Source: Antedon bifida (Eukaryota > Echinodermata > Crinoidea > Comatulida > Antedonidae). From it: a DNA stretch of 64,000 nt. The stretch spans positions 9,496,917 through 9,560,916 of the forward strand of contig OY727101.1 of assembly GCA_963402885.1 (NCBI GenBank), written 5' to 3'. The notes below the pieces were generated by a model. That model was not told where the DNA came from. It was given only the letters and a program-made list of their open reading frames with translations, and ran no database searches. The translations under genes and the position numbers were made by a program. Positions 1 to 64,000 of the stretch are shown one piece after another; position 1 is the stretch's first letter, and every line of letters starts with the position of its first letter.

Positions 1-7
1 AATCGAG

Positions 8-165
8 TTTGAACAATACCATGAAACCCCAGTGGTCTAATGGTTAGGACATCTTATATCAAGCAAAAGGTTCCAGGTTCGAATCTCAGTTGGGGCGACT
101 TTTTCTCATTCTCACAGATTTCCTCATCTTTATCGTTTCAAATTAAATAAATTTCAGTATATCAC
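8..165 (+). mobile_element. tRNA-derived SINE, copy 1
   Basis: This stretch has a Pol III promoter layout: an A-box-like TGGTCTAATGGTTAGGA and a B-box GGTTCGAATCT, followed by a non-tRNA tail with TTTCCTCATCTTTATCG. The head resembles the 5' half of a tRNA-Glu-type gene. The same 158-base unit, including sequence on both sides of the tRNA-like part, recurs at 13372-13535. That argues for a dispersed SINE rather than a functional tRNA gene. The left end may be cut by the window edge. Confidence 0.75.
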
Positions 166-1329
166 CTATGCTTTGAACAATAATTGACATAACAAATTAG
201 CTCTCACATTATTGAGTCAAAGGTACAAAAGGGTATTTGCTGTTTATATTTGGTCAACATCTTCATTAATCTCCATCTACGGTATCAAACTAGTTTGACT
301 ACGCCCATGTGGCATCACGCTATTCGCACGGCGACGGACGAACGGGAGGACATATACCAAGAAATATTAAAATTAATAGTGTACTTCAAAAATATTAATA
401 ATTCATACCCACAAAATGTAAAAGAAGTAAAAATACAGCAAAAATAACTTCACAAAATGTAATTTTATCATTAAAAATCAGATAATGTATCGCAAGAAAT
501 CTGGGGGTTGTAACGATCTATTTATAAGTAGGCCTATTCGCTGCGTTTATCTGGCCTTTTGACAAAACATTTGAATTTGTAATATATTATTTTTTTTTAT
601 TTTAGATTTTGACAATAAAAAGATATAAAGTAAAGTTTCGTAACGGTAAGTTATTGGGACGAACTGTCAAATTTGGCCCGAGCTATATTTAAGAGCTGAA
701 AGTGGTTTCCAGATCGACGCAATATTCATTGCGTGTCATCACACTGTGGGAAGGAACCGACGACGTAACCACGGTGCCGTATGTAGACGATTCAACACCG
801 CTTTCTGCTTTACGTTCGTCGCAACCGTAATGATTCAACCTCTCGGTCGTAAGAGGGGAGATGCAAAATAGAAAATTAAATATAAGTCGCCGCACGGTGA
901 GTCAGAATTGGTGTGTGTGTGTGTTTGTGTGTGTGCGCCAAACGTCTATACGCCGTAAATAAATACTGATTTTAAGTTATTTTTTAAAGGGTCTACGGGG
1001 TTTTTAGACGCGTAGTGTTCAATGGAACTTTTTAAAAATTGGTATGACGTAACAAAATGGTGTTTTCTGATTGGATGAGGCCCAATTGTAATTCTTAAGT
1101 AGATTAATATAACATTCGCTATTGAGACATGTATAGAGGTTTCGAGATCCAATCAATCCAACTGGAACATTTTTAAATATGTGACAAAATACTATTTTTT
1201 ATTTGGGATTAGATGACTTGATGAATTACAATTGTAATATTATGTGTTAGGGTTAGGGTTAATTTGCTTCTATGATGTAACTGTAACGGGATTTAAAGAT
1301 TCAATGAAACCATCTTTCTATGAGTGATG
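166..1329. other. Intergenic stretch, no gene seen
   Basis: No convincing coding signal on either strand. It holds a short GT-rich microsatellite near 910-940 and two tandem TTAGGG-like units near 1249-1262, too few to call telomeric. The short open frames here have no domain or splice support. Confidence 0.5.
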
Positions 1330-1804
1330 TCATTTAAAATACTGTTTCCTGATTGTGACATTATTTTTAATTGGATGAAAATATGGGTTTTCATTGATAC
1401 AAAAAAAAAGAATTAAGATAAGTGCACGTTTTTGTAGTTTAAAAAGGCGGTTTATTTGGGGTTTCTCTAGACTTGTCCAGGGGCATAACGTATCAAAGTT
1501 ATCTAGAGTAATTGCCCAACATAAATTGGCAAAAGAAAGGTAAGGCAAAACTAAAGTATTATAAAGGGTTAATAAGGTTTTTTGAGGGAAGATATGTTTT
1601 AATTTGTTCAATATTCCAACATTTCTGGAAACTAGATTACTGATCTTATTTATGTGTAGTTTCCAAGTCAAAGAGGCATCAATGGTTACTCCTAAAAATT
1701 GTGTTTCAATAACTCGTTCGATCATTTTATTATCAATGTACATTTGTTCATTTAAAGAATTTGAAATTTTACGTTTAGAAAATATTATCATAAAAGACTT
1801 TTGA
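1330..1804 (-). pseudogene. LINE reverse transcriptase 3' fragment
   Basis: A minus-strand open frame gives the end of a non-LTR retrotransposon ORF2. The motif FLGVTIDASLTWKLHI, followed by a helix-rich stretch and LYNTLVLPYLSFANLCW, is typical of the thumb region after the RT palm in Jockey/CR1/L2-type LINEs. The catalytic YADD region would lie further upstream and is absent beyond about 1804. It is therefore a truncated copy. The clade cannot be fixed from this fragment. Confidence 0.8.
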
Positions 1805-4137
1805 TATACACCAAAATATAGTCTTAGTCTATGTGTTTTTACGTCTCCACCTGAACTGAGTTACTGAAGTTAATGGTAAAAGTAAGAGATTAACGTTTAA
1901 CAGAATAAGCCAATTGATATACTGACCAAAGAGGCAAAATAACGACTTGAAATTAAAATATGATAGTTCAAAGCAGACCATTAAGAGCGAACAATAAATC
2001 CAAGAGGTTTAATTATTTTAAGGTGTAAAAAAGTCATATATAGTGATGAGGTATGTTAATTTGAAATTCTTTTAATGCTGAAAGTTGCGTCTAGAAAACT
2101 CAGATCTATCGGAGTTTTCTAGATCTACAAAACTCAGATTATCAAATGGATCGTTCCATTATTAATCGGAGGGTAGATTGTTTGAAATACTACAGTACAG
2201 TATTATACAATATGTTATTACTACTAATAATAATTATTGCAACTTGTAGTAGCGGCCTATGTTTCGGTCGTCTAATGATGCTAAGCATAGGTACCTTCTG
2301 TAGAATACATTTTGTAATTTTCTTTTTGATCAAAACCAACAGAATTCCGGCTGGGGTGAGTCAATATGTTTCATTTGATTATTTGTATTAATATGATTAT
2401 TAATTTTTTTTTTTTTTTTAAGGTTAAGCTATCAGTAGTGACCGATAGTCGTATGTATATTACTATGATTTTATGTTTATAGCATTATAAAGTTTAGTGT
2501 GTAAATGTCACAACTTTATAAACTTTAATTAAGTTAAGTTGTTGAAGTAAGGGATATTGCGCGCATAGTTAGTCCCTAGTTGAGAATAACCTTTCCAGTT
2601 GAACCTGCAGTTTAAACCAGACAAACAAAATTATGTTGCAATGACCAATGGCCTAAATTTATGCTGAATAAATACAACTTACTATAACGACAATTACAAT
2701 AAATGTAACCTTTATTCGCATTAAAACAAATAGAATATGCTTTTAAAACAGATGCTTCAGATTATTATACTACATACATACATGCTATATTGTATAATAT
2801 AATAAGTGTTACAAACCGAAATATGTAACACATGGTAGTGTTTAAACATGTCACATTTACCATATGTTATGATCTGGTATCTGCTTGTGTAGTCCTTTAT
2901 CTAAAACAAGTAAACACTTTTAATATAAAATGCAATTAGAGTATTAGTACAATATTTGTGGTACAGTTTGCTATATAATTTATCACTAATTCTTTTATAC
3001 CCTTGTCTCATCACAAAGTACTACTAAATTACTAAACTGAATGCAAAATACTGTATTTACAAATAGAAAAAAGCAACAAAGGATAAAAACATGTTTTACA
3101 TTATTGAATGTAAACAAATTATTTTACATTATCTCATTAAACTATCCATTATAACAGTTGAATTGAATGCCTAGTTTCTACTACTGTACTGTATTATAAT
3201 AGTAATATAATCATTCATCTATGGTAAACTACTGGCTGACAAATTTGCCATGTATCCTACTATGACTTATTCCATCATTAACCACATAACAAAAGAAAGA
3301 ACACAGGCACCTTTATCACTCTGATACAACACATTCCTTTGAATTACTTGCTATAAAAACTGTATGATTAATATGGTATTTCTAATAATGGTATTTCTAA
3401 TAATGGTATTTCTGTAATGTATTAGCCAGAGTCAATGAAAGGCACCACGACATCTTCCCAAGTCAGTAATTTTATGTGTGGAAATCAGTCAAGTAAAATA
3501 GTCACAGACAATTTGTCACCACTTTTATTAAAGGTAAAAAACATTATCTAGCTAAGGCTAAGTTATAGACAAATCAATTTTTTTACAGTTTCCACTGTAC
3601 TTCTGCCTCCATAGATACAATAATTTCACATAGGCCTACAATAAAAATGCTACTGGACATTTGTAAAATCAGAATTATTGCAAAGCAGTTTCTTTGCATT
3701 CAAACTATTTACACTGTATAGTTAAACACATACAATAATAGTGTTACTACATATACTTATTTTTTATAAGCTACTGTGTGAAGCTATATATTTGCAATAA
3801 GCCTACATAAAAACTGCAATAACATACAGAAAAAACACCAAACATTTTATTTATGTGCATTACTGTACACCTAAAAAATTGTCTACAATTACTGAAATGA
3901 GAATAATCATACTTTTCATCTGGAAAGAATTTTTGATATACATATTTACAACCAAATATTGATGAAACACCATCATCATTTTTGTGTTTCCACAAATAAT
4001 GTACTATATAAGGAAATACAGTCCTTGAAAATTGATTCAAACCCCATTTTAAAGAATACTTCTGAACCTTGTATGTATAATATATATATCTACCAAATAA
4101 AAAGAAAATTGCCAATACAAGCCTTCCTAGTTTTCAA
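1805..4137. other. AT-rich flank and probable 3' UTR of the ZNF318-like gene
   Basis: Very AT-rich and without a recognisable gene. The part nearest 4137 follows the ZNF318-like stop codon on the minus strand and is probably its 3' UTR. A minus-strand AATAAA (plus TTTATT) lies near 3847 and another near 2711, so the true end is undetermined. A palindromic AGAAAACTCAGAT-type block sits at 2091-2142. Confidence 0.4.
2091..2142. repeat. Palindromic CTAGAAAACTCAGAT repeat, short copy
   Basis: Contains AGAAAACTCAGATCTATC followed by its near inverse GGAGTTTTCTAGATCT. The same motif forms a larger cluster at 11750-11935, inside an intron of the ZNF318-like gene. It looks like a self-complementary repeat module; its class is unknown. 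Confidence 0.55.
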
Positions 4138-7100
4138 TCACTTTCCACTAAAAAACAGTCCATAGATACTCTCCTTCGATGATGTTGTTAATGTTTCCTT
4201 GGGACCAGTGTTTACTTTGTTCTTGCTAACTGGTGGAGGTGGTTTAACCCTCACACCCATGGAGGATGTTGACATGAAAGAATCCATTCCAGGAATTTCA
4301 GTACCATCCTCCATAAACATATCATCGATAGAATACAGATCCTCTTCAGGAGGAATATTTGAAACTGGACTATTATGAGGCGACATTCCTGGAGGAGCAA
4401 TACTCAATGGTGATTGGATACTATCTTTTTCTGTTAGTTTCTCATGAGTAAAACTTTCAGCTGGCAATTCTTTTGACTGAACAGCAGCAACACATTGTGG
4501 TGTCGGTTTTAAAATACATGGAGGTGGAGGACCACCACCAGATAATTGAATGATATTTGAAGGTGCAGGTCTGGTTTTCATTTCTTGGTTAATATTGTGT
4601 GATCTTTGAATTACAATTGCCGCTTCAAGCATCGCATTTTCTTTAGCTTCCTTCATTGATTTAGCAAGAGCTTCATCTTTCTGTACCTTTTCTAGTTGTT
4701 GTTTAGCTGCTAATTGTGCTCTGGCCATGTGAGCTTGCATTTCCTTCGCAATATGAGCCATCTGCTGAGCTTCTTTACTTTTTTCATTTTTAGTTGCAGG
4801 TTTTTCAATTTTTGAATCCAATTTAGGTTTCCCACGACCTCTACTTACAGTTTTACGACCAGGCATTCTTCCAATAAATGCAGGCTTTGGAATGTTTGCT
4901 GAAGGTGTAGTTGCAGTTGTTGTGACAATCAAACTGGCTGCACCAGACATTTTAGAAGAAACAGATTTACTGACGTCATGCTTTTTGTTCATATTATCAG
5001 GTTGACTCATCTCCTTACCACTGAAAGCTGCCGCTATGTCTCCTTCCCCAGGTAAATAGACCTCTTTATTTTCATCACCATATTTGTCCATCTTCTTTCC
5101 AGATGACGGATTCTTTTGAGATGGCTTTGGTTGAAATATATCAACAGACTTACGAACCTGTAATTCTGGGGGAAGTTTAGGTCCTTCATATATAAGCAGA
5201 TTTGAAGCAGGCTGTCTAATATTAGCAGTCTCACTAATCTCTTGTTTTACATCTTTCACACAATCTTCATTATTGAATGCAAACTTGCCAAATCCACCTT
5301 CTTTCTTGGTGACTTTAATACTACCTTGGTCTGGCTTAACATCGTCTTGCTTACCTAGAGCAGCAGCCCTTATCAACTCCAGTTCCTTCTCATAAAGTGG
5401 ATTCTCATCAATGTATTTCTAGAAATGGTAAACATAATGGGTAACTAATAAAAAACTGGAACATATGAATCTAGGCATACAGCAGCAGCACAGTGAATAC
5501 ACAGGACTAAGTTCTTCATTTTTAATTTAATGTGTGTACAGTACTATGAATCTTTATACAGATGCATTTTTTAAATCTTCCTCATTCATTAGGCATTTTT
5601 AGGTTTTGACTAGTACCCATTTCACACGTACAATCTTTTTCAAATGTAGTTACAATTACAAGGATTCATGCGTGTGAACACGTAAATCTTGTTACAAAGG
5701 CTTGTGAAACATCGTAGGCCTATGCTATGGCCTAGGCCAAGTGAATAGATTCATTCTTATTGAGCATGATTTAATATACAAACAGATAACTTAAGATAGA
5801 AAATCTGTTGATTGTTTTTTTTACGAGTTGTTACAAAAGGTCAATAATGCATGTACGAACACAGTACAAATAACTCAGAAATTATCGATGTTTATAACTT
5901 TTTACATTTGGTCTACGTGTGAAATGTGTATTGGTTTTATTTTTAGAACCAAGGTAGGAAACTACTAAAACATTGCATGTCCACAATAGGTCTAGAAGAG
6001 GAGGTTGTTTAATTCAAGCTTATTTTTTTGGAAACTTGTCTCTTTGGAGATTGTCTGCTTTCTTTACCTGATAAGCCATGTTATGTTCTACACTTTTTAA
6101 ATGTTCAGCAGAACAAGCTGCATCACCAAAAAAATTCTTGCAGAGTTTACAGTAAAATCCATTAACTGGCATCATGAAATCAACACCTGGTGGAAGAGTT
6201 CTTAATACATTATCAACTATTTCAAGATGTTATAGTGCATCAATTGATTAGATTGTATGCTTTTATTAAAGTGTTCATATATTTTAAGTAATCCTATAAC
6301 TTTAAAGCTTCTTCAAGATTCTTTATCTAATATTATTTAGTTTCAATTAAAAAATATTCAAACGTAATATAAACCAAAGTCTGTGAACGCATAAAGAAAC
6401 ACATCAGCTGAAAACATATTGTAGCTACAAACTCTATTGTAAATTAGATGTTTTTAACTTTGTGCTTTTCATAATTAGCAGTTTGAAAGACGTGGGTTAT
6501 AAAACAAACAGAAAAATAGAAACAGTGGAAATTCACATCATAGAAAATAACTTATAGTAATAATAAACATACCTTTTAAAGGAGCAGCAACAGTTTTTGA
6601 TGATGATGGGTGTGGATTTGCTTTCATATCCGACATCCAAGGCCTATCAAATGGATCACATTTCTAGGAAAGAAAATTTACTGAATCAGTCAAAAGTAAA
6701 ATCAGTTTTTTTGTTAGATTTTGAAAGTAAAACAAAGCATTTAAAATGAAATATATTACCTCTAACATTGTAAAACAGCCTTGAGTACACAGCATTTGCA
6801 TGTCTACTGTGTTTCAAAAAACTGAAAGTTTACAAAACCTACACAAACTGATTGAAGATGATTCTTGCACTAATCACGCTACTAGTCATTACCGTATTAT
6901 GATCACTGATGTCGCTATGTGGCTAATTTTGACAGTGGCAATATATGATCAATGCATATGGGCAAGATCCAACTCTGAAATCATTGTGTCTAGCTACATG
7001 GTCTGATGCAGCAATTATTCAACTGCAGCAATCAGTTACGGTAGTTTATCTCAATATGTAGAAACTTAACTGAAAATTGTAATTTTCTATTATAAAACTA

Positions 7101-10100
7101 TACAGAATAAATAACAACAATAATTTAGTCACACAATACGTTTAATGGTGTGGAAATAGTAATACTATAAATATTTCAAGGAAACACTACTCCAAATTAA
7201 TATGCAACAAAACATGAACAAATTACAATATTCTATCAGTAAAATATATGCCATACTTAAAATGCCTATGTTGTATTTTGAAGCTGTTATTATGTAACAA
7301 TTTTATTAACAAACCACCTACAATTCTACTACAAATATTTTCTTACCTGTAGGTGTTTCTTTGAATGAAGATGAATAAAAACCTCATTTAATCTGGCTAG
7401 CGGCATTTTGCACATCTTGCAAAAGTGAGAGCCAGGGTCAAAGTAAGAAAATTCAAACTGAAACTTTTCTTTTGGTTTGTTTTTGACACCCTCTTTTTCC
7501 AATTGTTGTTTTCTTTCTTCTTGCTTGGTATTTTCTTCTAAATGTTTTCTTTTTTCTTCTTGATTGCTTCTTTTGCTATCATGTCGCCTTTCACCTACAT
7601 CTCGGTCATCAACCTAATCAAAATGCAGTATGTTCAATGAATTCTGAAAAATGGTAATATACTAATACTATACACAAAAATAATTACAAACGTTTTTGGC
7701 TGCTTCTTTTCCGGTATTCATATTAGTATCAAGTCATCTGATTTACAAATTAGAAACTTTGTTGTTTTGTTGAAGTGGTAACAGACAATAATACTGCAAT
7801 ATTAAATCAAATGGAAGCTAAGGTATTTATAGCATGAATCTATAAAATATGGTATTGCTAAGTGCAACTCTTGATAGCTGAGTAAATAGGCAACCACTCC
7901 TGTAATGTTGTGTGATGTTTAGACATTATACAATTTATATTGCCTGTATGTGTACTTGCTAATATCGAAAATTATCATGGAAAACCTATTTTATGTTTAC
8001 ATGTTCATATTAACTGAAAAAAATGACTTGAAATCAAATGCTACAAGTCAAGTCCTACTTTTGATCCTACTCTTGAACTACTTGATTGGTTTCTTTAAAA
8101 AATATTATAATAGTGAAAACCTTTAACAGTTATGTGATGCTGTTGGTTTTGCATAACCTTACAATTTAACTACTGTAGAATTATTAATATCACATGCACA
8201 ATTTATGTCAAAAGCAATACATCAGCAATTATTTAGGTGTATTTTACAAATGCATGGTGCATAAACAAAATGAAAGGATCAAAAGATATGAGTATCCATT
8301 ACAACCTAATTATAAAGGGACAATATTAAGGTAACTTACAGCTTTGTTTTTTCGTCCGTCTTCTCTACTATCACTACGTTTCGGGGAATACTTTCGTTTC
8401 TCATATCTCGAAGAGTCTCTGCTTGAACGGCGAAGATCTTTACACTCTTTGCTTCTATCCCCTTTGTCCAATGTATCTTGTCTCTGTGGTGACATTCTGT
8501 TTCCATTCCGCGCAAAAGAGGAACGTTTACGAACAAACTCATTTGGCTCTGAACTAGACAATCTATTTGATTTTGAAGATTCTTTTTCTGGTGATACGGA
8601 AATGCTTCTATTTTCTCTAGCACTCTTTTCTTTCTGTGCACTTTCATTTTTCTTTTTCTCAGTGTAATCCCTTCTAAGTTGATGAATCTGATTTGCGATT
8701 GCATCTTGAAGCATAGTATTTTCCATCAGTACGGGATCTTTTGAATCTCTGCGATAGTTCCGTTTCCTTATTAATTCAGATTGCTGCTTACGTAGCCTAC
8801 AAAGTTCTTCTTCCAGCATCTCCATTCGACGAAGATATATCGCTTTTTCATCTTGTAATTGTTTTTTTTTTTCTGTCAACTCTTTATTTTTAGCAACAGA
8901 TTCTTTTTTCTTTTTCAGAATCTCAAGAGTCTTCTCTTTTATATCATCTTCAAGTTCTTTTCTTGTCACAGGACGCTGCTTTGCTATTTTTTCAAATTTC
9001 TCCTTTACTTCTAAAACTGCTTGTTTTTTGGCATCCCGTTCATCATCAGAATCCGTATTAACAGTTCCTTGCCTTTCATTCAATTGGTCCAGTTCGTCCT
9101 CCGAGGAAAGGTATTCTGTGCTTACAACAGTTGGCATATTTACAAGTCCCAGTCTGCGATTTGTTTCTTTTTCTATGTCACGAACTGGTCTATCTCTAGT
9201 TGTTTTTGATTGTTTCTTTCTACCATCAGATTCTGAATCATCACTGGCATATTTTGGTCGTTTTCTGCGATCTATATTATCATCATCGTTATCACTACTG
9301 ATTTCACGTCTTGACTTTCGTTTATGCTTCTTTGACTTCTCAAGTGATCTACTATGTGACTCAAAATTTATTTTCCCATCTTCTGGATGTTGCTGTTGAT
9401 ATCCATAAGTTGAGGAATAGTCATAATATGGAAATTGTTGCATATATGGATTCGCATTAAATTGACCATGACTAGGATTAAAAGGGCTCTGATGGGATGA
9501 ATACATCATATGTTGCATTTCAATTGGTGGAAATCCATGAATAGGAGGATGAACAATACCAACTGGTGGATTTCTTGGAGGAAAGGTAGGGTAATTAGCA
9601 TACTGAATAGACGATGGTGGATATATATGCGAATCATTATAATTAAATGCTTCATTAGGACCTGGCTTACTTTGAATTTCATGGACTGCTGTTTTTGGCT
9701 CCATTGATTTTCGAATATTGTCAGTTGCTTCCTCTTTTATTAATGTGTCTAACCCTCCATCAAACCCTGAACTCAAGAAAGATGCTGACTGGTCAAATGT
9801 TCCAAATGGCACATCTTTAGAGTTTTGCGCTTGTTTACCATCTGGTTTAACATCACCAACTTCAATGTATGAGGCGTTTTTAGATTTTTGTTCAGTTGAT
9901 GAAGTTTCTTCACTTTTTTTTTGCTGTTGAATCTTTTTAGCAAGGTCAAAATCAAAGCCTATGGCAGATAATATTTTTTGGACCTGAGTATTCTGAAAGT
10001 CGGGCTGGTTGGTTACTTGCAACTCTTCTGCTATCTCAGAAGAATTAAACTCTGGTACATACTTTTCTTCACTTTCCTTTAAAGGTGATTGATAATTTAC

Positions 10101-13100
10101 TTCAGTGCTATTTTTTGTATTGTACTGATCATTATGATCCCTATGTTGCTCATTTTCTGATTCATCATCTCCATACAAAAACTCTTCTTCATCATCAATT
10201 GATGGAAATCCAAACCGATTAGTGTTAGATTTTAAATTTTCTTCAGATGGTTCATCCAATAAATCAAGACCAGGCAAAGACCCTTCTATATTTCTAGAGA
10301 ATATACTAGAGTAAGCAGACAACTCGGGTTCTGCTGTTGTTGGTACATTCTTTAATATAGACTTTATTGGTTTGTCAGGTTCTGGCTGGCTTACTATTGG
10401 AGCAGGATTTTTTGTGCGTTTTAAGATAGATTTAGCAGGCTTAATAGTGGGTCCAGACAAACCTGCTGCTTCCTTTAGTGTCTCAGTCAATGATTTAGAT
10501 TTTTCTTTCATTTGATTTGCATCAAAACTTGAATGTGTTATGTGTGAAAGGTCATTTAAAAGTTTTTGTACTGAATTTTGGCCTTCGTCTGACACAGCTT
10601 GTAATTTAGAAGCATGGGGATATTTGTTATCAATCTTGCTTGGAGGATCTTCAACAAGCTCATGGGTGGAAACCCTCAGTCTAGGGTCATTATTTCTTGA
10701 TTGTGTATACTTCATAGATTCTTCAGCTTTAAAACTATGTCGTGATACTGATGCTTGGTGCTTCTTTATTTTACCGCCTTTATCAGGAGAAGGCGACCTG
10801 CTGCTTCTTCTAGAACTACTACTGCTGCTTCTACTGCTACTATTCTTTACAACACTTGTTTTACTCTTACGATGATATTCATCATATATTTTCCTCTGCT
10901 TTTCATCATGCATGGGTCCACTTGAACTATCAATTTGGTTCCCAGTTTGAAACTCATATTTTGAACTGTAAAAAACAATATATTATGTTAATTAGTGCAG
11001 TATTATTTCTTTTATTTATTTATTTATTTATTCAACATTATATCCTGGGACCCCAAAGGCAACAGAGTCACCATAAAAATGAAATGTCTGGGGTCCCAGA
11101 AGAACCTAAAACAAGAAAAAGGGGGAAAAGAAAGCACCAAAACATATATTTCTATTATATAGATATCACACTTCCTATTCGTTCAATGCAAATGAATGCG
11201 AGACACTATGGGCGGTGCCATTTATTCAATTTCAAGGGTGCCTCGCAAGTCGAGTAGGCAAACATAACATTATTCTTTAGGCTATGTAACAGTAGATACC
11301 AATTAACATTTAAAATGTAATGTTACCTTTATAGAAAGTGAAAATTAATCATATTTTTCTGCTTTGGAATAAAAAATTTGTGTACACCGGACTATCTACC
11401 ATTTTTATTATTTATTTTATAATTAATTGTTTATCATTGATTTATAGACCTTGATTTAAAAGGAGCGCCATGGCGCTGACGCTCCTGAAAACGATTAAAG
11501 GAGCGCCTAAAATAGCGCTCCCCAACCTTTTACAGTGCGTCATAAAAATATATATAATGATAAGAATATTAACCCCGAATACAACACACAGTCTATATAT
11601 AGTCGCGCAAACGATCTTTGTTATGGCTACCCCCGATAGGCTAGGCGCGCCTACGATCTTTGATGTTGCGAGAAAAAAATTGTAAACAATTCATTCTAAA
11701 TATAGTACCAGAACGTTCAATCGGTCGCTCAAAAAGACTGCTGACAGATGACAAAACTCAGATCTAGAAAACTCAGATCTCAGATATATCTGAGTTTTCT
11801 AGATCTAGAAAACTCCGATATCTGAGTTTTCCAGATCTAGAAAACTCAGATATCTGACTTTTCTAGATCTAGAAAACTCAGATATCAATATCTGGGTTTT
11901 CTAGTTCCAAAATGAAACTAGAAAACTAGATCATCAAATCAATCTTAGTGAATTAACAAGGTGTGAAATTAATACATAATACTTTTTAATCGTAATCGTT
12001 TCCTTCATGTGTGTTTAGGCCTACCTACTCAACAGCGAATATAAATGTAAATTTCCCACGATGTAAACGTAGGGACACGATCCAACACAATGAACTATGC
12101 CAACTAATAAAAATAATATAGCGAACGTCCAGTCGATCCAGAAACGATGCCGACAAAAAGATCATAAAAAATTTATTCTAAATATCGGTCGCTCAAAAAG
12201 ACTGCCCACAGAAGACCGCGATTAATGGTCACATGGCATGAAACGTGATACTCTGATTTACTGCAACATTTCATGTTTTTTAACTCGGTACAAGGCGTGG
12301 CTGCAAAACAGTAATTAAGATCGTGTACCTAGATTTTGTTTCACATGACATGAAACGTAATAAAACAGCTCTAATAAACTGTTCCCACGACTCGCATGTT
12401 TTTTCCCCTCCAAATTCTGGTCAGGCCTTTTCCTTTCGTAATAATAATTTAAAAGGCCTATGTTAAATATATATTTATTTTGCATATATTTTGTTGTTCT
12501 CCTAGCTTAGGTGTTGTTTTTATAATTTGCTAACCCAAGGTAAGATTAAATCATTTATAGTGTAGGCCGCCGAAACTCTCTCTGCGCAAGACGAGGCCCA
12601 CGTGCCAGATGACGTCTCATCGGCTGATGTCCGGCCAAATCAGGATAACCGATTCGTAGGGGGGTACACAAAATTGACGTCTTAGTGAACAATACATTGT
12701 TTGTTTGCATTGCCCATGGGTCTAAAGGCGATGACGAGTTTACTAACCCTACGAAACACCCTATGATCATTGCATAGATAATTATCATAACAATACATCG
12801 TAAGATATGAATAATACTTCATAGGCTACGTTCAGTGAACAATGACCGATGATCATTGGGTTCGACAATACAGTACAGAAAGAAATTACTGCTTTGTATC
12901 TACGCGTAGGCTACGAAAGGGCAATGCAAACAAACAATGTATTGTTAACTAAGACGTCAATTTTGTCATCAATAAGATAAGACAGTATAAAATGGAATGG
13001 TTAAAAATATATTTAACACATTAAAAATTAACTACAACTACAGTACCTTCTCTGTTGGTGCTGGTTGATTTCAACAGGTGGTCCTAACCTTTCCAATGCT

Positions 13101-16100
13101 GATGGCTTCTCGGTCTTATAATGGTCATTGTCAACAGTTATTCTCAGAGATTCAGTGTCTTTAAACTCCTTCTACAAAATCAATAAAACAATTTCATGAT
13201 TGGAAATATCAGTATAGAAAATAAAGCATCTCCTCGGAGCTCCCGCTTCGTGAATAAAATACTGAAAGATGAGGGCATATCAATTTGGTCTCTGGTGCGC
13301 GTATGTACAACTCAGGGACTAGTGCTGTTCTGCCATACCATGTCGAGTGTTGAAGAGTCGCTAACCAATTGGTTTGAACAATACCATGAAAGCCCCAGTG
13401 GTCTAATGGTTGGGACATTTGCATATCAAGCAGAAGGTTCCGGGTTCGAATCTTGGTTGGAGCAACTTTTTCTCATTCTTACAGATTTCCTCATCTTTAT
13501 CGTTTCAAATGAATTAATTAAATTTCAGCAGATAATTTATTCCGTGCCTGTGACGTAAATTTTTTTAAATGTAACCATATTAGGCAAACCCCACAAAATC
13601 GTCACGCTTGAGGACTATCAAAATGTAAAGAAACTCAACAGTTCTCTTCAGAACTACAAACATGGTGTACCGCAAACTTTATATCAATCAATATCAATTC
13701 TATATTTAATAGGCAGCCAATGTAAATCTTTTAAGGTGCCAGTGAAAATGTAGGCAAATTAGTAGACCATATTTAGTATGAGCTGGAGCTGATGCAGTTG
13801 TTTACAGTATGTGGGAGCCTGGATAACAAGGAGTTACAAATATCCAGACAAGAACTAACAAATGCATGTACAAGTTGCACTATTTAAGTATTTATGGATA
13901 TTTCTTAATTAAAAATGAATGACATAACTTTAGAAATATGAGCCATCATCTTGAGATTAGCATCAAGAATTACACTAAGATTTCTGACTTGTACAGTAAA
14001 ACCTTCATTTTACGTATGGTACGGGACCGAAAGGGATACATAAAACATGGGATTCGTAAAATCTGGCTTGACCTTAAATTAACCCCCAAAATATGTAGAT
14101 CATAGCTAAAAAGGCTGCTGTGTTTGCCTACTTTACTTAATACAGCATGCAAGTAGGTGGTCACTAGCTAGGCCTAGACTATCTAGGCCAGGCTAGTAGT
14201 AGGTCTCTAGATGAAAATCTTGCCGCCGCCAAGTTGATCCACCCCGGAAATTGGATCATGCTTCGAAATAAGACTTCGGGGACCCCCATTGGAATTGCCC
14301 TTGAAATTAATAACTGTATGATTAAAAATTGAAAATATTAAAATTAATATTTTTTAAATCATGATTTAAGCCTGGCTCTCTCTAAATGCCTTACAAGGTA
14401 CAGGGAACAGTGTATAGGCCTAATTGACATGGATACATTTACTAAAATGTTTTTACCATTATATTTCATCAATTTTTAATTTTGGCTAAGAACCGATTTA
14501 TTTGGCTAAATAAAACAAAATTGGACATTAGTCGTTTTGGCTATAGATAAACAGGTTTGACTAAAAAAATATTTCGCCAAATGGCTAAACATTGAAATGA
14601 AATGTTAGTGCTACCCCAGCTAATTAGAATAAAAGGAGAGTCATGTTTCACACAAAGTTATGCGCACATGCGCATTTAACATTTTTAGATGCGCAAAATT
14701 AATTTCTAATCAACTTTCTACGCAAATCATGTCATTTTGTGTTTTGTCAAAAATTCCCACACGCACAAACTTGTTTACGCGTACGATGCACTCTTGAGTA
14801 TAAAAACATGTTTTTTTTACTTGAATTATATTTTTTCAGCTTTTTCAGGTAATTAAAAAATTTTTTTTAAGCATTTCCACTTCATCATACGATCATGTTG
14901 AATTAGACAATTTGCGTGCGATTTAGTTAAAAAATTACAAATGCTGTTAAAATCATGTCTATTTTTAATCTATTATAGCTCCTCTGGATCAACCGTGACC
15001 CCAAATTTGTTTAACTTATAATAATGCAAGTAGATAAGTTGTAGATATGAATTAATGCAAAATTGTTACCTCTCGGATGTTATGACGTCATCATATGGCC
15101 ACCCGAATATAAAATATAGATTTTCTTTTGTTATAGCTCATAACATTGAATAGAGCGCATCTCGCTTATCCGTAACTTAAATTCGCCCAGATATTAATAT
15201 TTGTTTGCTCAATCAATTATCTTTTGTAGGAGTTACAAACATTTTAATTTTTAATGACGTCATCATGTTCAAATATGTGAATAACTATCCATTTTTTTTT
15301 TAACTAAAGATCGATTTATATGGCTAAAAAAAAATTGGACTTTAGCCATTTTGGGTATAGACAAACTGAAAGGGGTTAGGGTTTCGCCAAACAAAATGAA
15401 ATGTTAGTGCCACCCAAACGCAGTTCAATTGGTCATATGCTGTCTACATTATACTATACTTAGTTTTAGTGCACCTTTACCTGTTGAAAAGATTTCTTCA
15501 TCTTTCTTGTTGGATCTTCATTCAATTGTGTTACCATTGGTAGTGGTGGTGGTGCATACCTACCCCCACTAGATGAATTGGTGTGAGGTGGCATTCCAGT
15601 ACTAGGTTGTGCTAAACATTGCTGCTGGGCATCAGTAACTAAAGCAGATGACAAATTCTCATCATGGCTGAATACTGGTTCTGTTGACCTACCATAATAC
15701 AGGTCTAAGTTTGTTTCATGAATTTGATGCCTTGATGTATTAGGGGGTAATGGTGGTGTGACTGACCTAGGCCTACTAGAAGACTTTCTAGGAAAAGCAG
15801 TCATAGGACCAGGCCTCATAGTATTATTAGAATTCTTCCGATCATGATCACTCACAGCAAAACTTGAATATTCATCTCTGTGCCTTTTTCCACTGCCACT
15901 TAACCATTTATCATTGTGTTCATAACTTTTCTCTGGACTTCTAGGCTGATGTCTAAGCCTAGTAGTAGTGGTAGGAGAATTATCTCTAGGCCTAGCCACA
16001 GTGTTATCATGTGACCGTGTATCAAGCATTCTGCTTGATCGTTCATTAGATCGTCTTTTTGGACTTGGTGGGCTACAAGACCTTGATTCATTAAATCGTG

Positions 16101-16206
16101 GATCAATATTCCCTCTACCACGTCCTCGCCAACCACCTCTCCCTCTAGGCCTATGCGAACCTCTGCCCCCAAAAAAGCCACCTCGTGCTTTTGCTGGAGG
16201 ACCCAT
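4138..16206 (-). CDS. ZNF318: ZNF318-like zinc-finger protein, 7 coding exons
   Basis: Nuclear zinc-finger protein related to vertebrate ZNF318, whose relatives are linked to transcription and RNA processing. Exons read by eye on the minus strand: 15481-16206, 13047-13171, 8340-10965, 7347-7613, 6573-6663, 6068-6216 and 4138-5418. All join in frame, giving about 1754 residues (human ZNF318 is about 2280). Exon 1 is RG-rich. Exon 3 is a long acidic, serine- and lysine-rich stretch with a coiled coil (roughly residues 1000-1100). Two C2H2-type fingers of the wide U1-like kind follow: HFCKMC...HLHSKKH at the end of exon 4 (about 1219-1245) and FYCKLC...HLKSVEH in exon 6 (about 1299-1325). The spacer CDPFDRPWMSDM between them is a family hallmark. 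The ATG at 16206 has A at -3 and G at +4. The exon 6 acceptor is weak. The first intron holds a SINE and other repeats. Confidence 0.9.
11750..11935. repeat. Cluster of palindromic AGATATCTGAGTTTTCT units
   Basis: At least four alternating units of CTAGAAAACTCAGATAT and its reverse complement, spaced about 30-35 bases apart, inside the second intron of the ZNF318-like gene. Every unit can pair with its neighbour, so the stretch can fold into several hairpins. A related short copy is at 2091-2142. Confidence 0.75.
12670..12964. mobile_element. Foldback element with 46-bp inverted arms
   Basis: Arms at 12670-12715 and 12919-12964 are inverted copies that match at all but one or two positions, starting AAAATTGACGTCTTAGT and ending GTTTGCATTGCCC. 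About 200 bases lie between them. No clear target duplication is visible. It lies in an intron of the ZNF318-like gene and is most simply a MITE or foldback element. Confidence 0.7.
13372..13535 (+). mobile_element. tRNA-derived SINE, copy 2
   Basis: Second copy of the SINE at 8-165, in intron 1 of the ZNF318-like gene, antisense to it. Bases 13392-13463 can still fold as a cloverleaf. The anticodon stem TTTGC/GCAGA encloses the loop ATATCAA, and the B-box GGTTCGAATCT is intact. The acceptor stem is imperfect here, whereas copy 1 keeps the 3' side TTGGGGC. A tRNA finder might report it, but the shared flanks show it is a SINE. Confidence 0.75.
14481..15416. repeat. Direct repeat pair in the first intron of the ZNF318-like gene
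   Basis: Two related blocks, about 14481-14616 and 15301-15416, share ACCGATTTATTTGGCTAAA-like and TTTAGCCATTTTGG-like segments and both end in AAAATGAAATGTTAGTGC followed by a CACCC or TACCC motif. They flank about 700 bases with no coding signal. They could be two copies of a short element, or degenerate terminal repeats. Confidence 0.5.
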
Positions 16207-16880
16207 TCTGATTTGAACTTCCCTTTCGTATTTCTTCGCCAGTTAGTTAGGTCTAGTAGTAGTAGGCTAGGCCTAAACTGGTGGAGTGGTAGTAGCACGC
16301 CAGTAGCACTACGTACGACGTGTGTATATAAATAATGTAGGCTAGGAGGTAGGCGCCCTACAAAAAGCGGATTGCCCAAAAAGCCAGGCTAGGCCTACCT
16401 GGGCTACCTAGAGGATAGACAACAATATAACATGTTAATTATAAAACAAAGTGGTAAATGTAAAAATATAAACATTAACAAAATAGTGTGACCTTCATAA
16501 TTTAACCTCACTTAATGAGCAATAGGTTTCCTACAATTCAATCAAAAACGAAATTGTTATCTCTAAATTTGTCCAGTATAAATCACCACCATTCACAACA
16601 AAACACCACGATCCGCGTCGCGCGGGGATGATCGAGAGAGAGACCGAGAAAGAAATGATGGTTGACGGACGACGACGATGGCGGCCGGCAAAGCGACTTC
16701 GATAACTCCAGAGGGCGCCATATTTAAATGGTCAATTGGAATAAAGAGCTGTGAGAGGCTACAGTATACAAATCACTGGAGAGGTGTAATAATCCGAAGG
16801 CTAGAGGGCGTACTCCAGACTGAAAAGTGATTTCAACAGGTCGGAGGGGGAAATAACAAGATGGCCGCCGTAAATGTCTA
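16207..16880 (-). promoter_or_regulatory. Putative promoter/5' UTR of the ZNF318-like gene
   Basis: The most GC-rich stretch for several kilobases lies at about 16610-16690, upstream of the ATG at 16206. It contains GATGGCGGCC (16677-16686), and an AAGATGGCCGCC occurs at 16858-16869. Both resemble YY1 sites often found near metazoan start sites. No TATA box stands out. The exact start site is not determinable here. Confidence 0.4.
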
Positions 16881-17285
16881 TATAAAAAATAATATTCTAA
16901 TATAATACATTAAGACCACATAAATTACAACACATATTCTTGTCAAAGCACAGTGAAGTTTTTCTAAAATTAAATATATATGTATTGTCCCTTGGACTAA
17001 TTAAAAAAAAATTGTTAAACAAGATTTCGAAAAAAAGTTGGTCATTTTGAAGTATCATAATAGTTAGAGCTCACTATGTCGGTCGGTCGTTAAACACTAA
17101 ACTTACATATGGCCTTGTCTTGATATTAGTTTCATCTAGCTATGTAAATTTATTCCTTATGGCCAGGAATCGATGTGGTTATGTTTTTACGGTGCGAAAT
17201 CAAAAATTACGCGGTCTACGCACAATTTAACGAAATCACGTTTGTAATCATATCTTCACAAGCATGAATCACAATTAAATAATAT

Positions 17286-17816
17286 TTGGTACTCTTAAAT
17301 TTCAGGTCATATTTCATCATATATTGTACAAGATCCTTGCGACGTGCAATAGGACAGTTAAAGAGAAGAGATGACGTCATTATTACCAAACCAGATAAGG
17401 GTTCAGGAGTTGTTGTTATGGATAAACAACAATATGATCAACTCCTTCGTGAAGCATCAGTTAACACTTCAAATTTTAAACCCGTAAGTAAAACACAACC
17501 TAAATCAAGAGGAAGACCAATCAAACACTACCATCCGCTGATAGTGAAAGAGAAACAAGTAGGCCTATCACGTATTTTCGTGATCTTCCTATAGAAGTAG
17601 CTTCGACAATCACTCAGCAAGGTTCGAGGCTTGCCCATCTTTTACGATCTGTGTGACGTGGAAAACACCCTACAGTCATCTAATAAGATGACAGCATTCT
17701 ACCGACGATATGTTGATGATACCATTGTTTTTATGCCGGACCAGGACTATGCACACAAGTTTCTGGACACTTTAAATAACACACACATTGCGATTGACTT
17801 GAACAGCCTATAATTA
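17286..17816 (+). pseudogene. Penelope-like element reverse transcriptase, degenerate 5' part
   Basis: The first open piece contains ITKPDKGSGVVVMDKQQYD, the N-terminal signature of Penelope-like reverse transcriptases. A second piece at 17631-17813 contains FYRRYVDDTIVF, the catalytic YxDD motif. The core palm between them is shortened and frames change, so the copy is dead. A GIY-YIG-type end of the same class of element lies at 26052-26357. The two may be remnants of one insertion. Confidence 0.8.
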
Positions 17817-18339
17817 GTATTGTTCTTCCTTTTAAAATGGATATGAAACAATGTTAAAAAAAATGAGTTAGTTTCATTATCGGAAAGTACGCATAGAATC
17901 ATGTTAGTGACCTTTATGCTAAATATTATGGACGTCTGGGTCCCCCTCTAATCGGTGACAAAAAATCTTTTTGTGACGTCACTAAAAGAAAAATTTGCAT
18001 TAGGAGAATTCGTCATTCACAGACTTTTGCAGATTGGCTCTATATTATTACAGCTTTGGCTTATCCGCTTTACATTTTTGTTTATGAATATGTTTTAAAT
18101 GTTTTCGAAAACAATTTTTGTTTGTTTGTCAACCGATTATTTTTTAAAATGAGTTTTAAAATCTGTTCTTATGGCAATCTTCTGCAAATTGACTAACGTT
18201 TTGCACCGGGAGGCTGGAGAAACGTAGATACAGTGCGCATGTGTGAAAATGTCAATTACACGATCGCTACGGAGAAACCCCGACGCCATTTTTTTTCCAC
18301 TATCGACGGCGGAGTGTTTATTTTTATCATCATTTTGGA

Positions 18340-20112
18340 ATGGATAGTGAAGAGGAATATTTTGTAGCGGATATAGAAATAGAAGAAGATTTACTACCAG
18401 TAAATCCTGACAATTTAAGACCGTTCGATAATGACCCACGTCTACCACCATTGCAAAGGCCCGCAGCAGACGATCGGTTAGGCCTACCTCCTGACGCTCG
18501 TCGGGCCAGGGAATTCGAACGGTTTGGGCTTCCACCTAACATGCATGTTAGGCAAGGTCGAGAATGGTAAGCGATAAGTAAGAGAGATGTAATGGGACCC
18601 CATGGTTTTTTTAGACCTACTTTGGGAGTTACTGCTGTTTCGCATCTTTTCGATTTTTCACTCTTTGTACTCAACGCGAAAATAAACCTCCCTACCTGTC
18701 CTGCCTAGCTAACCTATCCTAGTAGTAGAGTATATAAATATACTATACTAATAGTCCACCTGCTACTATAGTACTAGGCCTAGCTATATTAGAGATAGAG
18801 CTAGAGGCCTAGGCTATATTCAATAGTCCTACTACTACTAGGCCTAGGCTCATATAGCCTAGGCTAGTCCTGGCTAGATAGTACTATCAGTAAGTTGTAG
18901 TTATTATATTATAATTAGCAGGCCTACTATTAGTATTAGGCTATGTAGGAGAATACTTTTAGAATATAAAAAATAGACTACAGAATAGATTAGTATAGTA
19001 GGTATGTATGGTAGGCTATCTAAGCAGAGAGGCAGTCCACCATATTAGCATTTTGTACAGTAGGCCTAGGCTAGTAAATAGTATGCTAGTACAACCTGTT
19101 ATTATGTAATGACTAAATGTAGGCATAATTAATTAAATTAGGAAGTACATTAAAATGACTGCAACTACACTTTCACAAATCATATTAATTATCGACTGTA
19201 TATATTTAGGGCTCTACTATACACGTTGCGAAAGTAGGAAACAATGAGCCACATTAATGTGTAATCTATGATTTTGTTTAAATAGGTGTGAATGTGGAAA
19301 CTGTGTGGAAGAAGAAACATGGGAGAATAGATACTGTTGCCAACAGGTAATATTAATTTTTAATAATTAATTATTTTCAGAAAAAACACAAATTAAAGAA
19401 TTGCATTGTCCCACAAAAACATGAAAAATGAAGATATAAAATCAAATTTCGAATATAGTACGGTAGGCCGTTTTACAGTTTTAGTAAAAAAAAAAAGACA
19501 AAATAAATGGCTTAATATAACCAAAAACCCATTAAATCTGACTCGGACCAACTATTTTTTGGCTTTAAATTAATTTGTGTTTTCTTTGTATTTTGTTACA
19601 GGTAGAAAAAATCAACAACAAAAACAAGGAGGGACCTCAGCACACTGGGTGCGTAACAACACACCCATGGTTCGAACCTGCAATTTTAAACCCAGCAACA
19701 CTACAAATTGCGTATTGGCAGTATGTCTCGCAATACCAAGAACATGTGGTGGAAGGTGCAATAGAAAGGTACTGTACAGAGTAAAAGTTAATAAAAAAGA
19801 AAAATATATTATATCATATGTATATCAATCTACTATTAATTTCCAACTGGAGGAATGTACATGACAGGAATCTTACAAGACAAATAAACAAATAATTTGA
19901 ACACAATAACATGTATTTTTCTTTTGTTTGTACATTTTTCCAGGCGATACAGATATACTGCATACCGCCAATTTGTACGTTGGTGCTGGGGGTTTCTTGG
20001 CAAGGACCGAAGAATACCAATGCCATCTTGTGTTATGAAAAAAATACGAGATGTTTTCCCAGATGAAGCCAACAATTACACAGGGTTCAAATATCCACCA
20101 TTGGATAGATAA
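18340..20112 (+). CDS. Stand-alone P2X7 C-terminal (ballast) domain protein, 4 exons
   Basis: Exons 18340-18566, 19286-19346, 19602-19768 and 19944-20112 join in frame into about 207 residues. The protein matches the intracellular zinc-binding ballast domain of P2X7 receptors. It has WCECGNCVEEETW then CC, the segment CVTTHPWFEPAILNP, and the block YRYTAYRQFVRW, followed by IPSC-like MPSCVMKKIRDVFP and YTGFKY at the end. No transmembrane or channel part is present. It is an example of the domain as its own gene; fusion of such an exon to a P2X channel is the accepted origin of P2X7. The first about 70 residues are acidic and proline-rich. The ATG has G at -3 and +4. It ends 16 bp from the stop of the convergent THAP gene. 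Its function here is unknown; zinc binding is inferred from conserved cysteines. Confidence 0.9.
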
Positions 20113-20128
20113 GGTAGACTCAAATTCA

Positions 20129-23100
20129 TTATGTTGTAGGTTTGAATCTGCTTAGTAACTTGGCTACAAACTCATTTTTGTCAGGTTTTGGCATTTTCTC
20201 TGCAATTGTGCCTGGGTCACACATTATCTCTGGTGTGTAATATAGTTCTTTTGTATTTGTTTTTGCCATGTACATTGCCATTTCAATGACGTTAATTGCG
20301 TATTCTGAAAGGAAAAACAAATAAATAATAATAAGACTTTTTGATTACAGAAAACATATATATGTTATATTTTTTAAATAAATAAATAAATCTTACCAAA
20401 AGTGGGGTTAACTAAATGTTTTTTTGCCACCCAGTCTTTTTTGGCTCTAGAATACCACAGTGAATACTCTTTCTCGCCTTTTTTATTTTCTCGCTGGCAC
20501 CGTCCGACATTCTCATTACAATGCAGTGCAGCAATGTACGTTCTGAAAATAGTAAAAAAATTGTTTGTCTTTCACCATTCCAATGACTCGAGTAATTTTT
20601 TTTTGTTTCATTTTTTAGCTTGTTTTGGGAAGATGTATAATACTACCTTGCAATCATTCCCTTGAAACGGTATGGATGCATTTTTGGAGCGAAGTGATTG
20701 ATAACTTGATGGAATGATTCGTTAGAATATGTCTGGATAGTAGGTGATAACTGTTGAACTGATCTTAAAAGATATGAAGAATTCAGAATCTTTGACAATA
20801 CTTCCTCAGCTTTAGAGCCTGTATTCGAGATAATAACAAATCATGTGTTTAGACATTACAGTAAACATTGTAAAATTGTAAAATGTTCGTTTGTCAGTGT
20901 GCAATTTTTACTTTGATTGAGATTGGTTACTACTTAATTATACACATGAGATACTTACTTGGGAGAATGTAATCCCGTTCTTCCAGTTCACCATGCATGC
21001 ATTTGGGATACAAGGGAGTTTCATGTTCATGTATCCCTCTAACATGATTGTATATGCTTTTAAATTTTTGGACTCTTAGTTCCTTGTCGTGACTCAAATC
21101 TTTAGTCTCGGGTGTAGTTGACGCAATCCAATAAATCATAGTTACAATAGATTTGATCCATTTTGTTATCTGGTCACAGTCTTTAAGCTTTCCACCCTTC
21201 AGACATTGTTTTTTTACACCTGCATGTCAATTTAAGAAAATACAGATTTTATATTTCTTTAAGCAGTTTGATCATATTAAACATCTTCAAATAGTATACA
21301 CACTTTTTATTTAAAAAAAAAAATATATTGTGTTTAAAGATTGTTGGCAATTAAATGGACTACTGTACTGAGATAACAGTTTAGTGTATAATTTTATAAT
21401 ATTAATCATGTACCATATTAGTGATGGTTCAGCAAAGGTGATGAATTGAAGTAGTTAAATACTTGCCTTTAGCAACATGCCACACATCAAAGTAGTGTAT
21501 TATATTCTGCATGGAATTTTTGAGGTAGGCAGCTACACTACTATGTCTGTCGGAAACAATTCTTTCCACTGTAACTCCGTAACCTTTTAAAACCATCAAT
21601 GTTCTTTTCAGCCCCTCCAGTTCCATTGCTGGTGAATTCGAACATTCATCTTTCTGTAAAACAAATTCAGTTAAAAAGTTATAATTTAGGAGGTGGCATG
21701 TCCAACATTGTTATAAGCACAGTACAGGTAAAGTATTACTGTACAATAAAGATGGAGTAAATTTGACTTGACGACTTACTTGGACCACTTCAATGTGGAT
21801 TACTTTATGGGTGTCTGCATCAATTGTGGTATACGTGCCAAACTTGGCTGTATGTCCTGGGCTATCGCAGCGCATATCACATGAAATATTCATGTTGCTC
21901 TTGAAATTGTGTTCTCTCTGCGCTGCGAAAACACAGGACACAGCTGGCAGCAAATACCTAAAAAAAAACATAACACATCATCGAGCTCCAATGAGCGTTT
22001 ATTGCTGTGAATAATAATACGAATTTGTAAAGCGCCAATTCTAGCAGTAAGTGATCAAAGGTGCGGTGTATGAGAGCTAATTTGAATTTGAGTTTTTAAG
22101 GCAGATTTAAAGGCGATCGACATGATCGAATAGAGGCGGGTAGCTCATCCCATAAGCGAGAGGCAGCAGAAGTAAATGAATGCGATAGACCATTTAAAAA
22201 ATATAATAATAGTTGTACTGTACTTACCATTTCTGGTGGTAAAAATATGTTCTATCAGTAAAAACTGCAATGTTTAAAAATCTCATAGCTCTTAAAAACT
22301 GTGTTATACAACAACCTATAAATATAAAAAAATGTATTTATGTACTGTAAATAGTGTCAATGTTGTTTGAACCGTAAACTTTTAGATTATTTCAAGCCTT
22401 CATAAAAATGAAAAAGAATAAACCTTATCTTACCTGACACAAGAATAGCGGCAGACAAAAGAATGTTAAACAAAAACATTTTTCCATGTTTTGGTTGGCT
22501 CATCCATTCAAATTGATAGCCGCAACTTCGATTTCTGCACTTTGACTCTATCTCTACTGCTGTTCCACACTCTCTCTTTATTTTTCTATCTGCTTTCCCT
22601 CCACACTGCCGACACCTGTCAAAGAGAGCCATTAATTCTCTTTGACCAACAATATACTTTCGCTGACCTCTAATAGTATCCGCTGGTTCTATATAATCTG
22701 TTTGGTCATCTGGACCAATGTAGTCCGCATCTGCATCGTCATGATCACTATCACTGTCGGATTCCGAATATAAATTGAATGCGCCACGTGTGCCTCTTAT
22801 ATTTCTTCCTTCATCATCCGAATCTATTGTGTAAGTAAATTTGTCATGTCAAAAAACGGCATTGACAAGTATTTGATTGACATCAAATTAAGATATATAA
22901 GTGCGCAATAAAAACAATTGGCCTAAAGCTCTGTCTACACTGTCAAACTTTGTGACAAAAAAATGTGATATGCCCATATATGGACATGATGATGTCATAG
23001 AACCATCATATTTAAGCATAGTAGTTTGATAGTGAAGACAGAATCATCAATGTAAAAAAGTTTAGTATTAATATTGGCATTACCTGAAGACTGCACATAC

Positions 23101-24495
23101 TGTCCTTGTGCCTATGTACAAAAATATAGTAATTATTACATTTAAAATACAGTACTAGAAATAGTTTCCATAGGGATTTAATCAAAATTAATCTAATGAC
23201 TCCCTGCATTAATTGTAATTGGTAGATAGGCATAGACTTTTTGTATAAGCCTTTTTCACGAAATGGAAGACATTTTCGACCGATGACAAACAATGCTGTG
23301 CAGGGAAGCGTAAAAAAAAAAAAAAGAGTTTTCATGGATTTCAAGACACCATGTTAATTAAAAAATTGTAACCCCTGATCGTATGAGGAAATAAAGTTAC
23401 TGTAACATTTTCTTAAAAGATTGGCCTAAAACATCACTGTATGTCTGAAAAAAAATTAGAAATTGATTTTTTGTTCGCTTAAAATTCATAAAAAAAAAAA
23501 CACCCGTGTATAAGCATAAGCGTTTGTCACCACCGTTTTTCCCGCGATGCAGTTGCGGCGCCTATGCTTTTATACACTGTGGTGTGCTATGTTATTTCTG
23601 TTGGTTACGCTTCCCTGCACAGCATTGTTTGCCATCCGTGAAAAGGCCTACTTACCGACGATGTACTTGGACCACGGCTGGCTGCTAAAATCTAAAAAAA
23701 AAAGAAAGATGAAATAAATAAATAATTTCTGCGTTTTTTTGGCCTATGCGTATTTACCAGATTGAACTAACCTAAAACGATAGTAGATAGGCCTAAGACG
23801 GTATAATAGGTTAATAGAGTCTAGTGACAATGCTAGACCCTGTATGCCGCATACCATTATTTCGTACTGTGCGTAACGCGCGTTCAAAATTTGGCTATTA
23901 TTAAACTAGCCGTCATGCATCTACGAAGAAGTTTAGGCCTACACCGAGATTATTTCTATCCACAATTATTATATTTCTATTCATAAATTAGGGCCTAGGC
24001 CTAAATGGAGATTGTTTCTATTCGTAATTATATTTTAGTAAAATACCAATATTCTATCTGGGCAATTTATGATAAACAAAATGTTTTGTGATTTGAGTAC
24101 TGTATGCCTACCCTATTGACCTCTCGCCTCCGATAACAGGTCCGCATCTTCTTCTTTTTTGGCTTCGTGCTATCAGTATCATCCCTATTCCCTTCTATTA
24201 CTGGCGATTTCAATGTTGGGAAAGCGCCAGGACGAAGACGGTATCTTATTTTTTTCCCCTTCTTTCCCATCTCTTGTATTTCGGTGCGGTTTATGTTATC
24301 TTCTATACAAAAATGCTCAGTGCATATTTTATGAGACGGCTTCCAGATGTATCCTTTTCTAGTTAGTTTTACGAAATCCTCCCATTTTTTAAAAGTTTCC
24401 ACTTGGTCCACTTGGCTTGGAAAAAGGAGAAAGGATACATGTGGGTGGGATGTTGGGGTCCTGTTGCACCCCCCAATACAGCACGCATTAGGCAT
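20129..24495 (-). CDS. THAP-domain protein with DDE-transposase-like body, about 11 exons
   Basis: Exons: about 24112-24495 (donor at 24112 or 24121), 23656-23691, 23084-23111, 22434-22823, 22228-22315, 21780-21957, 21467-21653, 20959-21219, 20647-20818, 20397-20542 and 20129-20304. All join without a stop, giving about 680 residues. Residues 1-90 form a THAP zinc finger (CCIGGC, HKICTEHF, then LRPGAFPTL), a sequence-specific DNA-binding module. A serine/aspartate-rich linker and a CRQCGG...CRNRSCGYQF cysteine knuckle follow. The body has CDMRCDSPGHTAKFGTY, IVSDRH, HYFDVWHVAKG and NESFHQVINHFAPKM. These are plausible D, D, D-x2-H and E positions of an RNase-H-like transposase, perhaps of the Kolobok type. 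The intron after 21467 has a GC donor (AAAG/GCAAGT). An intact frame over 11 exons suggests a recent element or a domesticated gene. Confidence 0.85.
22015..22195. repeat. Possible dispersed repeat in a THAP-gene intron
   Basis: The stretch has a composition unlike its surroundings: TTGTAAAGCGCCAATTCTAG, then GGCAGATTTAAAGGCGATCG and GGGTAGCTCATCCCATAAG. It resembles fragments of interspersed repeats seen in echinoderm-type genomes. No second copy is present in this window, so this is a weak call. Confidence 0.3.
22926..23046. mobile_element. Small MITE with GTCTACACT inverted ends, copy 1
   Basis: Begins CTCTGTCTACACTGTCAAAC and ends with the near inverse GTTTGATAGTGAAGACAGA; the interior carries CCATATATGGACATGATGATG. 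The same start and interior recur at 48303-48475. It lies in an intron of the THAP gene. It is short and non-coding, so non-autonomous. Confidence 0.7.
23246..23655. mobile_element. Foldback repeat filling an intron of the THAP gene
   Basis: Arm 1 (about 23246-23312) reads AAGCCTTTTTCACG ... GACAAACAATGCTGTGCAGG, ending AAGCGTA. Arm 2 (about 23607-23650) is its inverse, TACGCTTCCCTGCACAGC to CGTGAAAAGGCCTA. Arm 1 has about 21 extra bases. Arm 2 touches the splice donor of the 36-base exon 23656-23691, so a hairpin in the transcript would bring the two ends of this intron together. Confidence 0.65.
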
Positions 24496-26051
24496 TGTTC
24501 GGAAAACTTTATACTATACGACTGTACTGTATTCAACTCGATTTTTTCTCAAACCAACGTGTCCCAGGAGGACGCGCACCTCTATGGATTTTCCAAAGGG
24601 TCATGTCAGTGTGTCACACGCTGACGCTGGACAGACAAATTTCTGAAATTTTTTTGCAATGATAGAGCTGCCTGTCCTATATAAATATATACAGTATTGG
24701 CCATTGTTTTTAACCAAGCTTGATAACCATCGAATACTTCAACAACTAGGTAGACAGCTACATCATAAATAAAGGGTGAACAAAAATAGGCCAATGTTTT
24801 AAAATGGTTGACTAGGTGTGTAATATAAAAAATAGCATTGAGACAAGTGTACATTTAATTCATTTATTTTCATTCAGCAAGAAATTAAATAAATATAAAA
24901 TTATATAGGCCCTACTCTTTCAAATTGACTAAAACATTTATTAATATTATTTATTATACAATTAAAATGTTTATAAATCTGAACAATACTCCTTGGTCCA
25001 CATTTTAAGATTCTTCTATGTTTAAATAGAATTATTATTAATGCAACATAAATCTACAATGCTGTAAAATCAGTTTTTAATTCCTTGCATTTCTTGCCAC
25101 AACAAGTCAATATTCCATCTGCAAAGATAAAAGATAGTAAGTATATAATATATATAAAGGTAATTGGTATAGCCCCTAAAACTCGACTGGTACCATAGGT
25201 AGGCCTAGCTACTGCCGAGTAATGGTCGAGTAAACAAAGTTTGAGTAATATAGGTCAAGCTTGTAACTTGAATTAACAGCAGTATTTTTAGTAAACAAAA
25301 GGTTAAATTAAATAAATAATATAATTCATATATTTAATAATACTGTACTACAGTTTATATGATGGCCATTATTTAGAGTCACGAATAAAAAAGTAGAGCT
25401 TACCCGGTTTTTTTTCATCAGGTACAAATTGTCCACCTTTTTAGTTTACTGCACGATGCGTGATGATATTCAATCAAGGCAATCCATCATCATTCAAGAG
25501 GTGCTCTCGTCTTTTGCCGTCTACTACTAACATTGTCCTTCATTGGGCTTATATCATATTAGCTTTTATGCAAAAAACTTCATTAGGTAAAACTATAATG
25601 ATAAATAATAATTTTCATCTTGTAGATGAATGTACCCAAGTTTTCGGAGAAAATGTAAACACTCGCGGTCGGCGCGGCCGGCCTAGCCTAGAATCGGCTT
25701 GACATGTGTGTATCGTGTGTGACGTGTGTTGTTTACGTTCGCTTCCTGTCCGCTTTGAAAGAAGCTCATTGGCTGTAGTTGGGCATTCTTAACCAATCAC
25801 GAAACAGCTGCTGCCGTGGATGCAAAAGCGGGCGTTTTAAATTAATCGGAAGATTCCGCGTACGTTTGTTTAGAACGTTAATGAAATCCAAGATGGCATG
25901 ATGGTTGGTCGGCCATCTTTCGATGGTTTTACACTGATTTTTAACTTATTTATTTCTCAAGTTTTACAAGGTATTAAAACCTAATTTTTGGTGTGTTGTT
26001 ATTTCATATGTAAAGCATTCATACAAAATTATTTTTGTTGATATTTTAATA
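24496..26051. other. Upstream flank of the THAP gene; CCAAT-box promoter-like patch
   Basis: Near the gene, the minus strand has a TATA-like TATATTTATATAG around 24677-24690. A more GC-rich patch at 25660-25930 has CCAAT boxes on both strands (25768-25772 as ATTGG, 25793-25797) and AAGATGG/CCATCTT motifs near 25890-25920. This could be a promoter, but its gene is unclear. On the minus strand, two short exon-like pieces (about 25404-25428 and 25063-25118) join across a GT-AG pair into a short frame with TCCGKKCKEL. It is unrecognised and weak. Confidence 0.35.
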
Positions 26052-26360
26052 TTGTTTCATATCCATTTTAAGGATCAAACCTGCTCTAATACTGTGACGA
26101 AACAACTCAAACAACTTAGTTGCAAGTTAAACAATAATATTATGCCAGTTTTTACTAGTAGAAAGTTAGGTGAAATTCTTAAATCTAAGGAAAGAAAACA
26201 TATGATTGTAAATCAGCAATGCGTTGTATATAAATTTCAATGTGGTTTGTGCGATGCAAACTATGTCGGCTATACTTGTCGGCTTTGGATCAAAGAACTG
26301 AAACCTACACTTAATAAACAAACCGATTCAGTCAAAGCTAAATTGTTTATTAATTAAGAA
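26052..26360 (+). pseudogene. Penelope-like element endonuclease (GIY-YIG) fragment
   Basis: The translation has CSNTVTKQLKQLSCKLN, a linker with VFTSRKLGEILKSKERK, and VVYKFQCGLCDANYVGYTCR, then LKPTLNKQTDSVKAKLF. The CDANYVGYT piece is the GIY-YIG nuclease core, with its CCHH-like cysteines, of Penelope-like elements. The middle of the nuclease domain (the histidine-rich part after YTCR) is deleted. It is a dead 3' remnant and may belong with the RT piece at 17286-17816. Confidence 0.8.
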
Positions 26361-29108
26361 GGAGGAGCTTAATAACTTAAGTCCTTAGTATTGTAAGCCT
26401 TCTTTTATGTTAATTAACCAATTAATTAGTATTTCCTGTCACCCACTGGTGTTTGTTGTTTTTGTATAATTCGATCACTTGATCTTGAAAATGGTTCCAT
26501 GATGGTTCCGAAACGTCGATCTTCTTGTTTTTTGTCATTAAATTTTATTGTAAAGACATCTGATTTAGCACTTTTATTAATGACAGGTGTGTGAGTACCT
26601 GATATCCCATGATAGGTGGAATGTCCCACACATTTCTGGTTATTAACTGACCAATCACATTTAATTGTACTGTACATATATTTTAATATAAGTTCTGAAT
26701 AAACTGTAGTGCAAGTTCTCATGTAACACTGTTGAGTTATATCTTATTTTTATCCGCTGTTGTCTGCTTCCAAGTTGAGATTATGGCTACTCATAATCTA
26801 ACAATAAGGTCAAAGCCTTTTGAAAATCTACAAATGCAATTTATACCCTTTCCCTTTTACGTGACAAATATTTATTTATGACATTATCGATAATGAACAC
26901 ATTATCTATCGTCCTATCCTCCCTGTTCTTGGTAAAATATTTCTTCTGTTTCTGCCCAAAACTCAAGTCTATTAAGTATAATTTTCGGGAAAATTGTATT
27001 CATGACTGGGGGAGCAATGAAATACCGCGATAGTGTCCTGGGTCATTTCTATAGCCCTTTTTGTGACAATAAAACCTGAAGCCCATTCAAGTGGGAATGA
27101 CCCGGTAATTAACAAGAAATATTTCTTACAAAAAACGCCGCTCGACATTTTAAAATTAATCATTGTTCTTTTGATTAATTTATGATTAATTATTAAAAAG
27201 ATGTCCTTTAATCGCAAAGATACATACAAATCACAGATCATTTGAAAGAAGAATGTAATGTGTACCTTTCCAACAATGTATTATTTGACAACAAATATTA
27301 ATCTACTAATTCTAAAATGGCATTTAAAATGGTCAATTTTGAACTTTAATGCGCTGTAGCCTGTTTGTCTGTGGCCTCAACCTGAACTGTAGGCATGCAA
27401 CTGAATACCCTCTAGAGACTTCAAGTTGGCACAAGTGGAAATTCTTGCAAGAATCCAAAATCGTTCAACCGTGAGCCCTCATAGACTCTTTTCCCAGACG
27501 TTTTTTGGTTCCAGCAGCTGGGACCTATAAATTATAGTCGAGTATGCATTTTAGCAAAAACGTCAGTATTTCAGTACTAAAACTGCTGCTTGTTTTATAT
27601 CTGAATGAGTCATCTCTTGTGACGTAGCGGGCTAGAGCAGCAGCGTGAAAATAAGATTAAATAATTTAATAACGAGATCCGATATTCGATTTACTTTAAA
27701 ATCTTACAGATAGCAGACAGGGCCTTCCCTGAAACAAGACAAATTATCAAAGTATTTTATTTTTTTTAAATCAGGTTATATTGGTAAATTTTACTTGAGA
27801 ATTTATTTTCCTTTATTAGTTGGCAAGGGGATACAATGTTAGAAATGTAATTATTGGCTACCTTTTAATGTCAATGTTTTTATTCACTTTGACCAAAAAT
27901 TGGATCCAAAACATTTTTTGTTTTATTAAGTCTTTATTTTTCATGTTTTTGGGGGACAATACACATCCTTAAAGATGTTTTGTCCCCCTGAAAAAATAAT
28001 TCTTAAACAAATTTTTGAATATTCTATTTTAATGTAACATACTGTAATTTTAAGCAATAATGGTCAAATTGGCTGCTGAATTTAACCATTTATTTTGTCA
28101 TTTTTTCGTATTTTTTTCAATGGAAGTGATTAACTTGATTAAAACTACAAAATAACATATTCAAATTCTGATTTAATTAATCTTCATTTTTCATGTTTTT
28201 GGGGGACAATACATCTTTAAAGGTTTTTTTGCGTCCATTTTTAACATTGCAGCTCTACACACCAATTTATTTTGACACAAAATATATAGCCGGTCTATAA
28301 AAATAAATAAAATCTCAATTTAAATGATCGCTGCGACGTAAAACAAACAGAATAGAGGGCAGCATTTACGATTCTAAAAACACATGGAGTTTTTGAAATT
28401 GTGAATTCTCACAAACCTCGAAGATCACACTGTTTGATGTTAAAGGGGTCTAGCTCAATTATCTATAATAATAATAACGTGTTGGCCTTATAACGTTAAG
28501 AAAAATCAATTTTTGTTTTCACAAAAACGCTATTAGAAACATCCATTGCCTTTTATCACATCATCGGTTGCCAATTGTCACACGGTAACAGAGGACAATG
28601 GTTTTGGTCAACACAACTGTATTTTCAGTTACACTAGCAAACCATACTAATAATGCTACACTGTATACAAAAGTACTAACATTAGGTTATACAAAAACTT
28701 TTATTCCACTTATCAAAAAAAAACAACTACAAATCACAGAAACCAAATAACAGTCGCTATTTAAGAATACGAACTAACTTAAAATTACAAATAAAAAGGT
28801 CAATTTATACCAGGAAATTCATAGAAATCTGAAGGGATTTAACTTATTTGTATTCATTTACATATACATATTAACTACTTCATATTCATGTAGTCTGTAG
28901 CGTAAATACATTACTAAAACTTACAAATTGAAATGCTTTACAAAAAAAAAAAAAGTGATATATCAATATGTACAGTGCAGTTTGAGTAATCATTATTTGT
29001 ATTGGATTATTTGCTCAATAGCAGTCAATTACTCTGTAGTCATGCATATTTCTAGATAGTAACTTCAATCAAGATTGTACTTTTTAGACGCTACCTGTAA
29101 ATTTAAGT
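26361..29108. other. Non-coding stretch with a 250-bp direct repeat; probable SRSF 3' UTR
   Basis: No coding signal recognised. The segment TTTTTCATGTTTTTGGGGG plus ACAATACA occurs at about 27937-27964 and again at 28187-28214, with looser similarity between, suggesting an old 250-bp duplication. The first 100 bases (PLE tail) include CCGAAACGTCGATCTTC. The part next to 29108 is probably the 3' UTR of the minus-strand SRSF gene. Confidence 0.45.
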
Positions 29109-32100
29109 TTAGTCATCTTTTTTAGGACTAATTGATCTGGACTTGGAGCGAGATCTCGATTTACTCCTGTCTTTAGTTTGACGAGGTGATTTGCTTCCAC
29201 CACCTGATTTGCTACGGCTACGACTTCTACTCTTACTTCTTGATCGACTTCTGCTCATAGAGCGACTCTTGGAACGTGAATGTCTGGAGCGGCTGCGAGA
29301 TCTTGATCGAGACTGGCTACGAGATGGGCTTCTGCTGCTTCTATTAAGGCATAATATAAAATACATGAAAGTAAATAAATCAAATCGGTACTACAGCTTA
29401 CAGACCGTTGAGATACATGAGCACAGATGTAAGGAATGATCATTTTAACGAAATTGGTGGCTTAGATATTAAACCAAAAAAAGAAATAAGCTCTATGGCT
29501 TTGAACTGTTTGCAGTCATCCTGGAAATTTAATCAGTCAACTTTACGCAACATACTAAATACACTTTGGTTTAATGAAGTAGCTTAATTCAACAATTGAA
29601 CTACTGTAAAGCCCAAAAAATCGCGAAAAATTCCCAACGATGTTGTTTACAGCCGATCAGGCCTACAGTAGCCTAGCCCAAATATAGAAAAAATGAAAAT
29701 AAAATAGTTACGATAAACTTCTAATTATGTATTCTTTTAAACATTTACGAACCCCGATTATTATTTATATTGTTTGTTCAGGTGTAATTAAAACATGCTA
29801 GCTAGGCCCTACTCAGCCTCGCTCAAAACAATGATGAAATTCCTTCTGACAGCGATCGATGCGCGTGTTCGAATTGGAATAAAAAAGATTACGAAATTTC
29901 GTAGGTAATTTGTTATGAAATGTATAGTGTACTTTCTTGACGAATCCTTTGTCCATTAAATCATATAATCAGTTGTAATGTGTCCATAAAGTAATTATTC
30001 TACATACGTAAGCCTAGCTTGTGGTGTGTAGCAAACGGCAAAAATACCACCACCACACAGCAGAGATTCATCTGGTCGGCGTCACATCCGTTGTTTTGTA
30101 GATGCAACAAAAATTTGGTAGAGTATATTAAATATGGGGGTGTTCACTATCTAAGAGCCTATTACATGTGCATCACCCAAATTTACAATCGCGTATTCTG
30201 TAATTTTACTCGACGCCGTTTGTTTTGACGTTCATCAAGGAGGCGAAATACATTCGCCAATTTGGTTCAACAACTTACGCAAGAAACTCAAAGCACGAAA
30301 ATAATAGGTCGCGAAATAGTTAAAAATATAAAATCGCGAACATTTTGGGCTTCACAGTAACTGAAAAGAACGGTCCCTTACAATACTTCGCCAAGGAGTG
30401 TTGTAAGGGCAACATATTCTTGCATATAAATGAGAGTCCAACTATACAAAGTTACTTACCGGTGGCTCTTGCGTGGACGATCTTCTTCAATTCTGATACG
30501 ACGTCCATTAATCTCAGAGTCATCCAATTTTGTAATAGCATTGCGCATGTCAGGAAGGGTAGCAAATTCAACAATCCTGAAGCAATTATAAAGTGTTATC
30601 AATTATATCATGTTGTAATGATGAGAATATTAATATATTAAGGTATCTTAAAATGTAGTTTTTTCTCAAAATAATATACATTTTGTTTTTATTTGTATGA
30701 AGTTGTGTTAATTCGATACATTTAAATAACATGTTTTGAAAATCTATTTCAGATCCACTACCAATTAGTGATCAAAATCCACAAGTTGCAGCACGATTTT
30801 TTGATATTGATATCAAGGAATTTCCCCAGACAGTGAAGCACCAGCCTACATTTCATTGTTTAAATTTGGCAAAAAATGTTCTAGCTTAGTGCACACAGAG
30901 GTAGATCAGTTACAAGAGAGTTGACAGTTTTTAATCAATTTTACTTTAAGGTACTGTAAATTGCACAAAAACTTATCGCACCATACAAAGCTACATTGTC
31001 TTTAAATGAATTAGAATATACAATAAAGTTACCCTTCATTCTTGTGTTGTTTGTGAGCATCAGCAAACGTAACTTCTCCAGCCTGCCTCATGTAATCTTT
31101 CAAGTCCTGTTTAAATACACATACAAAATGCAATATATTAAAATACAAGAAAAGTTAAAAGCAGTATCTGTAAGACAAATCAGATTAAAAAAAATATTTT
31201 CAAAAAAGTCAACGCAAATGAAGATAAATATATTGCTGCAATAGAAAACTCTGTGAATGGAATAGGGAAACTTGAATTGACATTCACTGCAGAGTCTTCT
31301 CAGTTGGTCTGGAAACATCAATAAATGCCATCATGTGGTACGGCACCTGTGTGTAAGGTATTGCTAGTTAGTGCACGAGGTGCAGTTTGAAGGTTAAATC
31401 AAGCTTTATACTACTGTAGTTTAACTGTATAGACGTCAAAGGAATAGTATGTCACTATAATAACAAAATCTTGAAGTAAAGATTTTTTTAAAAATTGCAA
31501 TCTTTTTTTAAAGCTGGATTTAATCGATTAAAAAAAAAAGAAATGAACATTATGTTGTCATGCAAACAATTTCAAATTTACAGACATCACAAGTGTTTTC
31601 CTTTCCAATTAAATGAATGTGCTTCCAAACAGAAATTAAAGTGGAATTTCACATTTTCAAGTTGGTCAAAAAAATTTAAACATTACAATTAGTATGTATT
31701 TCATGCAATTTATAATAATTTTGTAATTCAAGTCATGTCATTAACGGATGAGAAACAAATAAATCTAAAAAAATTAAAACTTACCAAATATACTCCCATT
31801 GTATATTTAAATTTAAAATCAATTTTTCCAAATTTTATTATTTCTTTCTCATAAATTTGTTTACCCGGGATTTTCTCATTACTATACCTGCACTGGAATG
31901 CCGATTAGAACACTCCTATAGAAATTACACCAGGTAGTCAATAGAATGCAATCAGTCACACAGATCAGATGGCGAGTCAACAGAACCACCGACATCTTTG
32001 GAGTAGCGGCCTACTACTCCCAGGATCAGTCAACCTAAAGGACTTGACACGTCTTTAGGACATGACCGCAGTTGAAATTTAGAAACTTTTAGATTGAACC

Positions 32101-34483
32101 AGGTTTTCAATCTGTCCATGGTGCTGATGTCGCCAATTCTTTTATCTTTTAATTTGCCATAGGCATTAACTAATAGCCAGATAGGCTCCAGAACGATTTT
32201 TCTCTTTAGAATGATGATGCAGTAGCCAATTTTGAAGACACGCATCTAGGCATCCTAGAGGTAGACTGGCAAGTAGTTTACTAAGCGGCCCTTGTCAAGT
32301 CTGTGCCCAGGGAGCGAGTGCCTCACAACATCATCATCAACCTCTTAGAGAGCCTCTAGTTAGCATGACCCTCAGACAAAAACGGCATCAGCCGGTGGCA
32401 AGCTAGTATTTAAGGAAGCACAACATATTTTTAGTCAATAATTTAATTTTATAATCGGTCTCATGCACACTCTCTTAATGCAGGATCTGACTTGCACACC
32501 TACCATTACAGTTATTAATGGAAATTAAATTCAACAATAATCAAGGTATTTACATGTAATTAATGCAAACCCTCACAACCAGTTCCTAAAATAAAGGGGA
32601 AAAACTGTATAGTAATCAATAAAAATATAAAAATAATTTAAAAACCTGAATATCAACAATAGTAATGAAAAGTAGTATTTACCTGCCAACTAACACGACT
32701 TGAAAGATTTTTAACAATAACTCTAAATTCAGTTCGCACTGGAGGACCATACCTGCAAAGTAGTGAAAACAGTTTTTTTCATACTGTGAAATACACCACA
32801 TTTTTTAAAGAAAAAATTCTCATTGGTCAAAAATAAATGATGCTAAACCTACTTGTCTAATCCTCCTCTACTACGCCTTGGTGGTCCATAGCTGTAACCA
32901 CCGCCGCCGCCGCCGCCGCCACCACCACCTCCTCCTCCTCCACCACCACGATGATCATCTCGTCTTCCAGGACCACGAGCATGTTCAATAATAACTCTAC
33001 AATGAAAACATTATTACAGAATGTCACTGAATTCTCATCATTGAACATAGTTAGAATATTTTCAGAGTTACAGGGGCGGATTGCAATATAAAGACTTTGT
33101 CTTAGGCTTAGGCTTAGATCTAAGCCCTAAGCCCCTCGTGAAAGTCTTAGTTAAGCCTCTCAGCAAAGTCGATTGCAATATAGCGGTCTTAACTGAGACT
33201 TTATTAGGAAAGAATTTCAAACAATCAAACCAGCCTATAGTTACCGACAAATGAGGGCGCTATACCAACAAGTGCAAATAGAGTTATTTAACAATAAGGA
33301 GTAGCAACAAGCTCCTCAGTAGGACATATTGCGGCCATTTTAATGCATGAATGGACACACTGCCTATTCAATAGCGTTACGATTACGTAAATACTAGGAG
33401 ATTTTAGCAAATAATTAAAAATATTGGCAACAAAATTGTATGTAATTTGATAGTAAATATTGGTTAATTAATACATTCTTAAAGTTTACAAACAAATATT
33501 TCAAAAAAATAAATTTTAAATATGCTACTATATGCAGTCTTTTTCTTGGTCAAAATAGTGTATCGCTAGGCCGCGTATGAACAATATGCGTACAGCTTGT
33601 TGGTGCGGTTGTGGACCGCTAATAGTAATTTATCGTCAGGTAGGTGTGGGCCTATATAGATTTTATCTATTGAAACAATTGGTAGATAAAAATAATAATA
33701 CACATGTCTTATAGCTCAATACCCCTTTCCTACACTAGTATCATAAAATCAATTCACAGCAGTATTTAAAGAAGTTAATTTCGCCATGAAATTACTAGCT
33801 AGCCTAGGAGCGCTCGCGTCGCGCGGTTAGCGTAAGCCTGCCTGGAGGAGGCTTAGAATCTAAGACCACGGCGCTGACATTCTAAGGCTAAGACTTCTTA
33901 TTGCAATGGTCTTAAATCTAAGACCATCGTTGCTAAGGATTTCATCTTGGGCTTAAGTCTAAGACCGCGGTTAAGACCTTTATTGCAATCCGCCCCAGTT
34001 CTTGTAATAAATATAGTCTTACTTATCACCACACAGTTCCCTGCCATTTAATTCATAAACTGCATCATCAGCATCACGATAGTCATCAAACTCCTAAAAA
34101 AAAAGTATTTCCTTGTATTGACTAAAATTGTATTTATTGTATTGATTTCATTTGGAAAAGCCCATTATGTTTACTGTACTTTGTTTTTAAATGTTTGTTC
34201 AACATTTATTTCGATTGACAAATAAAATACAACCTGTAAATTTGTTCATAATTTACAAAAACAGAATCAAAAAGCAATAAAAATCTAATAAAAATACACA
34301 AATTCACACTGCTGACATGTAAAATTATATTAAGCTCTTTAATTGAACAAATCAACTTACTACAAATCCAAATCCATTTTTTAAGTTGATTTCTCGTATT
34401 CTTCCATATCCTCTGAAAAATCTTTCAACATCCTTTTCACGTGCCTGATAACTCAGCCTCCCAATATAAATTCTACTTCCCAT
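29109..34483 (-). CDS. SRSF4/5/6: SR splicing factor, SRSF4/5/6 group, 7 coding exons
   Basis: Nuclear pre-mRNA splicing factor that binds exonic enhancers through its RRMs and contacts spliceosome parts through its RS tail. Exons 34361-34483, 34023-34093, 32853-32996, 32683-32752, 31033-31106, 30460-30576 and 29109-29340 give 276 residues in one frame. RRM1 (about 1-72) starts [20 protein letters not shown] and has GFGFVEFDD. A hinge with 16 consecutive glycines ends in YSYG. The pseudo-RRM2 (about 115-190) carries [20 protein letters not shown], whose SWQDLKD motif is diagnostic of two-RRM SR proteins. An RS domain follows (about 198-276). The ATG has A at -3 and G at +4, and an acceptor just upstream implies a 5' UTR intron. 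Vertebrate SRSF4, 5 and 6 cannot be told apart here. Intron 2 holds a MITE at 33073-33996. Confidence 0.95.
30753..30890 (+). other. Possible orphan coding fragment opposite the SRSF gene
   Basis: After a splice-acceptor-like TCTATTTCAG, the plus strand reads open for about 44 codons, with [20 protein letters not shown], then a stop. The residue mix looks protein-like, but I do not recognise a family. It lies in an SRSF intron on the other strand and may be an exon remnant of a transposon gene. Confidence 0.25.
33073..33996. mobile_element. 924-bp MITE with GGGGCGGATTGCAATA ends
   Basis: Perfect 16-bp terminal inverted repeats: GGGGCGGATTGCAATA at 33073-33088 and its reverse complement ending at 33996. 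The subterminal parts are rich in CTTAGGCTTAG/CTAAGACC-type inverted copies and can fold further. There is no coding capacity. A target duplication is not clear (GAGTTACA before, AGTTCTTG after). It sits between coding exons 2 and 3 of the SRSF gene. Confidence 0.8.
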
Positions 34484-34622
34484 TTTTACACCTACTGTAG
34501 GAAAGTTAGATACCATAAATAAACAAAATCCACAATGCCTAAGTCGAATCTAATGGAATACAGACCTTCATTTAAACACAACACAAAGAAATGAAGGTTA
34601 AAATATTCTAAATTTAAATTGG

Positions 34623-35242
34623 CAGCCCACGAATTTCACGTCGGCAATCGGCAATTGCCGACCTTAAATTGTCAGAGGACGGCAAGAGATTGCCGACCTA
34701 GAAACTAGGCTAGATCCCTCCTTTCAAGCCTCCTAGCAACAACATGGTACTTTAAGGGATCGTATCATTGAAATTTTAACAGGCATATTCACCACCATGT
34801 TGTGTTTAGTTAACAAACCATGGAATTAAGATGATCCCTGAATTCACTCAACCATTACATCATGTTGTGTGTGAGCTGCATGCTTTCTATCAAGCTGGCT
34901 GGGCACAGCGCGAGACCTGTGTAGTATAGGGGAATACCCTGTTATGCCAAGCAAGCAACTATGCTCTGTGTACGGCTAGCTCCAGAACCACGATGTTCAG
35001 CAATTATCAAATAGAATTTATCTTGTAAATTTTAGTGTTAGGTTTTTATATTTTAGTTAATTTTGCTAGTTCTTTTTGCATAACATATAGCTAGGGAGGC
35101 TAGGCCTAGCTAGGCCGTAGGTTAGCAAGAGGTTAGGCCTTGGTGAATTTTCTATTTTTAGAACTGCCGAGACTGCCGACCTTGGCGAATTTAAGGTCGG
35201 CAATTTTTTGCCGACCTTCTTTTTTATGAATTTCGTGGGCTG
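34623..35242. mobile_element. 620-bp MITE with CAGCCCACGAATTTC ends
   Basis: Ends are CAGCCCACGAATTTC and its perfect inverse. Inward, both arms repeat GTCGGCAA/TTGCCGAC blocks. AATTGG precedes the left end and follows the right end, a likely 6-bp target duplication. It is non-coding and lies just upstream of the SRSF start codon, within the probable 5' UTR intron or promoter region. Confidence 0.75.
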
Positions 35243-37415
35243 AATTGGTCATATCAAAGTAATATTAAAGTTATTCACTTTAAGTCGAAAATTCGAGCCA
35301 AAAACAACAAGTTTACGTTTTTCTAGTTAGAAACTGCCACTGGCAGCGTTTTTAGCCCAATTCGACGTTTTTTATTAAAGCTGATTGAAACTATGTATGT
35401 GATTTGATTTATATGTAATTAAACTAAAATAATCATAAAGATTTTAGCTTTACAATGGTACCAAGAACGATTTTCAAATGTAAATCGTAATAGTAAAATA
35501 AAAGTAACCCACTTTTTGAGTTTTTCGTAGTTTCGTGCAATAAAGTCGAGATATTCGCGATTTTGTGCAAGACATCACAATATGAAAATATCGCCCGGTG
35601 AGATCAACAAACAACGAAAAAGTTAATTACAGGGCACCGATAGGCCTATAAAAACAAGTTACCACTATCGAAAAATGTATTACATTTTATAAATCATAAA
35701 TCTTGCATCAATGTTTCACAAAAATCCACATAGTAAAGACACCAGACCTAAAGTTGGCCCGGAACCGTTTTACGACTAGGCCTAGGCTACTACTAGCCTA
35801 AACTGATGATAATATCCATACCATTTCTAGTTTGTTGCGTCAAACTCGGTCACTTACAGTGAAACACCAAAACAATTAGGGTATACATACAATAATATAT
35901 AAAAAATGACTCCATTATTTTTTATACACAGTGCGCCAAGCCATCGCTCTACTGTGATGCGCTGTGTATGTTATTTCGACGGGTACCATTTTTATAGTCG
36001 TTCGTAACCAGATTAGTTACGTTCAAATAGTAAAATATTGACGGTCCAGACCGAATATAACGTCCATATTTATAGTATATACCAATAATTAACCTATCCA
36101 CCGGAATTCGTAAAAAACGCGAAACACAAAGATTTTTGTGTTTGGCAGTCAAGCGTTGTGTTTCCAAATTTAGCAGTCAAATTAATTTGATTACATTTCA
36201 TCTGGAAAATCGTCGCATGCGAAAGTAAACAAAGATTTCAAACCACGAGTATGCATTATGCATGATGCTAATTAGGATTGTTGAACAAAAAAAAGTTGCA
36301 GTATTTTCTTTCTGTACTGTAGTTCATTTAGAACTAGCAACTTGTTTACATCGTTCGTGGCTACAAATAATCATTTTCAGCGATTTGCTAGACCGTATAT
36401 TTCGGAAACTACAAGTCAGATTTTCATAATTTCTTTAATTGTAATATTTAATAACTTATACTAAAAACCGTGATATTAGCTTTTGAATATAAATCGCTAT
36501 CCTAAATAAAAATAGAACATCTAAATAGCAGGCTCTTCATAGAAAATAACGTTTTTCTGGCAGCAGCTCAACTTGGCTTAATCCCATGAAATGACGTTTC
36601 ATAGAAAAGCAGCTCAACTTGTCGGCAGTCCAACCGGTCATATCTCGAGGTGCGTTTTACTCAGATAAAAATAAAAAAAATATTGTCAAGTAGAAATATT
36701 TATTTGATAAATAAATTCTACTTTTTATAAAACTCAACTTCAAAAAAAATGTTGCTATGTTTTTAAAAAAAGTACACATTAATAGCGAATTTCCCTATTT
36801 ATTGTGACCTGCTGCAGAGGTAGGCCTAGGCCATAGGCCTGAAGCCTGAGTCTATCCCTGCATGCAGAGAGGTGGCAGAAGACTGATGATGGTACATCTA
36901 CCGTACCGGCTTAGCCTAGCTACTACTAGGCTAAGCTTATTATTTAGACACCGATGAATGATTTGCATGTTTTTAATGAAATACTAGGATCTTCTTTTTT
37001 TAGGAATCACCTATTAGTATAGGCCTAGAGGGTTATTCAGTAGCCTACTAGGCGAAATTTAGGCCTACGCCAATAGTATTTGAAATACTAACTGTTAAAC
37101 ATTAAATAATTATAAAATAATTAATAATTTAAAACATTTGAACCTCCACTTACCTACTATGAATTTTGTTAATAAGAATTAAACACGTAAATTATGCGAT
37201 TTTTTAGGATACTTTTTGTACGTTAACACGAAACTACAAACAGAACGACGCCTGGGACACGACACTAGACGTAGACACACCAACTGCAACACAACAACCC
37301 AAGCCAAGCACACATACATCCGGGAGTTTAAAGTGGTGATCGGTACTCTACGCATGCGTAAATATTGTAGACGGGTTTCTCAAAATCAATACCGTAAATC
37401 TTCTAACAGTAGTAA
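35243..37415. other. Upstream region of the SRSF gene, no gene seen
   Basis: No coding signal on either strand. It probably contains the SRSF 5' UTR exon and promoter, since the coding exon 1 has a splice acceptor in its leader, but no start site can be placed. Several TAGGCCTA motifs occur near 36820-37070. Confidence 0.35.
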
Positions 37416-37813
37416 AGGCCCATTAGGGCGATAACGATCGACGATAAAAAGATAAATATGCATTTTTTTTCATACCTAAAACAAAAGAATTTTAGAAGGT
37501 TTTCCTCCTAAAACTACAGGATTATCATCTATGCTGCTTTTGATGAAAATAATATGTCCACACGTCCAATCAAATGACGTCATGATTAGTAAGAGCAGTA
37601 ATATCGTGACAATACAACGATTTTATTTGGTTTTTTTTTATCATGACGTCATTTGAATGGATTTAAAAAAATATTATTTTTATCAAATACAGCATAAATT
37701 ATTATCCTATAGTTCTAGAACGAAAACTGTTGTAATTTCTTTTGTTTTATGCAAGAAAAATGTATGTTTATCTATTTATCGTCGATCGTTATCGTCTTAG
37801 TGTAAATGGGCCT
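37416..37813. mobile_element. 398-bp Harbinger-like MITE, TAA target duplication
   Basis: Inverted ends begin AGGCCCATT and each carries CGATAACGATCGACGATAAA close to the end. TAA flanks both sides (37413-37415 and 37814-37816). A 3-bp TWA-type duplication with GGCC-like ends fits PIF/Harbinger elements. Inside, two inverted ATGACGTCAT-type copies can also pair. No open frame. Confidence 0.75.
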
Positions 37814-37816
37814 TAA

Positions 37817-39036
37817 CACTCTAATAATTAAAAATCTATAGTAACCCCTTCTAATAGGAATCCGGACCGAATAGTCCCAGGGCCGAATCGTCCCGCAACC
37901 CTTCTAATAGTAACCCACTTACAGTATAATGACCCACTACTCTAATAATAGTAACGCATGGGGGTTTCTATTTTAAAGTCACAAAAACTATTGACAAAAT
38001 GACATTGAAGACTGGTCGTTTATGATACAACCGTTTTAAAAATAAGGAGATAATGCATGTTTATCTCGGGGAGTGAGGGAGGATTGAGTGTTTTTGTGAG
38101 TTTATAAAATAAAGTTAGAGTTTAAACAAATTTTATTCGTATTAAATTTTATTATTTTGCTATGAGTTGCTGACCGAAAAAGTTGGGATGGGTTACTATT
38201 TTCACGTGCCTAATTTAAGATTAGTAATAGTCCGGTGGCAGGAGGGCGGGAAATCACCACCCGAAAGGGGACAAATTGCCATCTAACTTTTATAGACCAG
38301 AATTTTCCGTAGATTACGAATATAAGGTAATCGATCAGGATAGGAAGCGTTTTCGAGATATAAGGGGTCAAAGTTCAAAATTGACCAATTACAACAATGT
38401 ATTATGTATTATAACAAATTTATTGAAGCACAATTTGGTCTTTTACTAAATTTTTATGATTATAGGTGTCTATTCAATCACCTTATGACAAAAAAAATCC
38501 TTTGTGATTAAGGGTCAAATTAAGGGTGTGGTGTTTTATGTAGAGAAGGGTGTCTATTGAATGGGAAAACAATACAATTGTCTTGTTATGTAACATACAG
38601 TACAAGGAACAATACAGAACAAAAACCAGTCAATTTTTGACTAATAATATTAATTATTAAACTAATACAATTAGGATTTAATTAAAACATCTGAAAATAT
38701 ACTATATTAATGATATATATATATATATTACAATCGGTTCTACAAACAATATAACTAAATTTAATACTACAGTTTAATTGGAATTAAATTAAGATGTTTT
38801 AATTCCGATTGATTGTAGTATTTAATGTTTTAATTGGAATTAAAACATACTACAATACAATCGGAATTAACATCTTAAATACTACAGTACAATCGAAATT
38901 AAAACATGTAGTATTTAGGATGTTTTAATTTCGATTGTATTATAGTACTTAATATATTTTAATTGGAATTAAAACATATTCAGTACAATACAATCGGAAT
39001 TAAAACATGTTAAATACTACATTACAATTAAGTTAC
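37817..39036. repeat. Non-coding flank ending in an AT-rich self-complementary array
   Basis: From about 38680 to 39030 the motif AATTGGAATTAAAACAT alternates with its inverse and with ACAATCGGAATTAA at intervals of 50-70 bases. The array ends just after the stop codon of the Merlin-like gene, so it could be the decayed subterminal part of that transposon. Repeated CTAATAGTAACCC units occur near 37850-37970. Nothing coding was seen. Confidence 0.5.
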
Positions 39037-39105
39037 CTACACTCTATAATGTTGTGAAATATCTAGAAGAATGTTGGCAAATGCCTCTTCACCTGACCTA
39101 CCATA
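39037..39105 (-). pseudogene. Merlin/ISXO2-like transposase, last 22 codons
   Basis: Minus-strand frame YGRSGEEAFANILLDISQHY ending at a TAG (39037-39039). It continues directly from FMWRER at 45280, on the far side of the 6.17 kb element, sharing the ATA duplication. Together they form the usual C-terminus of ISXO2/Merlin transposases. Confidence 0.85.
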
Positions 39106-39850
39106 TAGTCCAGTCAATCTATGACAAAAAAGGGCGTAACCCAAAACAAATTGTTTCCAAACCTTTTTTGTTTGATTCTATAAGCATCTGGGAAGATCAT
39201 TTCCAAAATCTACCAAAATCGGTTCAGTGGAACATACTTTTTTTTGGTGTCAAACTATTCAGAAGACCCATATTTATATGTACTCTAATAAAACCTTTTT
39301 ACCAAAAATTACAGGAAAGCATGTTTTTGACCTTTGACTTATTTTATTGTATATTTTCGTATATTCGTATCTTAGTAACCAGTGGGCGTAGGTGAGCGTT
39401 ATTTGCGTCAAACTACTCAGAAGGTCAATGTTTATATTAGCTCTAATGGAAAAGATTCGTGTAAAACGACCGGAAGTCATTATTTTGACCTTTGACACAT
39501 ATTCATTATTTTAGATTTCTAACCACTAAGCACAACTTCGTCAATTTTGTGTCAAAAGATTCAGAAGACTCATATTTATATTCACTATAATGAAAAAGTT
39601 TTTTAAAAAATGGATGGAAACTATGTTTTTGACCTTTGACCTATTATACCAGTATCGTATCTCAATAGCCAATGGGCATAGATTAATTTTTTTATTTGTT
39701 ACATTATAGAGAAGATCTATGTTTATATTTACTCTAATGAAAACAAATGCAAATGTACAATATAACCGAATCATTATTTTGACCGTTAACATTTTCTAGT
39801 CGTGTTATGAATAAATCTCGAGTCTGAGTATAACATTTTAAATTTGTAAT
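39106..39850 (+). repeat. Left inverted arm of XPG element 1 (about 4 subrepeats)
   Basis: Subrepeats recur at steps of roughly 146-155 bases. The GACCTTTGAC core is seen near 39330, 39485 and 39631, with a degenerate one near 39781. Each unit also has TTCAGAAG, a CTCTAAT(G/A) block and an ACCGGAAG-like piece. A perfect TGACCTTTGACCT lies at 39630-39642. Confidence 0.8.
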
Positions 39851-39994
39851 AATGTGAGTAAAAATATATTATATTATAAAATCATTTTCAAAAGAAGAAA
39901 GTTCAAACCAGAGGTCACTAATTGAATATACAGCTTTCCCATTGGCTGAAAGTTATTGCCACAACAGATTTTGAATTTTATATGAAGATTTGAA

Positions 39995-42900
39995 ATGGTG
40001 AGTATTAACACTCTAACAATACATATGCAGCAAGATACAGGAATCGAAGTTGATGATACTATTCAGGACGAGCAATGTTCATCAGTTTCAGGTAGTTATT
40101 TTAAAATTTCAAATCTCGGCATAAACTAGCAAGTATATATATATATTATTTGTAAAGGTCAAACAAAAATGTTTGAATTGGTTTAACCATGGATTAAAGA
40201 ATAGAAGGATATGCATCGACGTGAGATCAAGGGTTCCTTGACTCTCGCCGACAGACCGCGGACCGCCCACAATGTTACAGTTTAATTAACCGCATGGTAA
40301 CAACGAAACGGTCGCGTGCCTAATATATTGTTTACTGCACATGTGCAACGACATTTAACCTTGTTGGCTACGCTTCTTTCGCGCGTTCTTTGGTTTCCGG
40401 TCCTTCATAGAAACTTTACTGCTACCACATAGCCTACAAATCGTTTGCAGACACAATTGGTGATTGCTCATTTTCTATCTAGAAAATAGAAAATATTGTT
40501 GCACCTATGTATTCATACATATTTGAACAGTATAATCAGTGGCGTAACGACTATGTGCGCTCACTGGCTAAACCCAGGGGCCCTGAAGCTTGGGGCCCAT
40601 GAGCAGTGCCCAAAGGAACAGGCATAAAATATGTCGAAAGTGCTAAAAACGTCCCAGGCCTCGATCTTTGAAACTTAGAGGGCCACTTAGGTTTCCTAAA
40701 CAAGTGGCTACAGGCCTCCCACTGAGTATAATTTTTATTGAAAACAGTTATTAAATTACATTGTATGTTATTGTGAAGACCCTAGTGTAGGCCTACTTCA
40801 TCAATATACCAGGTAAAAACAATACTATATTGTTATTGGCTTAGAATTGTAGATGCTATAATTGTAATTAGTATAGGTTTCTGCCGCGATTGATCTTCGC
40901 TAATGTTTTTATGACATTAAAGTAGCATTTTATGACCTGTAGTAGCCCTACATCTGAGACAATAACTATTTGTTGTCTCAGCCTACATGTAAAATTAAAA
41001 AATCAGCAAGAATACTAGGCCTAGGCCTTCTAGGCTTACTAGTAAACCATATGATTTGCCGACATTGATACTGCTAATCTTAAGTGTAGTAGATACAACA
41101 TTTAATCATGATCTATATACTCACCGTTGTCTTACTTCTTGTGTGAATAATAATAGGTACTTCGTTTGTTCGTGATTAAGTTTGCCCTGCGTGTACTTTT
41201 CAAAACGACCGCTAGGTAACGTATCGCAAACTATACATAGCGAGCCAATCCCGGATCAGGGATCGCTGTTTTCATTCAATTAGGCCCGGTGATTGGATGT
41301 GATGTGGATGACATAACCACTAGCCAATCACCAGGCACTACAATTTAAATATAATCACATCGATAATTAAGGAGATTTATGAAGAAACCACTGCTTAGCC
41401 ATATATTAAAAACACGATTGTTGTATGTGTGAACACCGGCCACGCTAACAACATACATGATCAAATGCATAATTTAATATTCTATAGATTAACGCAATTT
41501 TTAATGACAGAAGATGGCAGGCAAATAATGATAATTCAAATATAAAAATTGCATATTTTATTAATATTACCAACTACTTAAAATTACCAGTCGTAAGAAA
41601 GTGAACTTTTCGTAGTCCGATTGTGATGAAACTAAAACAGAATTGTTCAGCAATATATTTTTGTTGTCAATTAATCATCGACGCAGACATGTCAATAGAA
41701 CATTCAGACTGCGCATACGATTTCTACATGGTTACGTTTTGGTCTCAAAAAATGTAACAGTTGATTCACAGCGTTTTACAGAGGGCCGCGGTTAGAGACA
41801 CGGAGTTCAATGAGCGTGTTTGTTTGATTGGCAGCAGTGCTTTAGTATAGGCAAGCGCGTTGTAAAATCGTTTGATGTCACCGTCGATGCATATCCTTCT
41901 ATTCTTTAATCCATGGTTTAACACGTATATATTTTTTGCCATGTAATACAATGTAATAATACAAAAATATGGTTATTTCAATTTCAGTCCCCGATCGTCA
42001 TGTCATAAACAAAGTTATTCCACTTTTGACAAAATAATACTCTGGAGAGAATATTGTTAGGAACAATTTCACCATTTGATTTGCAGAACGATCAGATTAT
42101 AAGAGTTTTACAAGACAGATTTGAGGCAGACAAGAAACGGTTAGGAGAATACCGAACAGCAAACCTTTGGTTCCAGTATATGGAAATGATAGATATCCTA
42201 CGTACTTTCATCAACTAGGAAATTGGGAACTTCACCTACAATGTCTCTATGATATGCTGCCATTTTTTGCGGCGTCTGGACATAACCTGTATACCAAAAG
42301 TGGGTCCTTTCAACTCCAGTCTGCGCCGAGATCAATCATTCAATGCAAGAGTTCACTAACGTTTCGTATACTACCAGTGAACAACATAAAGAAACAACAT
42401 ATGCCATAAAGATGAAGGACCTCAGTGATGTACAAGACATATCAAGGTATCTGACACAGCGAAATCCATTCAATACAGACAGTACAAAATCACTGAGAAA
42501 CATTGCAACTGGAGTGACGGCACATATCAATGTAGACTGTGACAATGCCAAGCATGTAGGTCAACAAATTGTGCAATCAATGACAAACCAAAAGGTCGCC
42601 GACTACACATTTCGGAAAAAGAGCCAATCCATTACAATGAACTCTAAAAGCGCATTGAAGATAAAAGACGACTTGTAACTGCCGGCACAAGATGCGATAA
42701 TGTATCAGATATATTTAGATATGAGCTTTGTTCATATCCACCAGATATGATGAGGTCTGCAAATAAAGCTAGTTTAGCTGATAATTTGTGGTCAACAGCA
42801 ATCGAGGTTGCTCCAGAACCTCCTTATCAAATTCAGTAAGTCTTAGATGGAGGAGCACTACTTCATAAAATTCCATGGACAAGAGGGGCTTCATGGGGTG

Positions 42901-44031
42901 ACATTATGAGAGTATACACTAAATATGTTTCTCACAAATATGGAAAACCATATTGTTTTTGATGGGTGCGATAACTCACTAAGTACAAAAGACTGTACAC
43001 ATACAATGAGAAGTGGTGGTGGTGGTGTTGGTGTAGCTACACTTTGACCAATCTATATGACCTTACAAACCAAAAAAGAAGAATTTCTGTCAAACGTTCA
43101 AAACAAACAAAGATTCATTAACATTTTGGGAAATAGTCTTGAAAAAGAAGGTTGTACTGTTCACCACGCAGAAGCTGACGCTGACTATCTTGTGTCGAAG
43201 ATGGCTCTGTCCTGTGCAGAACAAATAGGCACGGTTGTCATCGCAGATGATACAGATATCCTGGTCCTCCTTATCCATCATGGTGGTCACGTCAAACACA
43301 ATGTATGGTTCAAGCCAAACCAAAGGAAAGAAACTAAAAAGGCGCAACGATATTGGAACTTTGCGGCAACAAGACTTGACCTTGGCAGCGATGTTTGTAA
43401 ATATATCCTATTTTGTCACACGTTCCTTGGATGTGACACGACATCACGATTTTTTGGTATTGGGAAAATCAAAGCAGTAACTAAAGTAAGAAGTGACTGT
43501 TTCTTTTCTGAACAAGCCAAAGTTTTTATGACTTGTAAGGCAAACAGACAGGAGGTAATTGCAGCGGGTAATAACGCCATTTTGTCTTTGTATGGCAGCA
43601 GCGATAATGAAAACCTAGATGAATTGAGGTTTCGTAAATTTCATGAAAAGACTACATGCAGTACTAAAGCAGTTCATCCACGTTCTTTACCCCCAACGGC
43701 ATCAGCGGCAAAGTATCATAGTCTAAGGGTGTACCAACAAGTTCAAGTTTGGCTTTGAAATGAAGAAAATGTACCTCCAGATAAATATGGATGGAAGATC
43801 AGCCAAGGCAGGATGATACCATATTTGACGGACAACCCCCCAGCACCACAAGCGCTCCTACAAATCATAAGATGCAAATGCAAAACAGGCTGCTATAATA
43901 TGAAATGCAGCTGTAGGAACAATGGATTAGATTGCTCCATGCCATGTAGTGAGTGTCGAGGTGTATGTGCAAACATTTCACTAGATGATAATGAAGATAC
44001 CGATTCTGAAGATTCAACAATGGATTTGTAA
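39995..44031 (+). pseudogene. XPG/FEN1-like nuclease gene with Cys-rich C-terminus, damaged
   Basis: A first exon-like piece (39995-40091) has a donor; the matching acceptor is at 41988, and the 1.73 kb TTAA insertion sits in this intron. Downstream sequence reads through several frames. GNWELHLQCLYDMLPFFAAS (about 42200) is followed by RNPFNTDSTKSLRNIATGV (42460s), and then the nuclease frame 43057-43758. That frame has AEADADYLVSKMA (XPG-I-like), IADDTDILVLL, and FLGCDTTSRFFGIGKIKAV, which resembles the FEN1 helix-hairpin-helix GCDY...GIGPKRA. The next frame (43813-44031) ends with a nine-cysteine CKCKTGC...CSCRNNGLDCS module like a CXC zinc finger. In-frame stops (for example after 42035 and near 42840) and frameshifts make this copy inactive. 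Structure-specific flap cleavage during transposition is an inference. Confidence 0.75.
40187..41917. mobile_element. 1.73-kb TTAA-flanked insertion inside XPG element 1
   Basis: Inverted ends share CCATGGATTAAAGAATAGAA continuing to GGATATGCATCGACG, about 35 bp in all. TTAA lies on both sides (40183-40186, 41918-41921). TTAA duplications are typical of piggyBac and Kolobok elements. No transposase frame is visible, so it is non-autonomous. It interrupts an intron of the XPG gene. A CAGTGGCGTAACGAC motif near 40540, reminiscent of hAT ends, may mark another nested fragment. Confidence 0.8.
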
Positions 44032-44149
44032 AATCAGACGATTGGTAAATATTCTCAACCAGGCCTATTTGGGTAATTATTTTATTTTTTCTGTTTTGTG
44101 TGTTTTTAGAGTAAATATAAACAGAATAATGAATAGTTAAATGTTATCT

Positions 44150-45276
44150 TGGGTGCTGATCTATGAAGAAATATAACACCAATATATAGCCCCAATTACT
44201 AAACGTTTTCTGGATAGATATCAAAGGTCAAAATAATTACTTTGCATTGACTATATACACAGACATTTTTTATTAGAGTGGATATCCTTCTGAGTTGTTT
44301 GACACAAAAAATGCTCATCTACACCCATAGTTCACAAAGATACAAATATATAAATATAATAGTTTAAAGCTTCCGGTCATTTTCTGTAAAAAAAGTTTCA
44401 TTAGAGTAAATAAATATGGTTCTTCTGAATTGTTTAACACAAAAGTTACGCTTATTGGTCACCGAGATACAAAAAATATATTTAGTGAGATATGAAATAA
44501 TGAATATATGTCAACGGTCAAAACGATGACTTCCGGTCATACCACACTTTTTCATTAGAGTGAATATAAATATAGACCTTCTAAATATTTTGACACAAAA
44601 AATGCTTATCTACGCCCATTGGTTACAAAGATATGAATATACCAATATAATAGGTCAAAGGTCAAAATAGTAGTTTCCGGTCATTTTTTGTAAAAAGTTT
44701 TATTAGAGTGGATATAAATATGGGTCTTCTGAATTGATTAACACAAAAATTACGAATTTACACCTATTGGTCACTGAGATACAACAAATATAATTAGTGA
44801 AATAATATAAAATAATGAATATATGTCAAAGGTCAAAATGATGTCTTCTGGTCATAATACACAAAACGTTTTCATTAGAGTGAATATAAACATAGTTTTT
44901 TGAGTATTTTGACACCAAAAACGCTTGTTTATGCCCAGTGGTTACCGAGATATGAATATGCCAAAATAATAGGTCAAAGGTCAAAAACATGGATTCCGGT
45001 CATTTTTGATAAAAAACTTTCATAAGAGTTAATATAAATATGGGTCTTCTGAATTGTTTGACACCAAAATTACCAAGTTCGGCCAAGCGGTTACTGAGAT
45101 ATACAAATATATAATTTGACCCCCATGACCTCTTGACCCCTTAAAAAAGTATGTTCCACTGAACCGATTTTGGTAGATTTTGGAAATGTTTCTTCCAGGA
45201 ACATATAGAATCAAATAAAAAAGGTTCGGAAACTATTGCAATTTGTTTTGGGTCTATCGGTAGATTGACTGGACTA
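44150..45276 (-). repeat. Right inverted arm of XPG element 1 (about 6-7 subrepeats)
   Basis: The arm is the inverse of the left arm but longer. GGTCAAA/TTCCGGTCA cores lie near 44224, 44372, 44516, 44656, 44826 and 44976, about 150 bases apart. Perfect AGGTCAAAGGTCA occurs at 44652-44664 and 44971-44983, with a one-mismatch copy at 44822-44834. Confidence 0.8.
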
Positions 45277-45453
45277 ATACCGCTCCCGCCACATAAATTC
45301 GTCCAAATACTCTGGTACCCACTCTCGCTTCCAGCCCCGCATTCTCTTCATCTTCAGCTTAGCCCGGTTCCAATACGACTCGATGTACTGGGTGTGCACA
45401 CCAGTGGCTGGGTCGACGAAGTGCCTGCTGTGGTTCACCATCTGATGTTCTAC
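45277..45453 (-). pseudogene. Merlin/ISXO2-like transposase, C-terminal catalytic exon, interrupted
   Basis: Minus-strand frame [20 protein letters not shown], then [10 protein letters not shown] and [11 protein letters not shown]. This is the third catalytic block of DDE_Tnp_IS1595/ISXO2-type transposases, with the likely acidic residue in HTQYIESYW. The exon starts at 45453 after an AG and follows in phase 0 on the exon ending at 56038. Its remaining 22 codons are at 39037-39105, displaced by XPG element 1. Confidence 0.85.
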
Positions 45454-45707
45454 CTTTTGTAATATAATGATATACATTTATAATTGAGAAATCAACCTTT
45501 GTATTAGAATTCAACTAAGTTTACAAACTTGACCCAGAAAGTCCAGAGGAGAGTTTGTCCAGATGTTTAAAAAGTACATTTAGTCCATTTAGCTCATAAT
45601 TAAATCCCAAAAGTAAACAGTTTATTTGACCTCTCTAACTGTTCTCATCGTAAAACAATTAGATATTGACAGTTTTAAGCAAAGATTCGACAGGGCCAAT
45701 TCATCAT

Positions 45708-46049
45708 TGTAACCTCCCCAGATAAGATCAATCACTCCCACCTAAACACCCCTGGATCAACTTAGGACCAATCGTTACCCTCACAGATGACGTAGTGACA
45801 TATGCAAATGAACCGAAGCCAATATACCCCCAAGTTTCAGAAGAGCCCAGACACACCTCACAGCCATTTCTCCAGAAGCAGACCTACACATTTCACATCT
45901 CACCGACAGCATCACCTATCCTCTGTTCCTTAGTTATAGTTGTATATTGTACAGAAGTATTATTGTATCAAGTATTATACTGAATAAACAATATATGTGT
46001 TACGACAGTCAAGCGAGTAGAGTCTTCCTTACAAGTCAGAAACCTCATA
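45708..46049 (+). mobile_element. Possible solo LTR
   Basis: The segment runs TGTAACCTCCCC to ACCTCATAACA, so it is bounded by TG and CA. It has a late AATAAA (about 45983) followed by about 60 bases, a layout typical of an LTR with U3-R-U5. No target duplication was found and no second copy is in view. It could equally be unrelated unique sequence. Confidence 0.3.
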
Positions 46050-46109
46050 ACAACACTATATTACACTGTAATAAAAAATAAATTTACGGTTATATAGCGC
46101 ATAACCCGT

Positions 46110-46850
46110 AAGAAAAAAATCTATAGAATTTCTATAACAAAATTCTATAGAAATTATATACAAATTCTATATATTTTACTATTAGATTTCGTATAGAAAC
46201 AACTTTAGAAATAACTTTAGAAATAGCTTAAGAAATAGCTTTAGAAATTCTTTAGAATATCTTTAGAAATTCTTGAGAATATCTTTAGAGTTTTTTTTTA
46301 GTTTCGTATAGAATTTCTATGGGTTTATCTATACAGTACAATTATCTTCTATATATTATTCTATATGATTCCGATAGACTTTTCAATAGAGTTGTTATAG
46401 ATTGTGTATAGATATTGTATAGAAATATCTTTAGAAATTCTTTAGAATATCTTTATACTTTCTTATAGAGTTTCTAAAGATTTCTCTGTACAGTACAGTT
46501 ATTTACTATTAGTATATATATTCTATAGAATTCCGATAGACTTTTCAATATAGTTGTTATAGATTGTTCATAGAAATTGTATAGAGATTGTTTAGAATGT
46601 CTTATATATATCTTATATAATATCTAAAGAGTTTCTAAACATTTCTCTATATACAATTCGGAACAATTCTATAATAATTCCGATGGACTTTTCGATAGAT
46701 TTCGTATAGAACCTTTATAGATATTTCATAGAAATATCGATAGAGGTTTTATAGATTTAACTTCTGACCAATTCTATGTTCTATAGAATTCTGATATATT
46801 TTCCGGAGTTGTTAATATTTGGTTTAGATAGAAATTATATACAAATGAAA
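46110..46850. repeat. AT-rich TATAGAAAT repeat arm, left
   Basis: A dense array of TTTAGAAATTCTTTAGAATA, TATAGAATT and CCGATAGACTTTTCAATA-type units, with a loose period near 190 bases. It lies just outside the 3' end of the BEN gene. A related CTATAGAT array lies at 55090-55960 on the other side of the TNP2 gene. AGCGCATA plus CCCGTA occurs near the outer edge of both arrays, in inverted orientation. They may be subterminal repeats of one transposon spanning about 46.1-56.0 kb. Confidence 0.6.
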
Positions 46851-46918
46851 TCTTTATGTTAACAACTTTTATTCAACAACAAGTCATGGAAGTAATCCAT
46901 TAACAAATCAAACATCAC

Positions 46919-48702
46919 TTAAAACATCTCGTCTTGAACTTCCATATTATCTATCCTTTCTGTTCTCCCATTAAGTTCCTTCAATTTGTTGGACAGTGAA
47001 CTTTTAATACCCCCACTGGTGCAGTTGGGGAATTTTCTGCATGACAGTTCTGAAAAGATGAAACACATGCGTTTATGAGTTTTATCGGATGAATCAATAG
47101 GACAATGTACAGACTTAAACAATTAATTATTGTGTATACCAAATATATTTAGAAATATCTCACTTAATTAGAATGAAGAATTCAATCTATAGGCCTAATT
47201 ATATTCATTGACCAAATTTACAGTCTGGATACCATACATAAAATAAACAGGGTGACAGGATATTTGAAGACAACGACAAAATAAAATTACAGGTACACCA
47301 AATCACAGGTACACCAAATCACAACATATACACATTACGCTTACATACATGATTGAAACATTATTATAAACCGTCATCAACGAAAGTTCCATTTCATTCT
47401 GTATATCAACAAATATATGACGGGATTCAAACTCGCATACAGGACGGGTATCAATAGACCACAGACAAACACACCAGATACCTTTTTTCACATTCAAGGT
47501 GAGAGTGATTATTGGACTTACCAACTATAGCACTAACTTTTGCGGGGTCTAAACTTTCCTTTTCAGTACTATTTTTTAAAGCGTTGGACTTCCGTCCTGT
47601 GAGGCTCTTTTCTATTAGCTCTTTTATGTCTGGATAAACCAATGTTAGTAACTTTCTTGCATAAGTTCCAGTTTTCACATTTGCTATAGAAATTAATTTA
47701 GCCTTTTCCACGAGGACACCCCCTCCAATGTCAATCTGTCGAATAGAAAAAAAAATGTTTGTCACTACAGTAAACATTTCAAATTAATCATTTCCTTTTT
47801 GTTTTGTCGTTATTAATCATGAGTTCAATCCGAAAGTTTTATCGAAGCACATCACATACTGATAACATTGATTCAAATCAAATGTCATTATTTAGTGTAT
47901 AATAATACGATAAAAATGAAGAATCACATGTTAAAATAAATGTTAATACACATCACATTTGTATCAAGAAACGGGTTGGATTATTTGTATAATAATTTTA
48001 TTAAAATAATTAACCTACTTTTTGCAGTGAACATATAATATATTTGATTTAGTAATCAATCATTAAATTATGGCATATATTTGTACCTTCTTTGGCTCCT
48101 TCAGCCGCATTGGTGAATCGTCAGCCAACATTCCTGGTAGTTCCTGATAATATAAACAGTTCTGTGTTTTAGCTTGATTGTATCTCATTGCAGTAAACAC
48201 GGGAGTAAACATCACTACATTGAATTCTTATTTAGACAATATAGATATTTTTTGTTATATTGTCCAGGAGTGTTTTTTGGGGGAGGCGTTTATTCTTTTG
48301 GGTGTAAAGCCTTGTCTACACTATCAAACTTTATGTGACAACAAAATGCGATGTGGCCATATATGGACACGATGATGTTATATCACTACAGAAGTTGGGC
48401 ATACCACTACCATATTTGGGCACACCACTTGTTTGTCAAACTGCTTTTATAGTTTCGACGGAGCTTACTATGGTAACATGTATAATAAAATAAATACTAG
48501 GGCGTTCATGGTTTATTACAAATGATGCGTGACCAGGGGATAGTGAAATCGCACTCTTTCCTGGCATAGCAATGGCTAGATCACACTGAGGAAATAGCAA
48601 ACGGGAAGGGTGAAGCGTTGGCGTTACCTTTTTTTCCTTCAGATAACGGCTGATCACGACTTTCTGTTACATCTTTAAGATTTGTAATCATCTTGTCGAG
48701 TT
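46919..48702 (-). CDS. BEN-domain protein, partial (4 exons found)
   Basis: Exons 48628-48702, 48087-48133 (or to 48143), 47522-47735 and 46919-47049 join in frame and end at a TAA. The main exon gives IDIGGGVLVEKAKLISIANV, then YARKLLTLVYPDIKELIEKS and LDPAKVSAIV. The last exon adds ELSCRKFP and IKSSLSNKLKEL. This is the pattern of the BEN domain, an alpha-helical DNA- or protein-binding module found in chromatin factors, some viruses and mobile elements. The 5' exon was not found; it should lie between 48.7 and 49.2 kb, and a minus-strand ATG in GGAGATGGCGCC near 49100 is one candidate. The gene faces away from the TNP2 transposase with a short shared upstream region, so it is probably the second gene of that transposon. 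Confidence 0.75.
48303..48475. mobile_element. Small MITE with GTCTACACT ends, copy 2
   Basis: Starts CCTTGTCTACACTATCAAAC and contains GGCCATATATGGACACGATG, matching the copy at 22926-23046. The right end is diverged (GTTTGTCAAACTGC, then TAGTTTCGACGGAGCTT). It lies in an intron of the BEN gene. Confidence 0.65.
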
Positions 48703-49493
48703 CTGAAAATATCAATAACCATTGTAATGACATTAAAGGTGAAATATATACATCAATAATTATTAACCAATAATCATTGTAATTAAATTTAAGGTGAAAT
48801 ATATACAGTACATTATACTGTATATAAAACCAATGGCAAATTACAATGCTATGGGTACCAGCTGGATCTCAATAGAGGATACAAAAAAAACTAGATTTGA
48901 ACTCGTCACTACGGACGAGTTAGGTTATCCTCACGACAAACTCCACGTGCACGTCATACGTTAGAATAAGGCGCACAGAAAAAAATGTTAGTGCGCTCTC
49001 TATTTTGTGTCACATCTAAGTATATACAGTATACACTATATACGGCATACGTACTGCATACAGTGCAGAATAGGTGAAAATAAGTGACCGAAGGCGCCAT
49101 CTCCCGCCGAAATATCCCCAAAAAGTAGTCGTCGTATTAATATCAAAGATAGGCCTAGTATAGTATCTTTTTGGTATTATAATAAACCGTGCGTACCGTT
49201 ACAACAAAAGACCCGACTAAATAATAAATAAAAGAAAAAATGTCTATCTCCAGGGCGAAAATAAAAAAGCGGAGATTATCTTTCAGTTCTTCAAAATTTG
49301 ATTATGCTAGTACTAGGCCTAGGTCTACTAGTAGTTGTAGTAGTAATAACGATTCTATAATACTAGGTCTAGGCCTAGGCCGAGGAGGAGGAAGAGGATC
49401 TGACACAGGCCTAGGAGGCCCACCCCTAGCCCTTATTGGCAGTAGTCGGCCGGCAGTCAGCTCACTCGCAGTCAAGTTTAGACTTATGCTGGT

Positions 49494-50617
49494 AAATATG
49501 ATATAACGATCACATTGAATACTGATGGTGTGAGTGTGTTCAAGTCCTCAAAGTATGGGTTATGGCCCTTAGAAATAATGGTAAATGAACTTCCTTATCA
49601 TTTGAAAAGAAAAAATATCTTTCTTGGTGGACTTTGGTTTGGAAGTTCAAAACCTAATATGAACACTTTTTTAAAACCGATAGTTTCTGAAATTAACGAG
49701 TTGTCAACAGATGGTTTTAAATGGAAAGATAGCATAGGAAAGCATAGAACAAAGGTAATTGCAACAATGTTTACATGTGATGCACCTGCAAGGTGTATCG
49801 TACAAAATATACATCAGTACAATGGATCGTATGGTTGCACATGGTGTTTGGCTCCTGGAGAGAGGCATGGGAATGGAAATGCTCGTGTATATACAGCTAC
49901 AAAACTGCATCAATTAAGAGATTCAGACACACATGCTGAATAATTAAGACGGGCTACAACTGATGGATCGCCCTACATGGGAGTTAAAGGTCCCTCTGTT
50001 TTATCTGAGTTAAATAACTTTAACATAATTAACAGCTTTGTGTTTGATTACATGCACACCGTGTGCCTTGGAGTAGTTCGTACTCTCACAGAGTTATGGG
50101 TAGACAGTAGACACCACACTGAAGAATATTACATTGGGAAATCAATTCGTAATCTTGATCAAAAACTGCATTAGCATTAGACCACCATCTGAAATTTCAC
50201 GTTTTACACCATCACTTAAGTTGTGGAAACATTGGAAGGCCAGTGAATGGAGGTCCTGGTTACTCCATTATTCAGCTGTAGTAACCCGTGATATATTACC
50301 ACGCCGATATTATATGCATTGGATGCTTTTGGTATCTGCTATGAATTTTTTGTTGAATAATGTTAATGAAGAAACACTCAATTTATGTGAAAGTTCAATC
50401 ATAGAATTTGTAGTCAATGTAGAATCTCTATATGGGAAAGAGTTAATGAGATTCAACTTACACCAACTTGTATTAGGAATTGGGGGCCATTGTGGTCATA
50501 TTCGACTTTTGCCTTTGAAGGAATGAATGGAAAGTTAAAAAAAATGTTCCATGGTACGCAATTTGTGCATGAACAGATTGCTACGAAATTTATGCTTATA
50601 AGCAATTTGCCGTCCCT
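49494..50617 (+). pseudogene. TNP2/CACTA-type transposase 1, N-terminal and catalytic part
   Basis: The frame opens with ITITLNTDGVSVFKSSKYGL (first catalytic D). It continues with NIFLGGLWFGSSKP, YGCTWCLAPGE (C-x2-C insertion) and FVFDYMHTVCLGVVRTLTEL (second D region), and then TFAFEGMNGKLKKMFHGTQF (catalytic E region). This is the order seen in animal EnSpm/CACTA (Plavaka-like) transposases. A TAA at 49941-49943 and frameshifts near 50165 and 50490 inactivate it. The frame is cut at 50617 by XPG element 2 and resumes at 54301. A preceding open stretch at 49240-49506 is built largely from TAGGCCTA repeats and may not be coding. Confidence 0.85.
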
Positions 50618-52140
50618 TAGTAGAGTAGAAATAAGGTTTCACCTCAAAAAAATTGCAACAAAAGGTTTTTCAGCGGATTTTGGTAGTATTGGGTGTACTA
50701 AATAACAGAATAAAAGTCTCAAGAATTTCGACCACCGGAAAGTGGTTTTTTTCAAGATGGCCGCCAAAATAGATAAAAAGTTAAAATGTCCATACCTCCT
50801 AAACTACTTGGTCTATTGATATGATTTTGGTACCAAAATACTCAGAACATACATATTTATATTTGCCCTAATAGAACATTTTAGCCAAAAATGACCGGAA
50901 ATGCTATTTCTTGCATGTTTGACCTTTGACCTTGATATGTTGTATATTGGTAACAACTGACCGTAGGGAAACAAATTGTGGCTCAAATTGTTCAGAATGT
51001 ACATATTTACATTTATTGTAATGAGACATTTTGTCAAAAAATGGTTGGAAGTAAAGGTTATTGACCTTTAACCTTTATCTAGGTAGAATTTCCATATCTC
51101 GGCAACTATGTGTGGTAGAGATTTAAAATTGGGCTCTAAATACTGAGAATATACTTATTTATATTTACTCTAATGAAACAGTTTGACAAAAAAATGACCA
51201 GAAACAACATTTTTGACCATTGACCTTGATATGCTATATTTCGATAATGACTGACTGAGATACACCATTTATGGCTCAATTTGTTCAGAATATAATTATT
51301 TTTATTTCGTATAATGGTCTAATCTACCCATGGAATTAAGAGCTTTCCTGGGAATCAAGTAACTGTAATATTTATAAAGACTTTTAGAATATGAGTTCAG
51401 GTTCAAATTGTTCAGGACATACTGTATACATTCTTAATACATAATAAAAGTGAATAAAAAACCCGAAAAATAAACAAAAACAAATATAATAATAATTTAA
51501 AATTACGGTATAGCAGCAGTTGATTGGATATTGTGCTGGTATTTAGTACAGCATCCTAAACAACTGTTTCAACTTCGTCTTCATCATCGTCATCAATCTC
51601 TCTATCTACGTTGTTCCATTCTTCTAGTTGACACACTCCACAAACTGAAGTACATGCCAATTCATAGTCTACAACTGCAACGTACAGTTTTACATCCAGT
51701 AGTACAGTTACAATGAATGATTTTCAAAGGTTCTTCTGAAGCAGCAGTTTCAATCGTCATTATTGGCACAAATGTTTTATTACAAACTTTTCATTCCCAC
51801 TTGGTAGCATCCATGGTATTATCTTTCTTTATCCATTGCATGATTTGATAGTATACTCTAAGACTGTGACATTTTGTAGCAGATGAGGTTGGTGGTAGTA
51901 GTTGTTGAGGTTTATTAAACAGCTTGCATCTGTAGCTATTTAGGGAATCCAGTGACTTGGCTCCAAAAAGAATAGACATGGCCTTTAATCCAAACTCCTC
52001 GATAGTTTGAAGTTTCTGATGCGGTTGAGTAAAAATATCGGCACACGCAGTGTCATATTCTGGGTTACTTTCTATCAATTTATTGGTTTATTTGCCTTCC
52101 TAAAGATGTCTTTGGCTTCGAAGAGTGAGGGTGGAAACGG

Positions 52141-53340
52141 ACTTAGTTCATATTTCATTATCATCGTCTAGAGAGATTTGTCCTAACTGAATTTGATGGA
52201 AAGAAAGAAGAGTTCCTGTCAAGGCATGAGAACAAACACAAATTTATCAACATGCTTTCATATGAGCTACAGAATAAAAAATGTCCTGTACGACATGCAG
52301 CCAACGAGTGGAGTTGTGGCTTGGTGGTTATGATGCTTGGCTACCACTCCAAGGGTCCTGTCGAGTTCAAGTCCCGTCACATGTCAGGACCAAATTACTA
52401 CACTCCCAAAGACTTGTAATAAGACTTTGTTTATGTAGAGCATCTTGTGTATATGTTTGGCTTGTGAACCTCTGAGGGTCCCTAATGATCAGCAATAGCT
52501 GAATGGATCACCCTCATTAAATATGGTTTAAAAAAAAAAACAGTTGAAGTCTCTGAACATAATACAGTAACTTTGATTGGAGAAGACACTGACTTACTGG
52601 TACTTTTACTGTATCATGTAAATACAACAAACCGAGAAGTGTACTTCAGATCAGACAAAAGAAAAGATGGGCCTACTAGAGTGAATAATGTAACCAGATT
52701 GAAATCTGTTTTAGGATATAAAATGTGAAATGCATTACCCATAGTGCATGCATTCACTGGTTGTGATTCGACATCTAGGATTTTCGGAATCGGCAAGAAA
52801 GCGGCATTTAATAAATTGATTGAAAGTAACCCAGAATATGACATGTGTGCCGATATTTTCACTCAACCGCATCAGAAACTTTAAACTATCGAGGAGTTTG
52901 AACTGAAGGCCATGTCCATTCTTTTTGGAGCCAAGTCACTGGATTCCCTGAATAGCTACAGATGCAAGCTGTTTAATAAGAAAGTTGTTGAGGGTAAATC
53001 ATTTATCAAACCTAGCCTCAACAACTACCACCAACCTCATCTGCTACAAAATGTCACAGTCAAATCATGCAATGGATAGCTAGAAAGATAATACCATGGA
53101 TGCTACCAAGTGGGAATGGAAAGTTTGTAATAAAACATTTGTGCCAATAATGACGATGGAAACTGCTGCGCCAGAAGAACTTTGAAAATCATCCATTGTA
53201 ACTGTACTACTGGATGTATGTTGCAGTTGTAGACGCTATGGATTGGCATGTACTTCAGTTTGTGGAGTGTGTCAACTAGAAGAATGGGACAACGTAGATA
53301 GAGAGATTGATGATGATGATTAAGACGAAGTTGGAACAGT
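52141..53340 (+). pseudogene. XPG/FEN1-like nuclease gene remnant in element 2
   Basis: It begins with KKEEFLSRHENKHKFINML, matching the KKEEFLSNVQNKQRFINIL region of element 1. After a SINE insertion it continues TVTLIGEDTDLLVLLLYH, VHAFTGCDSTSRIFGIGKKA, and DIFTQPHQKL before IEEFELKAMSILFGAKSLDS. A cysteine-rich end reads CTTGCMLQL-like through several frames near 53200-53330. Stops, the SINE and a deletion in the LPPTS...YHSLRVY region mark it as dead. The antisense copy in the left arm (51791-52078) keeps LLPPTSSATKCHSLRVYYQI. Confidence 0.75.
52297..52542 (+). mobile_element. tRNA-derived SINE with poly-A tail (second family)
   Basis: A box-A-like TGGCTTGGTGGTTATGATG and a box-B-like GAGTTCAAGTC lie about 50 bases apart in the first 80 bases. 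A non-tRNA body follows and ends in ten A. It splits the XPG-like frame between RHAA and TVEVSEHN. It differs from the SINE at 8-165. Confidence 0.75.
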
Positions 53341-54297
53341 TGTTTAGGATGCCGTACTAAATACATGCACAATATCTAATCAATTGCTGCTACACCGTAA
53401 TTAGAAATTTAAAAGTTATTATTATATTTGTTTTTGTTTACTTTTCGGTTTTTTATTCACTATTATTATTAAGAATGTATACAGTATGTTCTGAACAATT
53501 TGAACTTGAACTCATATTCTAAAAGTCTTTATAAATATTACAGTTACTTGATTCCCAGGAAAGCTCTTAATTCCATGGGTAGATTAGACCATTATACGAA
53601 ATAAACATAATTATATTCTGAACAAATTGAGCCATAAATGGTGTATCTCAGTCAGTCATTATCGAAATATAGCATATCAAGGTCAATGGTCAAAAATGTC
53701 GTTTCTGGTAATTTTTTGTCAAACTGTTTCATTAGAGTAAATATAAATAAGTATATTCTCAGTATTTAGAGCCCAATTTTAAATCTCTACCACACATAGT
53801 TGCCGAGATATGGAAATTCTACCTAGATAAAGGTTAAAGGTCAATAACCTTTACTTTCAACCATTTTTTGACAAAATGTCTCATTACAATAAATGTAAAT
53901 ATGTACATTCTGAACAATTTGAGCCACAATTTGTTTCCCTACGGTCAGTTGTTACCAAGATACAACATATCAAGGTCAAAGGTCAAACATGCAAGAAATA
54001 GCATTTCCGGTCATTTTTGGCCAAAATTTTCTATTAGGGCAAATATAAATATGTATGTTCTGTGTATTTTGGTACCAAAATCATATCAATAGACCAAGTA
54101 GTTTAGGAGGTATGGACATTTTAACGTTTTATCTAGTTTGGCGGCCATCTTGAAAAAAAACACTTTCCGGTGGTCGAAATTCTTGAGACTTTTTTTCTGT
54201 TATTTAGTACACCCAATACTACCAAAATCCGTTGAAAAACCTTTTGTTGCAATTTTTTTGAGGTTGGCCCCTTTTTTTAATTAGTTCTACTCTACTA

Positions 54298-54883
54298 CCT
54301 CTCTGTTGGAGCGTTTTGCACAGATTCGCAAGCAAACGCTTTTTATTGTCGAAATGTGTATGGATACGATAAAACAAAATCAAAATCAGATATACACTCT
54401 TGTGGTTTACCAGTTATCTTCAATTTAAATCATGTGCAGATCAATTCTCTAGATGCTATTGGTGTTGATGTGAACAATAAAGTGTATGCATATCGTAATG
54501 TAATTACAGATGGAGGTTTGACATTATCATCGAAATTGATCCAGCACAAAAGCCTTAAGAGAAATAATTCATGTGTCCAATTTGATAATGATAAGAAAGG
54601 CATCATTGAACTTATATTATCTATTTGTCCAAACAAATGTAGTATCCTATGTGACTGTCACAAAGAGCTTTACTGTATAATCAATAGTTTAAATACTGTC
54701 CGAAATGTATTTACAAAGAAAACAGATATGTATAACGTCCACCTGGACAGTTTAATACAGGTCGAACTTACCAATGAAAGAGTTGCTTGTCCTGTGACAG
54801 AAATCTCGGGAAAGTTAATTTTTATGAAATGTAATGAACATATATATGTATCTTTGCTTCCAAATGGAATAGAGTTTGATTAA
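54298..54883 (+). pseudogene. TNP2/CACTA-type transposase 1, C-terminal part
   Basis: The frame resumes as SVGAFCTDSQANAFYCRNVY, followed by YDKTKSKSDIHSCGLPV, and runs open to a TAA at 54881-54883. Joined at the CCT duplication, LPSL and SVGAF connect with no extra bases or frame change. The C-terminal 180 residues have the usual beta-rich, weakly conserved character of this family's tail. Confidence 0.85.
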
Positions 54884-55089
54884 ATTTGTTGATTCTGTGT
54901 AAAAACCATGTTTTTGTTACTTTTATTGGTGTTTAGAAAGCTTGGTACATGTTGCATTATTTTTACATTAATGTAATGAGGTGTTTGTTCTCCTTCCATG
55001 ATCCCATATAGATGAACAGCCTAATTTAATTGTTTCACTTTTTTTCTGCGGCCATTATCTACAGTACCTTAAGCAAGTTTTCAGTTTAA

Positions 55090-55960
55090 AAAATAAATAG
55101 TTTTTAGAAGTATATACGTCATACGTAAACGTATAATCGATACTAAATGTTATAGAATATTTATAAGAAATTATATATATAATTTAGATGAAACTCTTTA
55201 AAAATCTACAAAATATCTATATAAACATCTATAAAAAAAATCGATATTTCATAGATATCTTAGTACAATTTATATCTAAACTTTTATCAAAAATCAGATT
55301 TCTATAGATGAAACAAAAAGTCTAGAAAATATCTATATAAAATCTATACAAAAATCAATAAACGTCTATCGATATTTATATAAATATCTCAATACAATTT
55401 CTATCTAAACATCTATAAAAATTCTATAAAAATTCTATCAGTTTTCTATAGATGAAATCTATAGATGAAACTCTTTAAAATTCCACAAATATCTATATAA
55501 AATCTATACAAAAAAATCAATATAAACGTCTATCGATATTTCATAGAGATCTTAGTACAATTTCTATCTAAACTTTTATAAAAAATTCTATAAACATTCT
55601 ATCAGATTTCTATAGATGAAATCTATAGATGAAACTCTTTAAAATTCTACAAAAATATCTATATAAAATCTATAAAAAAAATCAATATAAACGTCTACCG
55701 ATATCTTAGTACAATTTCTATCTAAACTTCTATAGAAAATCTATCCGATTTCTATAGATAGAATATAGAATAAATTAATGAAGAAATGCCAAGTTTATTT
55801 CTATAGATTAAAAAGTTTATAGAAATTCTATACATTCTCTACATAGATTCATTTCTTTAGAATGTATTTATATATAAATATCTATATAAAAACATGGTTC
55901 TATAAACATTTCTATGAACTCTATAAACTTTCTATTGAATTTCTATAGAATTCTATCATT
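55090..55960. repeat. AT-rich CTATAGATGAAA tandem array, right
   Basis: At least four units of about 165 bases, each with CTATAGATGAAACTCTTTAA, then ATCTATATAAAATCTAT, TCAATATAAACGTCTA and ACAATTTCTATCTAAAC. It ends at a TTCTACGGG/ATCTATGCGCT motif near 55965-55990, which mirrors AGCGCATAACCCGTAAG near 46095. It is a likely subterminal array of the TNP2/BEN unit. Confidence 0.65.
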
Positions 55961-56037
55961 CTACGGGAATGCTTAAAGCATCTATGCGCTGTGGAAAAAA
56001 AAAAGCAAGTTTCCGTTAAAAATAGAAAAAAAAAAAC

Positions 56038-56839
56038 CTTTGAATATGCTTTCCATGAATCCGAATACACGATGGTTCCTGGCCTTACATGGTCCTGAAT
56101 AATTGGTAGAAGGGTTGCAGCTGCCCGGTTCTCCACCACTTTCATATGTCCCAAAGCAGGCTTGTACAATGTGTCGGCAAGTCCAAAAACCCAGAGTGTT
56201 TCAGCTTCCCTGCCCCGGCCATTCTACAAGAAAAACAAAATTAATTAGACCCTACTCTAATAATATATATTATTAATCTATAATAAAAGAGGCATGTCTT
56301 AATTGTTATTTGCTGTTGTGTATTTACAGATGAAATGAAAACATTGTCATGCACTGGACCTGGCAGAATGTTCCTCAAACTGGATAGTGTAATTTAAAAT
56401 TGTAACATCTAGGGTATTTTTCTTGCCTTTTGCTTGAAACTGAACACACTTTCGTCTATTTGAACAATTACCCCAGGTCCACCTTAGACGCAAAGGTCGG
56501 CGATCATCTGCATGGAACAGACATCTCTCAGCCACCGAAAGTGCTGGATGACTTTTTTCTTTTTCTGTCTAGTCAGTTCCTCAACCTGAAAAGATAAAAT
56601 TATAATAATAGTTAATGCTAATTCAATTTTATTTCTTTCCAATACCAAAAAAAACCATTATTTATTTATTTATTTAGGTATAAAACACATATACAAAACA
56701 GCAGCCATTGGCTGATAACGTTTGTTTACAATCAATATACAAATTTAAAGTAAAAGAGGCACAATTATAAACAGTATAGAAAAATAACTATATATTATAA
56801 AACACAAAATACAATATTATTCGTTCATAAAATTAAGTA

Positions 56840-56870
<31 letters not shown>

Positions 56871-57167
56871 TAAGATTATTATTAGTATAATAATTTGACA
56901 CAAAGATATGTTAATACACTGCAGAGCAGAGACAGTATATGGGTAATGAAAACAGTAATAATGGTAAAGAGTACTATAAGAACATTTGTGAAAGAATACC
57001 AATAAAACTATTAGTACTTACTTGCTTCACTGAATTATCCATTGCCCAGTAGTATACCGTGAGCAGCCACAAATCCAATGCAATCTTGACCTGCTCCAAA
57101 AAAGTCCCAGTCCTCATGCTGACAGTGCATTTGCATTTGCTGCATCTCCATGCTACAGTATCGATAC
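56038..57167 (-). pseudogene. Merlin/ISXO2-like transposase, three upstream exons
   Basis: Exons 57022-57167, 56427-56585 and 56038-56223 join in phase. Exon 1 gives WRCSKCKCTVSMRTGTFLEQ. Exon 2 gives IQHFRWLRDVCSMQ and GGPGVIVQIDESVFSFKQK (first catalytic D). Exon 3 gives GRGREAETLWVFGLADT and HVRPGTIVYSDSWKAYSK (second D). This is the DDE_Tnp_IS1595/ISXO2 fold order. A TAA at 56484-56486 interrupts exon 2 just before GGPG. The exon 2 donor is GC (AAG/GCAAGA). The next exon in phase is at 45277-45453, so the intron contains the whole TNP2/BEN unit. A (TTA)n run lies near 56841-56870. The N-terminus upstream of 57167 was not found. Confidence 0.85.
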
Positions 57168-57199
57168 CTAAAGAAGAGAGACATTAAATTTATAAGCAA

Positions 57200-58010
57200 T
57201 TCCATCGATCCATACCAAAATATTAGTGTTATAACGTTCGTAAAGCCAGTTACTTATTCGCCGTAGAGGGTGTAGATGCAAACAAATTCGCGGAACTAGG
57301 GTGGCAATTGGTAAAGTAGGTCAAGGGTGATCAATCCATACCAAAATATTCTGAAAAAATTAAGTAGGTCAAGTGTTATAACGTTCGTAAAGCCAGTTAC
57401 TTATTCGCCGTAGAGGGCGTAGATGCAAAAAAGTTCGCGGAACTAGGGTGGCAAATAGTAAAGTAGGTCAAGTGTCATTGATCCATACCAAAATGTTTGA
57501 AAAAATTAAGTAGGTCAAGTGTTATAACGTTCGTAAAAGCCAGTTACTTATTCGCCGTAGAGGGCGTAGATGCAAAAAAGTTCGCGGAACTGGGGTGGCA
57601 AATGGTAAAGTACGTCAAGGGTCATCGATCCATACCAAAATATTGTAAAAATAAAGTAGGTCAAGAGTTATAACATTCGTAAAGCCAGTTACTTATTTGC
57701 CGTGGAGGGCGTAGATGCAAAAAAGTTTGCGGAACTAGGGTGGCAATTAAATTGGTAGTAGGTCAATGGTGATCGATCCATACCAAAATATTTTGAAAAA
57801 ATTAAGTAGGTCAAGTGGTATAACATTCGTAAAGGCCAGTTACTTATTCGCCGTAGATGCAAAAAAGTTCGCGGAATGGTAAAGTAACGGTAATGGTTAA
57901 GGGTCATCGATCTATAACAAAATATTAAGTAGGTCAAGTGTTATAACGTTTGTAAAAGTTAGTTACTTATTCGCCGTAGAGGGTGTAAATGCATAAAATG
58001 TTATTGAACT
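57200..58010. repeat. Minisatellite, about 147-bp unit, six copies
   Basis: The phrase ATAACGTTCGTAAAGCCAGT with CTTATTCGCCGTAGAGGG recurs at about 57231, 57379, 57523, 57670, 57820 and 57942, that is every 122-150 bases. Each unit also has TTCGCGGAACTAGGGTGGCA and GATCCATACCAAAATATT. No coding sense is apparent. Confidence 0.85.
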
Positions 58011-58159
58011 TTCACCGGAAGTAGAGGAGGTCAAGGCTAACATGTTGATGCAATAACAACTCAATTAGACAGTTATTACCTATAAAAATATGTTTTTTAA
58101 AATATTTGTGACTATCCCTTTAATTGAATTTGAATAAGGAACTAGGAACTAGTAACCAA

Positions 58160-59862
58160 CTTCACAGACATTCCTTTTACCGCAATACAACATGTTGTAA
58201 CTGACACAAAGGTAATGTTTCAAGATACCCTTTCAGTTTTACATCAAAAGGTAATCTCAAATTTGAATACTCATGGTATTAACATCGATAGTTATGGTGT
58301 TCAGGAATTATCTGAACAATTTGAATCTTTTAAGGATCCATTTTTGGGTGCGGAACCTCAAATCAGTTAATGACGTATATGTCTGAAAAAATGATGTTGG
58401 TTGAACCTAACGAAATTCCCTTCGGGACACGAATGGACCAGGTTATTGATAGAAAGTCAGGCCAGTACATTTATAAAACGATTACAGAAACATTTCAGTA
58501 TGTTCCTGTTCTTAAAGTATTACCTATTATTCTACAAAGGAATGTTTTAGAATTAATAGAAAGAGAGGGAAATGTGATTCTTAGTCAAACATCCAAATGC
58601 TTTACGCTTCCAACTTTATTACGATGATGTTGAGGTGGTTAACCCACTAGGTAGTAAAACATGTATTCACAAGTTAGGCCTATTTTATTACTGTATTGGA
58701 AATCTTCCAATACGATATAATTCTACAATGAATAGCATCCATCTATTAGCTATGTGTTATACTGCTGATTTGAAAAAATATGGTTTTGATCCAATCTTAC
58801 AACTTTTCATAAATGAAATGGAACAACTGAAGTGCGACACCGGTTTTAAAATAACTTTAGATGGAAGAAATACTACAGTTCATGGTACATTAGTTTCATG
58901 TTGTGGTGACACATTGGCAGCACATTATTTTCTTGGATTCATGAGTCCAACTGCAAACATGCTTTGTAGGCTTTGCAAAGGTACACAAGATTGTATTCAG
59001 GCATTTTTTCTAGAAGACGACTTTGAGCTGAGGAATATAGAGGAGCATGATAGGTGTGCTCCAAATAGCTCAGAGAAATGGATCAGACCCAACAATAGGG
59101 ATACGAAGACCATGTTTGCTTGATAGTTTAAGATGTTTTCACTCAGTAACTAACTTTAACTTTGACATTATGCATGATATGCTTGAGGGTGTATGCCCGT
59201 ATAAGGTAAAGTTATTGCTGAACAGATTTATTTGTGTTGATAAATTTTTGTCAATAAATGAATTCAATCGATGTGTCAAATCTTTCAGACATGCCTACAA
59301 CGACAGAAAAAATAAACCAACTTCTTTGTTGAAAAGTCGTTTGAGAAAGTTAGATGATCATAAGTTGGGTCAAAAAGCCTCTCAAATGTGGTGCCTAATA
59401 CGTATGCTTCCCCTGCTTATTGGGGATTGTATCCCACATGGAAACACTCATTATGAATTGCTTTTGATCCTTTTAGAGTGCATGGACCTGATATATGCAC
59501 CTGTTCTTAAAAAGACACATGTTGCTTACCTAAAGTATGTTATATTTGACCATCACATGCTCTTCAAAGATCTTTTCCCCCAAAACAGGTTCATTAATAA
59601 ACATCACCACATGATCGACTACCCATTCTGCATCAGAATGTCCGGCCCTTTGAAAACCATGCAATGTTTGAAATATGAGATGAAGCATGCATTTAGTAAA
59701 CGGGTAGCAAGTGTTAACTGCAATTTTAAAAATATTTGTAAATCTGTTGCCTGCAAACACCAAACATTACAATTTGTTACATGGGTCAGTGATGGTTTGC
59801 GATCTGAATTTGATTGTCCTAATGGAAGTATGACTCAAGTCATTTCCATGCATTTAGTGTAA
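58160..59862 (+). pseudogene. TNP2/CACTA-type transposase 2 (different family), frameshifted
   Basis: It begins IPFTAIQHVVTDTKVMFQDT, then PFGTRMDQVIDRKSGQYIYK and YYDDVEVVNPLGSKTCIHKL (first D region). YCIGNLPIRYNSTMNSIHLL, GDTLAAHYFLGF and CRLCKGTQDC follow, then FNFDIMHDMLEGVCPYKVKL. The gene differs from the copy at 49.5-54.9 kb and belongs to another TNP2-type group widely found in invertebrates. Frameshifts near 58365, 58610 and 59080 inactivate it. The last open piece (59047-59862) still runs about 270 codons. Confidence 0.85.
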
Positions 59863-60229
59863 TCGAGTCAGATACACCTACTTACACAATTGAAACACTT
59901 AATACTCTGATAGATTATCTTCCATTGACAGGACTAAACTCCCACACTGTACATTCTCCAGTATATTTATGTCCTCGATATTCACTTGTTAACGGATGTC
60001 ACTGAAATAAGCAAGCTTTTTTTAAAGCAACATTTTGGTTTTGTAATTGTAATACATTTCTGGTGTTGAAGGTTCTGTTGGTTTTAAGTTGTGATGTTAA
60101 TTATGGTTGCTGCTTTCTTTTATTACCTGTATTCTCTGTCTGAATGTATTTGCTCTCTTTTCTCATTTTGATCATAATATTTTATATATATCGTTACTGT
60201 CCCCCTATGTTTTCTCACATCATGTGGAC

Positions 60230-60500
60230 TACGAAAATATCTGATAAAACAAGGTACATTAAATACCGTAATACATTAACACGATTACTTAAACTTGCAA
60301 AAAAAAATGACTACACAAATAAATTTAATAACATAAAAAGTGACATCCATAAAACATGGCAAACAATTAATACTGTTCTTGGTTAAAAAAACAATGAATG
60401 AATTACCCTCTTATATGAACAAAAATAAAATAAGCAAAATTACTGAACCCAATCTTATTTCTACTCACTTTAATGAATATTTTGTATTTTGTATTTCCTG
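60230..60500 (+). pseudogene. LINE ORF2 fragment
   Basis: The text YIKYRNTLTRLLKLAKKNDY, followed by FNNIKSDIHKTWQTINTVLG and, after a frameshift, NELPSYMNKNKISKITEPNL and HFNEYF, is the linker between endonuclease and reverse transcriptase in CR1/L2/Jockey-like LINEs. Neither catalytic domain is present. Confidence 0.75.
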
Positions 60501-60899
60501 ACAACACTTGACGAAAATGATATGCAATCGCTGGGGATAGAATCATTTGGGGCGAGACGAAAGCTGAAAATATTTATTCAAAATTTAGATGAAAACAAAA
60601 CTAACGCATCAGACACAGTTTTGGTATGTGATTTGGTATTTTCGTTAAATATTTTTTCTCCTAATCATCTCTCAAATCACTTGCCCCCTTTGATCAACTA
60701 ATTGAATTAATGTTGTGCTGAATTTCAAATCAAACTATAAACAAAATATACAGACTAACTTGCAGTAAAACCAACCAATTTTTGGATTTTCCTGGCTAAT
60801 ATATTAAAAGTCACATGGCACTGTTTATTCTTGCTTTACCAAATTAGTCTTAAAACAGTGCTTTAAACTAATGATCTCTTCATAACTTTTTATTAGAAT

Positions 60900-63605
60900 A
60901 TGTCCACCAGTAGTACAGTTGAAGAAAATGAATGTCCTAGTATCAAAAGGAGATGTGACAATGTGGTAGGTTGTTAATTTTAGTTTTGTAGGCTTAGTTG
61001 GTAAAGAGCGGTAATGTACAAACATCGTACGCTAGCTATAGGCCTAGTCTGATGTTGTCTCGTTTTTTGTGTGTTTATTTTAAAGTGTCATTAAGCATGA
61101 TCTCCTTCGTAAATAGTGATTAGACAAAAGTTGACATTAAGGGAAATAAAACTCTTTCTTACAGTTAATTGACCCTAAACAAGTACTAGAAAAACACAAG
61201 GAAGGGAAAAGGTTGCAGATTTTCTTGCAAGGGGTACCATCCATAGCTCAACAGAGGTTAATTGTGAGACTTACAATCCAAGCATTGATAAACAAACGAG
61301 GTGGCGATCTGTGAGTAACTGATCATTCCTTATAATGCAACCCAGATTAAAATGTGTTAATTATTGTTTTTACTTGATTGACTGAACTTTTTATGTTTAA
61401 TTTTTCCTCAGGTACCCATCGTCTACTCAAAAAACTATGTTGGCCAAGAAAATTGTTAGTGCATATCCAGTTTGTAGGGACACAACACCAGGCCTTGAAG
61501 GACATGTAAACACTATTTTTATTATTATTATTTCAGGGAAGTGGGTACTGAAAGTTAAATACACCTCTTAATCAATCACTACAATTTTACTCTGGTTATT
61601 ATTAGTGTTGGATGAATTTTCCATACAATTTTATTTGTAGAAGCATTTTTATGATGATGGCAAAGGGTTCATTGAATACAGACTAAAAACTGTATGAAGT
61701 TTAAGGTCAGATGAGGAGAAAGGGCAATTTCAAGTGAAACCACGACAGAAACAAAAGTCAGACGATGATGCATCAAACAGAAGAAGATATTAATGAACAG
61801 GAAATGTCTGAGAAGGTATGTAGGCTACATTTTATTAATTTAATAATTATGAATTCATGCACAACTTTAAAGGTGAAACTATATCAACCAAGGTTACCAA
61901 CCAATGCTTTTAACCAACTTTAATGTGATCATAATCATTCTTTAGTGAGATAGCGACCATGCAGTTACATAATGTATATAACATTGCCATTGGTTCTTCT
62001 TGGATAAGGACAATTAACAGCAAGTTTATTGGTTCATTACAGTTATTAAATCTAAGCCTATGTTAACTATTCCTCCATGCAGTTCTGACAGGCTATTAAG
62101 TATTTTATATTTTTACTTTTGTAGGTTACCGTAATGAAGTTTACGACTCCTATTTCTGCTAATCAGGCTAAGATCAGAAAGCTGTTTAGGGAAACATATT
62201 CTTACAGGAGGAAGAAAATAATAGATATGTCCACAATAACAGAGTTCCTTTCGGTTTACCGTAGGATAAAAGAAATGCCTGATTTGGTATGAATACAATT
62301 TCTGGTTCACATTCTCTAAAATAATATGCATAAACATAATGCATAAAGCCTCTATGCGCTTCACATAAAAATAAAAGGACTATGAAATATGAAAGAGAAA
62401 ATAAAAATGAGGGTGACAGGCCAAATAATATCTGAATTGATGGTTTATCAAGGGTGAAAATATTTGTTGAAAAGGTGATTATATACCAAAACACCCTATA
62501 ATTCACTTACAAAAAAATGACAAAAATCAGAGAGTTGCTAAGCTTCTTTGTTTACACCAATCCATCAATATATTTTTCATTTTAGATTGATTTGGAGTTT
62601 GAGTTAATGTATGGCAGCAAACGTTCATCTAACTTTTTAGGAAAGTGGGGTACTTTTTATAAGCCCAGAATTATGCGCTTAGTTGCTCAGGATGGCAGCC
62701 CTTCTATACGGGACTTTAAATGCGTTTATGAAGGTGGTGATCTGTATACACTAATCAAAGAGTTACTACTACCACTTCTTAGAAAATAAAACAAGTAATG
62801 TTAAAAAAAGTTACACTCTATCTGACCCCCAAAACCATTTGTAAATTACAATCAGGCAGTGACATGTGACATGTGTTAGACTGCTAATGGTGGCTCTATA
62901 TTACTGTTTTTAGTTTTATATAGACTGGCCTCATTGAATTATCTTGTTTGTATTTTAATTTTTTGTTTGTGCACTAGGTGATCTCTGTGCGCTTGTGATG
63001 CTGATTTATATGACTTATAGGTCTGCATCTAACTCAAAAAAGCACAGAGGCCAAGCATTGAGTAGATCAGAGGCTGTCAAATATTTCATTCAACATATCC
63101 CAGTAAGTATTACATTAATTTTAATTAATTAATTAAAATACAGGAGTGTCAAAACTCATGACCATTGCTTTAAGACCACATTCAAATGGGAAAATAATAC
63201 TTAAGGCTGTATAGTACCAGAGGGTGAGCTCGTTTATTACATCTAATACTTTATCATAAATAACACTGCTTTTTGTATTGATACAGGATGGAACAGATGT
63301 AGAGCAGTGTGTTAAAGACAAAGCGGTACAATACAGACAGCACTATTTATTGGCTATCGGACCACCAGCACGCCCAAACCAGTACTTTCTCGTCTTAGAC
63401 AAGACGCCAGTGGCTGGTGGGTTGCAAATAATAGAAGCAATGGACAAGCTGCTTAAGGCCCATTATGTTTTTTTCTGTTGAATACGCACCCACTTTAAAA
63501 GATTTTTGGGAGTTTATTGATGCAATAGTATATGGTATAAAAAAACCAGCAGATGCACTCCCACGCGTTAAGGCATTAGCCTCCTCACTAAGGGCTATAT
63601 TGTAG
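60900..63605 (+). pseudogene. Decayed gene of a SAMD3-like family, about 8 exons
   Basis: Exons about 60900-60965, 61165-61310, 61412-61505, 61641-61815, 62126-62287, 62586-62805, 63021-63102 and 63287-63605. Readable blocks are SIAQQRLIVRLTIQALINKR, LYPSSTQKTMLAKKIVSAYP, HFYDDGKGFIEYRLKT, LEFELMYGSKRSSNFLGKW and YLLAIGPPARPNQYFLVLDK, then the tail PTLKDFWEFIDAIVYGI. The order matches uncharacterised proteins labelled SAMD3-like in fish and invertebrates; no SAM domain is visible here. Damage: an in-frame TGA after RLKTV (about 61695), a frameshift near 61770, a TAA after PLLRK (about 62787), and one extra T in a seven-T run near 63468-63474. Molecular function is unknown. It lies just downstream of TNP2 copy 2 on the same strand. 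Confidence 0.65.
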
Positions 63606-64000
63606 TTTTGAAAAATGTACTTCCAAGTGTTAGTGATGAATTTAAAGGTATATTGTGTTCCTTTAATGCTCTAAGGGTAACAGTATATTGTAGTTTTGGT
63701 AGATGCTTTCCCAAGTGTTAGGGCATTAAATTCATAAGTGTAACAGTTACTGTAGTTTTAAACCCACTTTAAAGGATTTTTTGTGAGTTTATTGATAGTA
63801 TATGGTATAAAAAAACTCAGCAGATGCACTCCCAAGCGTTGGGGCATTAGCCTCCTCACTAAGGGCCATATTGTAGTTTTGACAAGCGTACATATATCTT
63901 TAAATTCATCACTATTAAAGAGTAACAGTGAATTGTAGTTTGGGTAGATGCCATCCCAAGTGTTAGGGCATTAAATTCATAAAGGTAACAGTTATTGTAG
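63485..64000 (+). repeat. Partial tandem duplication of the SAMD3-like 3' end
   Basis: The last coding stretch, from about 63489 to 63608, recurs at about 63759-63878 (CCACTTTAAA, GAGTTTATTGAT, AGTATATGGTATAAAAAAA, CAGATGCACTCCCA, CTCCTCACTAAGGGC). The following non-coding part (AGTGTTAGGGCATTAAATTC) also repeats. The period is about 270 bases and continues to the window edge. The second copy lacks an open frame. Confidence 0.75.

Follow-up and report, generated by a model that had tools for sequence, protein, structure and literature searches.

The Merlin-like gene and the sequences within it

The window, that is, the whole 64,000-nucleotide stretch of Antedon bifida DNA that was analysed, contains a decayed copy of a Merlin gene with transposons inside it, which is an ordinary kind of nesting. 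The nest is real, but a first-pass annotation of this DNA fails in three parts of its reading. The features are located as follows.

39037..39105, minus strand: Merlin-like last exon, second piece, to the stop (translation)
39103..39105: left copy of TSD ATA (right copy 45277-45279)
39106..45276, plus strand: element 1, AcademX-like, decayed; termini TAGTCCAGTCAATCTA / TAGATTGACTGGACTA, TSD ATA (relatives L034, L036, L050)
39328..39642, minus strand: element 1 left subterminal array, DR1-like sites at 39328, 39486, 39630
40188..41915: 1.73-kb insert in element 1; TIR CATGGATTAAAG, TSD GTTTAAC (empty site in L034)
43048..44028, plus strand: nuclease-like part of element 1, followed at the C terminus by a CXC-like cysteine domain, one internal TGA (match to 1458-aa frame)
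44652..44983, plus strand: element 1 right subterminal array, DR1-like sites at 44652, 44823, 44971
45280..45452, minus strand: Merlin-like last exon, first piece, right of element 1 (frame, paralogs L039/L040)
45453..56038: block with the BEN/TNP2 element and, at its left, 600 bp that are unassigned; the paralogous Merlin exon lacks the block (L039/L040 colinear)
47451..47783, minus strand: BEN domain ORF (Pfam PF10523, 5.3e-5)
49482..50617, plus strand: TNP2 transposase, left piece, with frame changes (PF02992 on 49482-49940)
50618..54297: element 2, AcademX-like fold-back; termini TAGTAGAGTAGAA, TSD CCT (joints, family copies)
50920..51226, minus strand: element 2 left array, DR1-like sites at 50920, 51062, 51214
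about 52310..52540, plus strand: SINE-like stretch within element 2 (L029 has 26 coding bp here instead)
53680..53985, plus strand: element 2 right array, DR1-like sites at 53680, 53831, 53973
54301..54883, plus strand: TNP2 frame, right piece, joining the left piece without element 2 and one CCT
56039..56223, minus strand: Merlin-like exon, DDE_Tnp_IS1595 (Pfam PF12762 on 55921-56223)
56436..56588, minus strand: Merlin-like exon, one in-frame stop (translation)
57013..57168, minus strand: Merlin-like upstream exon (tblastx match to paralogs L039, L040)

Pfam analysis of the Merlin-like gene returned the ISXO2-like DDE domain DDE_Tnp_IS1595 (PF12762, 1.9e-8), and the motif IDES in exon 56436..56588 is what we take to be the first catalytic Asp. 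The last exon continues from 45280-45452 into 39037-39105 once element 1 and one ATA are removed, and ATA is present on both sides of the element, so that the split at ATA by 39106-45276 proposed in the first-pass annotation is confirmed; the split of the TNP2 frame at CCT by 50618-54297, proposed there as well, is likewise borne out by CCT on both sides and by a frame that rejoins without the insert. With one TSD copy kept, both frames are continuous, Merlin on the minus strand and TNP2 on the plus strand. Before its joint is reached, the TNP2 frame has further breaks, ORFs switching frame near 49943 and 50174-50526.

Relatives lacking the interrupting elements were found for both joints. Paralogs L039 and L040 run uninterrupted through the Merlin joint; among 40 scored matches, two cross the joint, two are the halves of the query itself and the other 36 match one end over 45-48 bp. 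The TNP2 joint is spanned, weakly, by five of the 12 protein matches, at 28-36% identity and with E values from 2.9e-6 to 6.8e-5; three of these five look like copies of one repeat, and two of the 12 are again the query's halves; at the DNA level no TNP2 paralog was detected, both matches being the query itself. The view that the Merlin and TNP2 genes predate the elements interrupting them is supported.

The TNP2 left piece carries Transposase_21 (PF02992, Pfam 1.3e-10), the EnSpm/CACTA domain; the defining traits of EnSpm/CACTA elements further include CACTA-like termini and a 2-3 bp TSD. The TNP2 and BEN domains lie between the Merlin exons where they had been placed, but the intron in which they were said to reside has no counterpart in L039 and L040, which have a single Merlin exon where the window has the block. 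Paralog colinearity is the sole basis for the TNP2/BEN layer, whose ends were not found: a local comparison for inverted repeats gave just AT-rich matches of 62-67% identity. That block 45453-56038 is a genuine Merlin intron, later invaded by TNP2/BEN, would agree with a GT where the exon ends near 56038 and an AG before 45453 on the minus strand (both read by eye) and with the left part of the block, in which approximately 600 bp are not TNP2 sequence. However, the matched pieces are separated by only 29 bp in L039 and 42 bp in L040, and because these two paralogs (70-74%) have one exon and no intron there, the intron is doubtful, though still a reading with some chance of being right.

AcademX-like elements and their inserts

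Perfect 3-bp TSDs were found in all 18 element-2-family copies examined, and 3-bp TSDs, a trait of AcademX, were found in 21 of 21 elements in which both ends were read, namely these 18, element 1, L066 (TSD TTT) and L067 (TSD TTG), the last two read by eye. L066, with TIRs of 99.3-99.6%, and L067 have open frames of 1458 and 1552 aa, respectively, measured from stop to stop. With such intact relatives and 3-bp TSDs, elements 1 and 2 appear to fit AcademX. Region 43048-44028 of element 1 is 43% identical to the intact 1458-aa frame over query residues 2-309. The nuclease of AcademX is of the XPG type; in the nuclease-like alignment A1 the motif order is DGG, VFDGYE, GDAD, DDTDILVLL and GCDTTS..GIGK, and host exons set beside it show EAEAQ, TEDxD and GCDY..GIGxGK (both by eye). 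An XPG nuclease obtained no support from Pfam, PDB sequence search or hhalign, the AlphaFold single-sequence model was poor (pLDDT 39), and nothing above the Pfam cut-off was found in the frames of L066 and L067, although they are long enough for a DDE transposase. In viral contigs 59 stretches fit a pattern but none encodes a relative of the nuclease, and a whole-word literature search returned nothing on Academ with XPG. For the C-terminal domain, Pfam TCR matched the element-1 pieces below the cut-off (E 0.13 and 0.81) and did not match the L029 piece.

Element 1 holds a 1.73-kb insert for which no long ORF was listed. It had been described as a TTAA-flanked insertion at 40187-41917; an insert is indeed there, but it occupies 40188-41915 and its real TSD is the 7-bp GTTTAAC (40181-40187 and 41916-41922), within which TTAA falls. 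Of the fetched element-1 copies only one besides that of the window reads across the insertion site, and it is without the insert; L034 has the empty site, and a relative of element 1 at 95% has a single GTTTAAC. Ten copies of the 1.73-kb family were fetched, four being unreadable at the right end and six readable at both; these six have 7-bp TSDs, four of them different and exact, one again GTTTAAC and one mismatched. A TTAA TSD is the defining trait of piggyBac and Kolobok, and an insertion of this type was rejected given the 7-bp TSDs in six of six readable other copies.

The arms of element 2 (50641-52084 and 52810-54264) are 92.4% identical. Over about 3660-3680 bp, three twins at other sites (L017-L019) match the window copy at 99.70-99.78% and one another at 99.86-99.92%; in 3659 columns the window copy has 7 private substitutions and the twins 2, 1 and 1. 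A SINE-like stretch does lie inside element 2, but its proposed place as the last layer was rejected, as 17 of 18 element-2-family copies examined carry it (four element-2 copies and 13 of a sister subfamily), including the three twins, which have it at the same place. The only 99-100% matches in the SINE search were the four element-2 copies (40 scored of 2278 candidates), whereas L029 has no SINE and 26 bp of coding sequence in its place. Since copies of element 2 elsewhere have the SINE too, it came in with element 2. An order read from nesting alone can thus mislead when a passenger rides in its carrier, and copies elsewhere reveal such passengers.

Subterminal units and DR1-like sites

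Subterminal units with the core GTCAAAGGTCAAA occur in both elements and in two additional families; this core is the best 13-mer among 60 aligned units. The DR1 was considered as the single most conserved block, which was not upheld once families were weighted: with equal weights the core is merely level with block TCTGAATAATTTG (1.268 vs 1.262). Three outward DR1-like sites occur per end, spaced 141/151 bp in L066, 142/152 bp in element 2, and 158/144 and 171/148 bp in element 1. Two or more mismatches to RGGTCAAAGGTCA are present in 14 of 25 element-1-type units, L067, whose frame is intact, has only one DR1, and no DR1 within one mismatch was found in 4 of 16 loci scanned (L035 and the short stretches L053-L055). 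The stretches L053-L055 bear an element-1-like end.

The exact DR1 nuclear-receptor consensus AGGTCAAAGGTCA occurs 1962 times genome-wide, compared with 18 for the reversed control, and in a tally of the first 100 direct repeats of AGGTCA with a spacer between 0 and 12, spacer 1 is the commonest (31, the next being 14). DR1 sites are bound by receptors of the HNF4, COUP-TF or RXR type. These counts, and the DR1s that lie outside the unit context, would suit a reading in which the core is kept as host nuclear receptors bind it as a DR1, aiding expression or accessibility of the element. Yet conservation continues on the 3' side into AAA and is lower over the AG with which the DR1 opens, as expected of a tandem GTCAAAG site of the transposase, and receptor binding is an improbable reason for the conservation. 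Slightly less probable again is a dual use, in which the DR1-shaped tandem site of an AcademX-type element would serve both its own transposase and a host nuclear receptor, moves of the element having scattered many DR1s; this considers the three outward sites per end in element 1, element 2 and L066, whose 141-171 bp are roughly one-nucleosome spacing. If it were true, moving elements would have spread many of about two thousand perfect DR1s as a ready-made receptor cistrome. A possible link between a transposon subterminal repeat and a nuclear-receptor consensus about hundredfold commoner than its reversed control is testable. As a lead only, the CXC-like C-terminal domain might bind TTTGA in the core.

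History of the nest and known systems

The history most probably began with a gene copy of the Merlin superfamily that received two insertions, one of a TNP2/BEN element together with sequence around it and the other of AcademX-like element 1; the latter holds the 1.73-kb element with its 7-bp TSD and no long ORF. Element 2, a second AcademX-like element, would have entered the TNP2 gene very recently. It is a non-autonomous fold-back, with its 3' end repeated in inverted form as the 5' part, and since its nuclease frame is broken by the SINE, which replaces 26 bp, and by further stops, the protein that moved it was probably supplied in trans, an intact AcademX protein such as the genome still encodes. 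Such a protein would recognise 5'-TAGT termini and the subterminal units with their tandem core, and duplicate 3 bp of target. Joints, TSDs, twins, empty sites and unit conservation are the observed parts of this account, and trans-mobilisation and binding of the core are what we infer from them.

The full order proposed before, with Merlin followed by TNP2/BEN and element 1, then by element 2 and the TTAA insert and finally by the SINE, is in line with the nesting itself and both joints, and Merlin and TNP2 are older than their interruptions. It fails on the SINE and on TTAA, because the SINE is carried by the four element-2 and 13 sister-subfamily copies and the 'TTAA' insert has a 7-bp TSD, and the order as a whole is very unlikely. 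Even less credence is given to an assembly artefact, which highly repetitive families might invite: perfect TSDs flank element 1, element 2 and the 1.73-kb insert, relatives are uninterrupted, and the nest lies in a 21.9 Mb contig. The claim that such nesting is uncommon is not supported, because first-look searches gave hundreds of candidates of the nest's families genome-wide (835, 326 and 2278, of which 40 were scored per search) and nesting is common among transposons.

Merlin elements are defined by a TIR and an 8-9 bp TSD. The window copy resembles them in its DDE_Tnp_IS1595 domain, and an 8-bp TSD was read by eye in each of two related non-autonomous copies, L041 (AAAGAAGA) and L044 (AAAACAGC); the window copy differs from Merlin elements in being decayed and interrupted, and no TIR was found in it. 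The elements described here share with AcademX the 3-bp TSDs and a long single protein with, by eye, the motif order expected of an XPG-type nuclease, and they differ in that nuclease and DDE transposase are without profile confirmation. Fold-back arms holding an inverted gene piece, and subterminal units with tandem GTCAAAG, may be further differences. TSDs of 3-4 bp and a nuclease are reported for AcademX (PMC10045372).

As in CACTA elements, which have subterminal transposase-binding repeats, a subterminal motif is repeated at both ends in inverted orientation, whereas the units here are about 150 bp and the motif is different. Alu repeats carry DR2 retinoic-acid or HNF4 sites, according to two reports (PMC1785376, PMC3252374), and as in that case a transposon family here spreads nuclear-receptor-like direct repeats. 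Unlike Alu as portrayed there, the carriers are DNA transposons with inverted DR1 arrays at both ends, and the motif is the element's own conserved unit core.

Joints of the nested insertions

The genome searched comprises 315.6 Mb in 27 contigs, and the window lies at C14:9496917-9560916. Two elements interrupt reading frames within it:

39106-45276, element 1, in the last exon of the Merlin gene (minus strand): start TAGTCCAGTCAATCTA, end its complement, ATA on both sides
50618-54297, element 2, in the TNP2 frame (plus strand): start TAGTAGAGTAGAA, CCT on both sides

The minus-strand Merlin exon is unbroken once element 1 and one TSD are left out, as is the plus-strand TNP2 frame without element 2 and one TSD, so that the closure of both split frames described in the first-pass annotation was seen directly. 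Pfam support in the window came from DDE_Tnp_IS1595, Transposase_21 and BEN.

When the joined Merlin exon was compared with the genome (70 candidates, 40 scored), the Merlin copies without element 1 that the annotation had proposed to look for were found, as two matches ran through the joint (C8:19411740 and C8:19400232, 73-74%); two others were the query's own halves and 36 were matches of 45-48 bp. L041 and L044, two of these short matches whose ends were read by eye, are non-autonomous and have 8-bp TSDs, the length that Merlin elements should show. The corresponding expectation of TNP2 copies without element 2 held weakly for protein but not for DNA. The DNA search of the genome yielded no TNP2 paralog, both matches being the query's own halves, whereas at protein level 5 of 12 matches spanned the joint, though weakly (28-36% identity, E 2.9e-6 to 6.8e-5). 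Three of the five agree in coordinates and scores and may represent a single repeat; residues 2-223 are covered by one match, which lies inside a stop-free frame of 740 aa. An imperfect 129-bp repeat lies 3' of the Merlin gene at 38793-39028, and similar stretches adjoin two non-autonomous Merlin-type copies (L042, L043).

About 11 kb separates the Merlin paralogs L039 and L040 (C8:19398732-19413430), and an end of the element 2 family sits in this interval at C8:19409735. The alignment with L039 covers 45284-45448 and resumes at 56036; that with L040 covers 45284-45390 and likewise resumes at 56036. As the pieces are separated by only 29 and 42 bp, respectively, the 10.6-kb TNP2/BEN block (45453-56038) would break what is a single exon in these paralogs, which are 70-74% identical. 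This identity leaves room for a lineage-specific intron in place of an insertion, an explanation that seems doubtful given the one exon that both paralogs have there. A search for termini of the block found none. A 600-bp stretch (45454-46060) lies between the Merlin exon and the TNP2/BEN element, and by eye about 45709-46053 resembles a solo LTR (TGTAACC start, ACA end) without a clear TSD.

Insertions carried by elements 1 and 2

Among 835 first-look candidates for the element 2 family, 40 were scored, and the sample examined consisted of 17 fetched copies and the window copy. All 18 have perfect 3-bp TSDs at differing target sequences. Three copies (L017, L018, L019) are 99.70-99.78% identical to element 2 and 99.86-99.92% among themselves. 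A subfamily of 13 copies (3244-3267 bp; mutual identity 98.95-100%, mean 99.64 over 78 pairs) is about 88.7% identical to element 2, and L029 (3455 bp) is closer to this subfamily (95%) than to element 2 (about 91%). Element 2 has a fold-back structure, with arms that include the 3' end of its gene and are 92.4% identical over 1474 aligned columns. The divergence of about 8% between the arms far exceeds the maximum of 0.3% among the four copies, which makes the arms old and the jumps recent. Compared with element 2 at 50618-54297, the subfamily copies L021-L033 (3244 bp) have their core in the opposite orientation relative to the arms, as though recombination between the arms had flipped it.

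The SINE within element 2 had been placed last in the order of insertions, and this is wrong. It is present in four element-2 copies and 13 subfamily copies and absent, among the copies examined, only from L029, where its site consists of 26 coding bp; the SINE therefore joined the family before its spread and rode into TNP2 as a passenger. The four element-2 copies were its only 99-100% matches among 40 scored of 2278 candidates.

The insert at 40188-41915 in element 1 (1.73 kb), previously read as TTAA-flanked, has GTTTAAC on both sides. This heptamer occurs once in L034, an insert-free element-1 copy that is about 95% identical beside the site and was the only one of three relatives fetched (L034-L036) to cover it. 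Among 326 candidates for other copies of the insert, the 40 scored match all or part of its first 298 bp at 94-100% identity. Ten were fetched at both ends and four were unreadable at the right end; of the six readable ones, five have exact 7-bp TSDs (four differing from that of the window, one the same) and one has a mismatch. A TTAA-type element is thus ruled out by the 7-bp TSDs in the window and elsewhere.

Identity of elements 1 and 2

Searching the genome with the element-1 protein, with 125 of 428 candidates scored, produced 126 matches; seven fall in open frames of 1148-1700 aa, and two of these seven loci were fetched:

L066: frame of 1458 aa between stops, TIRs of about 680 bp with 99.3-99.6% identity, ends starting TAGTC, TSD TTT
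L067: 1552-aa frame, ends TAGTCTGG, TSD TTG

A putative nuclease was recognized by eye from the order of motifs, and profile tests for it were negative. A nuclease and 3-4-bp TSDs are described for AcademX (PMC10045372). With their 3-bp TSDs and the long intact frames of L066 and L067, elements 1 and 2 fit AcademX.

Subterminal units and the DR1-like core

Element 1, element 2 and L066 each carry three outward sites per end with at most one mismatch to RGGTCANRGGTCA, spaced 141-171 bp apart, and L045, known from its units alone, has three and five such sites at its two ends; none was found in L035 or the short stretches L053-L055, and just one in L067. When 60 units were aligned on a different block as anchor, the best 13-mer was GTCAAAGGTCAAA, which family-weighted scoring put level with TCTGAATAATTTG; by column, GTCAAAGGTCAAAA is conserved and the AG just before it less so.

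In the whole genome and in any context, exact AGGTCAAAGGTCA occurs 1962 times versus 18 for the backwards-read pattern, about 7 being expected from base composition. Among the first 100 DR1 sites listed, 44 lie no more than 350 bp from another, against 0.26 expected under a uniform distribution, and of eight sites with loci given, inspected by eye, three lie in a recognizable unit, three in the same clusters outside a unit and two are isolated. Direct AGGTCA repeats with spacers of 0-12 number 6914 versus 1133 in the control, with spacers 1, 2 and 4 accounting for 31, 14 and 12 of the first 100 listed. Next to the Merlin gene, at 57225-57998, a 147-bp unit is repeated in tandem (4.3 copies, 57225-57857); this stretch has three DR1-like sites with one mismatch each and may consist of another element's subterminal units. 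A palindromic AGGTCA-repeat cluster at C1:4547816-4551438 (spacers 2, 3 and 4, period about 365 bp) is arranged unlike the DR1 arrays.

DR1 is given as RGKTCA repeats at 1-bp spacing in PMC1785376. On the ordinary reading, the core is a predicted transposase-binding tandem of GTCAAAG that equals DR1 by chance; dual use by transposase and nuclear receptor would be a bold and quite improbable reading. Among the titles covered by a partial literature search, there were papers on DR2 and HNF4 sites in Alu elements but none on DNA transposons of this kind.
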